Part shown: positions 1-64,000 of the stretch, one piece after another | Layout of the letters: each line of letters opens with the position of its first letter | Numbering within the stretch: the first letter of the stretch is position 1 | Position numbers and translations under genes: made by a program | Origin: Candidatus Thiothrix putei | GTDB taxonomy: Bacteria > Pseudomonadota > Gammaproteobacteria > Thiotrichales > Thiotrichaceae | NCBI GenBank assembly: GCA_029972225.1 | Contig: CP124756.1 | Location: 3,640,001-3,704,000 of the forward strand | Length of the DNA stretch: 64,000 nucleotides | Reading direction: 5' to 3' | Notes under the pieces: model-generated | What the model saw: the letters and a program-made list of their open reading frames with translations, nothing else | The model's database searches: none | What the model was told of the DNA's origin: nothing

Positions 1-449
1 CGGTTAACTACCGCCAGAAGGACAAACCTTTCGAGAAACTACAAAAGCATTACGGTGCGAACCTCGAAGGCAAAACCGTAGCACTCTGGGGTCTGGCCTT
101 CAAACCCAACACCGATGATATGCGCGAAGCCTCTAGCCGCACACTCATGGAAACCTTATGGAAACAAGGTGTGAAGGTACAAGCGTTTGACCCAGTAGCG
201 ATGGAAGAATGCACCCGCCTCTACGGTCAACGGGACGACTTAACACTGTGTAAAACCGCTGATGACGCGCTGGATGGCGCAGATTGCCTAGTAATCGTCA
301 CTGAATGGCAACAATTCCGCAGCCCCAACTTTGATACGATCAAAACCAAACTGAAAGACCCAGTGATTGTGGATGGGCGCAACCTCTACTCACCCGAACA
401 AATGATGAAAAAAGGCATCACCTACTACGCTATCGGACGTGGCTGCTAA
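1..449 (+). CDS. ugd: UDP-glucose 6-dehydrogenase, C-terminal part (5' end outside window)
   Basis: The reading frame is open from base 3 to the stop at 447-449, so the gene enters from the left edge. The visible part includes the signature GLAFKPNTDDMREASS of the UDP-glucose/GDP-mannose dehydrogenase family, followed by the C-terminal UDP-binding domain ending in a VDGRNLY segment. The family oxidises UDP-glucose to UDP-glucuronate with two NAD+, supplying nucleotide sugars for capsule, exopolysaccharide or LPS. An ATG at 120 lies inside the conserved domain and is not the real start. It converges on tamB with a 9-base gap. Confidence 0.93.
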   Translation, partial: VNYRQKDKPFEKLQKHYGANLEGKTVALWGLAFKPNTDDMREASSRTLMETLWKQGVKVQAFDPVAMEECTRLYGQRDDLTLCKTADDALDGADCLVIVTEWQQFRSPNFDTIKTKLKDPVIVDGRNLYSPEQMMKKGITYYAIGRGC

Positions 450-458
450 GCTCAACCA

Positions 459-3400
459 TCAGCGTTTTAATAATCCCTTATCGGTGTCGATCCTGTAAAT
501 CAAATCGACACCTTGCTGAAGACCTGCCTGCGCCTCAATCTGTAAATGCTTGTTAATTTGATAAGTAATGGCTACCCGTTGCAGCGAATCAAACAAACCA
601 ACAATATAACGCACATACAAACGTGCACCCAAACGCTTACCTAACGCCAATTCACTCTGGTCAAAATTACCATTTTTAGCTTTCAACCCAACCTCATCCA
701 AACCGAGACTCCCGCCCAAGCGTTGTGCGAGGTTTTCCCCACCAGCAATCCCCAGACCAGTAATGGCCTCCATTAATAAAGAGGACTGTTCACCGCTAAG
801 GCTAGACATGGCTCGCCCTGTTAACAAATAACTCAAGGTATCGCTTTGCGTTTGCTGCGGTGAGGAAAACAACGTCGACTCCGGCTGCTGCACCGTACCG
901 GCTAGCGCAATACCCACTTTAATATCGCCCTCATCCACTTCACGCACTGCCCTCACATCCAACCCCGGATTATTGAGCGGGCCGTTGAAAATCAAACGCC
1001 CACGCTCAATCGCCAAACGTTGTTCATACGCGTTATAAACCCCGTCCACAACGCTTAAAACACCCTCAGCAATAATATCCTGGCGAGTACGCAGCACCCG
1101 TAGCTTACCGATTAAACGTGCATCCAAGCCAAATCCATTAAACTTCACTTTATCGCCCAGCTCAATCACCACATTTGGCTTGATATTCAATGGCGCATCT
1201 TTCACCAAAACCTGGGGTTGCCCACTTCCTCCTGTTTCGGCAGCAGAACGCCCCACGATGACCACATCATCCGAACGGGCGCTGGCCGTCTGCGGAATTT
1301 CCCGCAAACTAACCGTCGCCTCAGGAATCAATACCGAACCACTGATCGACACATCCGCAGGACTAGCTTGAATGCTCAAATCCGGGGAAACCAATGCCTG
1401 TATTTCATGCGTATCCATCAAGGTCAGGTTATTACCCTGCAACGCTACATCAGCCTGCCAATGCGGTAAATTTGCCAATGACAACACCCCATTAGCCGTC
1501 ATCATCCCCGCTCCTGCCCGCAACGAACCCTTAATGGTCGCACGCTCTGTACCACGGGCTTGCATATCAAGGATAATTGCCTCCAGCGTCACGCCCGCTT
1601 CAGGTAAATGTACCTGCCCCCCCGTCAGCTTTACACCCCCATTCACAACCGGCTTTTTAAGCAACCCTGTTAGCGTCACATCCCCTGTCACACTGCCCCG
1701 TAAGCGCTCAATCTGTGGGGAAAAACGTTCCAACCAAGCAATATCCGGCAGCGCCGCATTCAGCCGCGCATTGATACGATGATTACCATCCAACGGCGAC
1801 AAATCAATCCGCCCATCAGCCCGTAACTGCCCATAGCGCACCAAATCCACTTGCGCTTGCACATCCATTTGACGGTCATTGAGACTCAAATCGGCACGGG
1901 TACTGGTGTACTGTAAGGTTTCCACCTTCCCCTTGTTACCCCGCAACTTTACCGAACTGTCAGGCAAACGCACTGCCACGCTCGCCTGTGGCTTCCCACC
2001 GCGCTGCTCAAAACGGTAATCAGCGTCGGCGACACCCTCTACACTTAAGGTTTCCGGCAACCACGAGCGCAACATCACCAGAGGAATCTGCCGCAAATTA
2101 CCAGCGATGCTAAAACCTGTCGCGGGCATCCAAGCCGGTTTACCACAAGCACGCGCCCCCCGATTATTTAAACAAATCATAGAGCTGCTCAACGCTTTAT
2201 CAGAAACTTGTAGATTAATCGGATCTGCCATATCCCAGTTGCCTGCTGGCGTATCCCGCAGCGCAAGCTTAGGAAGCGTTCCCTGCCACTGCCCATTTTG
2301 CCAACCACCACTTGCCGCAATCTCCAGTTTACCCGCCTCATGCATCACCTGAGCCGTCACCTGATGACGCTCTATCGTCCCCTGTCCATCAATCCTGGCA
2401 GACTTAATGAGCGTTTCACCGGCTTGAAAATCCTTAAGCGTACCTTGCAACTCATAACGTTCAGCAACTTGCCTTGCTTGCAAATCTACTGCGCCCAAAC
2501 GGTAATCCTGATAGCGAAGTTTGCTCCCCTGCAAATCCGCCTGAATTTCTGGCTTTTCCAACTTTCCTTTGAAAACACCCTCACCCTGTAAACTGCCTTC
2601 TAGACCCTTCCACGCCTTAGCAAGATTCTTAGCATCCACTTTCCAACGCAAATCGAATGGTTCTGTTGCCTGCCCAGACACCTCCACTCGGTTAGCACCT
2701 GACTGAAGCACCACGTTCTGTGCAGCCAACTTTGCATCACCCCAATCAAGCTTACCCTTAGCCTGCAAGTCGTAACCTTCGACATTACCCGCAAGTTCCA
2801 CCACCTCTAATTGCAATTGCGAGCCATCCAATAAACCACGTAACGTACCATTGCCCTTGGCTGTCCCACGAATCCGGGGATCAAGCTGTGCCAATTTGGG
2901 CGCATTTACCTGCCAGTTGATATCGAGTCGATCACTGGCATTGCCGTTTGCCTGTAAACGGTTATCGCCGATCTTGGCGTCCAAAGCACGCAGATCAACC
3001 ACCTTGCCATTCCAGTCGCCCTGCCCTTGAATATCGACGGGGTATTCCCGCAATTTCCCCTGTAAGCGCGTCACGTCCAAGGTAGCCGCTTGCAGCTTAC
3101 CCTGATGCAACGAACCACTGGAACGTAGCGCCACACCCAGATTAGCAGGCCATTCCTTGAGAAAATGAGCGGGGTTTAACTGATGTCCCTCCACATCGGC
3201 TTCCCATACCAAGGCATCTTGCCAGCCTAACTGCCCAGCAGCACTTAACTCGCCTGCTTCGCCATTGAGCCGCAATTTGTCAATCACCAGCTCAGCAAAC
3301 GAGCCTTTGCCTTGTAACTGTGCTTGATAACGCGGGTAGTCAGCGTAAGCCCAATCAGCCTCCAGACCGAGCGTGTATTGCAATAACTCCCCACCCACTT

Positions 3401-4067
3401 TGGCCTTAGCCGTACCGCTTCCCCACGTATCACTAGCGGCATCCACCGCCACATTCAAAGCCAAAGCATGAGGCTGAGCCAACGCCATACTCCCATCCAG
3501 TACCACATCGACCTTACCTTGCGCATCGTAAAGTTGCGCTTGCAACTTCTCGACGTGCAACTGCCCCTCGCGTGCACGCGCTTCCATTTGCACGTCACGT
3601 AAGCGCAGCGGGTGTTCACCCTGCCAAACCTCCAGTTCGTCAATGCTAATTTGCCGCGCATCAACAGTTAGCGGCAAGCGAATCGACATTAACTCAAAGG
3701 GTTGCGATGCTTCAGCTTCCTCCTGACTAGCTGGCAAACGGATTACCAACTTATCCACATGCAAACGCCTCACCCACAATGCCGGTGGTGAAGCAACCTC
3801 GACCTGACTATCCACCGCCACACTACTGGCTTCCAAGGTGGCACTCTCACTCTCCCAACGGATGCGACCCGCGTTCAGCCCCGCTGCTAACGTGCCTTCC
3901 ACCCCCTCCATCTCCAACCCTGAAACCAAATAATGCGCATTATTCACCAGAAAACGTGTACCCGTTTGGGAAAGCGCCAGAAACGCAACACTCCCCCCTA
4001 CCAGCAAAAGCAGCAGGAAAATCACCAGCAACGGGTTAACCAATAAATGTTTCAGCCATTGATTCAC
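459..4067 (-). CDS. tamB: Translocation and assembly module inner-membrane subunit TamB
   Basis: A 1202-residue protein with one N-terminal membrane anchor (about residues 10-32, LLVIFLLLLLVGG) followed by a long beta-rich periplasmic region. The DUF490/TamB domain fills roughly the last 350 residues, including GKLRVLRTRQDIIAEGVLSV and the terminal YQINKHLQIEAQAG segment. Known family role: with TamA, TamB spans the periplasm and helps insert outer-membrane proteins and transport phospholipid. The start codon overlaps the tamA stop by four bases, so translation is probably coupled. Length is typical of the family. Confidence 0.93.
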   Translation of the reverse strand: MNQWLKHLLVNPLLVIFLLLLLVGGSVAFLALSQTGTRFLVNNAHYLVSGLEMEGVEGTLAAGLNAGRIRWESESATLEASSVAVDSQVEVASPPALWVRRLHVDKLVIRLPASQEEAEASQPFELMSIRLPLTVDARQISIDELEVWQGEHPLRLRDVQMEARAREGQLHVEKLQAQLYDAQGKVDVVLDGSMALAQPHALALNVAVDAASDTWGSGTAKAKVGGELLQYTLGLEADWAYADYPRYQAQLQGKGSFAELVIDKLRLNGEAGELSAAGQLGWQDALVWEADVEGHQLNPAHFLKEWPANLGVALRSSGSLHQGKLQAATLDVTRLQGKLREYPVDIQGQGDWNGKVVDLRALDAKIGDNRLQANGNASDRLDINWQVNAPKLAQLDPRIRGTAKGNGTLRGLLDGSQLQLEVVELAGNVEGYDLQAKGKLDWGDAKLAAQNVVLQSGANRVEVSGQATEPFDLRWKVDAKNLAKAWKGLEGSLQGEGVFKGKLEKPEIQADLQGSKLRYQDYRLGAVDLQARQVAERYELQGTLKDFQAGETLIKSARIDGQGTIERHQVTAQVMHEAGKLEIAASGGWQNGQWQGTLPKLALRDTPAGNWDMADPINLQVSDKALSSSMICLNNRGARACGKPAWMPATGFSIAGNLRQIPLVMLRSWLPETLSVEGVADADYRFEQRGGKPQASVAVRLPDSSVKLRGNKGKVETLQYTSTRADLSLNDRQMDVQAQVDLVRYGQLRADGRIDLSPLDGNHRINARLNAALPDIAWLERFSPQIERLRGSVTGDVTLTGLLKKPVVNGGVKLTGGQVHLPEAGVTLEAIILDMQARGTERATIKGSLRAGAGMMTANGVLSLANLPHWQADVALQGNNLTLMDTHEIQALVSPDLSIQASPADVSISGSVLIPEATVSLREIPQTASARSDDVVIVGRSAAETGGSGQPQVLVKDAPLNIKPNVVIELGDKVKFNGFGLDARLIGKLRVLRTRQDIIAEGVLSVVDGVYNAYEQRLAIERGRLIFNGPLNNPGLDVRAVREVDEGDIKVGIALAGTVQQPESTLFSSPQQTQSDTLSYLLTGRAMSSLSGEQSSLLMEAITGLGIAGGENLAQRLGGSLGLDEVGLKAKNGNFDQSELALGKRLGARLYVRYIVGLFDSLQRVAITYQINKHLQIEAQAGLQQGVDLIYRIDTDKGLLKR

Positions 4068-5836
4068 AAGTCAGGCCCCAGACTGAAATAGAAATGCACA
4101 TCCCCAAGATCGTCCTTAGGCGCTGCAATATCCGCACGTATCGGCCCCAACGGCGATTTGTAACGTACCCCGAAGCCAGCGCCAACGTTCATGGACATAT
4201 TAGCAGCATCATTGAAAGCATCGCCTGCATCTACAAAAGCAGCCGCACTCCAGTTATCTACCACTGGGCGATCATACTCAACACTGGTCGTTAACAAGTG
4301 CTTCCCCCCTACGACATCGCCCGCCGCATTCGTTCCCCCCAAAGACTCAAAATCATAACCCCGCACTGAACTTTGCCCACCAGCAAAAAAACGTAGGGAT
4401 TTGGGCATTTCATCCAACTCATTGGTCAGCGTCGAGCCAGCAGCACCTTGCAAAATCAGCTTGCCACCTGTTTCGAGGGTATGCAGGTATTTACCGTTGA
4501 GCTTACCTTGCAGAACACTTTGGTCACTTAAGACTCCTTCGGCGGCACCTTGTATCTCTGCCGCTACTTGCCAACCTTGTGTCGGAAACAGTAAATCGTT
4601 GGTTTTGGTCTTTTTAACCCGAACACCCCCAAGCGTCAGTTGGGAGCGCGTTTCTTCCCCACTGTTGACACGTGTCGTTTCATCGAGGTAATTGACAAAT
4701 ACTGTTTGCTGCCAATCATGGTCATTGCGGCGGTTATAGTCCACACCCACTTTAAATGCTTCGCTCTCAATGCCGTTGTTATCGGTATAACGCACCCCGC
4801 CGGACAAGCTGGCGTATTCGTGTTCAGGCTCCCATAACGGCACTTTGTATGTGCCTTCAACGGACTGTTCATTTTGAGCCAGCGCACCTTTCGCATTGAA
4901 TTTGTGGCCTTTATTGTTAACCCAATGGGCTTCCATATCCGTTTCGACTCGAAACCCCGTATCCGTGCCATACCCCACCCGCCCGCTGTAGGTGTAGCGT
5001 TTTCGGCGTTCAGCGGAAATGCCCACGGGTACACTGCCATTTTCTGCTTGTTGGTAAGCACCACTGACCTGCACTTCACTGTAATAGCCGCTGCCTTCCA
5101 AAATCCGCTGCTGTTTCAGCAAGTTTTCAGCGTTGTAGGTATCGCCCTCACGCACGCGCAAATAGCGGTTCAGGTATTTTTCTGCCAATACATCCTGTTC
5201 CACCCTGACCTTGCCTACTTGGTAACGTTTACCCGTTTCAAAATGCAAGCGTACTTGCGCTTGGCGAGTATCAGGGTCTACTTGAATTTCCCGCAGCAAA
5301 TACTCCGCATCGAAAAACCCCAAGCGATTGGCGGTACTGCTGAGGCTGGATTTGAAATCTTCGTATCGTTGATGCACCAGCACATCACCTTGCTGATAAG
5401 GCAAAACGGCAGTTATCCTGCGGAATTCTGGCAAATCTTTACCCACCCCCGTCACCTGCACATCAATGCGAGTAACCCGCACTGGCTCGCCGGGTTGCAC
5501 CGCCACATGCAAGGCTAAACACTGACCTTGTTGCACAGAGGTAACGTTGAAACGAGCGCTGTAATAGCCCATCGCCTCCGCGCCTTCATATAATTTTTCT
5601 TCGGCAGATTCGATAAAACGTTGCACCCTATCCCTAGGACTGTCGCATTTAAGGTTGCGCAAGGAAGGCATAAAAGCCCGTAAATTATCCGCCAGCGCCG
5701 TGTCTGCACCCTGCACCGTCACCTTAACGGGAGATTCCGCTTCAGCCGCCGCTTCCTCTTCCGTTTGTTGGAAAAAAGCGGCAGACCCCGGTGCACTTGC
5801 GCCTAACAAGCATAAGCCCCAAATGATTTTTTTCAT
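4064..5836 (-). CDS. tamA: Outer-membrane assembly factor TamA (Omp85/BamA superfamily)
   Basis: 590 residues with a signal peptide (KIIWGLCLLGASAPGSAAF), N-terminal POTRA repeats (about 35-280) and a C-terminal 16-strand-type beta barrel. The barrel carries the Omp85 lid-loop motif RFFAGGQSSVRGYDFESLGG and ends in FYFSLGPDL, a typical outer-membrane C-terminus. The family partners with TamB to assemble autotransporters and other barrels in the outer membrane. It lies directly upstream of tamB with a 4-base overlap, the conserved tamAB arrangement. Confidence 0.93.
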   Translation of the reverse strand: MKKIIWGLCLLGASAPGSAAFFQQTEEEAAAEAESPVKVTVQGADTALADNLRAFMPSLRNLKCDSPRDRVQRFIESAEEKLYEGAEAMGYYSARFNVTSVQQGQCLALHVAVQPGEPVRVTRIDVQVTGVGKDLPEFRRITAVLPYQQGDVLVHQRYEDFKSSLSSTANRLGFFDAEYLLREIQVDPDTRQAQVRLHFETGKRYQVGKVRVEQDVLAEKYLNRYLRVREGDTYNAENLLKQQRILEGSGYYSEVQVSGAYQQAENGSVPVGISAERRKRYTYSGRVGYGTDTGFRVETDMEAHWVNNKGHKFNAKGALAQNEQSVEGTYKVPLWEPEHEYASLSGGVRYTDNNGIESEAFKVGVDYNRRNDHDWQQTVFVNYLDETTRVNSGEETRSQLTLGGVRVKKTKTNDLLFPTQGWQVAAEIQGAAEGVLSDQSVLQGKLNGKYLHTLETGGKLILQGAAGSTLTNELDEMPKSLRFFAGGQSSVRGYDFESLGGTNAAGDVVGGKHLLTTSVEYDRPVVDNWSAAAFVDAGDAFNDAANMSMNVGAGFGVRYKSPLGPIRADIAAPKDDLGDVHFYFSLGPDL

Positions 5837-5877
5837 GCTGCCGCTTCCTGATCCTTATGTTTTGCTTGCGATATTAC

Positions 5878-7353
5878 TTATTGCTCGAATGCCCATTTCA
5901 ATAAAGCATCCTGCAAACGCCGTCCGCTACCCTGTGCTTCCCGACCATTATGCAACAACACGATGACCAGACGCTTACCGCTGCGGGTCAACATATACCC
6001 CGCGATAGCCGTGGCATCCTTCAGCGTCCCCGTTTTCAGGTGGCTGCGCCCGCGTAAATCATCGTCTTTGAAACGGCTTGCCAGTGTGCCGTCTTCACCC
6101 AATAGCGGTAACGACGCCATGAATTCCGGCATATACGGGTCACGCCATGCCATCTCCAATAACGCGCCTAACTGCCTAGCACTGACACGTTCACTGCGCG
6201 ATAAGCCGGAACCGTTTTCCACTACCATACCAGTGTAGTCGATACCGGCTTTTTTGAGCATCTCGGCAGTCACCATCCGGCTTTTATCCAGCGTCGCGGG
6301 CGCTCCCAGCACTTTCGCGCCGATGGTGAGGAACACATTGCGCGTCATCACATTATTGCTCCACTTATTAATGAAGCGGATTTGTTCCCCCAAAGTACGC
6401 GATTCATGCGTATGCAATAACACGTCGCCTTCCCGCACCTGCCCGCTTTGCAACGTGCCGCTGAACTTGCCGCCTTGCGACTGCCACACATCCCGAAACG
6501 CATTGAAGACATGCTCCTCAGGGGTGGACAACACCCGCAGCACAAAGTTTTTCCCGCAATCTGCCGAATACGCACCGGAAACCTTAAGCGCCGTGGCTGT
6601 TGGCGTAAAGTCCGGCTGGTAATGCCCCTTGCGGCAACCGCCTTTTGCCAACACCATGCTATTGTCCAATTGCAAACCGGGAATCAGCGGGAACGGCGTA
6701 ATCCCCACTTTGCCCGTGGCTTGGTCGGCTTCCAATAGAAAACGGTTCGCCTGAAAGTTAAACATTAGCGCCGACGGCTGGGCGTTGTAGACACGGGTCG
6801 GTTCATTATCGAAAGCTGCCGGGTCGTAATCGGGAATGTTGAAATAGCTGTTATCCACCACCAACTGCCCACGAATTTCTTTCAAACCTTTCAGTTGCAA
6901 ATCGTGCAGCAATTGCCAAAACGCTTCATCGGTCAGAAACGGGTCGCCATAACCTTTTAGAATCAAATCACCGTTAAGAATACCGTCTTTTAATTCGCCG
7001 CGCGTCCAAGCTTCGGTTTTCCAGGTATAGCTGGGGCTAAGTAACTTGAGTGCCGTCCAAGTCGTCAGCAATTTCATCACCGACGCGGGGTTACGCGGCA
7101 CGTTATCGTTATGCACCACCATCGGTACGTTGGCGTTTAAATCGCGGATGTACACACTCAGGTTTTCAGAGGGAATCTTGGCTTGCTGCATGAAAACCTG
7201 AATATCAGCAGGCAAATCAGCGGTTTGTTGGTGGCGAATCAGGGTGAGTTCAGCCGGTTGCGGTGCTGGGCGAACAGGCAAAAGCGATTCTGCGGCACTA
7301 ACGCCTCCCAGACTCACACACAGCCCGATGGTGATGAATAATTTTTTCAACAT
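5878..7353 (-). CDS. dacB: D-alanyl-D-alanine carboxypeptidase/endopeptidase (PBP4 type)
   Basis: 491 residues with an N-terminal signal peptide (about 1-20). All three penicillin-binding motifs of the S13 family are visible: SVMK (S91-K94, nucleophile), SNN within KWSNNVMTRN, and KTG within HLKTGTLKDA. The long insertion between the SxxK and SxN motifs is characteristic of PBP4. The enzyme trims D-Ala from peptidoglycan stem peptides and cleaves cross-links in the periplasm. It sits 41 bases upstream of tamA on the same strand and may share its transcript. Confidence 0.93.
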   Translation of the reverse strand: MLKKLFITIGLCVSLGGVSAAESLLPVRPAPQPAELTLIRHQQTADLPADIQVFMQQAKIPSENLSVYIRDLNANVPMVVHNDNVPRNPASVMKLLTTWTALKLLSPSYTWKTEAWTRGELKDGILNGDLILKGYGDPFLTDEAFWQLLHDLQLKGLKEIRGQLVVDNSYFNIPDYDPAAFDNEPTRVYNAQPSALMFNFQANRFLLEADQATGKVGITPFPLIPGLQLDNSMVLAKGGCRKGHYQPDFTPTATALKVSGAYSADCGKNFVLRVLSTPEEHVFNAFRDVWQSQGGKFSGTLQSGQVREGDVLLHTHESRTLGEQIRFINKWSNNVMTRNVFLTIGAKVLGAPATLDKSRMVTAEMLKKAGIDYTGMVVENGSGLSRSERVSARQLGALLEMAWRDPYMPEFMASLPLLGEDGTLASRFKDDDLRGRSHLKTGTLKDATAIAGYMLTRSGKRLVIVLLHNGREAQGSGRRLQDALLKWAFEQ

Positions 7354-7371
7354 AATGCATTCGTTATGGTT

Positions 7372-8160
7372 TTAAGTGTCTGGTTTAAGGTCGGCTAATT
7401 CTAGCACCTCAATACCCGCAACGGTGTAATGCCAGCGCAAATCAAAATCGTAAAGGCGCATGGCGTATACCCTATCCACCACTTGCCCGTGCTGGTAGGA
7501 AGGGCGCGGGTCTTGACGCAGAATCTGCTCAATCAATACACGCACATCGGTATGCCATTGCGCTTGTTTTTGCGCACATTGCTGGCTGGCTTGGGCAGAA
7601 AACACCACTGACTGCGGCGCAAATGGCGCATCCGGTGCAAAGCCTGCCCGCGCTTGCGGCAAGGCATCCGCATACGGCAGGTACGGTTTAATATCCAGAA
7701 TCGGCGTGCCATCCAGCAAATCTGCCCCAGCGAGTTCGAGGGTGATGTTACTCCCTGACACCTGAATCCCGCATAACTCAGCCACCGTCAGACCAATCGG
7801 GTTGGGGCGGAAGGTGGAACGGGTGGCGAATACACCCAGCCGTGCATTGCCGCCGAGACGCGGTGGGCGCACCGTGGGTTTCCAGCCTTGCGCTTGCGTC
7901 CCGTGGAAGACAAAGATTAACCAGACGTGGGAAAAACCTTCGAGTCCGCGCACCGTTTCGGGCAGATTGTACGGGGGCAAAAGCGTGAGAGTGGAACGAG
8001 CGGCTGTGACCAAACCGGGCTGGCGGGGGATGCCGAATTTTTCTTTGTAGGGGGAAGTGATGGTGCCGATGGGGTGAAGAGAAATCGCTCCATCAGAAGA
8101 AACCCCTCCCAGCCTCCCCTTATCAGGGGAGGAGGAAGAGCCAAAGTCATGGGAGGTCAT
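7372..8160 (-). CDS. trmO: tRNA (N6-threonylcarbamoyladenosine(37)-N6)-methyltransferase TrmO (YaeB/TsaA family)
   Basis: The core ISLHPIGTITSPYKEKFGIPRQPGL and the later RPNPIGLT and LLDGTPILDIKPYLPY segments are diagnostic of the TsaA/TrmO family, which methylates t6A37 in some threonine tRNAs using S-adenosylmethionine. I chose the ATG at 8160, giving 262 residues; an open frame continues upstream to 8343 but that extension overlaps the neighbouring gene and has no family similarity. The first ~26 residues (MTSHDFGSSSSPDKGRLGGV...) are not family sequence: they are encoded by a dispersed palindromic repeat (see 8113-8132). The gene overlaps the end of the upstream membrane-protein gene by 14 bases. 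Confidence 0.88.
   Translation of the reverse strand: MTSHDFGSSSSPDKGRLGGVSSDGAISLHPIGTITSPYKEKFGIPRQPGLVTAARSTLTLLPPYNLPETVRGLEGFSHVWLIFVFHGTQAQGWKPTVRPPRLGGNARLGVFATRSTFRPNPIGLTVAELCGIQVSGSNITLELAGADLLDGTPILDIKPYLPYADALPQARAGFAPDAPFAPQSVVFSAQASQQCAQKQAQWHTDVRVLIEQILRQDPRPSYQHGQVVDRVYAMRLYDFDLRWHYTVAGIEVLELADLKPDT
8113..8132. repeat. Palindromic dispersed-repeat-like element inside the 5' end of trmO
   Basis: An 8-bp perfect stem CCTCCCCT / AGGGGAGG flanks the 4-base loop TATC. The surrounding bases (about 8101-8136) match a GC-rich palindrome type scattered through many bacterial genomes, recognisable when translated as SPDKGRLGGV in one frame or PLIRGG in the others. It is in frame with trmO and adds a non-conserved N-terminal tail. 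Confidence 0.7.
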
Positions 8161-9613
8161 AGAAATACCCCGTGAAGTGATACAGCCATTGTGCGATAGG
8201 CAAGTGGGTGAAGTGCTGGAACACCTGATACATTGCCCACAACGCGGCTCCGGCCAATACAACATAGCCAAACATCCAAAAGCTGGCGACAGCATCGCGC
8301 CAGTTTTTACGCGGCTGTTCCAGAAAATCAGCCAGTGCCGCACCTTTGAAACCGTGGATGAAAAATGCCATCAACCCCAGCAGAATATGCAGCAGCGTCG
8401 GAATCAGCGTCGTCACCAGCATCAGCGTGACCATGATGCCCTTGCCCCACGGGTCATCCCGCGCCCACACCGCGTATTCCTGCCAGCCCGTTTGTGCCGG
8501 AACTCCTGATTTCACATCCACCCAGCCCGCATACAAGCTATCCAGCACGATCGCACCCGCTGGCAGCAATAGGCACAATGCCAGCATAAATAACACCGCC
8601 ACCCCGAAATCCAGCACCACATCCAGCACAATCACCCGCACCCGCGACTCTTGCGCTGTCCGCTCCAGAAAGAAACGACTCACCCACCAAGACAACCAAT
8701 CCAACAATGCATTCACCAGCGGCAACGCCAGATAGAAAAACATCCACATCAACGACGTGTTATAATTCCCATTCCAACCTTGCAATACAGCGAAAGCGGC
8801 AGCGACAGCGGCAGCGCCAGCGCCAGCGCCAGCGCCAGCGCCAGCGGCAGCGACAGCGGCAGCGACAGCGAAAGCGAAAGCGAAAGCGACAGCGCCAGCG
8901 CCAGCGCCAGCGCCAGCGCCAGCGCCAGCGCCAGCGCCAGCGCCAGCGGCAGCGACAGCGGCAGCGACAGCGGCAGCGACAGCGACAGCGAAAGCGACAG
9001 CGACAGCGCCAACCCAATAACCCCAAATCAAACTAAGCACAGCAAAACCAATACTGCCGTTAGCCCAATACAAAATTACGCCACACCCTAAGCCCATCAA
9101 CATTCGCCACACTTGGTCCGCTACATTTGATGGCAATCCCAGCCGTTGCAATTGCGCCTTACCCCACACATCGGCACGGTCGCTATTCCCTGCAAAAAAC
9201 TTGATAGCGACAAACATCACAAGGGCGAACAACACCAATCCGGGAAAGAAATAAGGGCGATAGGGAGAATCAGCAGGCAACAGTTCCTTGCCCGAAAACA
9301 GGTTCGTACCATCAAAATAGCTGTAGGTCAGGATAAAAAACAGAAAGGGATAGAGATAGGACAACAGGAAAGAAACACTAAACGCCTGCAAAGAGTCTTT
9401 GTTGCCGTAGAGCTTTTGCAAGCCACGCAGCAACCAATTCACGCCGCCCTGATACAAACGGCGGACTTTTCCATCCCGCAAGGATGCAATCAAATCTACG
9501 CGGTCATCCGCATTTTGCAGGATTTGGAAGTAAATAAAACCCAAAACGATACCCGCAACGGTCAGGATGAGCGTGATCGTGTCAATCCACTCACTGTATT
9601 CAAGCGTTGGCAT
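8147..9613 (-). CDS. Unrecognised multi-pass membrane protein with a hexanucleotide-encoded Ala/Gly/Val/Phe tract
   Basis: 488 residues; I do not recognise the family. Several hydrophobic segments are evident: near residues 10-30, 85-105, 125-142, 165-200, 290-310, 330-360 and 395-415, with two more toward the C-terminus. Residues about 202-275 are a low-complexity run of alternating Ala with Gly, Val, Phe or Ala, entirely encoded by the hexanucleotide array at 8789-9010. The start ATG follows GGGGA at good spacing. The tract is hydrophobic and placed between predicted membrane segments, so its copy number could change the length of a membrane or periplasmic segment. The gene's 3' end overlaps trmO. 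Confidence 0.7.
   Translation of the reverse strand: MPTLEYSEWIDTITLILTVAGIVLGFIYFQILQNADDRVDLIASLRDGKVRRLYQGGVNWLLRGLQKLYGNKDSLQAFSVSFLLSYLYPFLFFILTYSYFDGTNLFSGKELLPADSPYRPYFFPGLVLFALVMFVAIKFFAGNSDRADVWGKAQLQRLGLPSNVADQVWRMLMGLGCGVILYWANGSIGFAVLSLIWGYWVGAVAVAFAVAVAAAVAAAVAAAGAGAGAGAGAGAGAGAGAVAFAFAFAVAAAVAAAGAGAGAGAGAAAVAAAFAVLQGWNGNYNTSLMWMFFYLALPLVNALLDWLSWWVSRFFLERTAQESRVRVIVLDVVLDFGVAVLFMLALCLLLPAGAIVLDSLYAGWVDVKSGVPAQTGWQEYAVWARDDPWGKGIMVTLMLVTTLIPTLLHILLGLMAFFIHGFKGAALADFLEQPRKNWRDAVASFWMFGYVVLAGAALWAMYQVFQHFTHLPIAQWLYHFTGYFYDLP
8789..9010. repeat. 37-copy degenerate hexanucleotide array AGCGNN
   Basis: Reading the plus strand from 8789, every six bases begin AGCG and end in CC, GC, AC or AA, for 37 uninterrupted units (222 bp). 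The longest pure run is nine AGCGCC units at 8891-8944; blocks of alternating AGCGGC/AGCGAC flank it on both sides. On the minus strand the units are NNCGCT and encode dipeptides GA, AA, VA or FA. Because the unit is six bases, copy-number change preserves the reading frame. Confidence 0.97.
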
Positions 9614-9715
9614 CCGGCATTCCCCATGTCGATAAGTTGGGTTGATTGTAGCGGAGAGCAGGATAAAAATCGCGCTTAGGCAGATGACAAAAAGTAAACC
9701 GGAAATACCGCCCAG

Positions 9716-10219
9716 CTACTCCACTAAATCTGCAACCGAATCCAACGGTAAAAACAGCTTTAACGGCTGACTCGGCAAAGGAATAAACCCTAAGCGCTGA
9801 TAAAACTCCGCTACCCGTGGATTCAACGCATCCACAATCAACGCATACACCGCCAATACCTGACTGGCTCGCACCACCCGTTGCAAGGCATCTGCCACCA
9901 ATATTTGCCCTAATCCCTGCCCCTGATACGGTGTTGCTATCGCCAAACGCCCCAATAGTGCCACGGGAACAGGATGTTGGGGCAATTTACGCTGACGCGC
10001 AGGAGGCAAGGCTTGCGCTGCCAAACTATCCGCACTCAGGGTGTAATAACCCGCGATACCAGCAGGTTCAGTAACGGGGCTGGCAACAAATACGCGACTA
10101 ATTCGCTGCTTGATATTTTGCTTGGCAAAACGTTGGATGTAACGATCCAAAGACTCCTCGCCGCAAGTAAAGGCATCGCGCTGATGCTGCTTTGACAGCG
10201 GCATAATGGTTATATCCAA
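9716..10219 (-). CDS. GNAT-family N-acetyltransferase, probable TacT-like toxin
   Basis: 167 residues with a GNAT fold: the acetyl-CoA loop is visible as LAIATPYQGQGLGQILVADAL and the C-terminal beta-bulge region as VDALNPRVAEFYQRLGFIPLP. The conserved N-terminal HQRDAFTCGEESLDRYIQRFAKQ is typical of GNAT toxins such as TacT/AtaT, which acetylate the amino group of aminoacyl-tRNA and block translation. It begins 6 bases after the stop of a DUF1778 antitoxin gene, the canonical order for this toxin-antitoxin type. Substrate tRNA cannot be told from sequence. Confidence 0.88.
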   Translation of the reverse strand: MDITIMPLSKQHQRDAFTCGEESLDRYIQRFAKQNIKQRISRVFVASPVTEPAGIAGYYTLSADSLAAQALPPARQRKLPQHPVPVALLGRLAIATPYQGQGLGQILVADALQRVVRASQVLAVYALIVDALNPRVAEFYQRLGFIPLPSQPLKLFLPLDSVADLVE

Positions 10220-10225
10220 CGCGCT

Positions 10226-10516
10226 TTACCTTTGCTTTACATGCTTTTGATGCAAAGCAAATGCCTTGCGCAAAGACGCATTAGGATGTGGCGGATTTTC
10301 CAAGGCATCCAAAAATACCTCCCAATCTTGTTCGGATAATTTGATAGCCTCATGTTCCTGAATAATCTTCTCGGCAGACACTAACGCCTGCGCTAAGACA
10401 AATTCAGACAAACTTTTATGGGTATAGAATGCCGCCCGTTCTAGCTTACGCTTTACCAAGCTATCAACGCGAATATGCATTCTTTCCTGTTTAATGGCTT
10501 CAACAGCAGCGATCAT
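10226..10516 (-). CDS. DUF1778 ribbon-helix-helix antitoxin (TacA-like)
   Basis: 96 residues. The N-terminal RMHIRVDSLVKRKLERAAFYTHKSLSEFVLAQAL matches the ribbon-helix-helix DNA-binding domain of DUF1778 antitoxins; the C-terminal part ending LENPPHPNASLRKAFALHQKH is the usual toxin-neutralising tail. The ATG at 10516 follows GGGGA on the minus strand; an internal ATG 12 codons later is an alternative start. It is first in a two-gene operon with the GNAT toxin, and probably autorepresses by binding the inverted repeats at 10540-10566. Confidence 0.88.
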   Translation of the reverse strand: MIAAVEAIKQERMHIRVDSLVKRKLERAAFYTHKSLSEFVLAQALVSAEKIIQEHEAIKLSEQDWEVFLDALENPPHPNASLRKAFALHQKHVKQR

Positions 10517-10539
10517 AAGTAATCCCCAAGATCATACAA

Positions 10540-10576
10540 TACAGATAACTGTACGCCATTTGTACACATTACTCAA
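10540..10576 (-). promoter_or_regulatory. Promoter and overlapping inverted-repeat operator of the toxin-antitoxin operon
   Basis: On the minus strand TTGAGT (10576-10571) and TACAGT (10553-10548) are separated by 17 bases, a sigma-70-like pair. Overlapping the -10 are two inverted repeats: TACAG-ATAA-CTGTA at 10540-10553 and TGTAC-N7-GTACA at 10550-10566. They lie 24-50 bases upstream of the antitoxin start, where ribbon-helix-helix antitoxins usually bind. Binding is inferred. Confidence 0.6.
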
Positions 10577-10588
10577 GTGATTACGAAC

Positions 10589-11383
10589 TTAGATAATCCC
10601 CCGCAACTTCGCCCAAACAATCCCCAGGTACTCATACGCCACCCGTTGTGCCATCAGCACATTATCACTATCAGGGAATAGATCAGCCGGTTGCCACCCT
10701 GCATTCGTTTGCGCGAGATAATGCGTTGGCGCAGGCACGACATTCACCCCCGCCAACCTGAACAAGCCCACCGCACGCGGCATATGCGACGCTGATGTTA
10801 CAAGCAGCACTTTGTCATCACCCACCATTTGCCGAATAATGAGCGCTTGGGTTTCGGTATCTGGCGACTCCTCATCCACCCGAATATCGGCGGGATTGAC
10901 TCCCAGTGACACCGCCAGTTCACGCATGGATTCCGCATCCGAACCAGAGCCATACACCTGCCCGCCGGAAACTAATAATTTCGCCCCCGGCAATTGCCGA
11001 TACAAACGAATCCCTTCCACCAAGCGCCCCAATGATGCCTCACTCAAACGCGCATGGAGCGGAATTCCCGCGTCAGAAAATGTACCACCGCCCAACACGG
11101 CGACCCATTTGGCATCCGCCGCTGCAATCACGGGTGGATATTCGCGCTCCAACGCTTTCAAAGCAGGCGCAAACCCCCAACCATAGCTCACTGCCAGCAA
11201 CAATACCGAACCCACCGTGACCAAAACCTTGCCAGTTTTCTGCCGGTGCGTAAACCACAGCAGCACCAAGCCGATCAGTAGCAACAACACACATAACGAC
11301 AGCGGCATAATGGCGTTAGACAACAGTTTTTTGAACAGGAACAAATCAATCCCCTTAACCCAAGTAAACGCTTGCAAATTCAA
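10589..11383 (-). CDS. ElyC/SanA/YdcF-family (DUF218) envelope protein
   Basis: 264 residues with two N-terminal membrane segments (about 28-48 and 54-72) and a C-terminal DUF218 domain beginning VAVLGGGTFSD, with LLVSGGQVYGSGSDAE, ESPDTETQA and LLVTSASHMPRAVGLF motifs. This architecture matches ElyC (envelope biogenesis factor, YcbC) of Escherichia coli, implicated in undecaprenyl-phosphate-dependent envelope synthesis. The exact reaction is not established for the family. It appears monocistronic. Confidence 0.85.
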   Translation of the reverse strand: MNLQAFTWVKGIDLFLFKKLLSNAIMPLSLCVLLLLIGLVLLWFTHRQKTGKVLVTVGSVLLLAVSYGWGFAPALKALEREYPPVIAAADAKWVAVLGGGTFSDAGIPLHARLSEASLGRLVEGIRLYRQLPGAKLLVSGGQVYGSGSDAESMRELAVSLGVNPADIRVDEESPDTETQALIIRQMVGDDKVLLVTSASHMPRAVGLFRLAGVNVVPAPTHYLAQTNAGWQPADLFPDSDNVLMAQRVAYEYLGIVWAKLRGII

Positions 11384-11440
11384 AGTGAGACTTTAGATTT
11401 TCTAAAGTACAACTTTACATTTGCAAAACCAGATCAATGT

Positions 11441-11932
11441 TCAGGCTTGCCCCGGCCCGATATGCTGCAACTCACGCAAGCCCTCCCCCGTCAGCACAAA
11501 CGCCTGCCCAAACCCCATCACGAAGCGCCCGGATTGCGGAACCAGCCGAAACATCACGAAATCCCCCAAGCCGCGCAGCAAGCCCACCACATTGCCAAAG
11601 CGCACTTCCATCGCATCCAATAGCGATGCATATTCCGCCGCTTCCCGCGCCACGACCTCTGCCACACAGCGGTACGTCACACGAGTACGTGCAAAAATTT
11701 GCCGCGCCTCTTGCTCATCCTCAATCAGCAAAATCGACAATGGCGGATGTTGCAAGATTTCCTGCGTATGGCTGGATAACAAACTCACGAAAATATAAAA
11801 ATGCCCCGCGTCATCCTGCACGAATGGCGCATAACTGATCGAAGGCTCACCCAGTGCATCCAAGGTTGCCAGTTGCAGGGTTTTTGCACGCTTTAGTAGT
11901 TGCCCCAGTGTTTCCTCAGGGTTCTTGCTCAT
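11441..11932 (-). CDS. HugZ-like pyridoxamine 5'-phosphate oxidase-fold haem-utilisation protein
   Basis: The split-barrel flavin/haem-binding fold is suggested by LQLATLDALGEPSISYAPFVQDD, the IFVSLLSSHTQEILQHPPLSILLIEDE segment and the C-terminal VPQSGRFVMGFGQAF. This resembles the HugZ/HutZ family, which handles haem. The start chosen is the ATG at 11932, preceded by GGAG at 7 bases; an ATG five codons upstream lacks a ribosome-binding site. The HugZ assignment is by family resemblance only and could equally be a general stress FMN-binding protein. Confidence 0.75.
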   Translation of the reverse strand: MSKNPEETLGQLLKRAKTLQLATLDALGEPSISYAPFVQDDAGHFYIFVSLLSSHTQEILQHPPLSILLIEDEQEARQIFARTRVTYRCVAEVVAREAAEYASLLDAMEVRFGNVVGLLRGLGDFVMFRLVPQSGRFVMGFGQAFVLTGEGLRELQHIGPGQA

Positions 11933-12076
11933 GACTTTTCTCCGCAAATAAGCTCATCATACAACTCATCGGTTCATTTTGCGTGATGAGTGCTTGCGGG
12001 AGCATTATTTGTTGCAACTTTTTTCTGTTTCAGATCTCTACATAACCATAACAACACAGCACTTAGGAGTTAGACC

Positions 12077-12541
12077 ATGCTCAAGGTATTCTTTTCCTCA
12101 TTAACAGGGCAAATCATCAGTGCACTGGTATTTTTGAGCATCATTTCTGCCTGTAGTTTTGACGCCAGAGAACCCGCGCCGGGCATGACGTTGGCAAATA
12201 CTAGTTGGACACTGAAAACCTTGGATGGCAAACCCGTCACCACCGACAAATTACCCACGATTCAGTTTGATGACACACGCATGAATGGCTATTCCGGTTG
12301 TAACCAATTTTTCGGGAATTACACCAGCAGCAGCGATGGCATTTTCACCACTAGTGCGGTAGGTGCAACCAAAATGGCTTGCCTCGATGACAAAAATGCA
12401 TTGGAGCAACAGTTTTTTGCGCAATTGGAAAAAGCCAACAAATATGCCGTCACCCGCGAACAACTCCATCTTTTGGATCACGGGCGCAATATTTTGATGG
12501 TTTTGAATGCAGCAAAACCAGCCGCTGACAAAGCAAAATAA
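12077..12541 (+). CDS. META/HslJ-domain lipoprotein
   Basis: 154 residues. A lipoprotein signal peptide ends at the lipobox SIISAC (Cys26). The mature protein is a single META domain: ANTSWTLKTLDGKPV, then MNGYSGCNQFFGNYTSSSDGIFT and TKMACLD, with the two conserved cysteines in GCNQF and MACLD. HslJ-type META proteins are linked to stress or antibiotic resistance in the envelope, but their biochemical role is unclear. AGGAG lies 7 bases before the start. Confidence 0.85.
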   Translation: MLKVFFSSLTGQIISALVFLSIISACSFDAREPAPGMTLANTSWTLKTLDGKPVTTDKLPTIQFDDTRMNGYSGCNQFFGNYTSSSDGIFTTSAVGATKMACLDDKNALEQQFFAQLEKANKYAVTREQLHLLDHGRNILMVLNAAKPAADKAK

Positions 12542-12572
12542 GATTTTTTACCGTTTATCATAAAAATAAAAT

Positions 12573-12604
12573 GGGCTGGCATCCGCACACTAGATGACCA
12601 GCCC
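12573..12604 (+). terminator. Hairpin, possible terminator after the META-domain gene
   Basis: GGGCTGG (12573-12579) pairs with CCAGCCC (12598-12604); CATC/GATG extends the stem with one bulge. A T-rich stretch TTCATATTCTT follows, weaker than a classic U-tract. Confidence 0.5.
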
Positions 12605-12653
12605 TTCATATTCTTAGACTGATACCCACATTTACATAATAACGGTTTCAGTC

Positions 12654-13319
12654 ATGCCTAAGATCCTGTCACTACGCACCTTGCTGCATTGCGCCACACT
12701 GCTCTGTGCGCTACCAGCCACCGCCAACAATCTTGACCCGCTGAGTGCGGCTGAAATAGCACGTGCCACCCAGCGAGCTAATGCTGCCACCCCCGTCTCC
12801 ACTATCCGTAGCACCACAACCAATAACGCCAACATACCCGCGCCAGAATTGCTACTGGTCGAACGTCATCCCAACGCCAAAGGCCAAACCGCTCGCTTAG
12901 CCGATGTCTACACCTACGACTACAGCACCAATGAAACCATTATTGATGTGATTGACCTCGACACCAACCAAGTGATTTCCCGCAGACGTGAACGAAACCT
13001 GCAACTGCCGCTGACTACCAACGAATTGCAACGCGCCTCCGCCCTCATCTTTGCCGATGACGAACAACGCAGCCTATTGGATGCCGAATTCAAGCGCATT
13101 ACCGGGCAAACCTTGAGCAATCCTGCACAGCAATTGCAGGTCAAAGCTTTCGTCTTCCACGCCTCCAGCTTGCCCGAACAGCTTAATGCCGCGTCTCAGC
13201 AATGCGGCTTACAGCGTTGCGCCCAAGTGCTGCTCTACACCGCCGATTCGGTGGTATTTGAAGTCAGCCCCATCGTCAACCTGTCCGCAGGTGTCATTAC
13301 GCAAAACATCGGCTTCTAA
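12654..13319 (+). CDS. Stand-alone N-terminal (N2/N3-like) domain of a copper amine oxidase, secreted
   Basis: 221 residues with a signal peptide ending ALPATA-NN. The mature start NLDPLSAAEIARA matches the HPLDPLxxxEI start of bacterial copper amine oxidases, and LADVYTYDYSTNETIIDVIDLDTNQVISRR followed by LPLTTNELQRAS matches the N2 domain strand pattern. The last ~60 residues resemble a reduced N3 domain. There is no catalytic domain: in normal enzymes it follows in the same chain. Here two separate catalytic-domain genes follow immediately (13 bases and then 18 bases apart), so this looks like a split oxidase. Assignment rests on my memory of family motifs. Confidence 0.7.
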   Translation: MPKILSLRTLLHCATLLCALPATANNLDPLSAAEIARATQRANAATPVSTIRSTTTNNANIPAPELLLVERHPNAKGQTARLADVYTYDYSTNETIIDVIDLDTNQVISRRRERNLQLPLTTNELQRASALIFADDEQRSLLDAEFKRITGQTLSNPAQQLQVKAFVFHASSLPEQLNAASQQCGLQRCAQVLLYTADSVVFEVSPIVNLSAGVITQNIGF

Positions 13320-13331
13320 GGGAATCCCACC

Positions 13332-14492
13332 ATGCAATACCGCACTCCCCTGCTGGCACTCAGTCTGCTAATCGCTTGGCAACAACCCGCGTTTGCTGCC
13401 CCTAGCACTGCCTGCACCGGGCAAACGCTCAGCAAAACCTTCGCCTCCGGTGCAAGCTGGAATCTCTGCTGGACACCCCGCCAAGCCGAAGGCATTGTCT
13501 TATCACAAGTGACCTACAAAGCTCCCAACCACCCCGCACGGCGTGTACTGGGCGAAGCCGCGCTTTCCCAACTGGAAACCGCCCTTGACGACGGCGCGAT
13601 TGCGCCTTTATTTCTGAGCACCGAAGCCGGTTTCGGCGGCAATAATCTGCAAACCCTCAACACTGCCGATTGCAGCGGCGGCACGTTGCAAGCTGCCAGC
13701 GGGCGCAATGTATTGTGTGCCACCACCCGCGACCACGGTTATTCCTATAAATACACCACCCAACGCCAAGGACAATTGTGGGAATTGAGCAGCCATTCAC
13801 AAATCGGCTCGCGCAATTACACCGTGCGCTGGCGCTTTTACGAAAACGGCACGATTGAACCCAGCCTTGGTTTAAGCGGCGAATTACCCGTCGTTGATGC
13901 CAGTGCTGCCCAATACGGCTGGCCTGCCATGCAAAGCGGCAAAGTCGCCACGGGTTTTACCGATCATGCGCTCTGGCGGCTGGATTTCGACCTCGACACC
14001 ACCTCTACCAATGACCTAGTGGAAGAAATCAGCAGCACCCCCAGTGCGGATCGCTTACGCAAAACCAAAACCATTGCCCCGCTCAACACCGAAACCGGGC
14101 GCAGTTTTGACCCCGAAACCAAACGTTTCTGGCGCATCCGCGATGGCATTCTCACCAATGGCAGCGTTGGGCAACTTTCATACGAGCTGATACCCAACCG
14201 TTACGACCACAGCCGCGCCAATAGCAGCAATACCCCTTGGCTGGCGCATGATGTGTTTTTCACCCGCTACAACGCTTGTGAAAAATACGCTGCCAATAAC
14301 CCCACCAGCAATTGCACTGCCAACGTCAGCCAATTTGTTAACGGTGAGAGCCTCAATCAGCAAGACATTGTGGTGTGGTACAAACAAAGTTACCACCACC
14401 TTCCGCGCAGCGAAGACAGCAATCGCATTGGCACGGTGTGGAGCAGTTTCCAACTGTTGCCACGTGACTGGCATTCCACCAACCCCTTCTGA
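13332..14492 (+). CDS. Copper amine oxidase catalytic-domain paralogue lacking cofactor and copper residues (probable pseudoenzyme)
   Basis: 386 residues, signal peptide ending PAFAA. The chain follows the CuAO catalytic domain from start to end: ASWNLCWTPRQAEGIVLSQV, IGSRNYTVRWRFYENGTIE, DHALWRLDFDLD, LNQQDIVVWYKQSYHHLPRSED and LLPRDWHSTNPF. Aligned by these anchors, the cofactor-forming tyrosine is Arg161, the general-base aspartate is Ser96, and the HxH copper pair is Phe209/Asp211; only the third histidine (HLPR) remains. It should therefore not form topaquinone or bind copper normally. It sits between the N-domain gene and the better conserved paralogue, so a structural or regulatory subunit role is plausible but inferred. 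Confidence 0.75.
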   Translation: MQYRTPLLALSLLIAWQQPAFAAPSTACTGQTLSKTFASGASWNLCWTPRQAEGIVLSQVTYKAPNHPARRVLGEAALSQLETALDDGAIAPLFLSTEAGFGGNNLQTLNTADCSGGTLQAASGRNVLCATTRDHGYSYKYTTQRQGQLWELSSHSQIGSRNYTVRWRFYENGTIEPSLGLSGELPVVDASAAQYGWPAMQSGKVATGFTDHALWRLDFDLDTTSTNDLVEEISSTPSADRLRKTKTIAPLNTETGRSFDPETKRFWRIRDGILTNGSVGQLSYELIPNRYDHSRANSSNTPWLAHDVFFTRYNACEKYAANNPTSNCTANVSQFVNGESLNQQDIVVWYKQSYHHLPRSEDSNRIGTVWSSFQLLPRDWHSTNPF

Positions 14493-14509
14493 TAGCGAGA
14501 ACGATAACA

Positions 14510-16837
14510 ATGAAACCATCAGTTTATGCGTATGCCGCCACCGTTTTGCTGGCACTCGGCAATGGTTTACCCAACGACGTACAAGCCGCCGAATTTTGCG
14601 CCGATCAGTATTACGTTGACACCACACTCCCCAATCAATCGCGCTGGGATATGTGCTGGGAACACCGCAACCGCGAAGGCATTGTGTTGCACCACATCCA
14701 TTACACCCCCAAAAACGGCACGCGCCGCATGGTGCTGTATCAAGCAGCCGTGGCACAAATTCACGTACCCTACGACGACAATGGCGCACGCTACCATGAC
14801 GTTTCTGACTATGGCTTAGGCAATAACTACATGTCTGCATTGACGGCGCAAGAATGCGTTGGCGGGCAACTGCTCAGCTATTCCGGCAAAAATGTGCTGT
14901 GCAAACAAGTCACACCCCGCGACGATGCTTACAGCGTCGACAATGACCGTTTGCAAGGCGATGCCCTCAGTTTGTTCAGCGTTTCCGCTATCGGCGCGTA
15001 CAACTACATCCCCGAATGGCGCTTTCTGGATGACGGCGCGATCGAACCCGGCATCGGTGCAACCGGCGCTCTGCAACGTTTTGGCGCGAGTAACATTGCC
15101 CAACACGGCTGGCTTTTGGAAAGCAATAAAGTCGGCATTGCCCACTTACACAATTTTTTCTGGAAATTGGACTTCGACCTCGGCGGCACCGGCAATGATG
15201 ATGCTGTCGAAGAAATCAACTACAGCCAAAATGCAGGCAAAATGACCCGCACCACCACACGCTTTACCACCGAAGCCGCCCGTTCCGTCGACCCCGCCCA
15301 ATTACGGGCATGGCGCGTCGTCGATACCACACTGAAAAATGCCAAAGGTTTGCCACTCTCCTACGAGATTCAGCTCCCCGAATCGGTGCAACGCGATGTA
15401 GGCCCCAGCACCGAACCCTTCACCCACAACGATTTCTACGTCACCAAGCAAAAAAGCTGTGAATTATTCGCCTCCCACAACCCGACGACCAACGCCTGTG
15501 CGGAAAACCTCAGTGCGTTTGTGAATGGTGAAAGCCTTAGCGGGCAAGACATTGTGGTGTGGCCTTCCACCACGTTTTACCACATGCCCCGTGCCGAAGA
15601 TGCACCGCGTATGGATACGCACTGGAGCCATATCCGTATCATTCCGCGTGACTGGCATGACAAAAACCCCCTGAGCAATAGCACCGAAACCACAGCGGAT
15701 ACCACTACGCCCCCACCACCACCTCCTCCGCCACCGGCAACTGGCACGGTGTCGAATAATGCCAGCGGTATCAGCGTCAACGGCAACCTAAACGACTGGG
15801 CAAGCCTGACATCATTTGGCGCTGACCCCGATGACGTGACCGGCACTAACAATAAACTCAACTGGCTAGAAGCATGGGCAGCCAACGATGCGGAACGTAT
15901 TTACCTTGCCTACAAAACCAAAGGCAATATCGACACCAGCGGTTTCTGGGGATATCAGGCATATCTGGATACCGACTCCAGCACCACCACAGGTTACAAA
16001 ACCGGCGCATTGGGCGCGGACTACCTAGTGGAAGGCGCAAACCTGTGGCGTTATACCGGCGACGGCACAAGCTGGAGTTGGGCATACCAAGGCAATATGA
16101 CCGCGCAAACCAGTGGCAATGCCGCAGAATTCAGCTTCCCACGTAGCTGGTTAGGCAATAGCAATGAATTACGCTTGATGTTCTGGGGCAATAACGCTGC
16201 GTTTGGTGGCGATGCCAAAGATGCCTACCCCGATGGCGCTTTCAATACCACCGCAACAACCCGCTATTTTACCTACAACATGCACACCCCCACAGGCAGT
16301 GGCACAACAGGTATCAGCAACCCTGTCAGCAACTTAACCATTAACGGCAATCTGAGCGATTGGAGCACCTTAACCTCCTTCGGACTCGATCCAACTGACG
16401 TTTCTGGGGCAAACAACCTTCTGGATTGGCAGGAAGGCTGGATGGCACACAATGCCAGCAATGTTTACCTCGCTTACCGTACTCTTAACGCCGTTGATGC
16501 CGGGCGCTTCTGGGGCTACCAAGCCTATCTGGATACCGACAACAATACCGCAACTGGCTACCAAAACGATGCACTAGGCGCTGAATACATGCTCGAAGGC
16601 CAAACGGTATGGCGCTATACCGGTGATGGTGAAAGCTGGAGCTGGTCACCGCAAGGTAGCACCACCAATGCCATCAGCGGGCAAGCGGCAGAATTCAGCT
16701 TCCCGCGTAGTTGGATCGGCAACCCCAGCAAATTGCGCCTCATGTTTAGAGGCAACAATGCCGCCTTTGGCGGGAATGCTGAAGACGTTTATCCGAATGC
16801 AACAGCTAACCCGCGCTATTTCGAGTATCGTTTCTAG
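14510..16837 (+). CDS. Secreted copper amine oxidase-like catalytic domain fused to two beta-sandwich repeats
   Basis: 775 residues with a signal peptide ending DVQAA. Residues ~28-388 match the CuAO catalytic domain: general base D97 in HDVSDYGLG, tyrosine Y164 in IGAYNY (the topaquinone position), copper ligands H212 and H214 in AHLHNFFWKLDFDL, and H358 in YHMPRAED after SGQDIVVW. The canonical TxxNY[D/E] around the tyrosine is altered to AIGAYNY, so cofactor chemistry may differ. A nine-proline linker (401-409) leads to two ~170-residue repeats (from about 421 and 600), each starting NGNLxDW and sharing FWGYQAYLDTD and AAEFSFPRSW; they look like CBM9/DOMON-type beta sandwiches. There is no N2/N3 domain in this chain. 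Confidence 0.78.
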   Translation: MKPSVYAYAATVLLALGNGLPNDVQAAEFCADQYYVDTTLPNQSRWDMCWEHRNREGIVLHHIHYTPKNGTRRMVLYQAAVAQIHVPYDDNGARYHDVSDYGLGNNYMSALTAQECVGGQLLSYSGKNVLCKQVTPRDDAYSVDNDRLQGDALSLFSVSAIGAYNYIPEWRFLDDGAIEPGIGATGALQRFGASNIAQHGWLLESNKVGIAHLHNFFWKLDFDLGGTGNDDAVEEINYSQNAGKMTRTTTRFTTEAARSVDPAQLRAWRVVDTTLKNAKGLPLSYEIQLPESVQRDVGPSTEPFTHNDFYVTKQKSCELFASHNPTTNACAENLSAFVNGESLSGQDIVVWPSTTFYHMPRAEDAPRMDTHWSHIRIIPRDWHDKNPLSNSTETTADTTTPPPPPPPPPATGTVSNNASGISVNGNLNDWASLTSFGADPDDVTGTNNKLNWLEAWAANDAERIYLAYKTKGNIDTSGFWGYQAYLDTDSSTTTGYKTGALGADYLVEGANLWRYTGDGTSWSWAYQGNMTAQTSGNAAEFSFPRSWLGNSNELRLMFWGNNAAFGGDAKDAYPDGAFNTTATTRYFTYNMHTPTGSGTTGISNPVSNLTINGNLSDWSTLTSFGLDPTDVSGANNLLDWQEGWMAHNASNVYLAYRTLNAVDAGRFWGYQAYLDTDNNTATGYQNDALGAEYMLEGQTVWRYTGDGESWSWSPQGSTTNAISGQAAEFSFPRSWIGNPSKLRLMFRGNNAAFGGNAEDVYPNATANPRYFEYRF

Positions 16838-16871
16838 TCATTCATATCACTTAACTATTGAGCACATAACG

Positions 16872-17279
16872 ATGTCAACCAAATGGCTCACCCTGATACT
16901 CAGCCTGCTGTTGGCAGGCTGTTATGGCTCTCATACGACGGTTTGGGAACGCCAGCAAACCAGCAACAAAGCCTTGTATCAAGCTGAACTCACTTGCGCA
17001 ACGCTCCCGACTGTCGGGGTCTTTCAAGACTGTGTATTGCGACTGGACAACACACCAGCATTACCCAGTGATTTGCTCATTGCCGTGGATGGTGGAATGC
17101 CATCCCACGGACATGGCTTGCCCACCGCACCACAAGCCATTCCTACCGGAAAACCCGGCGAATTTCGCATCGACGGTCTGAAATACAGTATGCCGGGCGA
17201 GTGGGTGCTAGGTTTCCTGTTGCACTCTGCACTTGTACCCAGCGCACAAGACAAAATCGTGTTTTGGTTTACACTATGA
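16872..17279 (+). CDS. YtkA/FixH-like secreted lipoprotein
   Basis: 135 residues. I chose the ATG at 16872 because the upstream in-frame extension overlaps the preceding gene; this start gives a clean lipobox LLLAGC. The mature part contains GGMPSHGHGLPTAPQ and MPGEWVLGFLL, the pattern of the YtkA-like/FixH immunoglobulin-like domain that often accompanies copper or haem proteins and di-heme MauG-family enzymes. The MPSHGHG cluster could bind copper. Its stop overlaps the start of the di-heme gene (ATGA), indicating coupled translation. Confidence 0.7.
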   Translation: MSTKWLTLILSLLLAGCYGSHTTVWERQQTSNKALYQAELTCATLPTVGVFQDCVLRLDNTPALPSDLLIAVDGGMPSHGHGLPTAPQAIPTGKPGEFRIDGLKYSMPGEWVLGFLLHSALVPSAQDKIVFWFTL

Positions 17280-18460
17280 AATACCTCAGCCGGGTGGGAT
17301 ATTTACTCCTGCTCCTCATCGTATTGGGCATGGGCGGCAAACACAGCACCAGCCCCATGTGGACACCGCAAGAATACACCACACTGCAATCCCTAACGCT
17401 TGCCAACTTACCTACTGCCCGCGATTCTAGTAACCGTTTTGCACAACACCCGCAAGCCTTAGAACTAGGCAAGCAACTGTTTTTTGACCCACGTTTTAGC
17501 CGCAACGGCAGCGTATCCTGCGCCACCTGCCACCAACCCGACAAGGCTTTCAGCGATGGCAAACCCCAAGCAATAGGTTTAACCGCAGGTAAACGCAATA
17601 CCCCTTCACTGCTCGGTGTGGCGCATAACGATTGGTTTTTTTGGGATGGACGTAAAGACAGCCTCTGGTCACAAGCTTTATCCCCCTTGGAAAACCCCGC
17701 AGAACACGGCCTGACCCGACTGGAAATCGTGCGTTTACTACTGGAAGACCCGCGTTACCAGCAGCAATACCATGCTTTGTTGCCCAATGCACCTCATCTG
17801 GACTTCTTGCAACATCTCCCAATCGCTGCCTCACCTTTAGGCAATTTGGAACAATTGAAAGCATGGAAAAGTATTCCATCAACCCAACGCGTGCAAATTG
17901 ATGAAATATTTGCAAATACGGGTAAGTTCATTGCCGCTTATGTCAGTAGCTTATCCTTAGCCCCTAATCGACTCGATGTACTGAACACCTCGCAACCACC
18001 ACTCACCTCAAACGAAATCGCAGGGGCAAAACTCTTTATTGGCAAAGCTCAGTGCATTCTCTGCCATTCCGGTGCATTGCTCAGCAACCAAACCTTTCAA
18101 AATATCGGCACGGGCAAGCTCGGCACAGACAGTGGACGTGCGGCAGTACTCGACACCATTCGTACTGATCCATTCAACTGCCAAGGAACACACAGTGATG
18201 CGGATCCCCATTCCTGTACTGAACTGCAATTTTTGACCCGCAATCGCCACGCTGTGGTCGGTGCATTTAAAGTACCCAGCTTACGCAATACTGCTCGTAC
18301 TGCACCGTATTTTCATGATGGACGCATGGCGACCTTAGAACACGTTGTCGACTACTACACGCAAGCCTCACAAGCTGTAGCAAACGCTAATGATTTACCA
18401 AGAATTCAACTAAATGATACCGAAAAACAGCAACTCATCGCCTTCCTGAAAATCTTATAA
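17276..18460 (+). CDS. MauG/MbnH-family di-heme c-type peroxidase-like protein
   Basis: 394 residues from the ATG at 17276, which gives an N-terminal hydrophobic export signal. Two haem-attachment sites are visible, CATCH (82-86) and CILCH (260-264). Family motifs include ELGKQLFFDPRFSRNGSVSC, NDWFFWDGRKDSLW, and VPSLRNTARTAPYFHDGRM. This family includes bacterial cytochrome c peroxidases, MauG (which oxidises tryptophans in pre-methylamine dehydrogenase) and MbnH. It is the last gene of the operon with the CuAO-like proteins, overlapping the YtkA-like gene by four bases. Whether it reduces peroxide or matures a protein-derived cofactor cannot be told from sequence alone. Confidence 0.85.
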   Translation: MKYLSRVGYLLLLLIVLGMGGKHSTSPMWTPQEYTTLQSLTLANLPTARDSSNRFAQHPQALELGKQLFFDPRFSRNGSVSCATCHQPDKAFSDGKPQAIGLTAGKRNTPSLLGVAHNDWFFWDGRKDSLWSQALSPLENPAEHGLTRLEIVRLLLEDPRYQQQYHALLPNAPHLDFLQHLPIAASPLGNLEQLKAWKSIPSTQRVQIDEIFANTGKFIAAYVSSLSLAPNRLDVLNTSQPPLTSNEIAGAKLFIGKAQCILCHSGALLSNQTFQNIGTGKLGTDSGRAAVLDTIRTDPFNCQGTHSDADPHSCTELQFLTRNRHAVVGAFKVPSLRNTARTAPYFHDGRMATLEHVVDYYTQASQAVANANDLPRIQLNDTEKQQLIAFLKIL

Positions 18461-18468
18461 GCGCATAC

Positions 18469-18491
18469 AAAAACGCCCGCATTAGCGGGCG
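18469..18491 (-). terminator. Rho-independent terminator of the ferredoxin gene, possibly bidirectional
   Basis: CGCCCGC (18474-18480), loop ATTA, GCGGGCG (18485-18491). Read on the minus strand the hairpin is followed by TTTTT (18473-18469), a good terminator for the ferredoxin gene. It also lies just after the di-heme gene on the plus strand. Confidence 0.8.
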
Positions 18492-18518
18492 CTTGATCAT
18501 CATACAGGCGAATTCAGC

Positions 18519-18809
<291 letters not shown>

Positions 18810-18871
18810 CTATCAACCTACCTGACAAGATAACATTAACTTCCGTCAAAATAACAATACTCAGGCTTTTT

Positions 18872-19405
<534 letters not shown>

Positions 19406-19497
19406 TTAATGACGGAGGGCTTAGGGCTAACCCTAGTTAACCACCTTGTAACACCTTATGATGCAATGCACAATAATCTTTTGCTGGCTTGCACCAT

Positions 19498-20286
19498 TCA
19501 AGTGCTACGCGGCGAAATAAACTGCACTAAAATGAACAAAACACTCGCCGCCACCACAATGCTCGGCCCAGTGGGCGTATCCAATTGCAATGAAATCCCC
19601 ATCCCGGCTAATAACGCCAATACCCCAATCACCATGGCAAATAATGCCATTTGCTCCGGTGTTCGTGCAAAACGCCGTGCTGCCGCAGCCGGGATAATCA
19701 ATAAGGCCGTCAGTAACAAGACACCAACCACTTTCATCGCCACCGCCACCATCAAGGCAATCAACACCATGTAAACCGCACTGACCCACCAAACCTTGAC
19801 ACCCTCAACCTGCGCCAATTCAGCGTGGACACTCAGGGACAATAACGGACGCCAAATCCAAGCCATTACCCCAATAACCATCACAGCTAAACTCCATGTT
19901 AAGGCAATATCCGAGTGTGTTACTGCGAGAATATCACCAAACAGATAGGCCATCAGATCAACCCTGACATTTGGCAGGAATGTCAATGCCACCGTCCCCA
20001 ATGCCAGCGCACTATGCCCAATAATACTCAGCAAGGTATCGCTTCCCAAAGCCGGATTATGTTGCACATACAGCATCAATAAAGCCACCAGCACACAGAC
20101 AGCCATGACCCATAGGTTCAAATTCATGCCTGTCATCAATCCCAGTGCGACACCCAGCAACGCCGAATGTGACAAGGTATCACCAAAATAAGCCATACGC
20201 CGCCACAACAAAAAGACCCCCAGCACCCCACTCATCAGCACCACCGCCAACCCCGCCAACAATGCTCGCCAGATAAAATCATCCAT
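19498..20286 (-). CDS. znuB: Zinc ABC transporter permease
   Basis: 262 residues from the ATG at 20286 (an upstream in-frame ATG at 20397 lies inside znuC and is not used). Seven to eight hydrophobic segments and the family sequence [24 protein letters not shown] identify the ABC-3 family of zinc/manganese permeases. Known role: inner-membrane channel for zinc uptake with ZnuC and ZnuA. The start overlaps the znuC stop by eight bases. Confidence 0.92.
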
Positions 20287-21061
20287 GCGAATGCTCCTTG
20301 TCAGTATCCTGCAATGGCACCACACACCCATGCATATCATGCTGATGATCATGATGATGGGTATAAACCGCCAACCCGCTAGGTCGCAAGTCCCCAAACA
20401 AGCGTAAATATTCAGGGTGGCGCGATACCGCTTCTGGCTGCCCTGAGCAACAGATGTGCCGGTTCAAACACAGTACCTGATCGGTCGCCGCCATCACCAA
20501 ATGCAAATCGTGCGACACCATCAGCACCCCATAACCATGCACCTGTTTCAAACGGTTGATAAGCTGATACAGCTCATTCAAGCCCGTGACATCCACGCCC
20601 TGCCCCGGCTCATCCAGTACCAACAATTGCGGCTTATTCAGCAAGGCTCGCGCCAACAACACCCGCTGCAATTCACCGCCGGAAAGCGATTGCACCGCTT
20701 GAGACAGTAAATCCTGAATCCCTACTTCTGCCGCACTCGCACGCACGGCTGCGGGATTATGCCGTCGCAAATTCAAGCCAATAAAGCGCTCCACCGTTAA
20801 AGGCAACAAGCGATCAAGGTGAAACTTCTGTGGCACATAGCCAATGCGTAAACCGGGCATCCGCCAAACCGAGCCTTGGCCAGGCACTTGCAAACCCAGT
20901 AAAATTTTCAGCACGGTGGATTTCCCCGCGCCATTAGGGCCAATCAAGGTCAGAACGCTTTCCGGGTACACTTCGAGGCTAACATCGTGCAAAATCACAC
21001 GCTGCCCGAAGTTCAGGCCAATGTGTTCCAGCTTTGCTAATACAGTGTGTGTGGTGGACAT
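20279..21061 (-). CDS. znuC: Zinc ABC transporter ATP-binding protein
   Basis: About 260 residues. Walker A is GPNGAGKST, the signature is [16 protein letters not shown], Walker B is [12 protein letters not shown] and the switch histidine follows in MVSHDLH. The C-terminus is histidine-rich ([12 protein letters not shown]), a feature of ZnuC. The ATG at 21061 is preferred; a TTG three codons upstream is also possible. Only 27 bases separate this start from that of the divergent znuA, so promoters must overlap coding sequence. Confidence 0.92.
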
Positions 21062-21088
21062 CCCTGCCAACGTATCAAGAGTGAAAAA

Positions 21089-22021
21089 ATGTTCCGTATT
21101 CTAACGATTTTCCTGCTGCTGTGCTTACCCGTTTTACACGCCTGCCAGCAAGAGTCATCCAGCAAGCCCGTGATTGTCAGCACTATCAAGCCCATCCATG
21201 CCTTGGTCTACGCCATCGCGGGCGGCGATAACAGTCCACTGGACATCCGCCAACTCTTACCCGATGGCGCATCACCCCACCATTACGCCCTCAAACCGTC
21301 TGAGATGCGCTCCTTGGAAACCGCCAGTGTGGTATTTCGCATTGCTAGTGGGCTGGAAACCTTTCTCGACAAACCTTTAGCAACGTCATTACCTAACCGG
21401 CGCATCATTACCCTAGCCGAGGCACAAGGTATTCAGCCTCTCGGCTCACGTGCCCAACACAGCCAACATGTCATGCCAGGGCACGAGACACACAGCGCCG
21501 ATTTACACCTGTGGTTAAACCCTGAAAATGCCATTGCCATGAGCCAAGCTATTGCTAAAACGCTGGGGGAAATTGATAGCCGCCATCAAGCCGATTACCT
21601 CGCTAACGCTGCTCAGCTTATCCAACAAATTCAAGCTACCGATGCACGAATCCGTCAGCAACTCGCTCCATTAAACGACAAACCTTACCTCAGTTTCCAC
21701 GATGCATGGCAACATTTTGATACGCATTATGGTTTGAACTTTGCTGGCGCAGTCACGTTAGATGTATCCCGTTTGCCGGGCGCACGCCACGTACAAGATA
21801 TTCGCAAGATTATTGAAGAAAAACAGGCGGTTTGCCTGTTTCAGGAACCACAGTTTTCACCCGCCATGGTTAAAACACTGGTCGAAGGCACAACCATACA
21901 CATTGGCAAACTCGACCCCTTAGGGATGCAACTGCCACTGGACAAAGAGACTTACATCAACTTATTGCAAGCGGCCGCCGATAGTTTTCAGCAGTGCCTC
22001 ACCGCAACAACACCTCAATAA
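21089..22021 (+). CDS. znuA: Zinc ABC transporter periplasmic zinc-binding lipoprotein
   Basis: 310 residues from the ATG at 21089, giving a signal peptide with lipobox VLHAC. ZnuA/TroA family features include [17 protein letters not shown], the zinc-ligand histidine in [23 protein letters not shown], and [14 protein letters not shown]. The usual histidine-rich loop is reduced to [16 protein letters not shown]. It captures zinc and delivers it to ZnuB. It converges on the FecR-like gene with a 7-base overlap. Confidence 0.92.
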
Positions 22022-22359
22022 ATTCCCAAATCTAATAACTGGGTAGGTTCACGGCGACTTTCGCGCAATGTACCACCAATGTACTCGTAACGCTGCCCAG
22101 TGCCTTTGCCATACGCTTGTTCACGATACAAATTGACGCGGAACATACAACCGCCGCGTAGCATCACAATATTACGGTCGTGCATTTTGAGCTGTACATT
22201 TGCGCCGCGCACCGTGTGCACCATATCGTCTTGGTAAATAGGGTCACCGCGCTTGAGAATACGAGGGTCACTACCGCTGCTGGTTGCCGTCACCTTGCCG
22301 CGCTTAGACAACACGACACCTACCTCGCGATGTTCTAGGGTGGTATTAGGTGCTGGCAT
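22015..22359 (-). CDS. Small FecR-like domain protein without signal peptide
   Basis: 114 residues, GGAG ribosome-binding site before the ATG. The segment GKVTATSSGSDPRILKRGDP followed by MVHTVRGANVQLKMHDRNIVMLRGG resembles the core of FecR periplasmic domains (entry into a beta helix with conserved GD and T.......L.DG positions), but no signal peptide, membrane segment or sigma-factor neighbour is present. I do not recognise a specific family. The stop lies inside the 3' end of znuA, on the opposite strand. Confidence 0.6.
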   Translation of the reverse strand: MPAPNTTLEHREVGVVLSKRGKVTATSSGSDPRILKRGDPIYQDDMVHTVRGANVQLKMHDRNIVMLRGGCMFRVNLYREQAYGKGTGQRYEYIGGTLRESRREPTQLLDLGIY

Positions 22360-22470
22360 ACACTACTCCGTCTGATTTAGTTAGGCTGATTCACAACTTA
22401 CGCTCAATAAAGCGTAGACCAGCCTAAACGCCAAACGTTTTTTCCCCGCCCAAAAAAAGTTAAAGTGCAA

Positions 22471-22503
22471 AAAAAATCCGCCAGACGGTAGTGACGGATT
22501 TTT
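22471..22503 (-). terminator. Terminator downstream of lysA
   Basis: AAAAAATCCG (22471-22480) is complementary to CGGATTTTT (22495-22503), with an interior partly paired loop. Read on the minus strand it ends the lysA transcript with a T-tract. Confidence 0.7.
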
Positions 22504-22547
22504 ATCGCGAATTTAATCCACCTAGTTAAACCCATCCAATAGGTTAT

Positions 22548-23798
22548 TTACGGCAGCACCTTCTCACCACGCAACAAATCATCGAAGGTTTCGCGCTCTC
22601 GCACCACATACACCTCATCCCCAGCTACCATCACTTCTGCCGCACGCGGACGAGTGTTGTAGTTAGAAGCCATCGTGAAGCCATACGCGCCGGACGAACG
22701 TACTGCCAGAAAATCACCGGGCTGAATAATAAGATCGCGTTCTTTACCCAAAAAATCGGCTGTTTCACAGACCGGCCCCACGATGTCGTAAGTCACCGTT
22801 TCGCCCTCAGTACGCGGCACAACCGGAATAATTTCCTGCCAGGCACTGTATAACGCCGGGCGGATCAGGTCGTTCATTGCGGCATCCACCACTGCAAAGT
22901 TTTTATATTCCGACAGCTTGAGGAATTCGACTTCTGTCACCAAAATTCCGGCATTAGCCGCAATCGCCCGACCCGGTTCCACGAAAATTTCGTACTGACG
23001 CAAACGTTCGTCGGTGAATAATTGTGCCATGTAGTCGGCAGGTGAAGGGGCAGCCTGCCCTTCCTGATAGCGCACGCCCAAACCGCCGCCAATATCCAGA
23101 TGGTGAATCGTGATACCCTGCCCCTGTAAACGTTCTGCCAAGGCCAGCAAGCGTTGCAGCGCATCCATGAACGGTGTGAGCGTCAGCAATTGCGAACCGA
23201 TGTGGCAGTCGATCCCGACCACTTTCAGGTTCGGCATAGCCGCTGCTCTCAAATACACCGCTTCGGCACGACCAATTTCAATGCCGAACTTGTTTTCTTT
23301 CAAGCCGGTGGAAATGTAGGGGTGGGTTTGTGCATCCACATCCGGGTTAACACGCAACGAGATGGACGCCACTTTACCCATATCCCCTGCCACAGTATTG
23401 ATGCGGTCGAGTTCGGCTTCAGACTCAATATTGAAGCAACGGATGCCGACCTCTAGCGCCCGGCGGATTTCAGCGGCTTTTTTACCAAGACCGGAAAACA
23501 CCACTTTGCTTGGGTCGCCGCCTGCGCGTAACACCCGCTCCAATTCGCCGCCGGATACGATGTCGAAACCCGACCCCAGCCGGGCAAACAAGTTGAGGAT
23601 GGCGAGGTTGGAATTGGCTTTGACCGCGTAGCACACCAAGTGCGGCTGATCCCCGAAGGCATCGTTGAAAGCGTGCCAGTGGCGTTCCAGCGTGGCGCGG
23701 GAATAGATGTAACACGGTGTGCCGTGGGCGCGGGCAATGTCAGCGACGGCGACGTTTTCGGCGTGAAGTTGCCCGTTGCGGTATTCAAAATGATCCAT
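22548..23798 (-). CDS. lysA: Diaminopimelate decarboxylase
   Basis: 416 residues of fold-III PLP decarboxylase. The PLP lysine is in HLVCYAVKANSN; the glycine-rich phosphate site is in HLDIGGGLGVRY; EPGRAIAANAGIL and GPVCETADFLG (catalytic cysteine and glutamate at the dimer interface) are family hallmarks. It converts meso-diaminopimelate to lysine. It begins 3 bases after the lptM stop, the conserved lptM-lysA arrangement of gammaproteobacteria. Confidence 0.97.
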   Translation of the reverse strand: MDHFEYRNGQLHAENVAVADIARAHGTPCYIYSRATLERHWHAFNDAFGDQPHLVCYAVKANSNLAILNLFARLGSGFDIVSGGELERVLRAGGDPSKVVFSGLGKKAAEIRRALEVGIRCFNIESEAELDRINTVAGDMGKVASISLRVNPDVDAQTHPYISTGLKENKFGIEIGRAEAVYLRAAAMPNLKVVGIDCHIGSQLLTLTPFMDALQRLLALAERLQGQGITIHHLDIGGGLGVRYQEGQAAPSPADYMAQLFTDERLRQYEIFVEPGRAIAANAGILVTEVEFLKLSEYKNFAVVDAAMNDLIRPALYSAWQEIIPVVPRTEGETVTYDIVGPVCETADFLGKERDLIIQPGDFLAVRSSGAYGFTMASNYNTRPRAAEVMVAGDEVYVVRERETFDDLLRGEKVLP

Positions 23799-23801
23799 GA
23801 T

Positions 23802-23915
23802 TTATTTCGCCTGTTCCTGTTTGGAGGGTGACTGATCGGGCAAGGTTAACGGGCCTTTGTTGCCACAGCCTGCCAGCAAAGCCAGTACGATAGCGAATCC
23901 TAGGTATTTTTTCAT
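23802..23915 (-). CDS. lptM: LPS-assembly lipoprotein LptM (YifL)
   Basis: A 37-residue protein found by reading the minus strand between nadC and lys[21 protein letters not shown], then [17 protein letters not shown]. The lipobox LLAGC followed by GNKGPL is the invariant core of LptM/YifL, which assists oxidative maturation of the LptD outer-membrane translocon. Location immediately upstream of lysA is conserved. The start overlaps the nadC stop by four bases. Confidence 0.92.
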
Positions 23916-24742
23916 GCTTTAAACCTCATCGACAAATCCACCGCCCGCACATGCTTGGTAATTCCGCCAATCGACACGAAATCCACCCCCGTTTCGGCAA
24001 TCGCTACCAGGGTTTCCGGGCTAACCCCACCAGATGCTTCCAACGGAATCTTCCCCGCCGTCACCCGTACCGCTTCGCGCATATCCGCAAGGCTATATTC
24101 ATCCAACATAATAATGTCGGCGTGTGCAGCAGTCGCTTCCGCCAACTCCTGCAAATTTTCAGTTTCCACTTCCACCAGAATACCGGGGTGTAACGCCCGC
24201 GCCTGCTGGATAGCCGCCGTGATCGACCCCGCCGCCATAATGTGGTTTTCCTTAATCAACACGCGGTCATACAAACCGATGCGGTGATTTGTACCGCCAC
24301 CGCACAATACCGCGTATTTCTGGGCGGTACGCAAACCGGGCAAGGTTTTGCGCGTATCCAAAATCCGGCAAGACGTATGAGCCACCAAATCCACATACCG
24401 CCGCGTCGCAGTAGCGGTTGCCGATAAGGTTTGCAGGAAATTCAACGCCGCCCGTTCGCCACTCAAAATGGAACGCGCACTGCCCTGTAAGGTACACAGC
24501 AGCGCATTGGTAGCCACCCGCTCACCATCCTGATACTGCCATGCAATCTGCACAGTGGGATCAAGCTGGTGAAACACTTCATCGAACCACGCCACGCCAC
24601 ACAACGTAGCGTCTTCACGGGAAATCACCGTCGCACTGGCTTGTTTCTCCGCCGGAATCAGCCCAGCAGTCACATCACCCGTGCCAATGTCTTCCGCCAA
24701 AGCCCGCGCAACCGTTGCTGAAATATCGTTAGGTAATTGCAT
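23912..24742 (-). CDS. nadC: Nicotinate-nucleotide pyrophosphorylase (carboxylating)
   Basis: 276 residues. Family motifs: [16 protein letters not shown] near the N-terminus, [40 protein letters not shown], and [19 protein letters not shown], with [25 protein letters not shown] at the end. It converts quinolinate and PRPP to nicotinate mononucleotide in NAD synthesis. First gene of the nadC-lptM-lysA run. Confidence 0.97.
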
Positions 24743-24760
24743 CAGAACCTCAAATAAAAA

Positions 24761-24782
24761 TGGGAGGCTATCGTGCCTCCCA
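24761..24782 (-). terminator. Terminator of the sqr gene
   Basis: TGGGAGGC (24761-24768), loop of six, GCCTCCCA (24775-24782); on the minus strand the hairpin is followed by TTTTTATTTG. It separates sqr from nadC. Confidence 0.85.
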
Positions 24783-24814
24783 TCAAGTGCCCCTGACTCC
24801 TCGTCAGAATCCCG

Positions 24815-26098
<1,284 letters not shown>

Positions 26099-26287
26099 CT
26101 AACTAGTGAATGAGGGGGGATTACTTTAATTGTAAGATTAGTACTTGCCAGCATTTCCCAAAGCAACCAGAATAACACCACAAATCGTGCTCTAGGTCAA
26201 TGTTGGCCTTACTTATCAATAAATTAGAGTTTTCTAATATTCTGTAAAAAATATACGTTCAGCCACTCAGATCAGCATAATTCACGC

Positions 26288-27559
26288 ATGAAAAACATCA
26301 AAACCTATCTTGTCGGTGGTGCAATACGCGACCAGTTATTGGGATTACCCATCAAGGATCGCGATTGGGTTGTCACAGGCGCAACCCCTGCTGATTTATT
26401 GCAACAAGGATTCAAACCCGTTGGCAGTGATTTCCCAGTCTTTTTGCACCCACAAACGGGTGAGGAATACGCCTTAGCACGTACTGAACGCAAGACCGCT
26501 CAAGGCTACCACGGCTTTCAATTTCACACAGCGGCTGATGTCACATTGGAACAAGATCTTGCCCGACGTGACCTCACCATCAATGCAATGGCACAAGACA
26601 CGGATGGTACACTCATTGACCCTTACGGTGGACAAGCGGCTGTACAACAACGCCTATTGCGGCATGTCTCCGCAGCGTTTGCGGAAGACCCTGTGCGGAT
26701 TTTGCGGGTAGCCCGCTTTGCTGCCCGCTTTGCTCCACTAGGCTTTCAAATCGCAGCAGAAACCCAACAATTAATGAGCGACATGGTTGCCGCAGGCGAA
26801 GTCAATGCCCTCGTACCTGAACGGGTATGGCAAGAAACGGTGCGGGCGTTAGCAGAACCCGCCCCGGAACGCTTTTTTGAGGTGCTGCGCGACTGTGGTG
26901 CCTTGCAAGTGCTTTTCCCCGAACTGGATCGCCTCTTCGGTGTGCCTCAGCCTGCTAAGTATCACCCGGAAATTGATTGCGGCATCCACACTCTCATGGT
27001 ATTACAACAAGCCGTGAAACTGAGTAGCGCCCCCGAAGTACGGTTTGCCGCGCTCACCCACGACCTTGGCAAAGGCTTAACGCCTGAAGCTATATTACCC
27101 AGCCACCACGGGCATGAACTTATCAGCCGCCAATTAACGACACAGTTATGCGAACGCCTAAAAATTCCCAACCGTTTTCGTGAATTAGCGGAACACGTTG
27201 CCGAGCAACACGGTCGAATTCATAAAGCACTGGAATTGCAACCTAAAACCGTATTGAAAGTACTAGAAAGCACCGACGCTTTCCGCAAACCTGAACGTTT
27301 TGAGCAACTGTTAATAGCGTGTGAAGCGGATGCAAGAGGACGTACTGGCTTTGAAAGTCGACCTTACCCACAGGCGGAGCACTTTCGCCAAGCCTTGACC
27401 GCTTGCCAGCAAGTAGCCGTACAAGCGGTGATTCAAGACGGCTTTCAAGGGGCGAACATCAAGGAGGAATTGCACCGCCGTCGTATTGAGGCGATAAAGC
27501 AAATTCAAAGGAATCTTGATATTCACTCGCAGGAGTCGCATATTGAGAATAGAGCATGA
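26288..27559 (+). CDS. cca: tRNA CCA-adding nucleotidyltransferase with HD domain
   Basis: 423 residues. Nucleotidyltransferase motif [20 protein letters not shown] with the DxD pair; [12 protein letters not shown] and [16 protein letters not shown] are class II CCA-enzyme motifs. A C-terminal HD domain is present (HDLGKG; SHHGHE), as in the multifunctional E. coli enzyme, which adds 2'-phosphatase/phosphodiesterase activity. It builds or repairs the 3' CCA of tRNAs. The stop overlaps the hspQ start. Confidence 0.96.
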
Positions 27560-27909
27560 TTATGAAAAGCATTGAGGATATTGTCATGATGGAAGAAAAA
27601 ATTGCTTCGTTCGGCATTGGTCAGGTGATCCATCATCGCCTGTTTAACTATCGTGGCGTTATTTTCGACGTTGACCCTGATTTCAAGGGTACTGAAGAAT
27701 GGTTTCAGAAAAATGTGGAAGCCGGTAGCCCCACCAAAGAAGAACCTTGGTATCACGTACTGATTGACCAGGATGGGCGGGTTGCCTACGTTGCCGAGCG
27801 CAACCTGGAAGCAGCCGATCCTTCCGACCCGGTAGAACACCCACTGTTGGAAAACTTCTTTACCGGCTTTGTCGGTGATCATTATCAGGCAAGGCAGACA
27901 CTGAACTGA
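27556..27909 (+). CDS. hspQ: Heat shock protein HspQ (YccV-like hemimethylated-DNA-binding domain)
   Basis: 117 residues; the domain [31 protein letters not shown] followed by [18 protein letters not shown] matches HspQ, known as a specificity-enhancing factor for the Lon protease and as a hemimethylated-DNA binder. An N-terminal extension of ~12 residues precedes the usual start, so a later ATG (27586 or 27589) is possible. It overlaps cca upstream (4 bases) and the next gene downstream (1 base). Confidence 0.9.
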
Positions 27910-28604
27910 TGGAGTGGAGTTGGTTAGCCCATTCCAGTTACTTGGCGGCTTTTCTGGTCGGATTGTTGGGCGGTGTCCATTGCCTCGGCATGTGTGGCGG
28001 CATTGTCAGCGCGTTGACGTTTAGTTTACCCGCCGCCCAACGCAATCACCCAGCTACCTTATTCCCCATCTTGTTGGCGTATAACGCGGGACGTATCGGC
28101 GGGTATACGCTCGCTGGGGCATTGGCAGGCGGAATAGGCGCGGCATTCCTGTCATTGGGCGGGTTGGACAGTTTGCGGCATGGTTTGCAAGTGTTCGCCG
28201 CATTATTTACCATCGCGCTGGGGCTGTATTTGGCAGGTATCTGGGCAGGTGTGGCGCAAGTGGAAAACGCGGGGCGCACCTTGTGGCAGCACATTGAACC
28301 GTTGGGGCGGCGTTTCATGCCGGTGAATTCCCCTGCGAAAGCGTTACCGCTGGGGTTTGTGTGGGGCTGGTTGCCGTGTGGTTTGGTATACAGCGTGCTG
28401 ATTTGGACGTTATCGGCGGGCAGCGTGACTAACGGGGCATTACTCATGTTGGCGTTTGGGCTAGGCACATTGCCCAATCTCTTATTGATGGGCGCAGCGG
28501 CGGCAAAACTGGCAACGTTTACTCGCAACCAAACCGTCAAACGGGCAGCGGGTTTGCTGGTGATGGGGCTAGGGATATACCTGCTGTGGCAAGCCATCTC
28601 GTAG
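27909..28604 (+). CDS. UreH/TauE-like (DsbD_2) six-helix membrane protein, metal-transport or cytochrome-oxidase accessory type
   Basis: 231 residues, about six membrane helices. The N-terminal VGLLGGVHCLGMCGGIVSAL and the later GFVWGWLPCGLVYSVL with paired cysteines are hallmarks of the family annotated sulfite exporter TauE/SafE or urease accessory UreH-like, often encoded with cbb3 oxidase or copper genes. The substrate is unknown. Its start overlaps the hspQ stop (TGATG). It converges on the ScsD-like gene with a 4-base gap. Confidence 0.82.
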   Translation: MEWSWLAHSSYLAAFLVGLLGGVHCLGMCGGIVSALTFSLPAAQRNHPATLFPILLAYNAGRIGGYTLAGALAGGIGAAFLSLGGLDSLRHGLQVFAALFTIALGLYLAGIWAGVAQVENAGRTLWQHIEPLGRRFMPVNSPAKALPLGFVWGWLPCGLVYSVLIWTLSAGSVTNGALLMLAFGLGTLPNLLLMGAAAAKLATFTRNQTVKRAAGLLVMGLGIYLLWQAIS

Positions 28605-28608
28605 AGAT

Positions 28609-29148
28609 TTAAACCAACCAGTCCGCCATCCACAAACGCAAGCGCAAACCCCAGCCGGAGGTTAGCCCAACTTCGCGGAAACGGATCACGCCCTCTTCAT
28701 CCAGCACGTAACTGGTAGGCACGCCTTTGATGCCGTATTGCCCCGACAATGAGCCATCTTCATCCACAATCGTGACCCATTCGGCAATGTTTTTACGCTC
28801 CATGTAGCGCTGCACTTCCTCTTCACCGCCCGACTGGAACGCCACCGTGATTACTTTCCAATCTTTAGCAACGCTACTGATGCTACCCTGTTCCAATTCG
28901 CACATCGGACACCAACTCGCCCAGAAATGTAGCAGCACCGGCTGACCACGGTAATCGTCAAGGTGAATAACTGCACCACTTAGTGCAGTGCGTTCAAAAT
29001 CAGGTGCTTCGCCCTCCAGCATCCCATGTTGTTGCCAAGCGCGTACCCCGAAAATGATGGCGAGGATAATCAGGGCTTCTAGCGACCAGCGTAGCCAACG
29101 GCGTTTTTTGGGTGGCTGGTCATCATGATTCGATGTGTGTGTGCTCAT
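28609..29148 (-). CDS. Membrane-anchored thioredoxin-like protein (ScsD/TlpA type)
   Basis: 179 residues: a cytoplasmic basic stretch, one membrane helix (about 21-40, LEALIILAIIFGV), then a periplasmic thioredoxin fold with LHFWASWCPMCELEQGS and the cis-proline loop KGVPTSYVLDEEG. The CPMC active site resembles ScsD/TlpA-type thiol reductants involved in periplasmic redox homeostasis or cytochrome c maturation. Neighbouring genes do not settle the partner. Confidence 0.87.
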   Translation of the reverse strand: MSTHTSNHDDQPPKKRRWLRWSLEALIILAIIFGVRAWQQHGMLEGEAPDFERTALSGAVIHLDDYRGQPVLLHFWASWCPMCELEQGSISSVAKDWKVITVAFQSGGEEEVQRYMERKNIAEWVTIVDEDGSLSGQYGIKGVPTSYVLDEEGVIRFREVGLTSGWGLRLRLWMADWLV

Positions 29149-29369
29149 CGTTGTCCGTTCGTGTTTATTGAATGCGGCGATTGTAGCATACCGTCATAAA
29201 ACCGCCGCCCACCACATTCCTTCCCGCTAATCTGCTTTTCATTGCCGCCAAGATTAATTTTATGGATTATGCACCAGTAACATTGCGCAGTTACCAAACC
29301 CGTAATGCGCAAACACTCATTTCGACTCTATATAAATTAATAACAAATACGCTACCGGGGGACTTCCTG

Positions 29370-32300
29370 ATGCTAGGTTCTACTACTCAATCGCACACAA
29401 CATTCGTCGCACAGCCGCTGTCGGCTTTAACCCGCTGCATACGCTTAGCGTTAGGGCTTACTGTGAGTGGTGCGGTTTTGCTTTCACCTGCTTTTGCTGA
29501 GGGCACGAAGCAATGGGCACCATCTTCCAGCCACTTTGCTGCATTGGGAGCAATGGAAACGGGTTCAGCAAATGCTAATACTTACCCTTTTGCAGGTTAC
29601 AACCAACCGGCAGAACGGCGCTTACACATTCACATTGCTGACCCTGCGAATGAAATCGTCTACATCGGCTTGGGGAATATGACAGGAAATGCAGGCGATA
29701 CGAAATCAGCGAGTTATTATTGGCGCATCAAAGCCCCCGATGGCTCTGTGGTTCATGGCGCACATGTCGCTGGAGGCGCTGCATCTAACCTTGATACTCA
29801 TGCCAAAGCGGTAGCTGGACCTGACACCTTAAATCCAGCAGGTTATGTCACTTCTGGTAACTGGACATTTGACCCCGCATTGGCAGGAAAGGGCGCTGGA
29901 GATTATTACATTGAATTCGATATTGATAATAATGCCGCCACGGTGGGGACATTTCCCGACCAATATGCTGGTTTGAATTACGGCAATGTTAGCAGTCTTA
30001 ATATTAATTGGTTTGATATTACCGTCGCCACTAAAGGGGCATCGCCTCAAGCAATTGATGGGCGTGTATGGTCACAATCGTGGGGGGTGCGCACCAACGA
30101 CCCCGCCGTTTTCCCTAGTGCGCCGTTTGGCACACCCTTTAACGGGAGCATGTATGCTTATGATTCCAATAGTTTTGTAACAAAAGTGGATTTCTTGAAT
30201 TCAGGATTGCGACCATTACAGGGTCAGTTTTCATTCAACGAGACGGGTACTGGCAGTACAGGTAACAAAGCTCAAGATCGTAAGTCCGTGGTTGATGCGA
30301 ATAGGGGCAATCCCCAACACAAAGTCTTCCTGAATCCACCTGATTCCACTATTTACCCACTAGGGGCGGAAGGAAGTTTGCAAAATCTGCCGCTTGTTAT
30401 TGATAACATTAACAGTACTGACATTAAAGTGGAGGTGAACCAGTCAGGGCGGGTGGAAATTCTCCTGGATATTAATAAAGATGGGGTATTCACCAACGGT
30501 GTAGACCGTCGGCTGTTTGCTGATGTTATTGCCGGTGTGAACACTGTGGCGTGGGATGGTAAAAATGGCGCGGGAGTAAAAGTAGCTAAATCCGCCTTTC
30601 CGATTGATGTCATGATTGCCTATACCCAAGGGGAAACGCATTTTACGGCTTATGATGTGGAAGGACTGGACAATGGTTTCCAAGTTTTTACGCAAACCGA
30701 CGGTGGTACTACGGGACCCAATTTGCTGTTCTGGGATGATTCAGCTATTCCTGATAACAGTAATGTGTCTCCAGAGGTTAAGGTGAATACGGATGCGGGC
30801 AATCCCATTCGTCAGCGCTGGACGAATATTGACTATGGTGACTTGAATACCATTAATACCTGGTGGTTTGCGTACCGTGATTACCGCAGCAGCGTTTTGG
30901 TAGTGAATAATATTCCGCCTGTTGCCGACAATGATAGCGCTACCACAGCAGAAGACACGGCACTCAACGGCACAACAATATTAGCCAATGATACTGATGC
31001 CGACGGCGACACCCTGACGGTGAATACCACGCCAGTAACACCGCCTACGAATGGCACATTGGTATTGCGGGCAGACGGTACTTACACCTATACCCCGAAT
31101 GCAAATTACCACGGCACTGATAGCTTTGTGTATGAGATCAGTGATGGTAATGGTGGCACAACAACTGCTACCGTGACCATCACCATTACACCTGTCAATG
31201 ACCCACCTGTTGCAGTACCGGATACTGCCGCCACCGATGAAGATACCCCGTTGAGTGGCAGCACAGTGTTAAGCAATGACACGGATGTGGATGGCGATAC
31301 GCTGACAGCTCTTACTACACCCACCACGCAGCCTGCCCACGGCATGGTAGTGATCAATAGTGATGGCACGTATCTTTATACCCCCAACCCTAATTTCCAC
31401 GGCACAGACAGTTTTGCTTACACGGTTTCAGACGGGAACGGTGGTACCGATACCACGACTGTGACGATCACCGTCAACCCGGTTAATGACCCGCCTGTCG
31501 CACAGGATGACACCGCTAGTACATTGGAAGATACTGCTCTCAACGGCATCACCGTGTTAGCCAATGACACTGACGTGGATGGTGATACGCTGAGTGTCAA
31601 CACCACGCCGATAACACCACCTAGTCACGGCACGCTGACGTTGGCTAGTGATGGCACTTACACCTACACGCCTGCTCAGAATTATCACGGTACGGATAGC
31701 TTCGTTTATGAAATTTTAGACGGTAAGGGCGGCAAAGATACTGCCACCGTGACGATTACCATTACACCTGTCAATGACGCACCGGTGGCAGTGGATGATA
31801 GTGCCACCTTGGATGAAGACACTGTTCTCAACGGCACTACGGTATTGGTGAACGACACGGATATAGATGGCGACACGCTGACAGTTAACACCACGCCGGT
31901 GACACTACCCGCGCATGGCGTTTTAGAATTGCGGGCAGATGGCACCTACACTTACACACCTAACCCAGACTATTTCGGCACGGATAGCTTTGTGTATGAA
32001 GTCGTCGATGGCAAGGGTGGCAAAAATACCGCCACTGTCACCCTGGCCATTCTGCCAGTGAACGACCCCCCAACGATTACCTCGACCAATAACGTCACTT
32101 TTGCAGAAAATGGCAACGGTACGGTGCTGAATATTCAATCCACCGATGACCACAATGCAGAAAACAATGGGCTGACCTATAGCTTATCACCACTGTACGA
32201 TGGCAGTTTATTTACGCTTGATCCCGTCACAGGGGCGCTTACTTTCAACGCGCCACCTGACTATGAAACCCCACTTGACGCTAACAAAGACAATGCCTAC

Positions 32301-35300
32301 ATCCTGATGGCTAAGGTCTGTGACAGTGAGGGCTTATGTACCGAACAAGTCATTGTGGTAGTGGTCACTAACGTACTGGAAACCAGCCCACCGAAAATTA
32401 TTAGCATGGTTGCTAAAATACCAGAGAATCAGACATTTGTAACAACCGTAGGTGCAACTGACCCTGACAAAGATGATAATTTGACATTTTCCATTGTAGG
32501 TGGTGCGGATGAATATTTGTTCACGATTGATCCGGTGACAGGTGAGTTACGTTTCAAGAGCGCCCCTGACTTTGAAAATCCGCTCGATGCGGGTCGCAAC
32601 AATGAATACGATGTCATTGTACAGGTACACGATAATACCGAGCCTGATCATGTCGATACTCAAGCCTTGCGGGTAATTGTAACAAACGTTAACGAAGCGC
32701 CGGTATTCACGTTAGGTGGTGGTACACCACAGACGTTGAACCAACCTGAAAATACGCAAGCCGTTACAACAGTAACAGCCACCGATGTTGATGCAGATGA
32801 TGTATTAACCTACAGCATCAGTGGTGGTAGTGACGCTGCCCTGTTCAGTATTGACCCTGAGACAGGCGCACTCGCCTTTCTTATACCCCCGGATTTTGAG
32901 AATCCTGCTGACAGTGATCAAGGCAATACCTATCAAGTAGAGGTCAAGGTCACTGACTCCAACAACCTCATGGATACTCAATTGTTCACCATTGTGATCA
33001 CCGATGCGAATGATGCGCCAATCATTACCTCTGACGGAGGTGAGGATATTGCCAGACTGAGTGTCGCTGAGAATGCAACCGCAGTCACAACCGTTACCAG
33101 TGCCGATCAGGATGGTGACACCCTGAATTATACGATTAGTGGCGGTGACGATGCAGGGCTATTCACACTTGATCCAGTGACGGGTGAACTAACGTTCACA
33201 CTTGCCCCTGACTTTGAAAACCCACTGGATACCAATGGTGATAATGTTTATGACATTATTGTCACCGTGAGTGATGGGCGGGGCGGCATTGATACCCAAC
33301 AACTCGCCATTAGCGTGACAGATACCAATGAATCACCAAGGATCACCTCTAATGGGGGCAGCCCCAGTGGGGCGTTAATCATCGAGGAAAATAATACCGA
33401 GGTAACAACGGTTATCGCGACAGATCCTGACACAGGCGACGTACTGACTTACAGTATTAGTGGGGGTGCAGATGCAGAGTTATTCACTTTAGACCCAGTG
33501 AGTGGTGCATTGGTATTTAAAATTGCGCCAGACTTTGAGAATCCAGAGGATACTGATACAGATAATCGCTATGAGGTGGAACTTACCGCGACAGATAGTC
33601 ACGGTAACACCGACACACAAACCTTGATCATTAATATCACCGACAGCAATGATGCACCATTGATTACTTCTGATGGTGGTGAGGCAGTTGCTAATTTGTC
33701 AGTGGATGAAAACACCACGGCTGTCACCACTGTGACCAGTACCGATCAAGATGGTAATACCCTCTCTTACAACATTAGTGGTGGAGCGGATGCTACTTTG
33801 TTCAGTATTGATCCGAATACCGGTGTACTCACGTTTATTGCATCCCCCGACTTTGAAAACCCCAGCGATGCTGATCAGAACAATGTGTACGAGGTTGTTG
33901 TAACCATTGCAGATGAACATGGCAGTACAGATGTGCAAACCCTGCTGATTACCGTGACAGATGCCAATGATGCCCCCGTCATCACCTCTAATGGCGGTAA
34001 CGACAACGCCGTATTGGACGTGGACGAAAACACTACCGCAGTTACCACTGTGACCAGCACCGATCAGGACGGTGATATCCCCTCTTACAGCATTAGTGGC
34101 GGCGTGGATGCTGGTTTATTCAAGATAGACCCCGTAACCGGAGAACTCAGTTTCAAAACAGCACCTGATTTTGAAAATCCGCAAGACAGCGATAATGACA
34201 ATCACTATGAAGTTATGGTCAACGTAGATGACGGTAACGGTGGTAGTGATGTGCAAACACTACTGATCACCGTTCACAACGTCAATGATCCACCAACCAT
34301 TATTTCCAATGGCGGTAGCGATGTCGCTAGTGTAATAGCTGATGAAAATCAAGTCAGTGTGACCAAGGTGCAAGCACTGGATGATGATGGTGACACGCTC
34401 ACCTACAGCATTAGCGGTGGTGCGGATGCTGCTCTATTCGCGGTGAATAACACAACAGGTAGCTTAGTATTTGTAACTACACCAAACTTTGAGAACTCCG
34501 CCGACAGTGACGGCGATGGCGTTTATCAAGTAGAGATCAAAGTGGTTGATGGCAAAGGTGGCGAAGACCGTCAACTCATTAATGTCACCGTGGCTGATGT
34601 CAATGAAGCTCCCATCTTTACCAGTCATAGCGGCGATGTTTCAGCCAGCCTGAGTGTTGCTGAAAAGCAAATCCAAGTGACGACCATGACGGCAGAAGAT
34701 CCTGATCAAGGGGATGCGCTCAGCTACACCATTACGGGAGGCCCAGATTTTGCGCTATTTGCGCTTGACGCTGACACTGGCGTGCTGACCTTCAAAACAG
34801 CACCGGATTATGAAAACCCAACCGATGCTGACAAAAACAATCAGTACGTAGTAGAAATCACGGTCAGGGATAATAAAGGGCGTTTTGATGTACAAACCCT
34901 GATTATCACCGTACAGGATGTTAATGATGCCCCACAAATCACCTCCCAAGGTGGCTCACTTGATGCTGAGCTGAGTGTGGAAGAAAATACTCTAGTGATT
35001 ACCACCGTCATGGCAATTGATCCAGATGGTGATACCCTAACTTACACCATTATCGGAGGTGATGATGCTGCTCTATTCAGCATTGAACCAACAACCGGTG
35101 TGCTCACCTTCAATACGGCACCAGACTTTGAAAGCCCCGCAGACAGTGATAAGGACAATCGCTATAACGTGATCGTGGCAGCTAGCGACCCTAGTGGCAA
35201 ACAAGCCAGTCAAACGTTGCTAATTACGGTAACGAATGACAAGCAGATTACATTGAATGTACGTGCTTTCTTACAAGGTGCTTACGTAACAAGCACTGGC

Positions 35301-36020
35301 ATGATGACTGACAATCTGCGTCTTCAAGGCATAGTGCCAATGACACAACCTTATGCTCCTGACCCAATGCGCCACAGCGGCATCGAAACCTTAAATCCAG
35401 CCATTGCAGCCATCGAAGGCAATGACGCGGTAGTGGACTGGATGCTGGTTGATTTACGCAATGCAGCTCAACCAACCAGCATTATCAAAACCCAAGCCGT
35501 AATGTTACAACGTGATGGTGATTTGATTGACCCGCAAAGTGGCAGTAACAATCTGATATTCAAAGATATATTGGCAGGCGATTACTTCGTCAGTGTGCGT
35601 CATCGTAACCACCTAGGTGTCATGACTTCCAGTGCAATACGTTTGAGTGATGCTGCCACCTTAGTTGATTTCACCACCACTGCAACGGCAACTTACGGCA
35701 ATCATGCACGCTTGGAAACTGCACAAGTTTCATTGTTATGGGCAGGTGATGCCAATCAAAGCCAGCAACTTATTGCAAACGGTCCTTTTAATGACACCAA
35801 TTTAGTACTAGGAACAGTGCTCAGTGATACCAACAATGACCAAGCCAATAGCAACTACCGACTTTATGGGTATTTGTCAACCGACTTGAATCTGGATGGC
35901 ATTACACTGTTCTCAGGTCCCGGCAATGACATTAACACGTTGTTGGGAAATGTATTATTACATCCCGATAATGGTGCATTTGCCGCTAACTACATTGTAA
36001 ACGGCTCACTTCCCAAATAG
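29370..36020 (+). CDS. Giant secreted tandem-95/cadherin-repeat surface protein
   Basis: About 2216 residues from the ATG at 29370, which follows GGGGGA at proper spacing and yields a signal peptide (ALGLTVSGAVLLSPAFA); an in-frame ATG at 29262 is less likely. The first ~510 residues are unique, including a FlgD-like AWDGKNGAGVKVA segment. Four Ig-like repeats of about 95 residues follow (each with DTALNGTTxLANDTDxDGDTL and GTDSFVYE), then roughly a dozen cadherin-like repeats (ENTTAVTTVTSTDQDGD...SISGGADA..F.ID...G...F...PDFENPxD). The final ~250 residues (ITLNVRAFLQGAY to NYIVNGSLPK) are shared with the protein at 36879. Likely calcium-stabilised adhesin or sheath/holdfast component; no T1SS motif is obvious. 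Confidence 0.85.
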   Translation: MLGSTTQSHTTFVAQPLSALTRCIRLALGLTVSGAVLLSPAFAEGTKQWAPSSSHFAALGAMETGSANANTYPFAGYNQPAERRLHIHIADPANEIVYIGLGNMTGNAGDTKSASYYWRIKAPDGSVVHGAHVAGGAASNLDTHAKAVAGPDTLNPAGYVTSGNWTFDPALAGKGAGDYYIEFDIDNNAATVGTFPDQYAGLNYGNVSSLNINWFDITVATKGASPQAIDGRVWSQSWGVRTNDPAVFPSAPFGTPFNGSMYAYDSNSFVTKVDFLNSGLRPLQGQFSFNETGTGSTGNKAQDRKSVVDANRGNPQHKVFLNPPDSTIYPLGAEGSLQNLPLVIDNINSTDIKVEVNQSGRVEILLDINKDGVFTNGVDRRLFADVIAGVNTVAWDGKNGAGVKVAKSAFPIDVMIAYTQGETHFTAYDVEGLDNGFQVFTQTDGGTTGPNLLFWDDSAIPDNSNVSPEVKVNTDAGNPIRQRWTNIDYGDLNTINTWWFAYRDYRSSVLVVNNIPPVADNDSATTAEDTALNGTTILANDTDADGDTLTVNTTPVTPPTNGTLVLRADGTYTYTPNANYHGTDSFVYEISDGNGGTTTATVTITITPVNDPPVAVPDTAATDEDTPLSGSTVLSNDTDVDGDTLTALTTPTTQPAHGMVVINSDGTYLYTPNPNFHGTDSFAYTVSDGNGGTDTTTVTITVNPVNDPPVAQDDTASTLEDTALNGITVLANDTDVDGDTLSVNTTPITPPSHGTLTLASDGTYTYTPAQNYHGTDSFVYEILDGKGGKDTATVTITITPVNDAPVAVDDSATLDEDTVLNGTTVLVNDTDIDGDTLTVNTTPVTLPAHGVLELRADGTYTYTPNPDYFGTDSFVYEVVDGKGGKNTATVTLAILPVNDPPTITSTNNVTFAENGNGTVLNIQSTDDHNAENNGLTYSLSPLYDGSLFTLDPVTGALTFNAPPDYETPLDANKDNAYILMAKVCDSEGLCTEQVIVVVVTNVLETSPPKIISMVAKIPENQTFVTTVGATDPDKDDNLTFSIVGGADEYLFTIDPVTGELRFKSAPDFENPLDAGRNNEYDVIVQVHDNTEPDHVDTQALRVIVTNVNEAPVFTLGGGTPQTLNQPENTQAVTTVTATDVDADDVLTYSISGGSDAALFSIDPETGALAFLIPPDFENPADSDQGNTYQVEVKVTDSNNLMDTQLFTIVITDANDAPIITSDGGEDIARLSVAENATAVTTVTSADQDGDTLNYTISGGDDAGLFTLDPVTGELTFTLAPDFENPLDTNGDNVYDIIVTVSDGRGGIDTQQLAISVTDTNESPRITSNGGSPSGALIIEENNTEVTTVIATDPDTGDVLTYSISGGADAELFTLDPVSGALVFKIAPDFENPEDTDTDNRYEVELTATDSHGNTDTQTLIINITDSNDAPLITSDGGEAVANLSVDENTTAVTTVTSTDQDGNTLSYNISGGADATLFSIDPNTGVLTFIASPDFENPSDADQNNVYEVVVTIADEHGSTDVQTLLITVTDANDAPVITSNGGNDNAVLDVDENTTAVTTVTSTDQDGDIPSYSISGGVDAGLFKIDPVTGELSFKTAPDFENPQDSDNDNHYEVMVNVDDGNGGSDVQTLLITVHNVNDPPTIISNGGSDVASVIADENQVSVTKVQALDDDGDTLTYSISGGADAALFAVNNTTGSLVFVTTPNFENSADSDGDGVYQVEIKVVDGKGGEDRQLINVTVADVNEAPIFTSHSGDVSASLSVAEKQIQVTTMTAEDPDQGDALSYTITGGPDFALFALDADTGVLTFKTAPDYENPTDADKNNQYVVEITVRDNKGRFDVQTLIITVQDVNDAPQITSQGGSLDAELSVEENTLVITTVMAIDPDGDTLTYTIIGGDDAALFSIEPTTGVLTFNTAPDFESPADSDKDNRYNVIVAASDPSGKQASQTLLITVTNDKQITLNVRAFLQGAYVTSTGMMTDNLRLQGIVPMTQPYAPDPMRHSGIETLNPAIAAIEGNDAVVDWMLVDLRNAAQPTSIIKTQAVMLQRDGDLIDPQSGSNNLIFKDILAGDYFVSVRHRNHLGVMTSSAIRLSDAATLVDFTTTATATYGNHARLETAQVSLLWAGDANQSQQLIANGPFNDTNLVLGTVLSDTNNDQANSNYRLYGYLSTDLNLDGITLFSGPGNDINTLLGNVLLHPDNGAFAANYIVNGSLPK

Positions 36021-36055
36021 TCCTGAGCGCTGACAACGCTTAACGTTGAGAATTA

Positions 36056-36088
36056 ATGGCTTGAATCTCGCGACTCAAGCCATTTTTT
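36056..36088 (+). terminator. Rho-independent terminator after the giant surface-protein gene
   Basis: TGGCTTGA (36057-36064) pairs with TCAAGCCA (36075-36082), followed directly by six T. Confidence 0.9.
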
Positions 36089-36182
36089 AACTTGCCACTT
36101 ATCAGTAAAAAATTAACTTGCATCTAAAAACATTTATCATTGTTATACCATAACAATGGGCTAACCCAACAGGAGACAATGA

Positions 36183-36815
36183 ATGAAAACGAACAAATCC
36201 TTACGTCATGCATTTGCACTGAGCGGCGCACTGGCTATCGCTTTGACAACTGGCAGCCTGATGGCAGCCGACACCGCAAAAGTAGCGAAAACCCCGAAAG
36301 CAGAAGCCGCAGCGACTGACATCCTCACTTACAAACTGGCACTGGCGGAAGATGGGAAAACCTACCAAGTGATTATGAAACCCTCTGTTACTCCAAAACC
36401 TGACATCAGTTTGACTGGGCAAGTCACCATCAAAGCCCCGCATGACAGTGGCTTTGCAGTAACCGGTCTGACCAGTGCTGTAGAAGGCGCTAACTGGGTT
36501 GAAGCATCCCGCGTGGACGCGCCTAAAGAAGACGCAAAAAGCGATTACATTTCCTTCTCTTTCGTAGGCTTACAAGGCGCAAGCGCCCGTAATTACAACT
36601 GGGAAGCAGGCAAAGAACAAGTCATCTTTAGCTTCCAGAATGAAGGCGGCTGTATCGACGGCGTTTCCCTGATGGCGAAAGACGATGCCTTTAATGCAGC
36701 GCCAAACTCTGCCAACACCAACCCCGGCAACCAGTTCACCAATTTAGGTTGGGGGGCTGTCAGCGACAACCATTACGCTGGCAATGAAGGCGAGGCGATT
36801 AGCTGTAAAAAATAA
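36183..36815 (+). CDS. Small secreted protein with the [13 protein letters not shown] domain
   Basis: 210 residues, signal peptide ending SLMAAD. A single domain (about 45-205): a beta-rich start ILTYKLALAEDGKTYQVIMKPSVTP, VTIKAPHDSGFAV, SDYISFSFVGL, and a closing [26 protein letters not shown] with one cysteine pair. The same domain begins the proteins at 36879 and 41006 and recurs near the end of the latter, so this is the minimal, single-domain member of a local family. I do not recognise a named family; an extracellular matrix or sheath role is inferred from neighbours. Good Shine-Dalgarno (AGGAGA) upstream. Confidence 0.78.
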   Translation: MKTNKSLRHAFALSGALAIALTTGSLMAADTAKVAKTPKAEAAATDILTYKLALAEDGKTYQVIMKPSVTPKPDISLTGQVTIKAPHDSGFAVTGLTSAVEGANWVEASRVDAPKEDAKSDYISFSFVGLQGASARNYNWEAGKEQVIFSFQNEGGCIDGVSLMAKDDAFNAAPNSANTNPGNQFTNLGWGAVSDNHYAGNEGEAISCKK

Positions 36816-36878
36816 TACGGCGGTTGTTTTACGCAATACTCGGTTAAGCATTATAAAAATTAGCGAGAGAGTCCACTT

Positions 36879-39800
36879 ATGCATTCCACAACACTTCGCA
36901 AATACCTTGGGTTGAGCGCCTCCGTCCTGTTACTCGCAGGTAACAGTGCATGGGCGGCGCAAACCTTGGAATACAGTATCCGTTGGGATACCAAAGATGA
37001 CCGTTACCATGTCTTCATGAAACCCAACGCGACACCGTCGCCTAAAGACATGAGCATGACGGGGCAATTCACCATTCGTGTTCCTCACGCTACCGGTGCC
37101 AGTGCCTTTACGATTGATGACCCGGCAATCACCGTCACCAATACCAGTTGGGCAAATGATTCACGGGTTGATGCACCTGTGGAAGACCCTTCCGTCGACT
37201 ACTTATCCTTCAGCTTGAACATGATCAAATCGGATGCTTTCCAGTGGAAAGCGGGCGAAGAAAAAGAAGTCTTCAGCTTCAGGAACACCGGCGCGTGTTT
37301 GGGGCCGGTTGCCTTAATCGACAACCAAAATGACCCTTTCAATAAACCGTTGTTGAGCGGCGGCAATAACTCCGAAGGCACCAACCCCGGCAACCAATTT
37401 ACCAACTTGGGTTGGGGCGAATCAGACGAAAACAACTACCTAGGTAATTACGGTTCGGCTGCGGATTGTAGCGACAGTTTAGACAGTGACGGCGATGGTT
37501 TAAAAGATGGATTAGAAAAAACCATCGGTACTGATCCTAACAATCCAGACTCCGATGGTGATGGCATTCCTGACGGTATAGAAGCACCAGGCGGTGTTGC
37601 TACTGACACCGATGGCGATGGCATTATCAATGCCAACGATCCAGACGATGACAACGATGGTGTACTGACCAAGTTTGAAAACTACAACGGCGGTTCACCA
37701 GCGGATGACGATACCGACGGTGATAAAATCCCTGATTATTTGGATGTCGATGACGACAATGACGGGATTCTGTCTAAAGATGAAAACAATGATCCCAATG
37801 GTGATGGCAATCCAGCAGATGCTAAAGACTCTGATGGCGACAAAATCCCTGACTATTTGGACAAGACTGATAATCGCCCCGACACCGATGGCGACGGCGT
37901 GAAAGATGTTGACGATGTTGACGACCTCGACGACGACAATGACGGCATTTTGGATACTGCCGAAGGCAATGGCGTAACCGACACTGACAAAGACGGCACG
38001 CCCGATAGCCGTGATGATGATAGCGACAACGATGGCGTATTAGACCGCATCGAAGGCCATGACGCTAACCACGATGGCAAAGCCGATGTTGTACCAACCA
38101 ATAAAGATACCGACAAAGATGGCTTGGACGATGCGTTTGACCCCGACAATGGCGGCAAAGCAGCCACCCTGCCGGATTTAGATGGCGATAAAATCCCAGA
38201 CTTCCAAGACCGTGATGATGACGGTGATGGTTTGCCTACCGGCGCTGAAGATGCCAACACCGATGGTGATACCAACCCATCCACCAACATGACCGACACC
38301 GATGGCGATGGCACGCCAAACTATTTGGATGCCGATGACGACGGTGACGGCAAACCTTCCGCCACTGAAGGTAATGACCCTAACAAAGACGAATCACCCG
38401 CTGATGCCATCGACACTGATGGTGACAAAATTCCAGACTACTTGGATGCCAACGACAACGACGGCCCCAAAGGTGACTTGGATGGTGACGGTCTGAGCAA
38501 TGAAGACGAAGCTAAAGCCGGTACAGACCCGACCAACCCGGATACTGACGGCGATGGCATCAACGACAAAATTGAAGTTGGTCCAAACCCAGCCACCCCT
38601 GTCGATACCGATAAAGATGGCACGCCAGATGCCAAAGACACCGACGATGATAACGACGGCGTATTGACCAAAAACGAAAACTACAACGGTGGCACACCAG
38701 CCGATGACGACACCGACGGTGACAAGATTCCAGACTATCTGGATACCGACGATGACGGCGATGGCAAACTGTCCAAAGACGAAAACAACGATCCGAACAA
38801 AGACGGTTCTCCAGACGATGCTAAAGACAGCGATGGTGACGGCAAGCCCGATTACTTGGACAAAGATGACACCGACGGCCCTAAAGGCGACCCGGATGGT
38901 GACGGCGTAAGCAACGAAGACGAAGCCAAACTTGGTACCGATCCGAAAAAACCGGACACTGACGGCGATGGCCTCAACGACGGTGATGAAGTTAAAGCAG
39001 GCACTAACCCGCTGAACAAAGACACTGACGGCGATGGCGTTGATGACAAAACCGAAGTCGGTGCTGACCCATCAAAACCCATCGACACCGATGGTGATGG
39101 CAAACCCGACGCCTTGGATACCGACGATGACAACGACGGCGTACTCACCAAGTATGAAAATTACAATGGCGGCACACCATTGGATGATGACACCGACAAA
39201 GACGGTAAACCCGACTATCTGGATAATGATGACGACGGTGACGGCAAAGTTTCTCGAAATGAGAAAAATGACCCGAACGGTGACGGCAACCCAGCGGATG
39301 CAGTGGATACCGACGGTGACGGTAAGCCAGACTACCTCGACACCAATGAAACCGATGGTCCTAAAGGCGACCCGGATGGTGACGGCGTAAGCAACGAAGA
39401 CGAAGCCAAACTTGGTACCGATCCGAAAAAACCGGACACTGACGGCGATGGCCTCAACGACGGTGATGAAGTTAAAGCAGGCACTAACCCGCTGAACAAA
39501 GACAGCGACGGTGACGGCATTGACGACAAAACCGAAGTCGGTGCTGATCCATCCAAACCGATTGATACCGATGGCGACGGCAAGCCTAATGCGCTGGATA
39601 CCGACGATGATAACGACGGAGTACTGACCAAGTTTGAAAACTACAACGGCGGTACGCCATTGGATGATGACACCGACAAAGACGGCAAGCCCGACTATCT
39701 GGATACCGACGATGACGGCGATGGCATCCTGTCTAAAGACGAAGGCAACGACCCGAACAAAGACGGTGATCCGAAGGATGCATTAGATGGTGACATGGAT

Positions 39801-40616
39801 GGTATTCCAGACTACCTCGACACCAGTGTCGATGCGGTCAAAATCCAAGTCAAAGCCATGTTGCAAGGCGCTTACAACAGCACCAGCAAATTGATGCAGG
39901 ACGACTTACGCAGCAAAGGTCTGCTCCCACTGAGCCAACCTTACAATATCGGCAGCATCAAATACATCGGCAAAGAAGTAATGGCGGCGACTCAGCTTGC
40001 CATTACGAGTAACGATGCGCCGGTTGACTGGGTACTGGTGGAAGTGCGCGACCCCACTACCCCGGCAACCATCAAAGCACGCATTGCGGGCTTGGTACAA
40101 CGGGATGGCGACATTGTGGATGCAGCAACCGGCAGCACTTCGCTGATGTTGACTGGCTTACTGCCGGGTAACTACCACGTTTCAGTGCGCCACCGTAACC
40201 ACTTAGGGGTCATGACTGCCACGCCTGTCACCATTACCGGTAGCGCCGTGCCAAGCATTGACTTCACCAAGCCAACTACTACGGTATTCGGGAAAGACGC
40301 GAGGATCACAGCAAATGGCGGCACGGTAGCATTGTTATGGGCGGGTAATGCGAATACGGATATTCGTGCCATTGCTAACGGTCCATCCAACGACACGGGT
40401 GTGATTTTGGGTGATGTCCTGCTGGCAAAAGAAAACCTGTCGGTCAGTACCAACTTCCGTCTGACCGGTTATCAAGCCACGGACATCAATATGGACGGTA
40501 TCACCATCTTTGCCGGGCCATCCAACGATGTGAACATGCTGCTAGGCAACGTTCTGTTGCATCCGGGTAACAGCACTTTCAGTGCTAACTACATCATCAA
40601 TCAGCAATTGCCTTGA
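36879..40616 (+). CDS. Secreted thrombospondin type-3 (TSP3) calcium-binding repeat protein
   Basis: 1245 residues, signal peptide ending NSAWAA. Residues ~28-195 are the [13 protein letters not shown] domain seen at 36183. Residues ~200-985 are dozens of acidic TSP3-type units (D-x-DGDG-x-x-D, e.g. [20 protein letters not shown]), each expected to bind calcium. The last ~260 residues ([13 protein letters not shown] to NYIINQQLP) match the C-terminal domain of the giant protein at 29370, with conserved [21 protein letters not shown] and [11 protein letters not shown]. Likely a calcium-rigidified stalk ending in a shared attachment or export module. Confidence 0.88.
38881..39504 (+). repeat. 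Exact 144-bp direct repeat, 480-bp period, within the TSP3 gene
   Basis: Bases 38881-39024 and 39361-39504 are identical (starting CTAAAGGCGACCCGG), including synonymous positions, while the flanking TSP3 units differ at many third positions. This indicates a recent intragenic duplication or gene conversion. Confidence 0.9.
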
Positions 40617-40631
40617 TGATTCACAGTCTGG

Positions 40632-40648
40632 GGGCGGGTTTCCCGCCC
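40632..40648 (+). terminator. Hairpin after the TSP3 gene, likely terminator
   Basis: GGGCGGG (40632-40638), loop TTT, CCCGCCC (40642-40648), 16 bases after the stop codon. The following bases TTGGGCTATCTT form only a weak T-tract. Confidence 0.6.
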
Positions 40649-40672
40649 TTGGGCTATCTTGGGTATTTACGA

Positions 40673-40957
40673 CAGGTCTCATTCAGCGTGATGATGATAT
40701 TGTAGATACGCAAACGGGGGAAACACGTTCAAGCTAAAGGGCTTGCAGACTGGCAATTACTATTTATTCGCCTATCACCGTAACCATTTGGAAATTATGA
40801 GCGCCACGGCACTTAACTACGTGATGCCAAAATGGATAACTTAACCATTTCTACAAGGCGCTCCAATGACTTGAGTTTGCTGCTAGGCAATGTCCTGCTG
40901 CATCTGGTCAACAGCACGACTAGTGCAAATTACATTATCAGGCAACAACTGCCCTGA
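40673..40957 (+). pseudogene. Decayed remnant of the shared C-terminal domain
   Basis: The 389-base gap between 40616 and 41006 is not empty. Frame-by-frame translation gives GLIQRDDDIVDTQTG, then in another frame GLQTGNYYLFAYHRNHLEIM, then [18 protein letters not shown]...NYIIRQQLP ending at a stop (40955-40957). These align in order with [32 protein letters not shown] and [30 protein letters not shown] of the upstream protein. There are frameshifts, an early stop and an internal deletion of about 70 residues, so this is a broken third copy. Confidence 0.88.
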
Positions 40958-41005
40958 TACCAACAGGCTTTAAAATCCAAAAACAAAATAAGAGAGTCGG
41001 TAATC

Positions 41006-44000
41006 ATGAAAAAATCGATCAAACAAGCAGTTTCAAGGGGGTTAGCACTGCTGGTATTGCTACCGGCTGCGCATACAGCATTCGCAGGCGTAGATGGCGG
41101 GGTCGAATACCGCGTTGCCTGGGATTCCGTAGACAGTCGCTACCGTGTGTACGTGCGCCCTACTTCGACACCGGATAAAGACTTAAGCATGACGGCGCAA
41201 GTGACATTGCGGGTTCCGCACGCGACAGGCGACCAAAAATTCACAGTATCGGACATTAAAACCAAGGCAGGCACTAACTGGTCACTCAGTTCGGAAGTCT
41301 ATGGCCCCGCAGAAGACAAAGCCATTGATTACCTCTCATTCAATTTCACCCCCATTGATGTGCGAGCTTTCGCCTTCAAATCTGGGGTAGAGCAAGAAGC
41401 GTTTAGCTTCAAAAATACTGGGCCTTGCTTGGGCAGTGTGGCGTTGATGAACAACAGCACCGACCCTTTCAACCAACCACCGGATGCACCGAACAATTCT
41501 GCTGGCACTAACCCCGGTAATCAATTTGCCAATGCCGGTTGGGGTGTTACCGATGACAACGACTATTTAGGCAACTATGGCACTGCCGCTAACTGCGCCG
41601 ATGTCGTCATACCCACCAATAACGCCCCCAGCGCCGTTGTCGATACCGTCACCACCACCGCAAACACTCCCGTTACAGTTGCTGTACTCGCCAATGACAG
41701 CGATGCAGATGGCGACAAACTAACCGTATCCGCCGTAACGTCTGGCGAAAACGGCACAGTCGTACTGCAAGACGGCAAACCGATGTACACCCCCAATGCA
41801 GGCTTTAGCGGTACGGATAGCTTCACCTATACCGTTTCGGATGGCAAAGACACCGACACCGCAACTGTCACCGTGACAGTCACTGCATCAACACCCATAT
41901 TGGAAGCGAAAACAGACACGTTTACTGTTGATGCCTCAAACGGCACCAGTGTACTGGATGTGTTAGCAAACGATACTATTCCAAGCGACCAAGCCATCAC
42001 GCTAGAAGTGATGACTGATCCGAGTCACGGTATTGCCACCGTCAAAAACAATCAGATTCTTTACACGCCAACAGCGGGTTACACCGGCTCTGATACACTG
42101 AAATACCGCATCACGGATGCTGACGGCAACATAGCCGAAGCCAGCATTTCCCTGAGCATCACCGTAACCGCTGCTGCCAATAAAGCCCCCATTGCGGAGG
42201 CAGATCAAGTCACTACTACCGCTGGCAGCCCCATCACTGTTGATGTACTCGCCAATGACAGCGATGCAGATGGCGACAAACTAACCGTATCCGCCGTAAC
42301 GTCTGGCGAAAACGGCACAGTCGTACTGCAAGACGGCAAACCGATGTACACCCCCAATGCAGGCTTTAGCGGTACGGATAGCTTCACCTATACCGTTTCG
42401 GATGGCAAAGACACCGACACCGCAACTGTCACCGTGACAGTCACTGCATCAACACCCATATTGGAAGCGAAAACAGACACGTTTACTGTTGATGCCTCAA
42501 ACGGCACCAGTGTACTGGATGTGTTAGCAAACGATACTATTCCAAGCGACCAAGCCATCACGCTAGAAGTGATGACTGATCCGAGTCACGGTATTGCCAC
42601 CGTCAAAAACAATCAGATTCTTTACACGCCAACAGCGGGTTACACCGGCTCTGATACACTGAAATACCGCATCACGGATGCTGACGGCAACATAGCCGAA
42701 GCCAGCATTTCCCTGAGCATCACCGTAACCGCTGCTGCCAATAAAGCCCCCATTGCGGAGGCAGATCAAGTCACTACTACCGCTGGCAGCCCCATCACTG
42801 TTGATGTACTCGCCAATGACAGCGATGCAGATGGCGACAAACTAACCGTATCCGCCGTAACGTCTGGCGAAAACGGCACAGTCGTACTGCAAGACGGCAA
42901 ACCGATGTACACCCCCAATGCAGGCTTTAGCGGTACGGATAGCTTCACCTATACCGTTTCGGATGGCAAAGACACAGCCTCGGCTACCGTGACTGTCACT
43001 GTCACCGCTGTTACTCCAGCGTTAGAAGCCACCACCGATAATTTTACGGTCGATGCTTCCAACCCTAGTAGCTCATTGGATGTACTGGCAAACGATAAAA
43101 TCCCCGCAGGTCAAAGCGTGATCCTTACGATTATTAACAATCCCACGCACGGCACGGCGATTATCCAAAACAATAAAATCATTTACACGCCAACGGCTGG
43201 CTACAGTGGTACGGATACCTTCAAATATCGGATTACGGATGGCACTGGTAATACCACCGAAGCCAGTATTACCCTAACCGTCAAAGCAGCAACTGGCGGC
43301 GAATGCGCAACAGCACCCACAAACCCAGAAACGAACCGTGCTTACTACCGGGTAGCATGGAGTAGTACGGATCAACGCTACCATGTGTATATGTACCCCG
43401 GCAGCATTCCATCACCCAATAATTTAACCAGTGCACAAGTCACCCTGAAAGTACCGCATGTGAGTGGCGAAGAACGCTTTAAAGCAATCGGCATTCAATC
43501 AGCCTTCAGTGGTTTAAGCTGGAGCAACACCTCCAATGTCTTCGCACCTGAAGAAGATACCGACGCAGACTACCTCTCTTTCACACCAGCGATTAGCAAT
43601 ACTAAGGCCATGCAGTGGCAGGAAGGCCAGGAAATTGAGGTATTCAGCTTTGCCAATGCTGGTGCTTGTTCAGGCGCGGTCACTTTGCTGGAAAATGCAA
43701 CTGATCCATTTAACCAACCCCCTGAAGCGCCGGAGAACTCAGTCGGCACGAATCCGGGAAATAGCATCCTCAATTTAGGTTGGGGGTCAACGGATACCGA
43801 TCATTACGCCGCTAACTATGGTTGTCCTGCTGTTTGTAGCACCGACACTACACCCAAAGATAGCGATGGTGACGGTCTAACGGATGCAGAAGAAACCCTA
43901 TTAGGCACTGACCCTAACAACCCAGACTCCGATGCTGATGGTGTGATGGATAAAACCGAAATCGGTAGCGACACCAGCAAACCGCGTGATACCGACGGTG

Positions 44001-44224
44001 ATGGTACAATTGATGCTTTGGATAAGGATGATGACGCTGATGGCATTCCGACTAAAGATGAGCTAGGCGATGCTAACGCGAATGGCACTCCCGATTATTT
44101 GGAAAAAGCCAGCACTGTTCCACCTCAACAATCTGTTGCCGTACCCACCTTAACGCAATGGGCGCAGATCTTACTCAGCTTATTGTTAGGCGCGGTTGCC
44201 ATACGTAAATACCGCAAGGGTTAA
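41006..44224 (+). CDS. Secreted multi-domain protein with Ig-like repeats and IPTL-CTERM sorting tail
   Basis: 1072 residues, signal peptide ending HTAFAG. Domain order: TNPGNQF-type domain (~30-195), alternating Ig-like/tandem-95 repeats (~205-775; [30 protein letters not shown]), a second TNPGN-type domain (~780-945), a few TSP3 units (~950-1033), then [27 protein letters not shown] at the extreme C-terminus. That tail is an IPTL-CTERM type sorting signal: PTLxxW motif, one hydrophobic helix and a basic end. Residues within the repeats are duplicated exactly (see 41683-42975). Probably surface-attached or envelope-sorted. Confidence 0.86.
41683..42975 (+). repeat. Exact 561-bp tandem duplication (2.3 units) in the IPTL-CTERM protein gene
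   Basis: The string TGTACTCGCCAATGACAG begins at 41683, 42244 and 42805, a period of 561 bases (187 codons). The DNA appears identical across units to about 42975, including synonymous sites; each unit encodes a pair of Ig-like domains. Divergence starts abruptly where GACACC becomes GACACA. Confidence 0.93.
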
Positions 44225-44540
44225 ACAGCACTTCCGGGTATTCACTGGATTCAACATCAAACGGATACCCGGAATGTTGTCGTATAAATACAACTTGCAC
44301 TGAAAAACACATTAGCATAGCCTTATGTTCTTTTGATAAATGAGAAACAGACTGACAAAACACTCAGAAGATACCGCAATTAAATCGGGTTGTGCCAACC
44401 AATAGAGAAATTCAACCAGACTCTTTTGCATAAACAGTCTATTCTCAGGGATGCCCCTAAGAACACAAAATAACAGTGATTGTTTAGAAAGTAGTTCTTA
44501 AAAGAGTGTGTTGTTTACGTATAAAAGTTGAGGGTTCAAT
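44225..44540. other. 316-base intergenic region with a terminator-like hairpin
   Basis: A 10-bp perfect stem TTCCGGGTAT (44232-44241) / ATACCCGGAA (44265-44274) follows the stop at 44224 and may end that transcript, though no strong T-tract follows. The remainder is AT-rich and presumably carries the promoter of the TlpA-like gene; I see no convincing ORF, RNA gene or repeat. Confidence 0.5.
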
Positions 44541-45074
44541 ATGAAATTGATCAAACGGGCCATTGCCCTGACAGCGTTTTTTTTACTATCTGCTACAGCA
44601 AACGCTGCTGATACCGCCAAAGTCGCGGACTTTAGCTTCAAGGATATTGAAGGCAAGGCTCACCAATTCTCCGACTACCGTGGCAAGTGGGTGATTGTTA
44701 ATTATTGGGCGACGTTTTGTGCGCCTTGTGTTGCAGAAATCCCGGCACTGAACAGTGTAGCCAAACGCTTCAAAGATAAAGCGGTCATCCTCGGTATGGA
44801 AGCAGGCGAAACCTCGACCGATGAACTGAAGCAATTCGTTGCTCAGAAAAAGGTTGCTTACCCCATCATCCCAACGCAAGACAGTACCATGTTTGCCTTA
44901 GGGCTGGTGTATGGCGTACCGACTACCTTCATCGTGAATCCAGAAGGCGAAATTGTCGATACTCACACGGGGGCTGTCACCTCAGCCATGTTACAGAATT
45001 ACTTACGTGCTGATAACAACGCAACTAAGTTAGCCAAAGAAAAAGAGGATGATTGTGTAACTGGCTTCTGCTAA
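44541..45074 (+). CDS. Periplasmic TlpA-family thioredoxin-like protein
   Basis: 177 residues, signal peptide ending TANAAD. The thioredoxin core reads VIVNYWATFCAPCVAEIPALN with active site CAPC and a later cis-proline loop YGVPTTFIVNPEGEIV. TlpA/ResA proteins are periplasmic thiol reductants. Unusually, the protein ends DDCVTGFC, an extra cysteine pair at the very C-terminus that could exchange with the active site or bind metal. Followed by a strong bidirectional terminator. Confidence 0.88.
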   Translation: MKLIKRAIALTAFFLLSATANAADTAKVADFSFKDIEGKAHQFSDYRGKWVIVNYWATFCAPCVAEIPALNSVAKRFKDKAVILGMEAGETSTDELKQFVAQKKVAYPIIPTQDSTMFALGLVYGVPTTFIVNPEGEIVDTHTGAVTSAMLQNYLRADNNATKLAKEKEDDCVTGFC

Positions 45075-45100
45075 ACCTAGCACGCCATGTCATGCACAGT

Positions 45101-45132
45101 AAAAAGCCCGCTCACTAAAGAGGCGGGCTTTT
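45101..45132. terminator. Bidirectional terminator between convergent genes
   Basis: AAAAAGCCCGC (45101-45111) and GCGGGCTTTT (45123-45132) form a 10-bp hairpin with A/T tracts on both sides, between the TlpA-like gene and the LysM gene. Confidence 0.9.
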
Positions 45133-45142
45133 ATCATTTACA

Positions 45143-45796
45143 TTACTTAAGTTTCAAGCGCTGTCCTGGCGCTATCGTATAATTAGGTGCTACCAAGTTA
45201 TTCAGACGGATAATATCCTTCCAATAAACACCAGTATTACGCATTACCTGAAATACAGTATCGCCTTTTTGCACAACGTATGAACCACTGTTTACAACAC
45301 TTGCAGCAGGTGCTGCCGGGGTCGGGGTTGGCGTAGCACGGTAAGTATTGCTATTGGCAGGCGTGGTTGCTTTAGGCGCTGAGTAATCATAGTAACTACT
45401 ACTGCTTGCTGTGCTTGCACTGTAATCATAATAAGGCGTGGTCGCTGGCGCAGTGTAGCCATAATTAATCGCGGGTTGTTGCGGGGTTGGCGTTGTGACA
45501 GGCGCAGTGTAACCATAATTATAGTTCGACGTATTAGCCGTAGTAGTCGTTGCTGCGCCGCCACTACCAGCCAAACAACCATCACCATGATGGTGTGCTA
45601 AACCTTCTGCGGGTAAGACGTGTGTGTGTGTGCGCCCACAATGCGTATGGCTAACAGCAGCACGGTTTACCGTATTTGTTTGCGTGTTACTTCCATTGTT
45701 GTATCCAGTACCTGCGTAATAGGGATTGGGGGTACAAGCGGCTGCCATCAATGCCAACAAAGACGTGGCTGCGACCACTTTGATTTTTCTATCCAT
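45143..45796 (-). CDS. LysM-domain lipoprotein with His-rich N-terminal segment
   Basis: 217 residues. Lipobox LMAAAC near residue 21. Residues ~45-75 are unusually rich in histidine and cysteine (SHTHCGRTHTHVLPAEGLAHHHGDGC), suggesting metal binding. A low-complexity Tyr/Thr/Pro/Ala linker with repeated NYGYTAP and YYDYSA follows, then a C-terminal LysM domain (GSYVVQKGDTVFQVMRNTGV...LNNLVAPNYTIAPGQRLKLK). LysM binds peptidoglycan, so the protein likely bridges outer membrane and cell wall. The LysM part resembles NlpD, but the peptidase-like domain of NlpD is missing. Confidence 0.85.
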   Translation of the reverse strand: MDRKIKVVAATSLLALMAAACTPNPYYAGTGYNNGSNTQTNTVNRAAVSHTHCGRTHTHVLPAEGLAHHHGDGCLAGSGGAATTTTANTSNYNYGYTAPVTTPTPQQPAINYGYTAPATTPYYDYSASTASSSSYYDYSAPKATTPANSNTYRATPTPTPAAPAASVVNSGSYVVQKGDTVFQVMRNTGVYWKDIIRLNNLVAPNYTIAPGQRLKLK

Positions 45797-45905
45797 GATA
45801 GTTACACCTTAATGTTATTGGGGGGTTCAGGGATGTGAAAACACTCACATAATTCTTGAATAACTCTGGAATATATACCAAATTTAAGAAAATATTTCTC
45901 AATAT

Positions 45906-46604
45906 TCAAATAACGTTCGTATTCCTTGACTGGTTTTCCTTAATCATCGGCACGAATTGTACGGCCTCATATTCTGTTGTTGTATAGGTTTCTACCGCAT
46001 CACGGGTAATGACTTGTAACATTTGCGCTCCGCCTTGCTTGCCCACGGGAATAATTAACTTCCCGCCAATAGCCAGTTGTTCTAGCAAAGCAGGCGGCAC
46101 TGCTTCTGGGGCAGCCGTCGCAATAATCGCATCAAACGGTGCTTCGCGAGCTAATCCCCAACTGCCATCACTCAGATATGTATGGATATTACGGTATCCC
46201 AACGCCTGAAGCAGCTCACGGGTAGCGCGGTAAAGTGGCTCAATGCGCTCCACAGTGAACACCTGCTCCACCAGTGGGGACAATATCGCTGCTTGATAAC
46301 CAGAACCGGTTCCCACTTCCAATACTTTCCGTGGTGGTTGCTCTCCCTCAAGCAATAACTCCGTCATGCGAGCCACAATATAGGGCTGAGAAATCGTCTG
46401 ACCATGCCCAATGGGCAAGGCGGTATCCTCATAGGCACGGCTGGCGAGCGCTTCATCCACCAACAGATGGCGCGGGGTTTTGCTCATCACCTCTAACACC
46501 GCTTCATTGCGGATACCTTTGTCGCGTAAGCGTTCAACCAAACGGTTACGGGTACGCTGCGAGGTCATGCCAATACCTTGCACATCGAGCTTACGGGGCA
46601 ACAT
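45906..46604 (-). CDS. pcm: Protein-L-isoaspartate O-methyltransferase
   Basis: 232 residues. Motifs: FVDEALASRAYEDTALPIGHGQTISQPYIVARM-like N-terminal block (here LLVDEALASRAYEDTALPIG), SAM-binding VLEVGTGSGYQAAILSPL, and FDAIIATAAPEAVPPALLEQL. The enzyme methylates isoaspartyl residues in aged proteins to start their repair. Start overlaps the end of surE by 14 bases, the classic surE-pcm order. Confidence 0.96.
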   Translation of the reverse strand: MLPRKLDVQGIGMTSQRTRNRLVERLRDKGIRNEAVLEVMSKTPRHLLVDEALASRAYEDTALPIGHGQTISQPYIVARMTELLLEGEQPPRKVLEVGTGSGYQAAILSPLVEQVFTVERIEPLYRATRELLQALGYRNIHTYLSDGSWGLAREAPFDAIIATAAPEAVPPALLEQLAIGGKLIIPVGKQGGAQMLQVITRDAVETYTTTEYEAVQFVPMIKENQSRNTNVI

Positions 46605-47355
46605 GACACGCCTCCAACCAACGGGCTGTTTCCGCTAACGCCCGATGCCGCGTCAAATCAGCGTGGATCGGCGTAATCGACACATAACCCGCCTGCACCG
46701 CGTAAAAGTCTGTACCCTCACCGGCATCCGCCGCATCTCCCGCAGGCCCTATCCAAAATATTTCGCGACCACGCGGATCCTCAGCACGAATCACCGGTTC
46801 GGATCGATGCCGTTTACCCAAGCGGGTCACGCAAACACCCCGTACCTGTTCCCAAGGTACGTCAGGCACATTGATATTGAGGATCATATTGCTCCTATCC
46901 GGGTAAGCTTTGACATGTGGCAACAAGTGCAACACCACTTGTGCAGCAGTGGCGTAATGCGTTACCGCACCAGGTTCAAGGGCAGCCAGTGACACCGCCA
47001 AGGCGGGATACCCCAAAAACCGCCCTTCCATTGCAGCGGCCACCGTACCAGAATACAGCACATCATCGCCCAGATTAGCCCCGGCATTGATACCAGAAAT
47101 CACCATATCCGGGTCATGCGCGTACAATCCCAAACCAAGGTGAACACAATCGGTCGGTGTACCATTCACACTGTAAACCTGTTCAGCGTGCCGGGTCATG
47201 CGCAAAGGGTTACGCAAGGTGAGAGAATTACTCGCACCACTGCAATCCTGATCAGGGGCAACTGTGATAACATTGCCAACCGTTATTAGCGCCTCGCGCA
47301 GACGGTTGATACCGGGAGCCATAAAGCCATCATCGTTACTGAGCAGTATATCCAT
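46591..47355 (-). CDS. surE: 5'/3'-nucleotidase SurE
   Basis: 254 residues from MDILLSNDDGFMAPGI, the invariant N-terminal metal-binding motif with the DD pair; an upstream in-frame ATG adds 12 non-family residues. VNGTPTDCVHLGL, VSGINAGANLGDDVLYSGTVAAAMEG and the C-terminal SITPIHADLT complete the family. It dephosphorylates nucleoside monophosphates and short polyphosphates. Its ATG overlaps the ATG of the divergent smr gene by two bases (CATG), leaving no intergenic DNA. Confidence 0.95.
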   Translation of the reverse strand: MDILLSNDDGFMAPGINRLREALITVGNVITVAPDQDCSGASNSLTLRNPLRMTRHAEQVYSVNGTPTDCVHLGLGLYAHDPDMVISGINAGANLGDDVLYSGTVAAAMEGRFLGYPALAVSLAALEPGAVTHYATAAQVVLHLLPHVKAYPDRSNMILNINVPDVPWEQVRGVCVTRLGKRHRSEPVIRAEDPRGREIFWIGPAGDAADAGEGTDFYAVQAGYVSITPIHADLTRHRALAETARWLEACHVAP

Positions 47356-47878
47356 GAGTACTGAAGAGTTTTCCTTGTTCCGTGAATCCATGCAGGATGT
47401 GAAGCCACTAAGGCCAAAACATCATGTCATACATCATAGCGTAAAACCGCCAGCCATACCCATCAAGACCCTGGAAGATGAACGCCAAGTGCTGCGCGAC
47501 ATGCTTTCTGATGCCTACGACCCGGTGGAATTACAACCCGGCGATATGCTCAGTTACTACCTGCCCGGCCTGCAAAACCGGATTGTACGCAAATTACGCT
47601 CCGGGCATTACCGCATTGCCAGCGAATTGGATCTGCATGGCCTGAATGCACGGGATGCCAAGCAACAACTGCTGCAATTCCTGCACGATGCCCACCCCGG
47701 TCATGGCGAGTGTGTCCGCATTATTCACGGCAAAGGCAACCGCTCTAACCACAAAGGCCCTGTCATTAAAACCAAGATTAATAATTGGTTGCGCCAACAT
47801 GAGCGCATCTTGGCTTTCCATTCGGCTCGTCCAGTGGATGGCGGAACAGGCGCACTTTACGTGTTGTTACGTCGCTAA
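47354..47878 (+). CDS. Smr-domain endonuclease-like protein
   Basis: 174 residues from the ATG at 47354. The C-terminal Smr domain reads ASELDLHGLNARDAKQQLLQFLHDAHPGHGECVRIIHGKG, then HKGPVIKTKINNWLRQHERILAF; LDLH and HGKG are the key motifs of MutS2-type Smr nucleases. E. coli SmrB cleaves mRNA at collided ribosomes; this stand-alone form is similar in layout. The longer ORF from 47264 runs through surE and is not used. Confidence 0.92.
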   Translation: MSTEEFSLFRESMQDVKPLRPKHHVIHHSVKPPAIPIKTLEDERQVLRDMLSDAYDPVELQPGDMLSYYLPGLQNRIVRKLRSGHYRIASELDLHGLNARDAKQQLLQFLHDAHPGHGECVRIIHGKGNRSNHKGPVIKTKINNWLRQHERILAFHSARPVDGGTGALYVLLRR

Positions 47879-47944
47879 ACACTTACTAATGGTCTATAAT
47901 TCTGCGCAAACTACGGGCATATTAACGATTAGGACACCAACAGC

Positions 47945-50041
47945 ATGAAAATATTATGGATGCTTGCGCCGTTATACTTCGCCAACAGCGTTAGTGCTAA
48001 CACCCTCCCTGCACTCTGGCAAGACATATCAGCACGTAACACCCGCGTTACCGCAACGAGCGCTCACTTACAAGACTATCGTCTTCTACATCTCGATGAA
48101 GCCCAATGGCTGGCACAAGCTGATACCCTTCTCACCCCCAACACTCTGGAAAAAGCCCGCACTAACCTGCCTAGGCTAGATTTACCTCTGCCCGATGGTG
48201 GCTTTGCAACCGTGAGTATTGAACCCACTGACATACTTGCACCCGACATTGCCACCGCTCATCCTGAAATTAAAACATGGAAAGTCTTCGGCACAGACGG
48301 CAAAGTCATCAGTGGCGTAGCAGACTTCACTTCGCGTGGTCTGCACGCCATGCTTGATATGGCTAACGGTGATACTTTATTCATTGAACCACAAACCGAT
48401 ACCTCCGCAACCACTAGGCAATACCTCAGTTTCCGTAAAAGTGCTAATGCGGAAGCCTTTCGGTCAGGTAAGTGGTCATGCACCAGCCAAGACCCTGTGA
48501 ACAAACCCAGTTTTGCCAATACGTTAGCAGCCAATAGATCCGCCAGAACCGCAGCAGCCAGAGCCGGTGAAACCTTACACACCTACCGTCTAGCAGTAGC
48601 CGCTACCGGGGAATACACCACTTATTACGGCAGCCAGAGTGCCGCATTCAGTGCGATTGTCACTGCCGTCAACCGCATCAACCAAATTTATGAACGGGAT
48701 TTATCCACTCGCCTCACCTTAGTCAGTGACACGAATGTGGTATTCACCAACGCCAATACAGACCCTTATACCAATTCCTCTGCTCCACAAATACTGAAAC
48801 AAAATACCAGCACACTCGACAGTATCCTAGGTAACAATAACTATGATATTGGACATGTTTTCACCATGGTTAACAGCGGCATGGGACTCGCTCTATTAGG
48901 GGTGGTATGCGACACACAATTTAAAGCGCAAGGTGTATCCGGTCTGCCTGAGCCGAAAGGGGATGCGTTTATCATTGATTTTGTTGCACATGAAATCGGG
49001 CATCAACTAGGCGCAAGTCACACATTTAATGGCTTACTGGGGACTTGCTCCAACAACCGAGAACCCCGAACCGCCTTTGAACCCGGCAGCGGCACAAGCA
49101 TCATGGCGTATGCTGGTTTATGCTCTCAGGATAACACCCAAACCTTCAGCGATAGTGCGATGCACGCTGCCTCGATCCTACAAATTCAGCAGTATTTGCA
49201 TGAAGGTAACGGAGCAAGCTGTGCCAACAAAACCAGCCTCACCAACCGTAACCCCAGTGCTAACGCAGGAGCGGATTACACCATTCCTGCTGCTACCCCC
49301 TTTATTCTCAGTGGCAGTGGCAGCGATCCCGACGGAGATACCTTAAGCTACTCATGGGAGCAAAGCGACGCTGGCACTGCCTCAAATGTCAATGTGGATA
49401 CCGGTGATAATGCCCTGATTCGCACACGCCTACCCAGTGACTCCCCGCAACGCATTATTCCCACACTGTCTGACTTAGCGAATCAGGTACAAACAGCAGG
49501 CGAAGTATTACCAGTAACAAATCGCGAACTCAATTTCCTCCTGCAAGTGCGTGACGGTCGGGGTGGCACGGCCTACGATGAAATGCAAATCAATGTGCGC
49601 AATACTGGGCAGGCATTCGCTGTCACCTCTCCTCGCACAACCTCACTCCTAGGCGGTAGCCAACAAACCGTCAACTGGAATATTGCCAATACGCATTTGC
49701 CCCCTATCAACTGTGCTACGGTTGATATTGCTGCCAATAACACCACAGGCAGCTTTATCACTTTAATCAGCAACACCCCCAATGATGGCACGGAGGTCGT
49801 TACCTTACCCAGTAATTTGGGCAGCCGTACCCACATACTAGTCAAATGCCATAACAACATTTTCTTCGCTTTATCCGCCACTAATCCGGCTAAAGCGAGC
49901 GCCAGCAGTGACAGTAATACCAACATCACAACACCTGACAGTAACACCGGCAGTGGTGGCGGCGGCGGCTCAATACCCACTTCATGGCTCTGGTTAGCCG
50001 GATTATACGCATTGCTGCGCTTACGCAAAGGAGAGAAATAA
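47945..50041 (+). CDS. Secreted reprolysin-like (M12B) zinc metallopeptidase with GlyGly-CTERM tail
   Basis: 698 residues. Signal peptide ending VSANT; propeptide-like region to ~195; catalytic domain with H349-E-I-G-H353-QLGASH359, the HExxHxxGxxH zinc motif, and a downstream Met in TSIMAYAGLC (met-turn). A PKD/REJ-like beta domain follows (NPSANAGADYTIPA...GSDPDGDTLSYSWEQ). The C-terminus SGGGGGSIPTSWLWLAGLYA-LLRLRKGEK is a Gly/Ser stretch, hydrophobic helix and basic end, matching GlyGly-CTERM, cleaved by rhombosortase and usually exported by type II secretion. The next gene starts on its last base. Confidence 0.87.
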   Translation: MKILWMLAPLYFANSVSANTLPALWQDISARNTRVTATSAHLQDYRLLHLDEAQWLAQADTLLTPNTLEKARTNLPRLDLPLPDGGFATVSIEPTDILAPDIATAHPEIKTWKVFGTDGKVISGVADFTSRGLHAMLDMANGDTLFIEPQTDTSATTRQYLSFRKSANAEAFRSGKWSCTSQDPVNKPSFANTLAANRSARTAAARAGETLHTYRLAVAATGEYTTYYGSQSAAFSAIVTAVNRINQIYERDLSTRLTLVSDTNVVFTNANTDPYTNSSAPQILKQNTSTLDSILGNNNYDIGHVFTMVNSGMGLALLGVVCDTQFKAQGVSGLPEPKGDAFIIDFVAHEIGHQLGASHTFNGLLGTCSNNREPRTAFEPGSGTSIMAYAGLCSQDNTQTFSDSAMHAASILQIQQYLHEGNGASCANKTSLTNRNPSANAGADYTIPAATPFILSGSGSDPDGDTLSYSWEQSDAGTASNVNVDTGDNALIRTRLPSDSPQRIIPTLSDLANQVQTAGEVLPVTNRELNFLLQVRDGRGGTAYDEMQINVRNTGQAFAVTSPRTTSLLGGSQQTVNWNIANTHLPPINCATVDIAANNTTGSFITLISNTPNDGTEVVTLPSNLGSRTHILVKCHNNIFFALSATNPAKASASSDSNTNITTPDSNTGSGGGGGSIPTSWLWLAGLYALLRLRKGEK

Positions 50042-50460
50042 TGAAAGTGACTTTACTGAGTATACTCTGTGTTGGTGGTCTTACTGCCTGCCAGCCTCCC
50101 CCACAGCCCATCCCGCAGAAAACACAAGGGTTTCATGTACCTTCTGTTGAGGAGATCAGCGCCAGTAAGGAACGCTATTTTGCCGAGCAATTGCCCCTGC
50201 TCAAAGCACGTAACCCAGAAGCGGAAGCCAAAGCTGCTATCAGCCAAGGCAATCGCTATTTTTTGTGCAATGCAGGGCGCAGCAGCACCGTACCCGGTAT
50301 TGCACCGGAGGTCTTCGCCCAAGTACGTGATAAATGCCCGACAGAGTGTCTGGATGGGGTAACAGATGCGTTATACGGGGAAAACCACCGCCGTTACTTG
50401 GCGGTGGCATTAGACTATTCCGCGAAATGGAATCGGGTGATGTTAGCGGCTTGCCGTTAG
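50041..50460 (+). CDS. Hypothetical lipoprotein
   Basis: 139 residues from the ATG at 50041, whose first base is the last base of the protease stop; this start gives a lipobox GLTAC. The mature protein has [32 protein letters not shown] and four cysteines, two in DKCPTEC. I do not recognise the family. Coupling to the metalloprotease suggests a functional link, possibly an inhibitor or chaperone, but this is conjecture. It converges on rpiA with a 4-base overlap. Confidence 0.75.
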
Positions 50461-51113
50461 ACCAAGGTACGCACGCCGTTTGCCCCGCCCAAAATCAGCA
50501 CATCGGCTGGGCGGATCGCAAATAAGCCATTGGTCACCACGCCCGGAATCTGGTTGAGACGGTTTTCCATCTCGACCGGGTTGGTGATTTCCAATCCGTG
50601 TACATCCAGAATGATATTGCCATTGTCAGTGGTAAAACCGGCACGCAACACGGGATTACCCCCCAGCTTCACCATTTCCCTTGCCACCAAGGCTTGCGCC
50701 ATCGGGATCACTTCAATCGGTAAGGGGAATTTGCCCAAGGTTTTCACCAGCTTGGTGTCATCGGCGATGCATACAAATTTATCGCTTGCGCCTGCCACAA
50801 TCTTTTCACGGGTCAAAGCACCGCCGCCGCCTTTGACTAGGTGCAAGTGTTCGTTAGACTCGTCCGCACCGTCCACATACAAGGACAATTGCCCTGCCTC
50901 GTTCAAGTCCAGCACCCGAATCCCGTGGCTTTCCAGGCGCTGCGCACTGGCGATGGAACTGGCAACGGTCGCTTCGACTTTGTGCTTAATCCCTGCCAGC
51001 AAGTCGATGAAATGGTTGGCGGTAGAACCCGTGCCGATCCCCACAATCATACCGGGTTGTACATAGGCGAGTGCGGCTTCTGCTGCCGCTTTTTTCATAG
51101 CGTCTTGGTTCAT
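50457..51113 (-). CDS. rpiA: Ribose-5-phosphate isomerase A
   Basis: 218 residues from the ATG at 51113; the open frame upstream is antisense to ilvA. Family motifs: [42 protein letters not shown], and [24 protein letters not shown]. It interconverts ribose-5-phosphate and ribulose-5-phosphate in the pentose phosphate and Calvin pathways. Divergent from ilvA with a 93-base intergenic region. Confidence 0.97.
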
Positions 51114-51206
51114 AAACGTTCCTGTGATGTTGTAAAAATCTTTCTCAAACCTGAGTTTGCAATATACTAACCGCCACGTAAAGGCAGAGCCGCAAAAGTT
51201 GAAATT

Positions 51207-52718
51207 ATGAGCAAATCCCTGATCAAACGCATTCTCACCGCCCGCGTCTATGACGTGGCTATCGAAACCCCGTTGGAACGGGCGCGTAGCTTGAGTACCC
51301 GCTTGAGTAATGAAATTTACCTCAAGCGCGAAGACTTGCAGCCAGTGTTTTCCTTCAAGCTGCGCGGCGCATTCAATAAAATGTTTTTGCTTTCGCCAGA
51401 AGAACGCGCCCACGGCGTGGTTGCGGCTTCTGCGGGCAACCATGCGCAAGGCGTGGCACTTTCCGGCTCAAAACTCGGCATTAAAACCACCATCGTCATG
51501 CCCGTCACCACGCCCGACATCAAGGTGAATGCGGTGAAAGCCTTTGGCGGTAATGCGGTGTTGCATGGCAATTCTTATGACGAAGCCTATGCTTACGCTC
51601 GTGAGCTAGAGCGCGAACATCACATGACTTTCGTGCATCCCTTCGACGATCTCGACGTGATTGCGGGGCAAGGCACGATTGGCATGGAAATCCTGCGCCA
51701 ACATTCCGACCCGATTGAAGCGGTATTCTTGTGCGTCGGCGGCGGCGGCTTGATTGCAGGGGTGGGCAGTTACCTCAAATACCTCTACCCCAATATCAAA
51801 ATCATCGGAGTAGAACACGAAGAAGCGCCCACCTTGCACACCTCTTTGGCAGCAGGTGAACGGGTGCAACTGGCGCAAGTCGGCACATTTGCGGATGGTG
51901 CTGCGGTCAAACTGATCGGTGAAAACACCTTCGAGATTGCCAAACACATTGTCGATGAAGTGATTTTGGTCAGCACCGACGAAACCTGCGCCGCCATCAA
52001 GGATGTGTTTGAAGACACCCGCACCCTGCTCGAGCCGGCGGGCGCATTAGCCGTGGCAGGCATTAAGAAATACGTGGCACGCGAAAACATTCAGGGCAAA
52101 CACCTGATTGCAACCGCAAGTGGTGCAAACATCAATTTCGACCGCTTGCGCCACGTCGCCGAACGTGCTGAGTTGGGCGAGGGGCGCGAAATGTTGCTGG
52201 CGGTAACGATTCCTGAAAGACCGGGCAGTTTCCGCGAATTCTGCCACGATATTAGCAACCGCCCGATCACCGAATTCAACTACCGTTATGCCGATGCACG
52301 GGATGCGCAAGTGTTCGCCGGGGTGAAGATTGCGGGCAAGCAGGAACGCGCGACCTTGCTGAGGGATTTGCAGGCGAAAGGCTATTCCGTCACCGATTTG
52401 ACCGATAACGAGGTGGCGAAAATTCACCTGCGTTACATGGTGGGCGGGCATTCTAATGGGGCGGAGCATGAAGTGCTGTACCGTTTTACCTTCCCCGAAC
52501 GCCCCGGCGCATTGCTGCATTTCCTCACCAGCATGAGCGCGGGGTGGAATATCAGCTTGTTCCATTACCGCAATCACGGCTCGGATTTCGGGCGCGTGTT
52601 GGTGGGGATACAAGTGCCGGAACAGGAACGTGGCGAGTTCTGCGAGTTTCTGGAGAAGCTGGGGTATGAGTATTGGGATGAGACGGAGAACCCTGCTTAT
52701 CAGCGGTTTTTGGGCTAA
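51207..52718 (+). CDS. ilvA: Threonine ammonia-lyase, biosynthetic
   Basis: 503 residues. PLP lysine in [28 protein letters not shown] and the glycine loop [10 protein letters not shown] are type II PLP motifs; [12 protein letters not shown] follows. Two C-terminal ACT-like regulatory domains (starting [14 protein letters not shown] and [14 protein letters not shown]) mark the isoleucine-inhibited biosynthetic enzyme. It deaminates threonine to 2-oxobutanoate, the first step to isoleucine. Insertion-sequence DNA begins 12 bases after its stop. Confidence 0.97.
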
Positions 52719-52730
52719 AACTTTTAGTGA

Positions 52731-53111
52731 ATTCAAGTAATAAGTGCATAACCCACCAACTTTTCGGCCTCTATGCCGGATAGTTCTCGGAACACCTCGT
52801 AAGGTGTCTTGAATCCCAGACACTTCCTTGGTCTGTTGTTGAGTTTATGTACAGCCTCCAGTACCTGTCGGGTGGTCACGTCCAATAGCCCCATTGCCTT
52901 GGGGAAGTATTGGCGTAACAGCCCATTGGCGTTCTCATTTTGCCCACGCTCCCACGAATGGTAGGGCTTGGCGAAATACGTTTCGCACCCAAGGGCTTGG
53001 GCAACTTGCTCATGTTTGGCAAACTCTTTGCCGTTGTCGAAGGTGAGCGTGTGCACCCAATCCTTGAAGCTGTCCAGCAAGGTGATAATGCTGCTGGTTA
53101 CGGCTTCTGCG
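52731..53111 (-). mobile_element. 3' remnant of an IS30-family element
   Basis: The minus strand from about 53111 to 52733 encodes the C-terminal ~125 residues of an IS30-type DDE transposase: FKDWVHTLTFDNGKEFAKHE (second catalytic Asp), PYHSWERGQNENANGLLRQY (catalytic Glu region) and FKTPYEVF. The left border ATTCAAG at 52731 resembles an IS30-type end. The 5' two-thirds are missing; the frame is cut at the left end of the ISKra4-type element at 53112. Confidence 0.85.
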
Positions 53112-53137
53112 GGGTGTGAACAAAAGTGCGGTAAACC

Positions 53138-53568
53138 TCATGCCGCCTCAGCGGTGTTTCGCCAATAATGCTTCCATTGCTGGTTTCCCCGCATGACCCT
53201 CAACGCCAACATATCCGCCGCATTATCACTTTTCCACCATGCCCCCGATTTTTTTAAGCGTTGCTGGATGATGTAACGGTGTGCACTTTCTATTTCGCCC
53301 GACCCCACGGGCAATCCGAGGGATTTTGCTGTCGGGTAATCCAGTTGCTCAATGCGGTTGCTCAGGTAACGGTGACAAGCTCGTACTGGGGCGTTACTGT
53401 CTTCTACCGTTTCTGCTTCGAGGAAAGGTTTCAGTGTGTCGATGACCGCTTGAGCTTGACCATCCTGTAGGGCTTTTTTCTGTTTGGCAAACCATTTATC
53501 CTTGTCCTTGAGGCATGAACAGCTTGCGGATGCTGCTGATAGGTATTCACAAACATGATAAAAATCAA
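53138..53568 (-). pseudogene. ISKra4-type transposase, 3' part
   Basis: Encodes the C-terminal ~140 residues after the interruption: DFYHVCEYLSAASASC, VIDTLKPFLEA, RYLSNRIEQLDYPTAKSLGL, PVGSGEIESAHRYIIQQRLK, GAWWKSDNAADMLALRVMRG. These are the conserved ISKra4 C-terminal motifs. The upstream codons supplied by IS1595 DNA are foreign. It joins in frame with the part at 54625-55523 once the nested element and one TSD copy are removed. Confidence 0.85.
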
Positions 53569-54624
53569 GGCTCAATATGCGTTTCAGGGTCTTGTTTTCC
53601 CCGGCATTGCAAACGTGATGGATAGCGGTAAAGTTAGTCATTTCCGATAGCCAAGGAGAGGCTTTATGACCTCGCTCATCAGTATTTCCAGCCTGACCAG
53701 TGATGCCGCCTGTTTCGAGCAAGTCCGTTCCGTGCGTTGGCCTAATGGGGTGATTTGTCCGCACTGCGGTTCACAGGACACTATCCGTCGAGGCAAGGAT
53801 GACACCCAGCAGGAACGCCAGCGTTACCAGTGTAAGGATTGCCAAAAGCGTTTTGATGACCTGACGGGCACGGTGTTTGAAGGCCACCACCAGCCGCTGA
53901 AGGTGTGGGTGTTGTGCCTGTACCTGATGTCGTTGAACCTGTCCAACCAACAAATCGCCCGCGAATTGGGGTTGAACAAGGATGATGTTCAGGCGATGAC
54001 GGAACAGTTACGGCGTGGTGTCGAGAAAAAAACGCCAGTAAACCTGTTTGGGAATGTTGAATTTGATGAGGTTTATGTCAAGGCTGGACACAAGGGAAAC
54101 CCCGAAGCCGTCGCGGATGCTGGGCGTGAAGGTCGCCGCCGCGCCCTGAAAGGTGCGCCGGGGCGTGGGACACTGGAAAAGGACAAACCACCCATTTTCG
54201 GCATGATCCAGCGTTCCGGGGAGGTCGTGATCCGTATGCTGGCGAATGTGAAACAGACGACGATCAAGCCGTTGATTGTGGAAACGGTGGCAGCAGGCAC
54301 GCTGGTCTACACCGATGAGTACAACATTTACAGCCGATTGGAAGAATGGGGCTATGCCCACAAAACCGTCAACCATGGCGCAGGCGAATATGCCCGTGAC
54401 GAAGATGGTGACGGTTTCCATGAAGTCCACGTCAATACGATGGAAGGTTTTTGGTCACTGTTACGCTCATGGTTACGACCTCATCGGGGGATCTCACAAG
54501 AAAAGCTACCGTGTTACCTTGCATTCTTCGAGTCTCTTCACAACATCAGGAAACGGGGGCAAGCTGCCTTACAGTCCTTGCTTTCGCTGCTGTTGGGATA
54601 AGACCCTGAAACGCATATTGAGCC
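53569..54624 (+). mobile_element. Intact IS1595-type element with 8-bp target duplication
   Basis: 1056 bp bounded by inverted ends starting GGCTCAATATGCG (53569 rightward; 54624 leftward), at least 25 bp matching. Directly outside lie AAAATCAA at 53561-53568 and AAAATCAA at 54625-54632, a perfect 8-bp target-site duplication as expected for IS1595. It lies inside the ISKra4-type transposase gene and is the youngest event in this nest. Confidence 0.95.
53666..54601 (+). CDS. IS1595-family transposase
   Basis: 311 residues, full length. N-terminal zinc ribbon CPHCGS...CKDCQKRFDDLTGTVFEGHH, then helix-turn-helix-like LNLSNQQIARELGLNKDDVQ, then the ISXO2-like catalytic domain: VEFDEVYVKAGHKGN (first Asp), VYTDEYNIYSRLEEW (second Asp) and HVNTMEGFWSLLRSWLRPHRGIS (final acidic/Asn region). 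A GGAG ribosome-binding site precedes the ATG. Apparently active. Confidence 0.93.
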   Translation: MTSLISISSLTSDAACFEQVRSVRWPNGVICPHCGSQDTIRRGKDDTQQERQRYQCKDCQKRFDDLTGTVFEGHHQPLKVWVLCLYLMSLNLSNQQIARELGLNKDDVQAMTEQLRRGVEKKTPVNLFGNVEFDEVYVKAGHKGNPEAVADAGREGRRRALKGAPGRGTLEKDKPPIFGMIQRSGEVVIRMLANVKQTTIKPLIVETVAAGTLVYTDEYNIYSRLEEWGYAHKTVNHGAGEYARDEDGDGFHEVHVNTMEGFWSLLRSWLRPHRGISQEKLPCYLAFFESLHNIRKRGQAALQSLLSLLLG

Positions 54625-55523
54625 AAAATCAATCAGGTAATGTCCTTGTGTGCCAAATTGTTCATCCACTTGACGGTTGATCCAGCTTGCCCCATCACCC
54701 ACCGCATGGAGGAACGTGCTTTTTCCAAATCCAGCACGGCAGGCGGTGTCGAATAAGATTTTTCCAGCATCTTCTACCGTGCCACCGAATATTGCGCCAA
54801 ACGTTGGCGTAGCACTGCCTTTGGCGTGGGCAAGACACAGGCGGGCTTCTTTCCAGCTTTCCTTTTTGCCTTTGCGCTTGTCGGGGGCTGTTTCGTCAAT
54901 CTCGACGATGGGGATCATGCTGCCGTCCATTTCGGCAATGACATAGGCTTTTCCCAACGTGCTTGGATAGTCTTTTATCAACACTTGGGATTCATGGATG
55001 CGTTTGGCGTGACCTTCGGTGATGTGTCGGATGCTGCTGGATGCCAGCCGTATCCCGTAATGTTCTTCTAATTTATCAGGCACTTGAGCAAATGAACAGT
55101 CCGCCCCAAAGTCCGTCACCGCCCGTTGCAGCGGGAGCGAACAGCCTCGGCAAACAACCTCGGCACTCTGGCTAAAGGGGCGGACACGCTTGCCGGGAAT
55201 CCGGTAGACCGGTTCGCTTATGTGGATTTTTCCGTAGGTCGTGTGCCAATGACAGTTTTTTTTCCACTCTTTACATACTTCCCAATGCCTTCTTCACAGG
55301 CTGGGGCTGTGCATTTTTCTACACGTTTGTTTGCCCATGCAGTGATCGCATCATTTCCCATTTGGCGCAGTTCTTCTATCACCCGCTGTTCGGCGTCTGC
55401 TGCTTTGATAATGTCATCACCGGCATTTTCAACCACCTCGATTAGCCCTTCCATCCGAGCTTTTAATGCGGGGTTGCGGTTCAAGGCTTCTAAAAGTTTT
55501 TGGTCGCGGGAGCTAACTGTCAA
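54625..55523 (-). pseudogene. ISKra4-type transposase, 5' part, with A8 frameshift site
   Basis: Starts at MLTVSSRDQKLLEALNRNP (ATG 55523, AAGGA upstream). The N-terminal frame runs to YVKSGKK then meets a run of eight A (minus strand, 55256-55263). In the -1 frame the family sequence continues as NCHWHTTYGKIHISEPVYR, then CRGCSLPLQRAVTDFGAD, AVGDGASWINRQVDEQFG and ends at the IS1595 insertion after LIDF. So the gene is broken by insertion, and either mutated or programmed to shift at A8. Confidence 0.82.
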
Positions 55524-55569
55524 CATGGGAAAGTCCTTTTTCTCTGGTTTTAGGGGATGCCATCTTAGT

Positions 55570-56655
55570 CTACAGGACACCGCACTTTTGTTCACACCCA
55601 CCGATCAACGTACCGACAACTTGCGCCCCAAAGCTGACACCGCCGACTCCGCCGAGTGCTTCTAACCCAAAAATGCCTGCCGCAATGCCGCCCCATGCGC
55701 CACACAACCCGTGCAATGGCCATACACCCAATACGTCGTCGATTTTCAGTTTGTTTTGCGCCAAGGTGAATGTCCACACGAACAATGCCCCTGCCACCGC
55801 TCCGACCACTAATGCGCCTAAAGGATGCATTAAGTCCGAGCCTGCACACACCGCAACCAAACCGGCTAAGGGACCGTTGTGGACAAAACCAGGGTCATTT
55901 TTGCCTGCAATTAACGCCGCAATAATGCCGCCGACCATCGCCATTAAGGAGTTAATCGCCACCAAACCGCTGAGACCTTCCACTTTTTGAGCAGACATAA
56001 CGTTAAAGCCAAACCAGCCGACGGTCAGAATCCATGCGCCAATCGCCAAAAATGGAATGCTGGAAGGCGGGTGCGCTGACATGGGCTTGCCGTCTTTGGT
56101 GTAACGCCCGTGCCGATGCCCTAATAAGATCACGGCGCCCAATGCAATCCAGCCGCCCATCGCATGAACGACGACGGAACCCGCAAAGTCATGAAAAGCA
56201 ACGCCGAATAAGCCGGTGATCCACGCTTGCACCCCGTACAAATTGTTCCAGATCATGCCTTCAAAGAAGGGATAAATCAGCGCCACGATAATGAAGGTGG
56301 CAATGAGTTGCGGGTAAAAGCGGGCGCGTTCTGCAATGCCGCCGGAAATAATCGCGGGAATGGCTGCCGCAAAGGTGAGGAGGAAGAAGAACTTCACCAA
56401 GTCATACCCGTTCTTTTCCGCCAAAATACTGGCGCTGTCAAAGAAGCCGACTTGATAGGCGACGTAATAGCCAATAAAAAAGTACGCTATTGTCGAAACC
56501 GCAAAATCCACAATGATTTTCACCAGTGCATTGACTTGGTTTTTGTGACGTACTGTGCCGACTTCTAAAAAGGCAAAGCCTGCGTGCATTGCCAGTACCA
56601 TGACAGCACCCATTAACACGAACAGGGTATTTAATGCAGAAACCAGTTGCTCCAT
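55570..56655 (-). CDS. amtB: Ammonium transporter, truncated at the C-terminus by an insertion sequence
   Basis: 361 residues of an Amt/Rh channel: MHAGFAFLEVGTVRHKN, FHDFAGSVVVHAMGGWIALGA, GWFGFNVMSAQ and GVWPLHGLCGAWGGIAAGIFG with the conserved pore histidines (VHAMGG, PLHGLCG). Family proteins continue for ~40-50 more residues with the last helix and a cytosolic tail that contacts GlnK. Here, after GAQVVGTLIG, the ISKra4 end supplies GCEQKCGVL and a stop. Helix 11 is missing, so function is doubtful. No glnK is visible upstream. Start has AGAGG just before the ATG. Confidence 0.9.
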   Translation of the reverse strand: MEQLVSALNTLFVLMGAVMVLAMHAGFAFLEVGTVRHKNQVNALVKIIVDFAVSTIAYFFIGYYVAYQVGFFDSASILAEKNGYDLVKFFFLLTFAAAIPAIISGGIAERARFYPQLIATFIIVALIYPFFEGMIWNNLYGVQAWITGLFGVAFHDFAGSVVVHAMGGWIALGAVILLGHRHGRYTKDGKPMSAHPPSSIPFLAIGAWILTVGWFGFNVMSAQKVEGLSGLVAINSLMAMVGGIIAALIAGKNDPGFVHNGPLAGLVAVCAGSDLMHPLGALVVGAVAGALFVWTFTLAQNKLKIDDVLGVWPLHGLCGAWGGIAAGIFGLEALGGVGGVSFGAQVVGTLIGGCEQKCGVL

Positions 56656-56677
56656 ACCTAACCTCTCACACCTGAAG

Positions 56678-56694
56678 AGCCAAAAGAGTTGCCA
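56678..56694 (-). promoter_or_regulatory. Sigma-54-like promoter of amtB
   Basis: On the minus strand TGGCAACTCTTTTGGCT matches the -24/-12 consensus TGGCACG-N4-TTGCW at all but a few positions, with correct GG to TTG spacing. It lies about 23 bases upstream of the amtB ATG. Confidence 0.6.
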
Positions 56695-56820
56695 TCATAA
56701 CCGTTGGATAATCAATGACTAGGGTGTGATGCACAAAATGCGTGAAGGTGGTGCAGTTTTTTCAGAGTAGTGGTATTTTTGCAGGCATATAATCACAGTT
56801 ATTGTGCCCTATTATTTTTT

Positions 56821-56859
56821 AGCACTATATTGGTGCGTTATTTGCACCAATATAGCAAA
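56821..56859. promoter_or_regulatory. Two NtrC-like enhancer sites upstream of amtB, in a 12-bp perfect palindrome
   Basis: AGCACTATATTGGTGCG (56821-56837) matches the NtrC consensus TGCACCA-N3-TGGTGCA at 11 of 14 positions; TGCACCAATATAGCAAA (56843-56859) has a perfect left half and a weak right half. Centres are 22 bp apart, two helical turns, and about 150 bp upstream of the sigma-54-like promoter. Together CTATATTGGTGC and GCACCAATATAG form a palindrome with a 7-base loop. The rest of the 305-base gap 56656-56960 shows nothing else. Confidence 0.55.
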
Positions 56860-56960
56860 ATGATATTGTTGAACCTTGCGTATAGCCTTTGCTCAGTAGA
56901 CTTGCCTGTCACCGGTTTGTGTATATGATAATCGAATACGGATTAAGTGGAACGTTCAGG

Positions 56961-57404
56961 ATGAATACAGTGTTGCATAGACTCAAGTTCGATGAGCTGT
57001 CGGTATCAAGAATAATGCTCTTTTTTGGGGGATTATTGTGGGTAATGTCCTTCACGCAAGTCGTGTTTTATACCGATCAAGGCGCAGTGATGGGCTATTG
57101 GGTGGCTGCAACCGGTTGGTTAGGGTTTGGGTTGTTCCAGTTCGCTTGGTATGCCAACTTACTGGAGCTATTAGGGGTGCTGATTATGCCACGCTACCCT
57201 AATCGTGCCATGTTGGTGGTTGTAGTGGGCGCACTTTTGGCAGGGCAAGCTTTTTGGTTTACTGAGATTCCGGGGGGGGATGTGGATATGCGGGTTAGCA
57301 GTCTGGGGACAGGATTCTGGATGTGGTATGCCAGTATGGTATTGATAACCTTAGGCGTGATTTTTGGAGCGGCTGAGGAAGAAGAAACGTCTTCCTCAGC
57401 TTAA
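56961..57404 (+). CDS. Hypothetical four-helix inner-membrane protein
   Basis: 147 residues from the ATG at 56961, with GTGGA nine bases upstream; in-frame ATGs further upstream (56925, 56889) are possible. Four hydrophobic segments: IMLFFGGLLWVMSF, YWVAATGWLGFGLFQFAWYANLL, AMLVVVVGALLAGQAF and MWYASMVLITLGVIFGA. It ends with an acidic-serine tail EEEETSSSA. No family recognised and the neighbours do not suggest a function. Confidence 0.65.
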   Translation: MNTVLHRLKFDELSVSRIMLFFGGLLWVMSFTQVVFYTDQGAVMGYWVAATGWLGFGLFQFAWYANLLELLGVLIMPRYPNRAMLVVVVGALLAGQAFWFTEIPGGDVDMRVSSLGTGFWMWYASMVLITLGVIFGAAEEEETSSSA

Positions 57405-57414
57405 CGCGCTGATA

Positions 57415-58038
57415 TTAGAAGTCGCCTTCTGCACCGCCACGCATAATGTCAGTCATGATCTCTTGTACCTTGACTGCTTCAGCATGAAGCTCAGGTGGCA
57501 GCGTTTTACCACCGTAAATCATCATATCCATATTGAGTGAGTACAGGTGATATTTGCCTTCCTTGTCTTGGATCATTGCAATCCGGCATGGCAGGTACGC
57601 AGAAAAGGCATCACTGAAATCGACCATTTTCATCGCCGTTTGTGGGTTGCAGAACTGGTATATTTTCAGGAAGCGTTGGTCTTGCCCGGTTTCCAATTTC
57701 ACTTGTTCTGACAGTGGCAATTCGCCAACCGCTTTGATGTTGTGCTTGTTAGCAATGGATTTCATGGACTCTTCAGCATCTGCTGGGGAAACGCCTTCCG
57801 CCAACGAATATTTGACGACGGTTGCATCAGCCGAGTTGCCGCTTTCCTTCAGCTTAGTCCACATATTCATGTAAACATCTTTCGCTTTGGGGTCAAAGCT
57901 ATCTAAAGCCGCTTTTTCAGCAGCAATGTCTATATCACCCATTTGGCTCATCATGGGGGCAAATTTGGTGTAAGCGTATGCGCCACCGACAATGGCAACG
58001 AGGCCAATAATGGCAAGAATGTTACGGATGAAATTCAT
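57415..58038 (-). CDS. DUF302-domain protein with N-terminal membrane anchor
   Basis: 207 residues from the ATG at 58038, which has a strong AGGAG site; an upstream ATG at 58077 does not. One N-terminal membrane segment or signal (LAIIGLVAIVGGAYAY), then a C-terminal DUF302 domain with QRFLKIYQFCNPQTAMKMVDFSDAFSAYLPCRIAMIQDKEGKYHLYSLNMD. DUF302 proteins are common in sulfur oxidisers; their function is unknown. It lies downstream of the SCP2-like gene on the same strand and may be co-transcribed. Confidence 0.8.
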   Translation of the reverse strand: MNFIRNILAIIGLVAIVGGAYAYTKFAPMMSQMGDIDIAAEKAALDSFDPKAKDVYMNMWTKLKESGNSADATVVKYSLAEGVSPADAEESMKSIANKHNIKAVGELPLSEQVKLETGQDQRFLKIYQFCNPQTAMKMVDFSDAFSAYLPCRIAMIQDKEGKYHLYSLNMDMMIYGGKTLPPELHAEAVKVQEIMTDIMRGGAEGDF

Positions 58039-58125
58039 GAAGTCTCCTAGCGTAATATAGAGTGGGAAACCATTCATTGATGGCCTCCCTATACGTTTTA
58101 TTCCCTAAAATGACGACTATTTTAG

Positions 58126-58530
58126 TTATTGTGTGTCAATTTTTGCCATCAGGGCGAATGATTTCACGAAAGGCCCCGCCATGGCTGGGTTTTTCAGCAT
58201 TGCGCCGTAGTCACCTGACAAGAATTTCAGTTTACCAAAGGTGTAAGCAGTTCCTAGGCCGACCATACCCATCGGTTCTTTTGTCCATTTCATCCAGTCT
58301 TTGCGGTCGGCACGCATGTCCCAATCCGGGCTTTCACCGTTGTAATCGCCTGCACGGACACATTCGCCATTTTCGACAACGAAAACACCCATCGGTTTAG
58401 CTTCGCCTTTCAGGCCACAAGTGATGATGGAATTGAACCCGATCGCAGCAAGCTTGTCTTTTACTTCAGGGTCGTTGTTCCAGAGATCCTTGAGTTCGTT
58501 CATCCAGTCGGCAGAAAAAAGTTGTGGCAT
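58126..58530 (-). CDS. SCP2-like sterol/lipid-binding-fold protein
   Basis: 134 residues, no signal peptide, AGGAG-type site upstream. MPQLFSADWMNELKDLWNNDPEV, then GVFVVENGECVRAGDYNGESPDWDMRADRKDWMKW and a C-terminal SGDYGAMLKNPAMAGPFVKSFALM match small SCP-2-fold proteins, where the hydrophobic pocket binds lipid-like ligands. The ligand is unknown. Confidence 0.75.
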   Translation of the reverse strand: MPQLFSADWMNELKDLWNNDPEVKDKLAAIGFNSIITCGLKGEAKPMGVFVVENGECVRAGDYNGESPDWDMRADRKDWMKWTKEPMGMVGLGTAYTFGKLKFLSGDYGAMLKNPAMAGPFVKSFALMAKIDTQ

Positions 58531-58663
58531 GATTCCTCTCCTAGTTTGTGTTGATAATAACGGTAACGTTGGTTTGTAATGCGACGTTATAAAACTGAAA
58601 TTTACAAAGCTTTATATATCTTGCATCCTTACGTTTCGCAACCTGTTAAAAGTGATAATACCG

Positions 58664-59701
58664 ATGCTGCGTCAATCTTTACGCCTCCCACTCCTCACGA
58701 CGATAATCACCCTCTCTCTGGCTGGTTTCAGCATGGCTGATACCCCAGTGGACTCTCTCACGGTGACAGTGCGACCTCTGGGGGAGGTTTTGCAAGCATC
58801 TGAACGTAGTGTAACAGCAACGCTGATCAGTTTGAACGATAGCACGCTCAGTGCTGAAATTTCTGCGAAAGTTACCCAGTTACGGGCTGATACGGGTGAT
58901 ACGGTGCAAGCGGGTCAGGTGTTGGCGGAATTGGACTGCCGCGACCATCTGTTCGCCTTGAGCCAAGCCAAAGCAGGCGTGGATGCGGCGAATGCGCGTT
59001 ATCAACTGGCGACGACGCAATTCCAGCGTAATCAACGTTTGCGTAACACGGGTGTTGTTCCGGCTGAAGTGTTGGATAAAGCCGCTGCCGACGCTGAAGC
59101 AGCCAAAGCTGAGGTGGCAGTCGCCAAATCGCAAACCGACACCGCCCAGCTTGCGGTATCACGTTGCACCATTAAAGCGCCGTTTGCCGGGCAAATAACC
59201 CGCCGTAATGTGCAAGTCGGGCAGCAAGCCACGCCCGGCACACCCGCGTTCCAATTGCTGCAAGACAAAGCCTTGGAAGTGAGCGCCAGTTTATCGGTGG
59301 ATGAAGTGCAGGATCAAACGCAAGGGGCGGAATTACGCTTTGTTGCCGATGGTGTGAGCATTCCGCTGGAACGCCGTGCGGTGGTTGGGCAAATCGCCGG
59401 AAATACCCGCACGCAAGAAGTGCGCTTTACCCTCAAGGGTAAACATTCTTTGCCGGTTGGGCGCAGTGGGCGCGTGGTGTGGCAAGGTAAATTACAGGCA
59501 TTACCGGCGAGTTGGGTGGTGCGCCGTGAAGGTGGTTTGGGGGTCATGCTGGAAGTGGATGGCATGGCAAAGTTCCACCCGCTCCCCGATGCGAAAGAAG
59601 GGCAGCCGGTGTTAATCGACTTGCCCACTTCGGTGCGTTTGATTGATCAAAACCGCTTGCGGGCAAGGGATGGGCAAGCCGTGACGGTGGAGAAACCTTG
59701 A
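58664..59701 (+). CDS. RND efflux periplasmic adaptor (membrane fusion protein)
   Basis: 345 residues from the ATG at 58664, with a signal peptide (LLTTIITLSLAGFSMAD). The lipoyl/biotinyl-like hairpin is visible as KVTQLRADTGDTVQAGQVLAELDCRD, then a helical hairpin rich in Ala/Lys (QAKAGVDAANARYQLATTQFQR...AAADAEAAKAEVAVAKSQTDTAQ) and IKAPFAGQITRRNVQVGQQA. It would link the inner-membrane pump encoded next to an outer-membrane channel; no channel gene is in the window. Its stop overlaps the pump start (TGATG). Confidence 0.9.
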   Translation: MLRQSLRLPLLTTIITLSLAGFSMADTPVDSLTVTVRPLGEVLQASERSVTATLISLNDSTLSAEISAKVTQLRADTGDTVQAGQVLAELDCRDHLFALSQAKAGVDAANARYQLATTQFQRNQRLRNTGVVPAEVLDKAAADAEAAKAEVAVAKSQTDTAQLAVSRCTIKAPFAGQITRRNVQVGQQATPGTPAFQLLQDKALEVSASLSVDEVQDQTQGAELRFVADGVSIPLERRAVVGQIAGNTRTQEVRFTLKGKHSLPVGRSGRVVWQGKLQALPASWVVRREGGLGVMLEVDGMAKFHPLPDAKEGQPVLIDLPTSVRLIDQNRLRARDGQAVTVEKP

Positions 59702-62700
59702 TGTATCGCCGCCTCATACAAAACCACGTCCTCGCGAACCTCACGTTTGTGTTGGTGCTGATTATTGGCTTTACCGCTTATAACACAATGCCGCGCCAGC
59801 AAGACCCCACGATTAATTTCAACTGGATTTCGATTATCACTGCGTTGCCGGGGGCGAGTGCGGAAGACGTGGAAAAGCGCGTGACCGACCCGCTGGAAGA
59901 CGCGATTCGTGGCATACCGGACATGAAATTTGTGTCGAGCAATAGCCGTGCAAACATTTCCAGCCTATTGGTGCGTTTTGAAGACATTGATGAACGCACG
60001 TTCGATAAGCGCCTTGCCGATTTACGCCGCGAAATTCAGAACGCTGAAAACTTGCTGCCTGCGGAGGCGATGGATTCGATTGTGCTGGAAATCACCACGG
60101 CGAATGCGTTCCCGTCGGCGATGATTGCGGTGCAAAGCGTTGCTGACGATGAAAATTTGCGGGTGCAAGCCAAAAATATCGAAAAAGCGCTGGAGCAGAT
60201 TAAGGGCGTGGATCGGGTTGATCCGGTGGCGTTGGATGATCCCGAACTGCAAGTCCGCTTTGATACTGTCGCACTCGAATCCTTGGGGTTAACGCCGGGG
60301 CAATTGAGCGATACGGTACGTGCTTGGTTTCGGGATTTATCCGCTGGCAGTTTGGATGTGGATAAGCAAAGTTGGTTGGTGCGTTTAAGCGGTAAAACCA
60401 GTGACCCGCAAGCTTTGGCTGAATTGCCTGTTCCCGGTGTGCAGGGCGAAGTGCCATTGTCACGGGTCGCCAATGTGGAACGCGCTCGCGCTGAAGCCAC
60501 CCAAAAGGTGCGTTTGGATGGCGAACCAGCGGTATTGCTCGCGGTGATGAAGGAAGACAAAGCCAATGTGTTGGATTTGGTGGAGCGCCTGAAAACGTAC
60601 ATTGACGCGCGTAATCAGCAGGTCGGAGCCAGCGGGGTGAAACTGGTGTTGGTTGATGATCAAACCATTCCCACCCGTGAGGCGATCGGCATTATGGAAA
60701 GCAATGCCTTGCTGGGGTTTGTGTTGGTGTTATTCGTGACTTGGTTATTTCTGGGGTTCAGGATTGCTGCGCTGACCACGATTGGTATTCCTTTCACCCT
60801 TGCATTGACGTTTTGGGTGTTGTCCGGCACGGGTGAAACTTTGAATGTGACGGTGTTGCTGGGCATTGTGATTGTGTTGGGGATGTTGGTGGACGATGCG
60901 GTGGTGGTGGTCGAATCCATTTATTACCGCTTGCAACACGGCGTGGATGCAGTGACGGCGGCGGTGGAATCCATGCGCGAGGTGGCTTTGCCAGTGACGA
61001 CTGCCGTATTGACGACGATTGCAGCGTTTTTGCCGCTGATGTTGTTGCCGGGAATACTCGGTAAATTCATGCAAGTGATTCCGATGGTGGTGACGCTGGC
61101 GCTGGCGATTAGCTTGATTGAGGCGTTTTGGATGCTGCCCGCGCACGTTGCCAGCACGAAAATGCGCTTTGATAAGCCGTCGCGGGTTCAAAAAATGCGG
61201 ACTCGCGCTACCCATTGGATTCAAGTGAAATACGCCCGTTTGCTGGTGAAAGTATTGCGCTTCCCGCGTGCGGCATTGAGTGCGGTGGTGTTGATGTTTG
61301 TGCTGGCGGTGGGGATTGTCGGGGCAGGCTTGATTCCGATGAATTTCTTTGCGGCGGACAGTTTACGGCTGTTTTATGTGAACGTGGAAATGCCGAGTTC
61401 TACCGCGTTGGATGCAACCATGCAAAAGGTGCAAGAAGTCGAGCAGCAGGTGAAAAAGCATTTGCAGCCGGAGGATGCGCGGTCGGTGGTGGCTTATGCG
61501 GGGATGATGTTTACCGAAACTGAGCCGTTGTATGGGGCGCGTTACGGGCAGATGGTGGTGAGCCTTAAGCCGATGTCGGAAGGTTCGCGGGAGGTGAAAA
61601 CCATTATCGAGGGGATGCGTGCCGATGTGGTGAACGTGCCGGGGGCGGTGAATATTGCGTTTCTGGAATTGGCGGGCGGCCCCCCGGCGGCTAAGCCGAT
61701 CAGCGTGAAAGTGCGTGGCGATAATTACGCCGAAATTCAGGGGGCAACCGCTGCGCTCAAACAAATTCTGAGTGCGAATCCGGGTTTCAAAGACATTAGC
61801 GACGATGCCAGCCCCGGTCAGATGGAAATGACGTTGCGCTTGCGCCACGACAATATCCGCCGTGCGGGGGTGTCGCCGGATGAGGTCAGCCGTAGCTTGC
61901 GCTTGCTGGTGGATGGCGAAGTGGTCGCGGATATGCAGGATCAAGGTGAGAAACTGGAAGTGCGCGTCAAACGCCAAGAGGGGGATTTGCGCACGGTGGA
62001 TCAGTTGCTGGATTTCCGCTTGCCGACTGCGGATGGCGGCAGTGTGCCGTTGCGCGAATTGGTGGAGGAACAGAAAGGCGTGTCGTTGGGCAATATTCGC
62101 CATTACAATTTCCGCCGCGCCATTACCTTGGAGGCGGATTTGGTGAAACGCCCGGATGAGCCGTTTTACGAATGCCGCTTGCAACCGATGTTCAGCGGGG
62201 CAGCGCCGGATTATTCGCAATGTGCGTTGGATGCGGTGCAGGCGAATCAACTCTTGCTGGAGGGCTGGAAACCGTATCAGGCGCAATTCCCGAATATTGA
62301 TTTGGATTTTGCGGGGCAACTCGATGATATTCAGGAGAGCATGGATGCGATTGGGATGTTGTTCCTGTTTGGCGTGGGTTTGATGTATTTGATTCTGGGG
62401 ACGCAATTTGGCAGTTATTGGCAGCCATTGCTGATTTTGTCGACTGTGCCGATGGCGTTTACCGGCGTGGTGTATGGCTTACTGGTGACGCAAAATCCGT
62501 TGAGTTTGTACACACTGTACGGCGTGGTGGCGTTGGCGGGGATTGCGGTGAATTCGGCGATTGTGTTGATTTCAGCGGCGAATGACCGGCGTGAATTGGG
62601 GATGAGTGTGTTGCACGCCACGGTGTATGCGGCACGGCGGCGGGTGATTCCGGTGTTGATTACGTCATTGACCACGATGGCGGGTTTGTTTTCACTCGCC

Positions 62701-62841
62701 ACCGGGTTGGGGGGTAAGTCGCTGATCTGGGGGCCAGTCGCGACGGCGATTGTGTGGGGGGTTGGGTTTTCAACCGTGCTGACCTTGTTCGCGATTCCGG
62801 TGTTGTATCGGGTGTCGAGTCGGTCGACTCGTGTGGATTGA
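59701..62841 (+). CDS. RND-family efflux pump (AcrB-like) inner-membrane transporter
   Basis: 1046 residues. Two halves of six helices with two large periplasmic loops. Helix 4 carries the proton-relay acidic pair in VIVLGMLVDDAVVVVESIYYRLQHG; the start AYNTMPRQQDPTINFNWISI and the PGASAEDVEKRVTDPLEDAI loop are typical of the family; the C-terminal half includes YLILGTQFGSYWQPLLILSTVPMAFTG. Substrate cannot be predicted; the adaptor lies immediately upstream with overlapping stop/start. Confidence 0.93.
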   Translation: MYRRLIQNHVLANLTFVLVLIIGFTAYNTMPRQQDPTINFNWISIITALPGASAEDVEKRVTDPLEDAIRGIPDMKFVSSNSRANISSLLVRFEDIDERTFDKRLADLRREIQNAENLLPAEAMDSIVLEITTANAFPSAMIAVQSVADDENLRVQAKNIEKALEQIKGVDRVDPVALDDPELQVRFDTVALESLGLTPGQLSDTVRAWFRDLSAGSLDVDKQSWLVRLSGKTSDPQALAELPVPGVQGEVPLSRVANVERARAEATQKVRLDGEPAVLLAVMKEDKANVLDLVERLKTYIDARNQQVGASGVKLVLVDDQTIPTREAIGIMESNALLGFVLVLFVTWLFLGFRIAALTTIGIPFTLALTFWVLSGTGETLNVTVLLGIVIVLGMLVDDAVVVVESIYYRLQHGVDAVTAAVESMREVALPVTTAVLTTIAAFLPLMLLPGILGKFMQVIPMVVTLALAISLIEAFWMLPAHVASTKMRFDKPSRVQKMRTRATHWIQVKYARLLVKVLRFPRAALSAVVLMFVLAVGIVGAGLIPMNFFAADSLRLFYVNVEMPSSTALDATMQKVQEVEQQVKKHLQPEDARSVVAYAGMMFTETEPLYGARYGQMVVSLKPMSEGSREVKTIIEGMRADVVNVPGAVNIAFLELAGGPPAAKPISVKVRGDNYAEIQGATAALKQILSANPGFKDISDDASPGQMEMTLRLRHDNIRRAGVSPDEVSRSLRLLVDGEVVADMQDQGEKLEVRVKRQEGDLRTVDQLLDFRLPTADGGSVPLRELVEEQKGVSLGNIRHYNFRRAITLEADLVKRPDEPFYECRLQPMFSGAAPDYSQCALDAVQANQLLLEGWKPYQAQFPNIDLDFAGQLDDIQESMDAIGMLFLFGVGLMYLILGTQFGSYWQPLLILSTVPMAFTGVVYGLLVTQNPLSLYTLYGVVALAGIAVNSAIVLISAANDRRELGMSVLHATVYAARRRVIPVLITSLTTMAGLFSLATGLGGKSLIWGPVATAIVWGVGFSTVLTLFAIPVLYRVSSRSTRVD

Positions 62842-62993
62842 TGTCGAGGGGCTGGCGATAGGTTTGGTTAAAATTAGTACGAATTTTTTGAAAAAAAAGC
62901 TTGTCATGCCAACCGCTGTTTACATGTGATCTGTTATCATAAATAAGTTGATTCTATTGTTTTATCGCTTTTTTGAGAATGGGGGGCTTCGTT

Positions 62994-64000
62994 ATGGGAT
63001 TGATTCCATCCGGTGGTAGGCTGCTGACAGCACAGCACAGCACAGCACAGCATACTATTATAAACATTTATTACTAATTCCGTTTTTACTGTTTATTTCC
63101 TTGTGGTTGTCAGCTTGTAACGTTGATGGTGATGCTAATGGATGGGATGCAAGCACTGCCAATCATGTACCTGTGGCACAAACTGCTAGTGTTGATGTTG
63201 CTACTGGCAGCACTGCTCAAATTACCCTTTTAGCGACAGATGCGGATGGCGATACGCTGACGTTCCGCATTGTGACTGAGCCAGCGCATGGTACGTTGCG
63301 GTTGGGGCAGGGCAATGTCTATATCTATACGCCGAATAGTGGTTATGAGGGCGATGATAGTTTTACGTTTGTGGCGAATGATGGGAAGGTGGATTCGGCT
63401 GCGGCGAAGGTGGGGGTGAGGGTTTATACCTCCAGTGGTGGGAGCAGCGGTGGTGGTATTCCAGTCAATCAAGCTCCTATGGTGAGGGCTGAGGTAGCTC
63501 CGGGGGCAAAGGAGGTATTAGATACCGTATTGTCTGCTTCCTCAACGACTGTTGATAGTGCAACAAATGGAGGGGTAGTTCTGACAGGGAACAGTACAAA
63601 CCTGCAAGGTTTTGTACAAGGCGATGTTGTGTTCCTACCGAGTAAATCTAGCAAAGGGCTTCCCGTTCCATTTGTTGGCAAAGTGGCAACTGTTGTTACT
63701 AGTGGGGGGCAAACTGTCCTGACATTACGTCCTGCAAATGTTGAGGATGCTTATTCTGCCTTGGAGTGGAATTTTGATACTGCGAAAACAGGTGCGGCAG
63801 TTGTGGGTACTATTGCGCCCAAAAATGCAAAGGTCAGTTTTGCGAGTCGCCCCATATTGGCTGGAAGACCATCAATTACCAATGGGCTCAGTGTAGAAGC
63901 GAATCAAGAGGGAGCTACCGTTAATGGTTCAATTAACTTTGAAAATGAATTTATCGATAAAGATGGAAAGAAAATCACCTTGTTTGCGGAAGTGGACTTA
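62994..64000 (+). CDS. Ig-like-repeat lipoprotein, probably phase-variable and currently out of frame; runs off the right edge
   Basis: An ATG at 62994 follows GGGGGG at good spacing and starts MGLIPSGGRLLTAQHSTAQH, but its frame stops at 63075-63077. From 63020 a different frame (-1) is open to the window end and encodes AYYYKHLLLIPFLLFISLWL, then SAC (lipobox) and NVDGDANGWDASTANHVPVA, a tandem-95 Ig-like domain (LLATDADGDTLTFRI...GDDSFTFVANDGK), a Gly/Ser linker and a further beta-rich region. That frame has no usable start of its own. The two frames are separated by five ACAGC repeats (63027-63051); loss of one or gain of two copies would fuse them into a perfect lipoprotein signal peptide. 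Confidence 0.75.
63027..63051 (+). repeat. Pentanucleotide repeat (ACAGC)5 in a signal-peptide coding region
   Basis: Five perfect tandem ACAGC copies 33 bases after the ATG at 62994. Five is not a multiple of three, so each copy change shifts the reading frame. Arrays like this cause slipped-strand phase variation in surface-protein genes such as opa of Neisseria, which uses CTCTT. Confidence 0.95.

Follow-up and report, generated by a model that had tools for sequence, protein, structure and literature searches.

A catalytically dead amine oxidase paralogue beside a live copy: a candidate one-site copper amine oxidase encoded by three genes

In the genome of Candidatus Thiothrix putei, the products of three adjoining genes, here called N, A and B, probably make up an exported enzyme derived from the copper amine oxidases (CuAOs), in which a catalytically dead protein, A, would replace one protomer of the ancestral homodimer beside a live protein, B. 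Computation gave A a predicted amine oxidase fold and revealed the pattern of its active-site losses, a conserved gene order, the co-occurrence of A with B and purifying selection; export, the A–B heterodimer and the stoichiometry of the complex are what we infer. The window, meaning the whole stretch of 64,000 nucleotides that was analysed, lies within a single contig of 4.28 Mb and carries five open reading frames (ORFs) in a row on the + strand, namely N, A, B, Y and C. When read by eye, the start of each of the five chains resembles an export signal. Searches of this genome with A and with PF01179 returned A and B alone and no further copper amine oxidase. The closest named relative, among the matches listed, is Thiothrix caldifontis DSM 21228, whose gene A is 97% identical.

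The dead copy and its live neighbour

Gene A (13332..14492, + strand) is a still intact ORF of 386 codons, which the sequence-only reading had described as a catalytic-domain paralogue that had lost every CuAO active-site residue but one. Its family was confirmed by a match to the catalytic domain (D4) family PF01179 with an E-value of 1.2e-30 and 107 bits, against a cut-off of 27. It is 41% identical to its neighbour B across residues 28–385, and the anchors GIVL, WRF, LDFDL, QDIVVW and PRDWH, by which the two had been aligned, were found in both. Column alignment against B placed Arg161 (13812..13814) in the column of the Tyr that is the precursor of the cofactor TPQ, and Phe209-Thr210-Asp211 (13956..13964) where the HxH copper ligands would stand, so that Phe209 and Asp211 occupy the columns of the copper pair, in both cases as had been read. 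The loss of the base Asp was also borne out, but the position assigned to it, Ser96, was not: the true column, that of Asp97 in B, holds Leu95 (13614..13616) and Ser96 pairs with Val98 of B. The one residue left in the window is His356 (14397..14399), in the column of the third copper His.

Residue columns were taken from an alignment of 70 A rows and 80 B rows, using sequence and profile alignments, with structure comparison giving scores only. Locus L098 was left out as a repeat of L048, and near-identical loci (apparently L089 and L091) stay in the counts, so the rows are not independent. The sequence-only reading had asked whether the loss pattern holds across species, and for the copper pair and the base it does, as neither HxH ligand and no base Asp is present in any of the 70 A rows (0/70). 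The survival of one residue is particular to some members, with His in the His356 column of 20/70 A rows, that is, 19/32 in the window's order and 1/38 in a second order of the same class, which indicates that no copper site is maintained. One residue ahead of the ligand column stands His355, which does not vary among 21 rows from the window's order; a profile alignment with the Arthrobacter globiformis amine oxidase (AGAO) agrees with this placement. In the window's order, 21 of 32 A rows have Arg in the cofactor column, and among all 70 rows 7 (every one from loci L047–L049 and L089–L092) still have the Tyr; what has been lost universally is thus the HxH pair of copper ligands together with the base, and not the Tyr. 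Gene A has the PF01179 domain and the fold of a copper amine oxidase but is without its Tyr, the full set of three His and the base Asp.

We considered, and ruled out, that A might have acquired a new conserved active site. Over 40 A rows from both orders, invariance is limited to columns of W, C, E, G and P, and there is no invariant His, Asp, Lys or Tyr; three Glu are invariant in A, and in two of these columns B also has Glu, both of which argue against such a site.

An AlphaFold2 model of A, built from a 21-row alignment, had a pLDDT of 79.5 and a pTM of 0.83. The structural comparison with AGAO that had been proposed as a check matched this model to 1avk with a Z-score of 35.5 and an rmsd of 2.7 Å over 349 residues, the active-site columns being assigned by sequence alignment, and in a Foldseek search with the same model all 50 of the matches listed were amine oxidases. 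The model of B (first 392 residues; pLDDT 75.6) matched AGAO with a Z-score of about 31. That the fold-defining segments of A are kept is true broadly, with the exception of the arm I hairpin, which is longer in the six conventional oxidases compared. This hairpin, which is described as extending close to the active site of the partner subunit (PMC4497604), was shorter in all 8 A and 7 B rows compared than in the conventional rows, and its H-x-[DE] motif, present in 5/6 conventional rows, was absent from the same 8 A and 7 B rows. With so short an arm I lacking this motif, an A–B interface cannot simply copy the ancestral one, and the inter-subunit network appears, from the aligned sequences, to have been rebuilt in both A and B.

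Gene B (14510..16837, + strand) matches PF01179 with an E-value of 3.5e-48 and 165 bits (cut-off 27), and encodes a paralogue of the catalytic domain in which none of the five catalytic residues is missing, followed by a linker and two C-terminal repeats. The predicted TPQ precursor is the Tyr of Ala163-Tyr164 (14996..15001), and His212-x-His214 (15143..15151) are by alignment the predicted copper ligands. The Tyr, the HxH pair, the third His and the base Asp are all present in 79/80 B rows; the lone exception, L158, is a 224-codon ORF, a contig-end fragment that probably derives from an A gene. The columns matched to Tyr384 and Met602 of AGAO hold Tyr and Met in 79 of the 80 rows as well. With these residues, the Tyr of B may turn into TPQ, and the protein may oxidise amine with release of H2O2.

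The surroundings of this Tyr are unusual. The full cofactor consensus of CuAOs is N-Y-[DE]. In the six conventional oxidases compared the residue preceding the cofactor Tyr is Asn in every case (6/6), and B departs from this, having Ala in 57 rows, Ser in 18, Glu in 3, Thr in 1 and a gap in one of the 80; the residue following the Tyr is variable. The Asn is described as highly conserved in CuAOs, and its replacement in AGAO (Asn381Ala) as leaving 1/180 of the rate of TPQ formation and 1/160 of the turnover (PMC9491219). The B family would thus offer natural enzymes in which a normally fixed Asn has been replaced.

At its C-terminus, the window's B has a proline-rich linker and then two repeats of ~180 residues each (15731..16834; residues ~408–591 and ~594–775), which are 59% identical to each other and gave no Pfam match over the cut-off. 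A module related to these repeats was seen in a separate ORF of 1271 codons (L049, 2–3814), as well as in the very long B genes of L050 and L052.

Distribution, gene order and descent

Genes A and B occur together in 27/63 genomes of the window's order, Thiotrichales, and in 31/48 genomes of the second order, two of the latter, G835 for A and G828 for B, being counted on fragments at contig ends. Every matching genome has both genes, 27/27 in one order and 31/31 in the other. Within the window's genus, 9 of 16 genomes (the window's own among the 16) have A and B and the other 7 have no match, which indicates that the system is dispensable within the genus.

The order N-A-B is found at nearly every locus in the two bacterial orders, and in 68 of the 70 cases B follows A on the same strand within 1.5 kb. 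The two exceptions are L046, which reads N-A-Y-C and whose genome has its B on another contig (L099), and L171, with a partial B at a contig end. Among 77 stretches, several of which end at contig ends, the arrangement was N-A-B in 41, N-A-B-Y-C in 18, B alone in 6, and N-A-B-B-Y-C, A-B-N-A-B and A-B in 2 each; N-A-Y-C, B-N-A-B-Y, N-A-B-Y, B-Y-C, B with the L158 fragment and a continuation without N, A or B were seen once each. The stop codon of A lies within a 4-base [AGT]TGA overlap with a possible start in 31/70 A genes, the window's not being among these. At seven loci (L096, L097 and L099–L103) B has no adjoining A; every such genome has A elsewhere, and L101, which runs up to a contig end, may be the continuation of L087 in its genome. 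An extra B is present at L048, L050 and L052. Such loci, with B apart from A or with more than one B, suggest that B may also act alone.

Samples of 369 genomes from the class and of 398 from the phylum yielded no A–B pair in further orders, with 4 or 5 first-look candidates scored per genome and thresholds of E 1e-10 for the A profile and 1e-25 for the B profile (class) and of 1e-20 (phylum). The wider samples also gave single matches of conventional size (G063, G297 and G162). In a plasmid collection, 53 records matched A and 82 matched B, every one at less than 60% identity; among the matches listed (15 of the 53 and 40 of the 82), most of the named ones are primary-amine oxidases, and there is a Leisingera record among the plasmid matches. 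One plasmid 'hypothetical protein' (L199) was considered as a dead copy and ruled out, as it has by eye both H-x-H and Tyr in one chain. This protein (L199, 4287–5876, on a plasmid of Variovorax sp. WDL1) is a divergent single-chain amine-oxidase-like protein of 529 residues, and its gene adjoins a galactose-oxidase-like gene. A second, diverged N-A-B unit, without Y and C, was found on plasmid pTfr446 of Thiothrix fructosivorans (L034 / L043), from which it follows that the unit may be mobile.

Selection on A was measured by the Nei-Gojobori method across ten loci from the genus, the plasmid copy L043 among them (for C, nine loci), and pairs with dS outside 0.05–1.5 were dropped. The mean dN/dS of A was 0.107 with a maximum of 0.142 (36/45 locus pairs), so the relaxed selection that had been named as a possible refutation was not seen. 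The means for the other genes were 0.084 for B (18/45 pairs), 0.183 for N (28/45) and 0.147 for C (7/36); A is thus under about the same constraint as the live B. The matches listed include none with a reported internal stop codon, the other sign of decay that had been named. Divergence between the orders has been faster in A, with a mean identity of 0.272 vs 0.357 for B. The dN/dS values, the ligands lost across all 70 A rows and the lack of reported stops together support the original suggestion that A is selected as a pseudoenzyme and is not decaying, and the loss of its active site is old and kept by selection.

A quick tree was made of 96 rows (49 A, 41 B and 6 conventional), from which the L158 fragment and any row with at least 70% identity to a retained one had been left out. 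The A and B rows stand apart from the conventional oxidases with a support of 100, and within them the A rows of both orders group together (SH-aLRT 85), as do the B rows of both orders (87). These groupings favor a single duplication before the orders split, followed by the losses in A. Two parallel duplications gave a log-likelihood 8.65 lower and were not rejected (AU p 0.348); had the duplications occurred separately in each order, the design with a dead partner would have arisen twice.

Genes N, Y and C and the surroundings of the locus

Gene N (12654..13319, + strand) encodes a stand-alone chain whose probable relatives are the N2/N3 (D2/D3) domains of CuAOs. It matches NCBIfam PRK11504 partially, with an E-value of 3.3e-07, and Pfam N2 below the cut-off at 0.047; a match to AGAO-like_N2 was obtained for 2/39 N rows (best E 0.00086), and the N profile aligned weakly with residues 46–117 of AGAO (E 0.11). 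Being weakly tied to these domains by sequence, N probably supplies N2/N3-like domains to the system.

The two genes that follow B in the window were seen only in the window's order, and no match to Y or C was obtained in the 39 stretches of the second order that were searched, some of them cut by contig ends. Gene Y (16872..17279, + strand; start picked from an alignment of relatives) encodes a small YtkA-like protein, which matches Pfam PF13115 below the cut-off (E 0.0006), and overlaps gene C by 4 bases. Gene C (17276..18460, + strand) encodes a di-haem protein of the MauG/CCP family with two CxxCH motifs, matching Pfam CCP_MauG with an E-value of 9.6e-39. Its Tyr361 is invariant in 17 rows and aligns with a Tyr of the di-haem enzyme 6e1c, while the same column, which we take to be the haem ligand position, is Met in the four cytochrome c peroxidases compared. 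By this distinction gene C looks MauG/MbnH-like; it shares the two CxxCH motifs and the aligned Tyr with these di-haem enzymes but its score, ~143 bits, falls far below the curated NCBIfam cut-offs of 444 (MauG) and 363 (MbnH), that is, below equivalog level. No mau or mbn genes were noticed near gene C. As a guess, the Y-C pair of the window's order may act on N-A-B, in the maturation of B, in electron uptake or in peroxide removal, and would then hint at a connection of TPQ enzymes with di-haem proteins of the MauG type.

Partner genes were also sought in the second order, and the ten neighbors inspected at L137, L149 and L167 proved unrelated. They encode SDR, GreA, RecQ, DUF3581 and CoA transferase proteins and others, one being without a family.

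Other observations were made upstream in the window. At 12077–12541 lies the gene of a META-domain (HslJ-like) protein, which is placed ahead of N in 9/10 loci from the genus; blastp gave no match to it in the remaining genera of this locus set. On the − strand, 8147–9613 holds a membrane-protein-like ORF with a long run of Ala/Val/Gly repeats, and the opposite strand of this ORF has repetitive open frames at 8651–9091 and 8707–9036.

The proposed one-site enzyme and its alternatives

The structurally characterised CuAOs are described as homodimers of N2-N3-D4 chains (PMC3382800). Compared with bacterial CuAOs such as AGAO and ECAO of E. coli, the models of A and B have the D4 fold in common with them, and B has the Tyr, the three His and the base Asp. 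The differences are in how the parts are distributed, since the bacterial enzymes have N2, N3 and D4 in one chain and conventional oxidases have Asn before the Tyr, whereas here N is a separate gene, A and B are without N2/N3, a dead and a live D4 are on different chains, and Ala, Ser, Glu or Thr precedes the Tyr in B. We propose that the D4 gene was duplicated, that one copy, A, lost its chemistry and that the N-domains probably moved to a separate chain. In this scheme B would hold the live site, with its TPQ-capable Tyr, three copper His and base Asp, and A would most likely stand in for the second protomer, giving B a dimer interface and holding N while performing no chemistry, the result being a one-site A–B enzyme. 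That A is a subunit in a physical complex with B is suggested by gene order and co-occurrence. The linkage of the two genes, the retention of the fold in A and the disappearance of its copper ligands are most simply accounted for by an A–B heterodimer with one live site.

An arrangement of this kind has been made in the laboratory, in an engineered AGAO dimer in which one protomer is dead (Y382F) and the activity per live site is reported to be like that of the wild type (PMC4497604). This heterodimer resembles the proposed A–B pair in having one live and one dead protomer, but it differs in carrying a single substitution, whereas the natural A is encoded by a gene of its own, shares 41% identity with B in the window, and is without the HxH pair and the base. 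Its activity indicates that a one-site design is chemically feasible. In a Zn/Cu dimer of HPAO-1, by comparison, both sites are reported to be impaired (PMC3382800). Set against each other, the two results indicate that the outcome of a one-site design depends on the enzyme.

Dead paralogues with a live partner have a parallel in trypanosomes. Trypanosome AdoMetDC and PRMT1 are eukaryotic enzymes of other folds. Each is described as having a prozyme, a dead paralogue retained as the partner of the live enzyme (PMC5201418; PMC10211241). The likeness is one of working and not of membership, there being no separate N-domain chain in these pairs; by analogy with them, A may add activation to its structural role. 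Among the papers listed in searches of the open-access literature, titles and abstract beginnings gave no description of such a dead/live pair. In the sources consulted, inhibitor titrations and a small number of artificial heterodimers are the basis on which communication between CuAO sites and the purpose of dimerisation have been debated (PMC4497604, PMC3382800), and a natural dead protomer kept by selection in two orders would show what purpose the second subunit serves.

A more far-reaching version, which we think doubtful, is that in N, dead A and live B, with loss of the Asn by which TPQ is kept productive, the maturation of the cofactor or the removal of electrons has been taken over by A and, in the window's order, by the MauG-like C, making the system an amine dehydrogenase and not an oxidase that uses O2.

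It is unlikely that A is a repurposed protein with a function of its own, such as ligand binding or another chemistry, which forms no dimer with B and lies next to it only through tandem duplication. The model of A does keep the whole amine oxidase fold, His355 and Arg359 are invariant in the first 21 rows aligned from the window's order, and the Arg in the cofactor column recurs there in 21/32 rows, all of which would suit a new role; but polar invariants such as His355 and Arg359 are not common to the second order, and B is present in every genome with A and nearly always adjacent to it.

Still less probable, in our judgment, is that A serves as a scaffold or anchor for N or for the tails of B, with B acting as a homodimer of its own. 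The seven loci at which B has no adjacent A, one of which is truncated by a contig end, and the grouping of A with N, Y and C at L046, where B is on a different contig, fit such an arrangement, but A is found in every genome that has B, and a mere scaffold would perhaps have had no need to keep the D4 fold that is kept in A.

That A is simply a decaying duplicate, a relaxed pseudogene in the making, is highly improbable and was set aside on the grounds of dN/dS and conservation: its catalytic residues are gone and it has diverged more than B between the orders, but its dN/dS of ~0.1 is close to that of B, the matches listed include no reported stops, and A is kept in 58 genomes from two orders.
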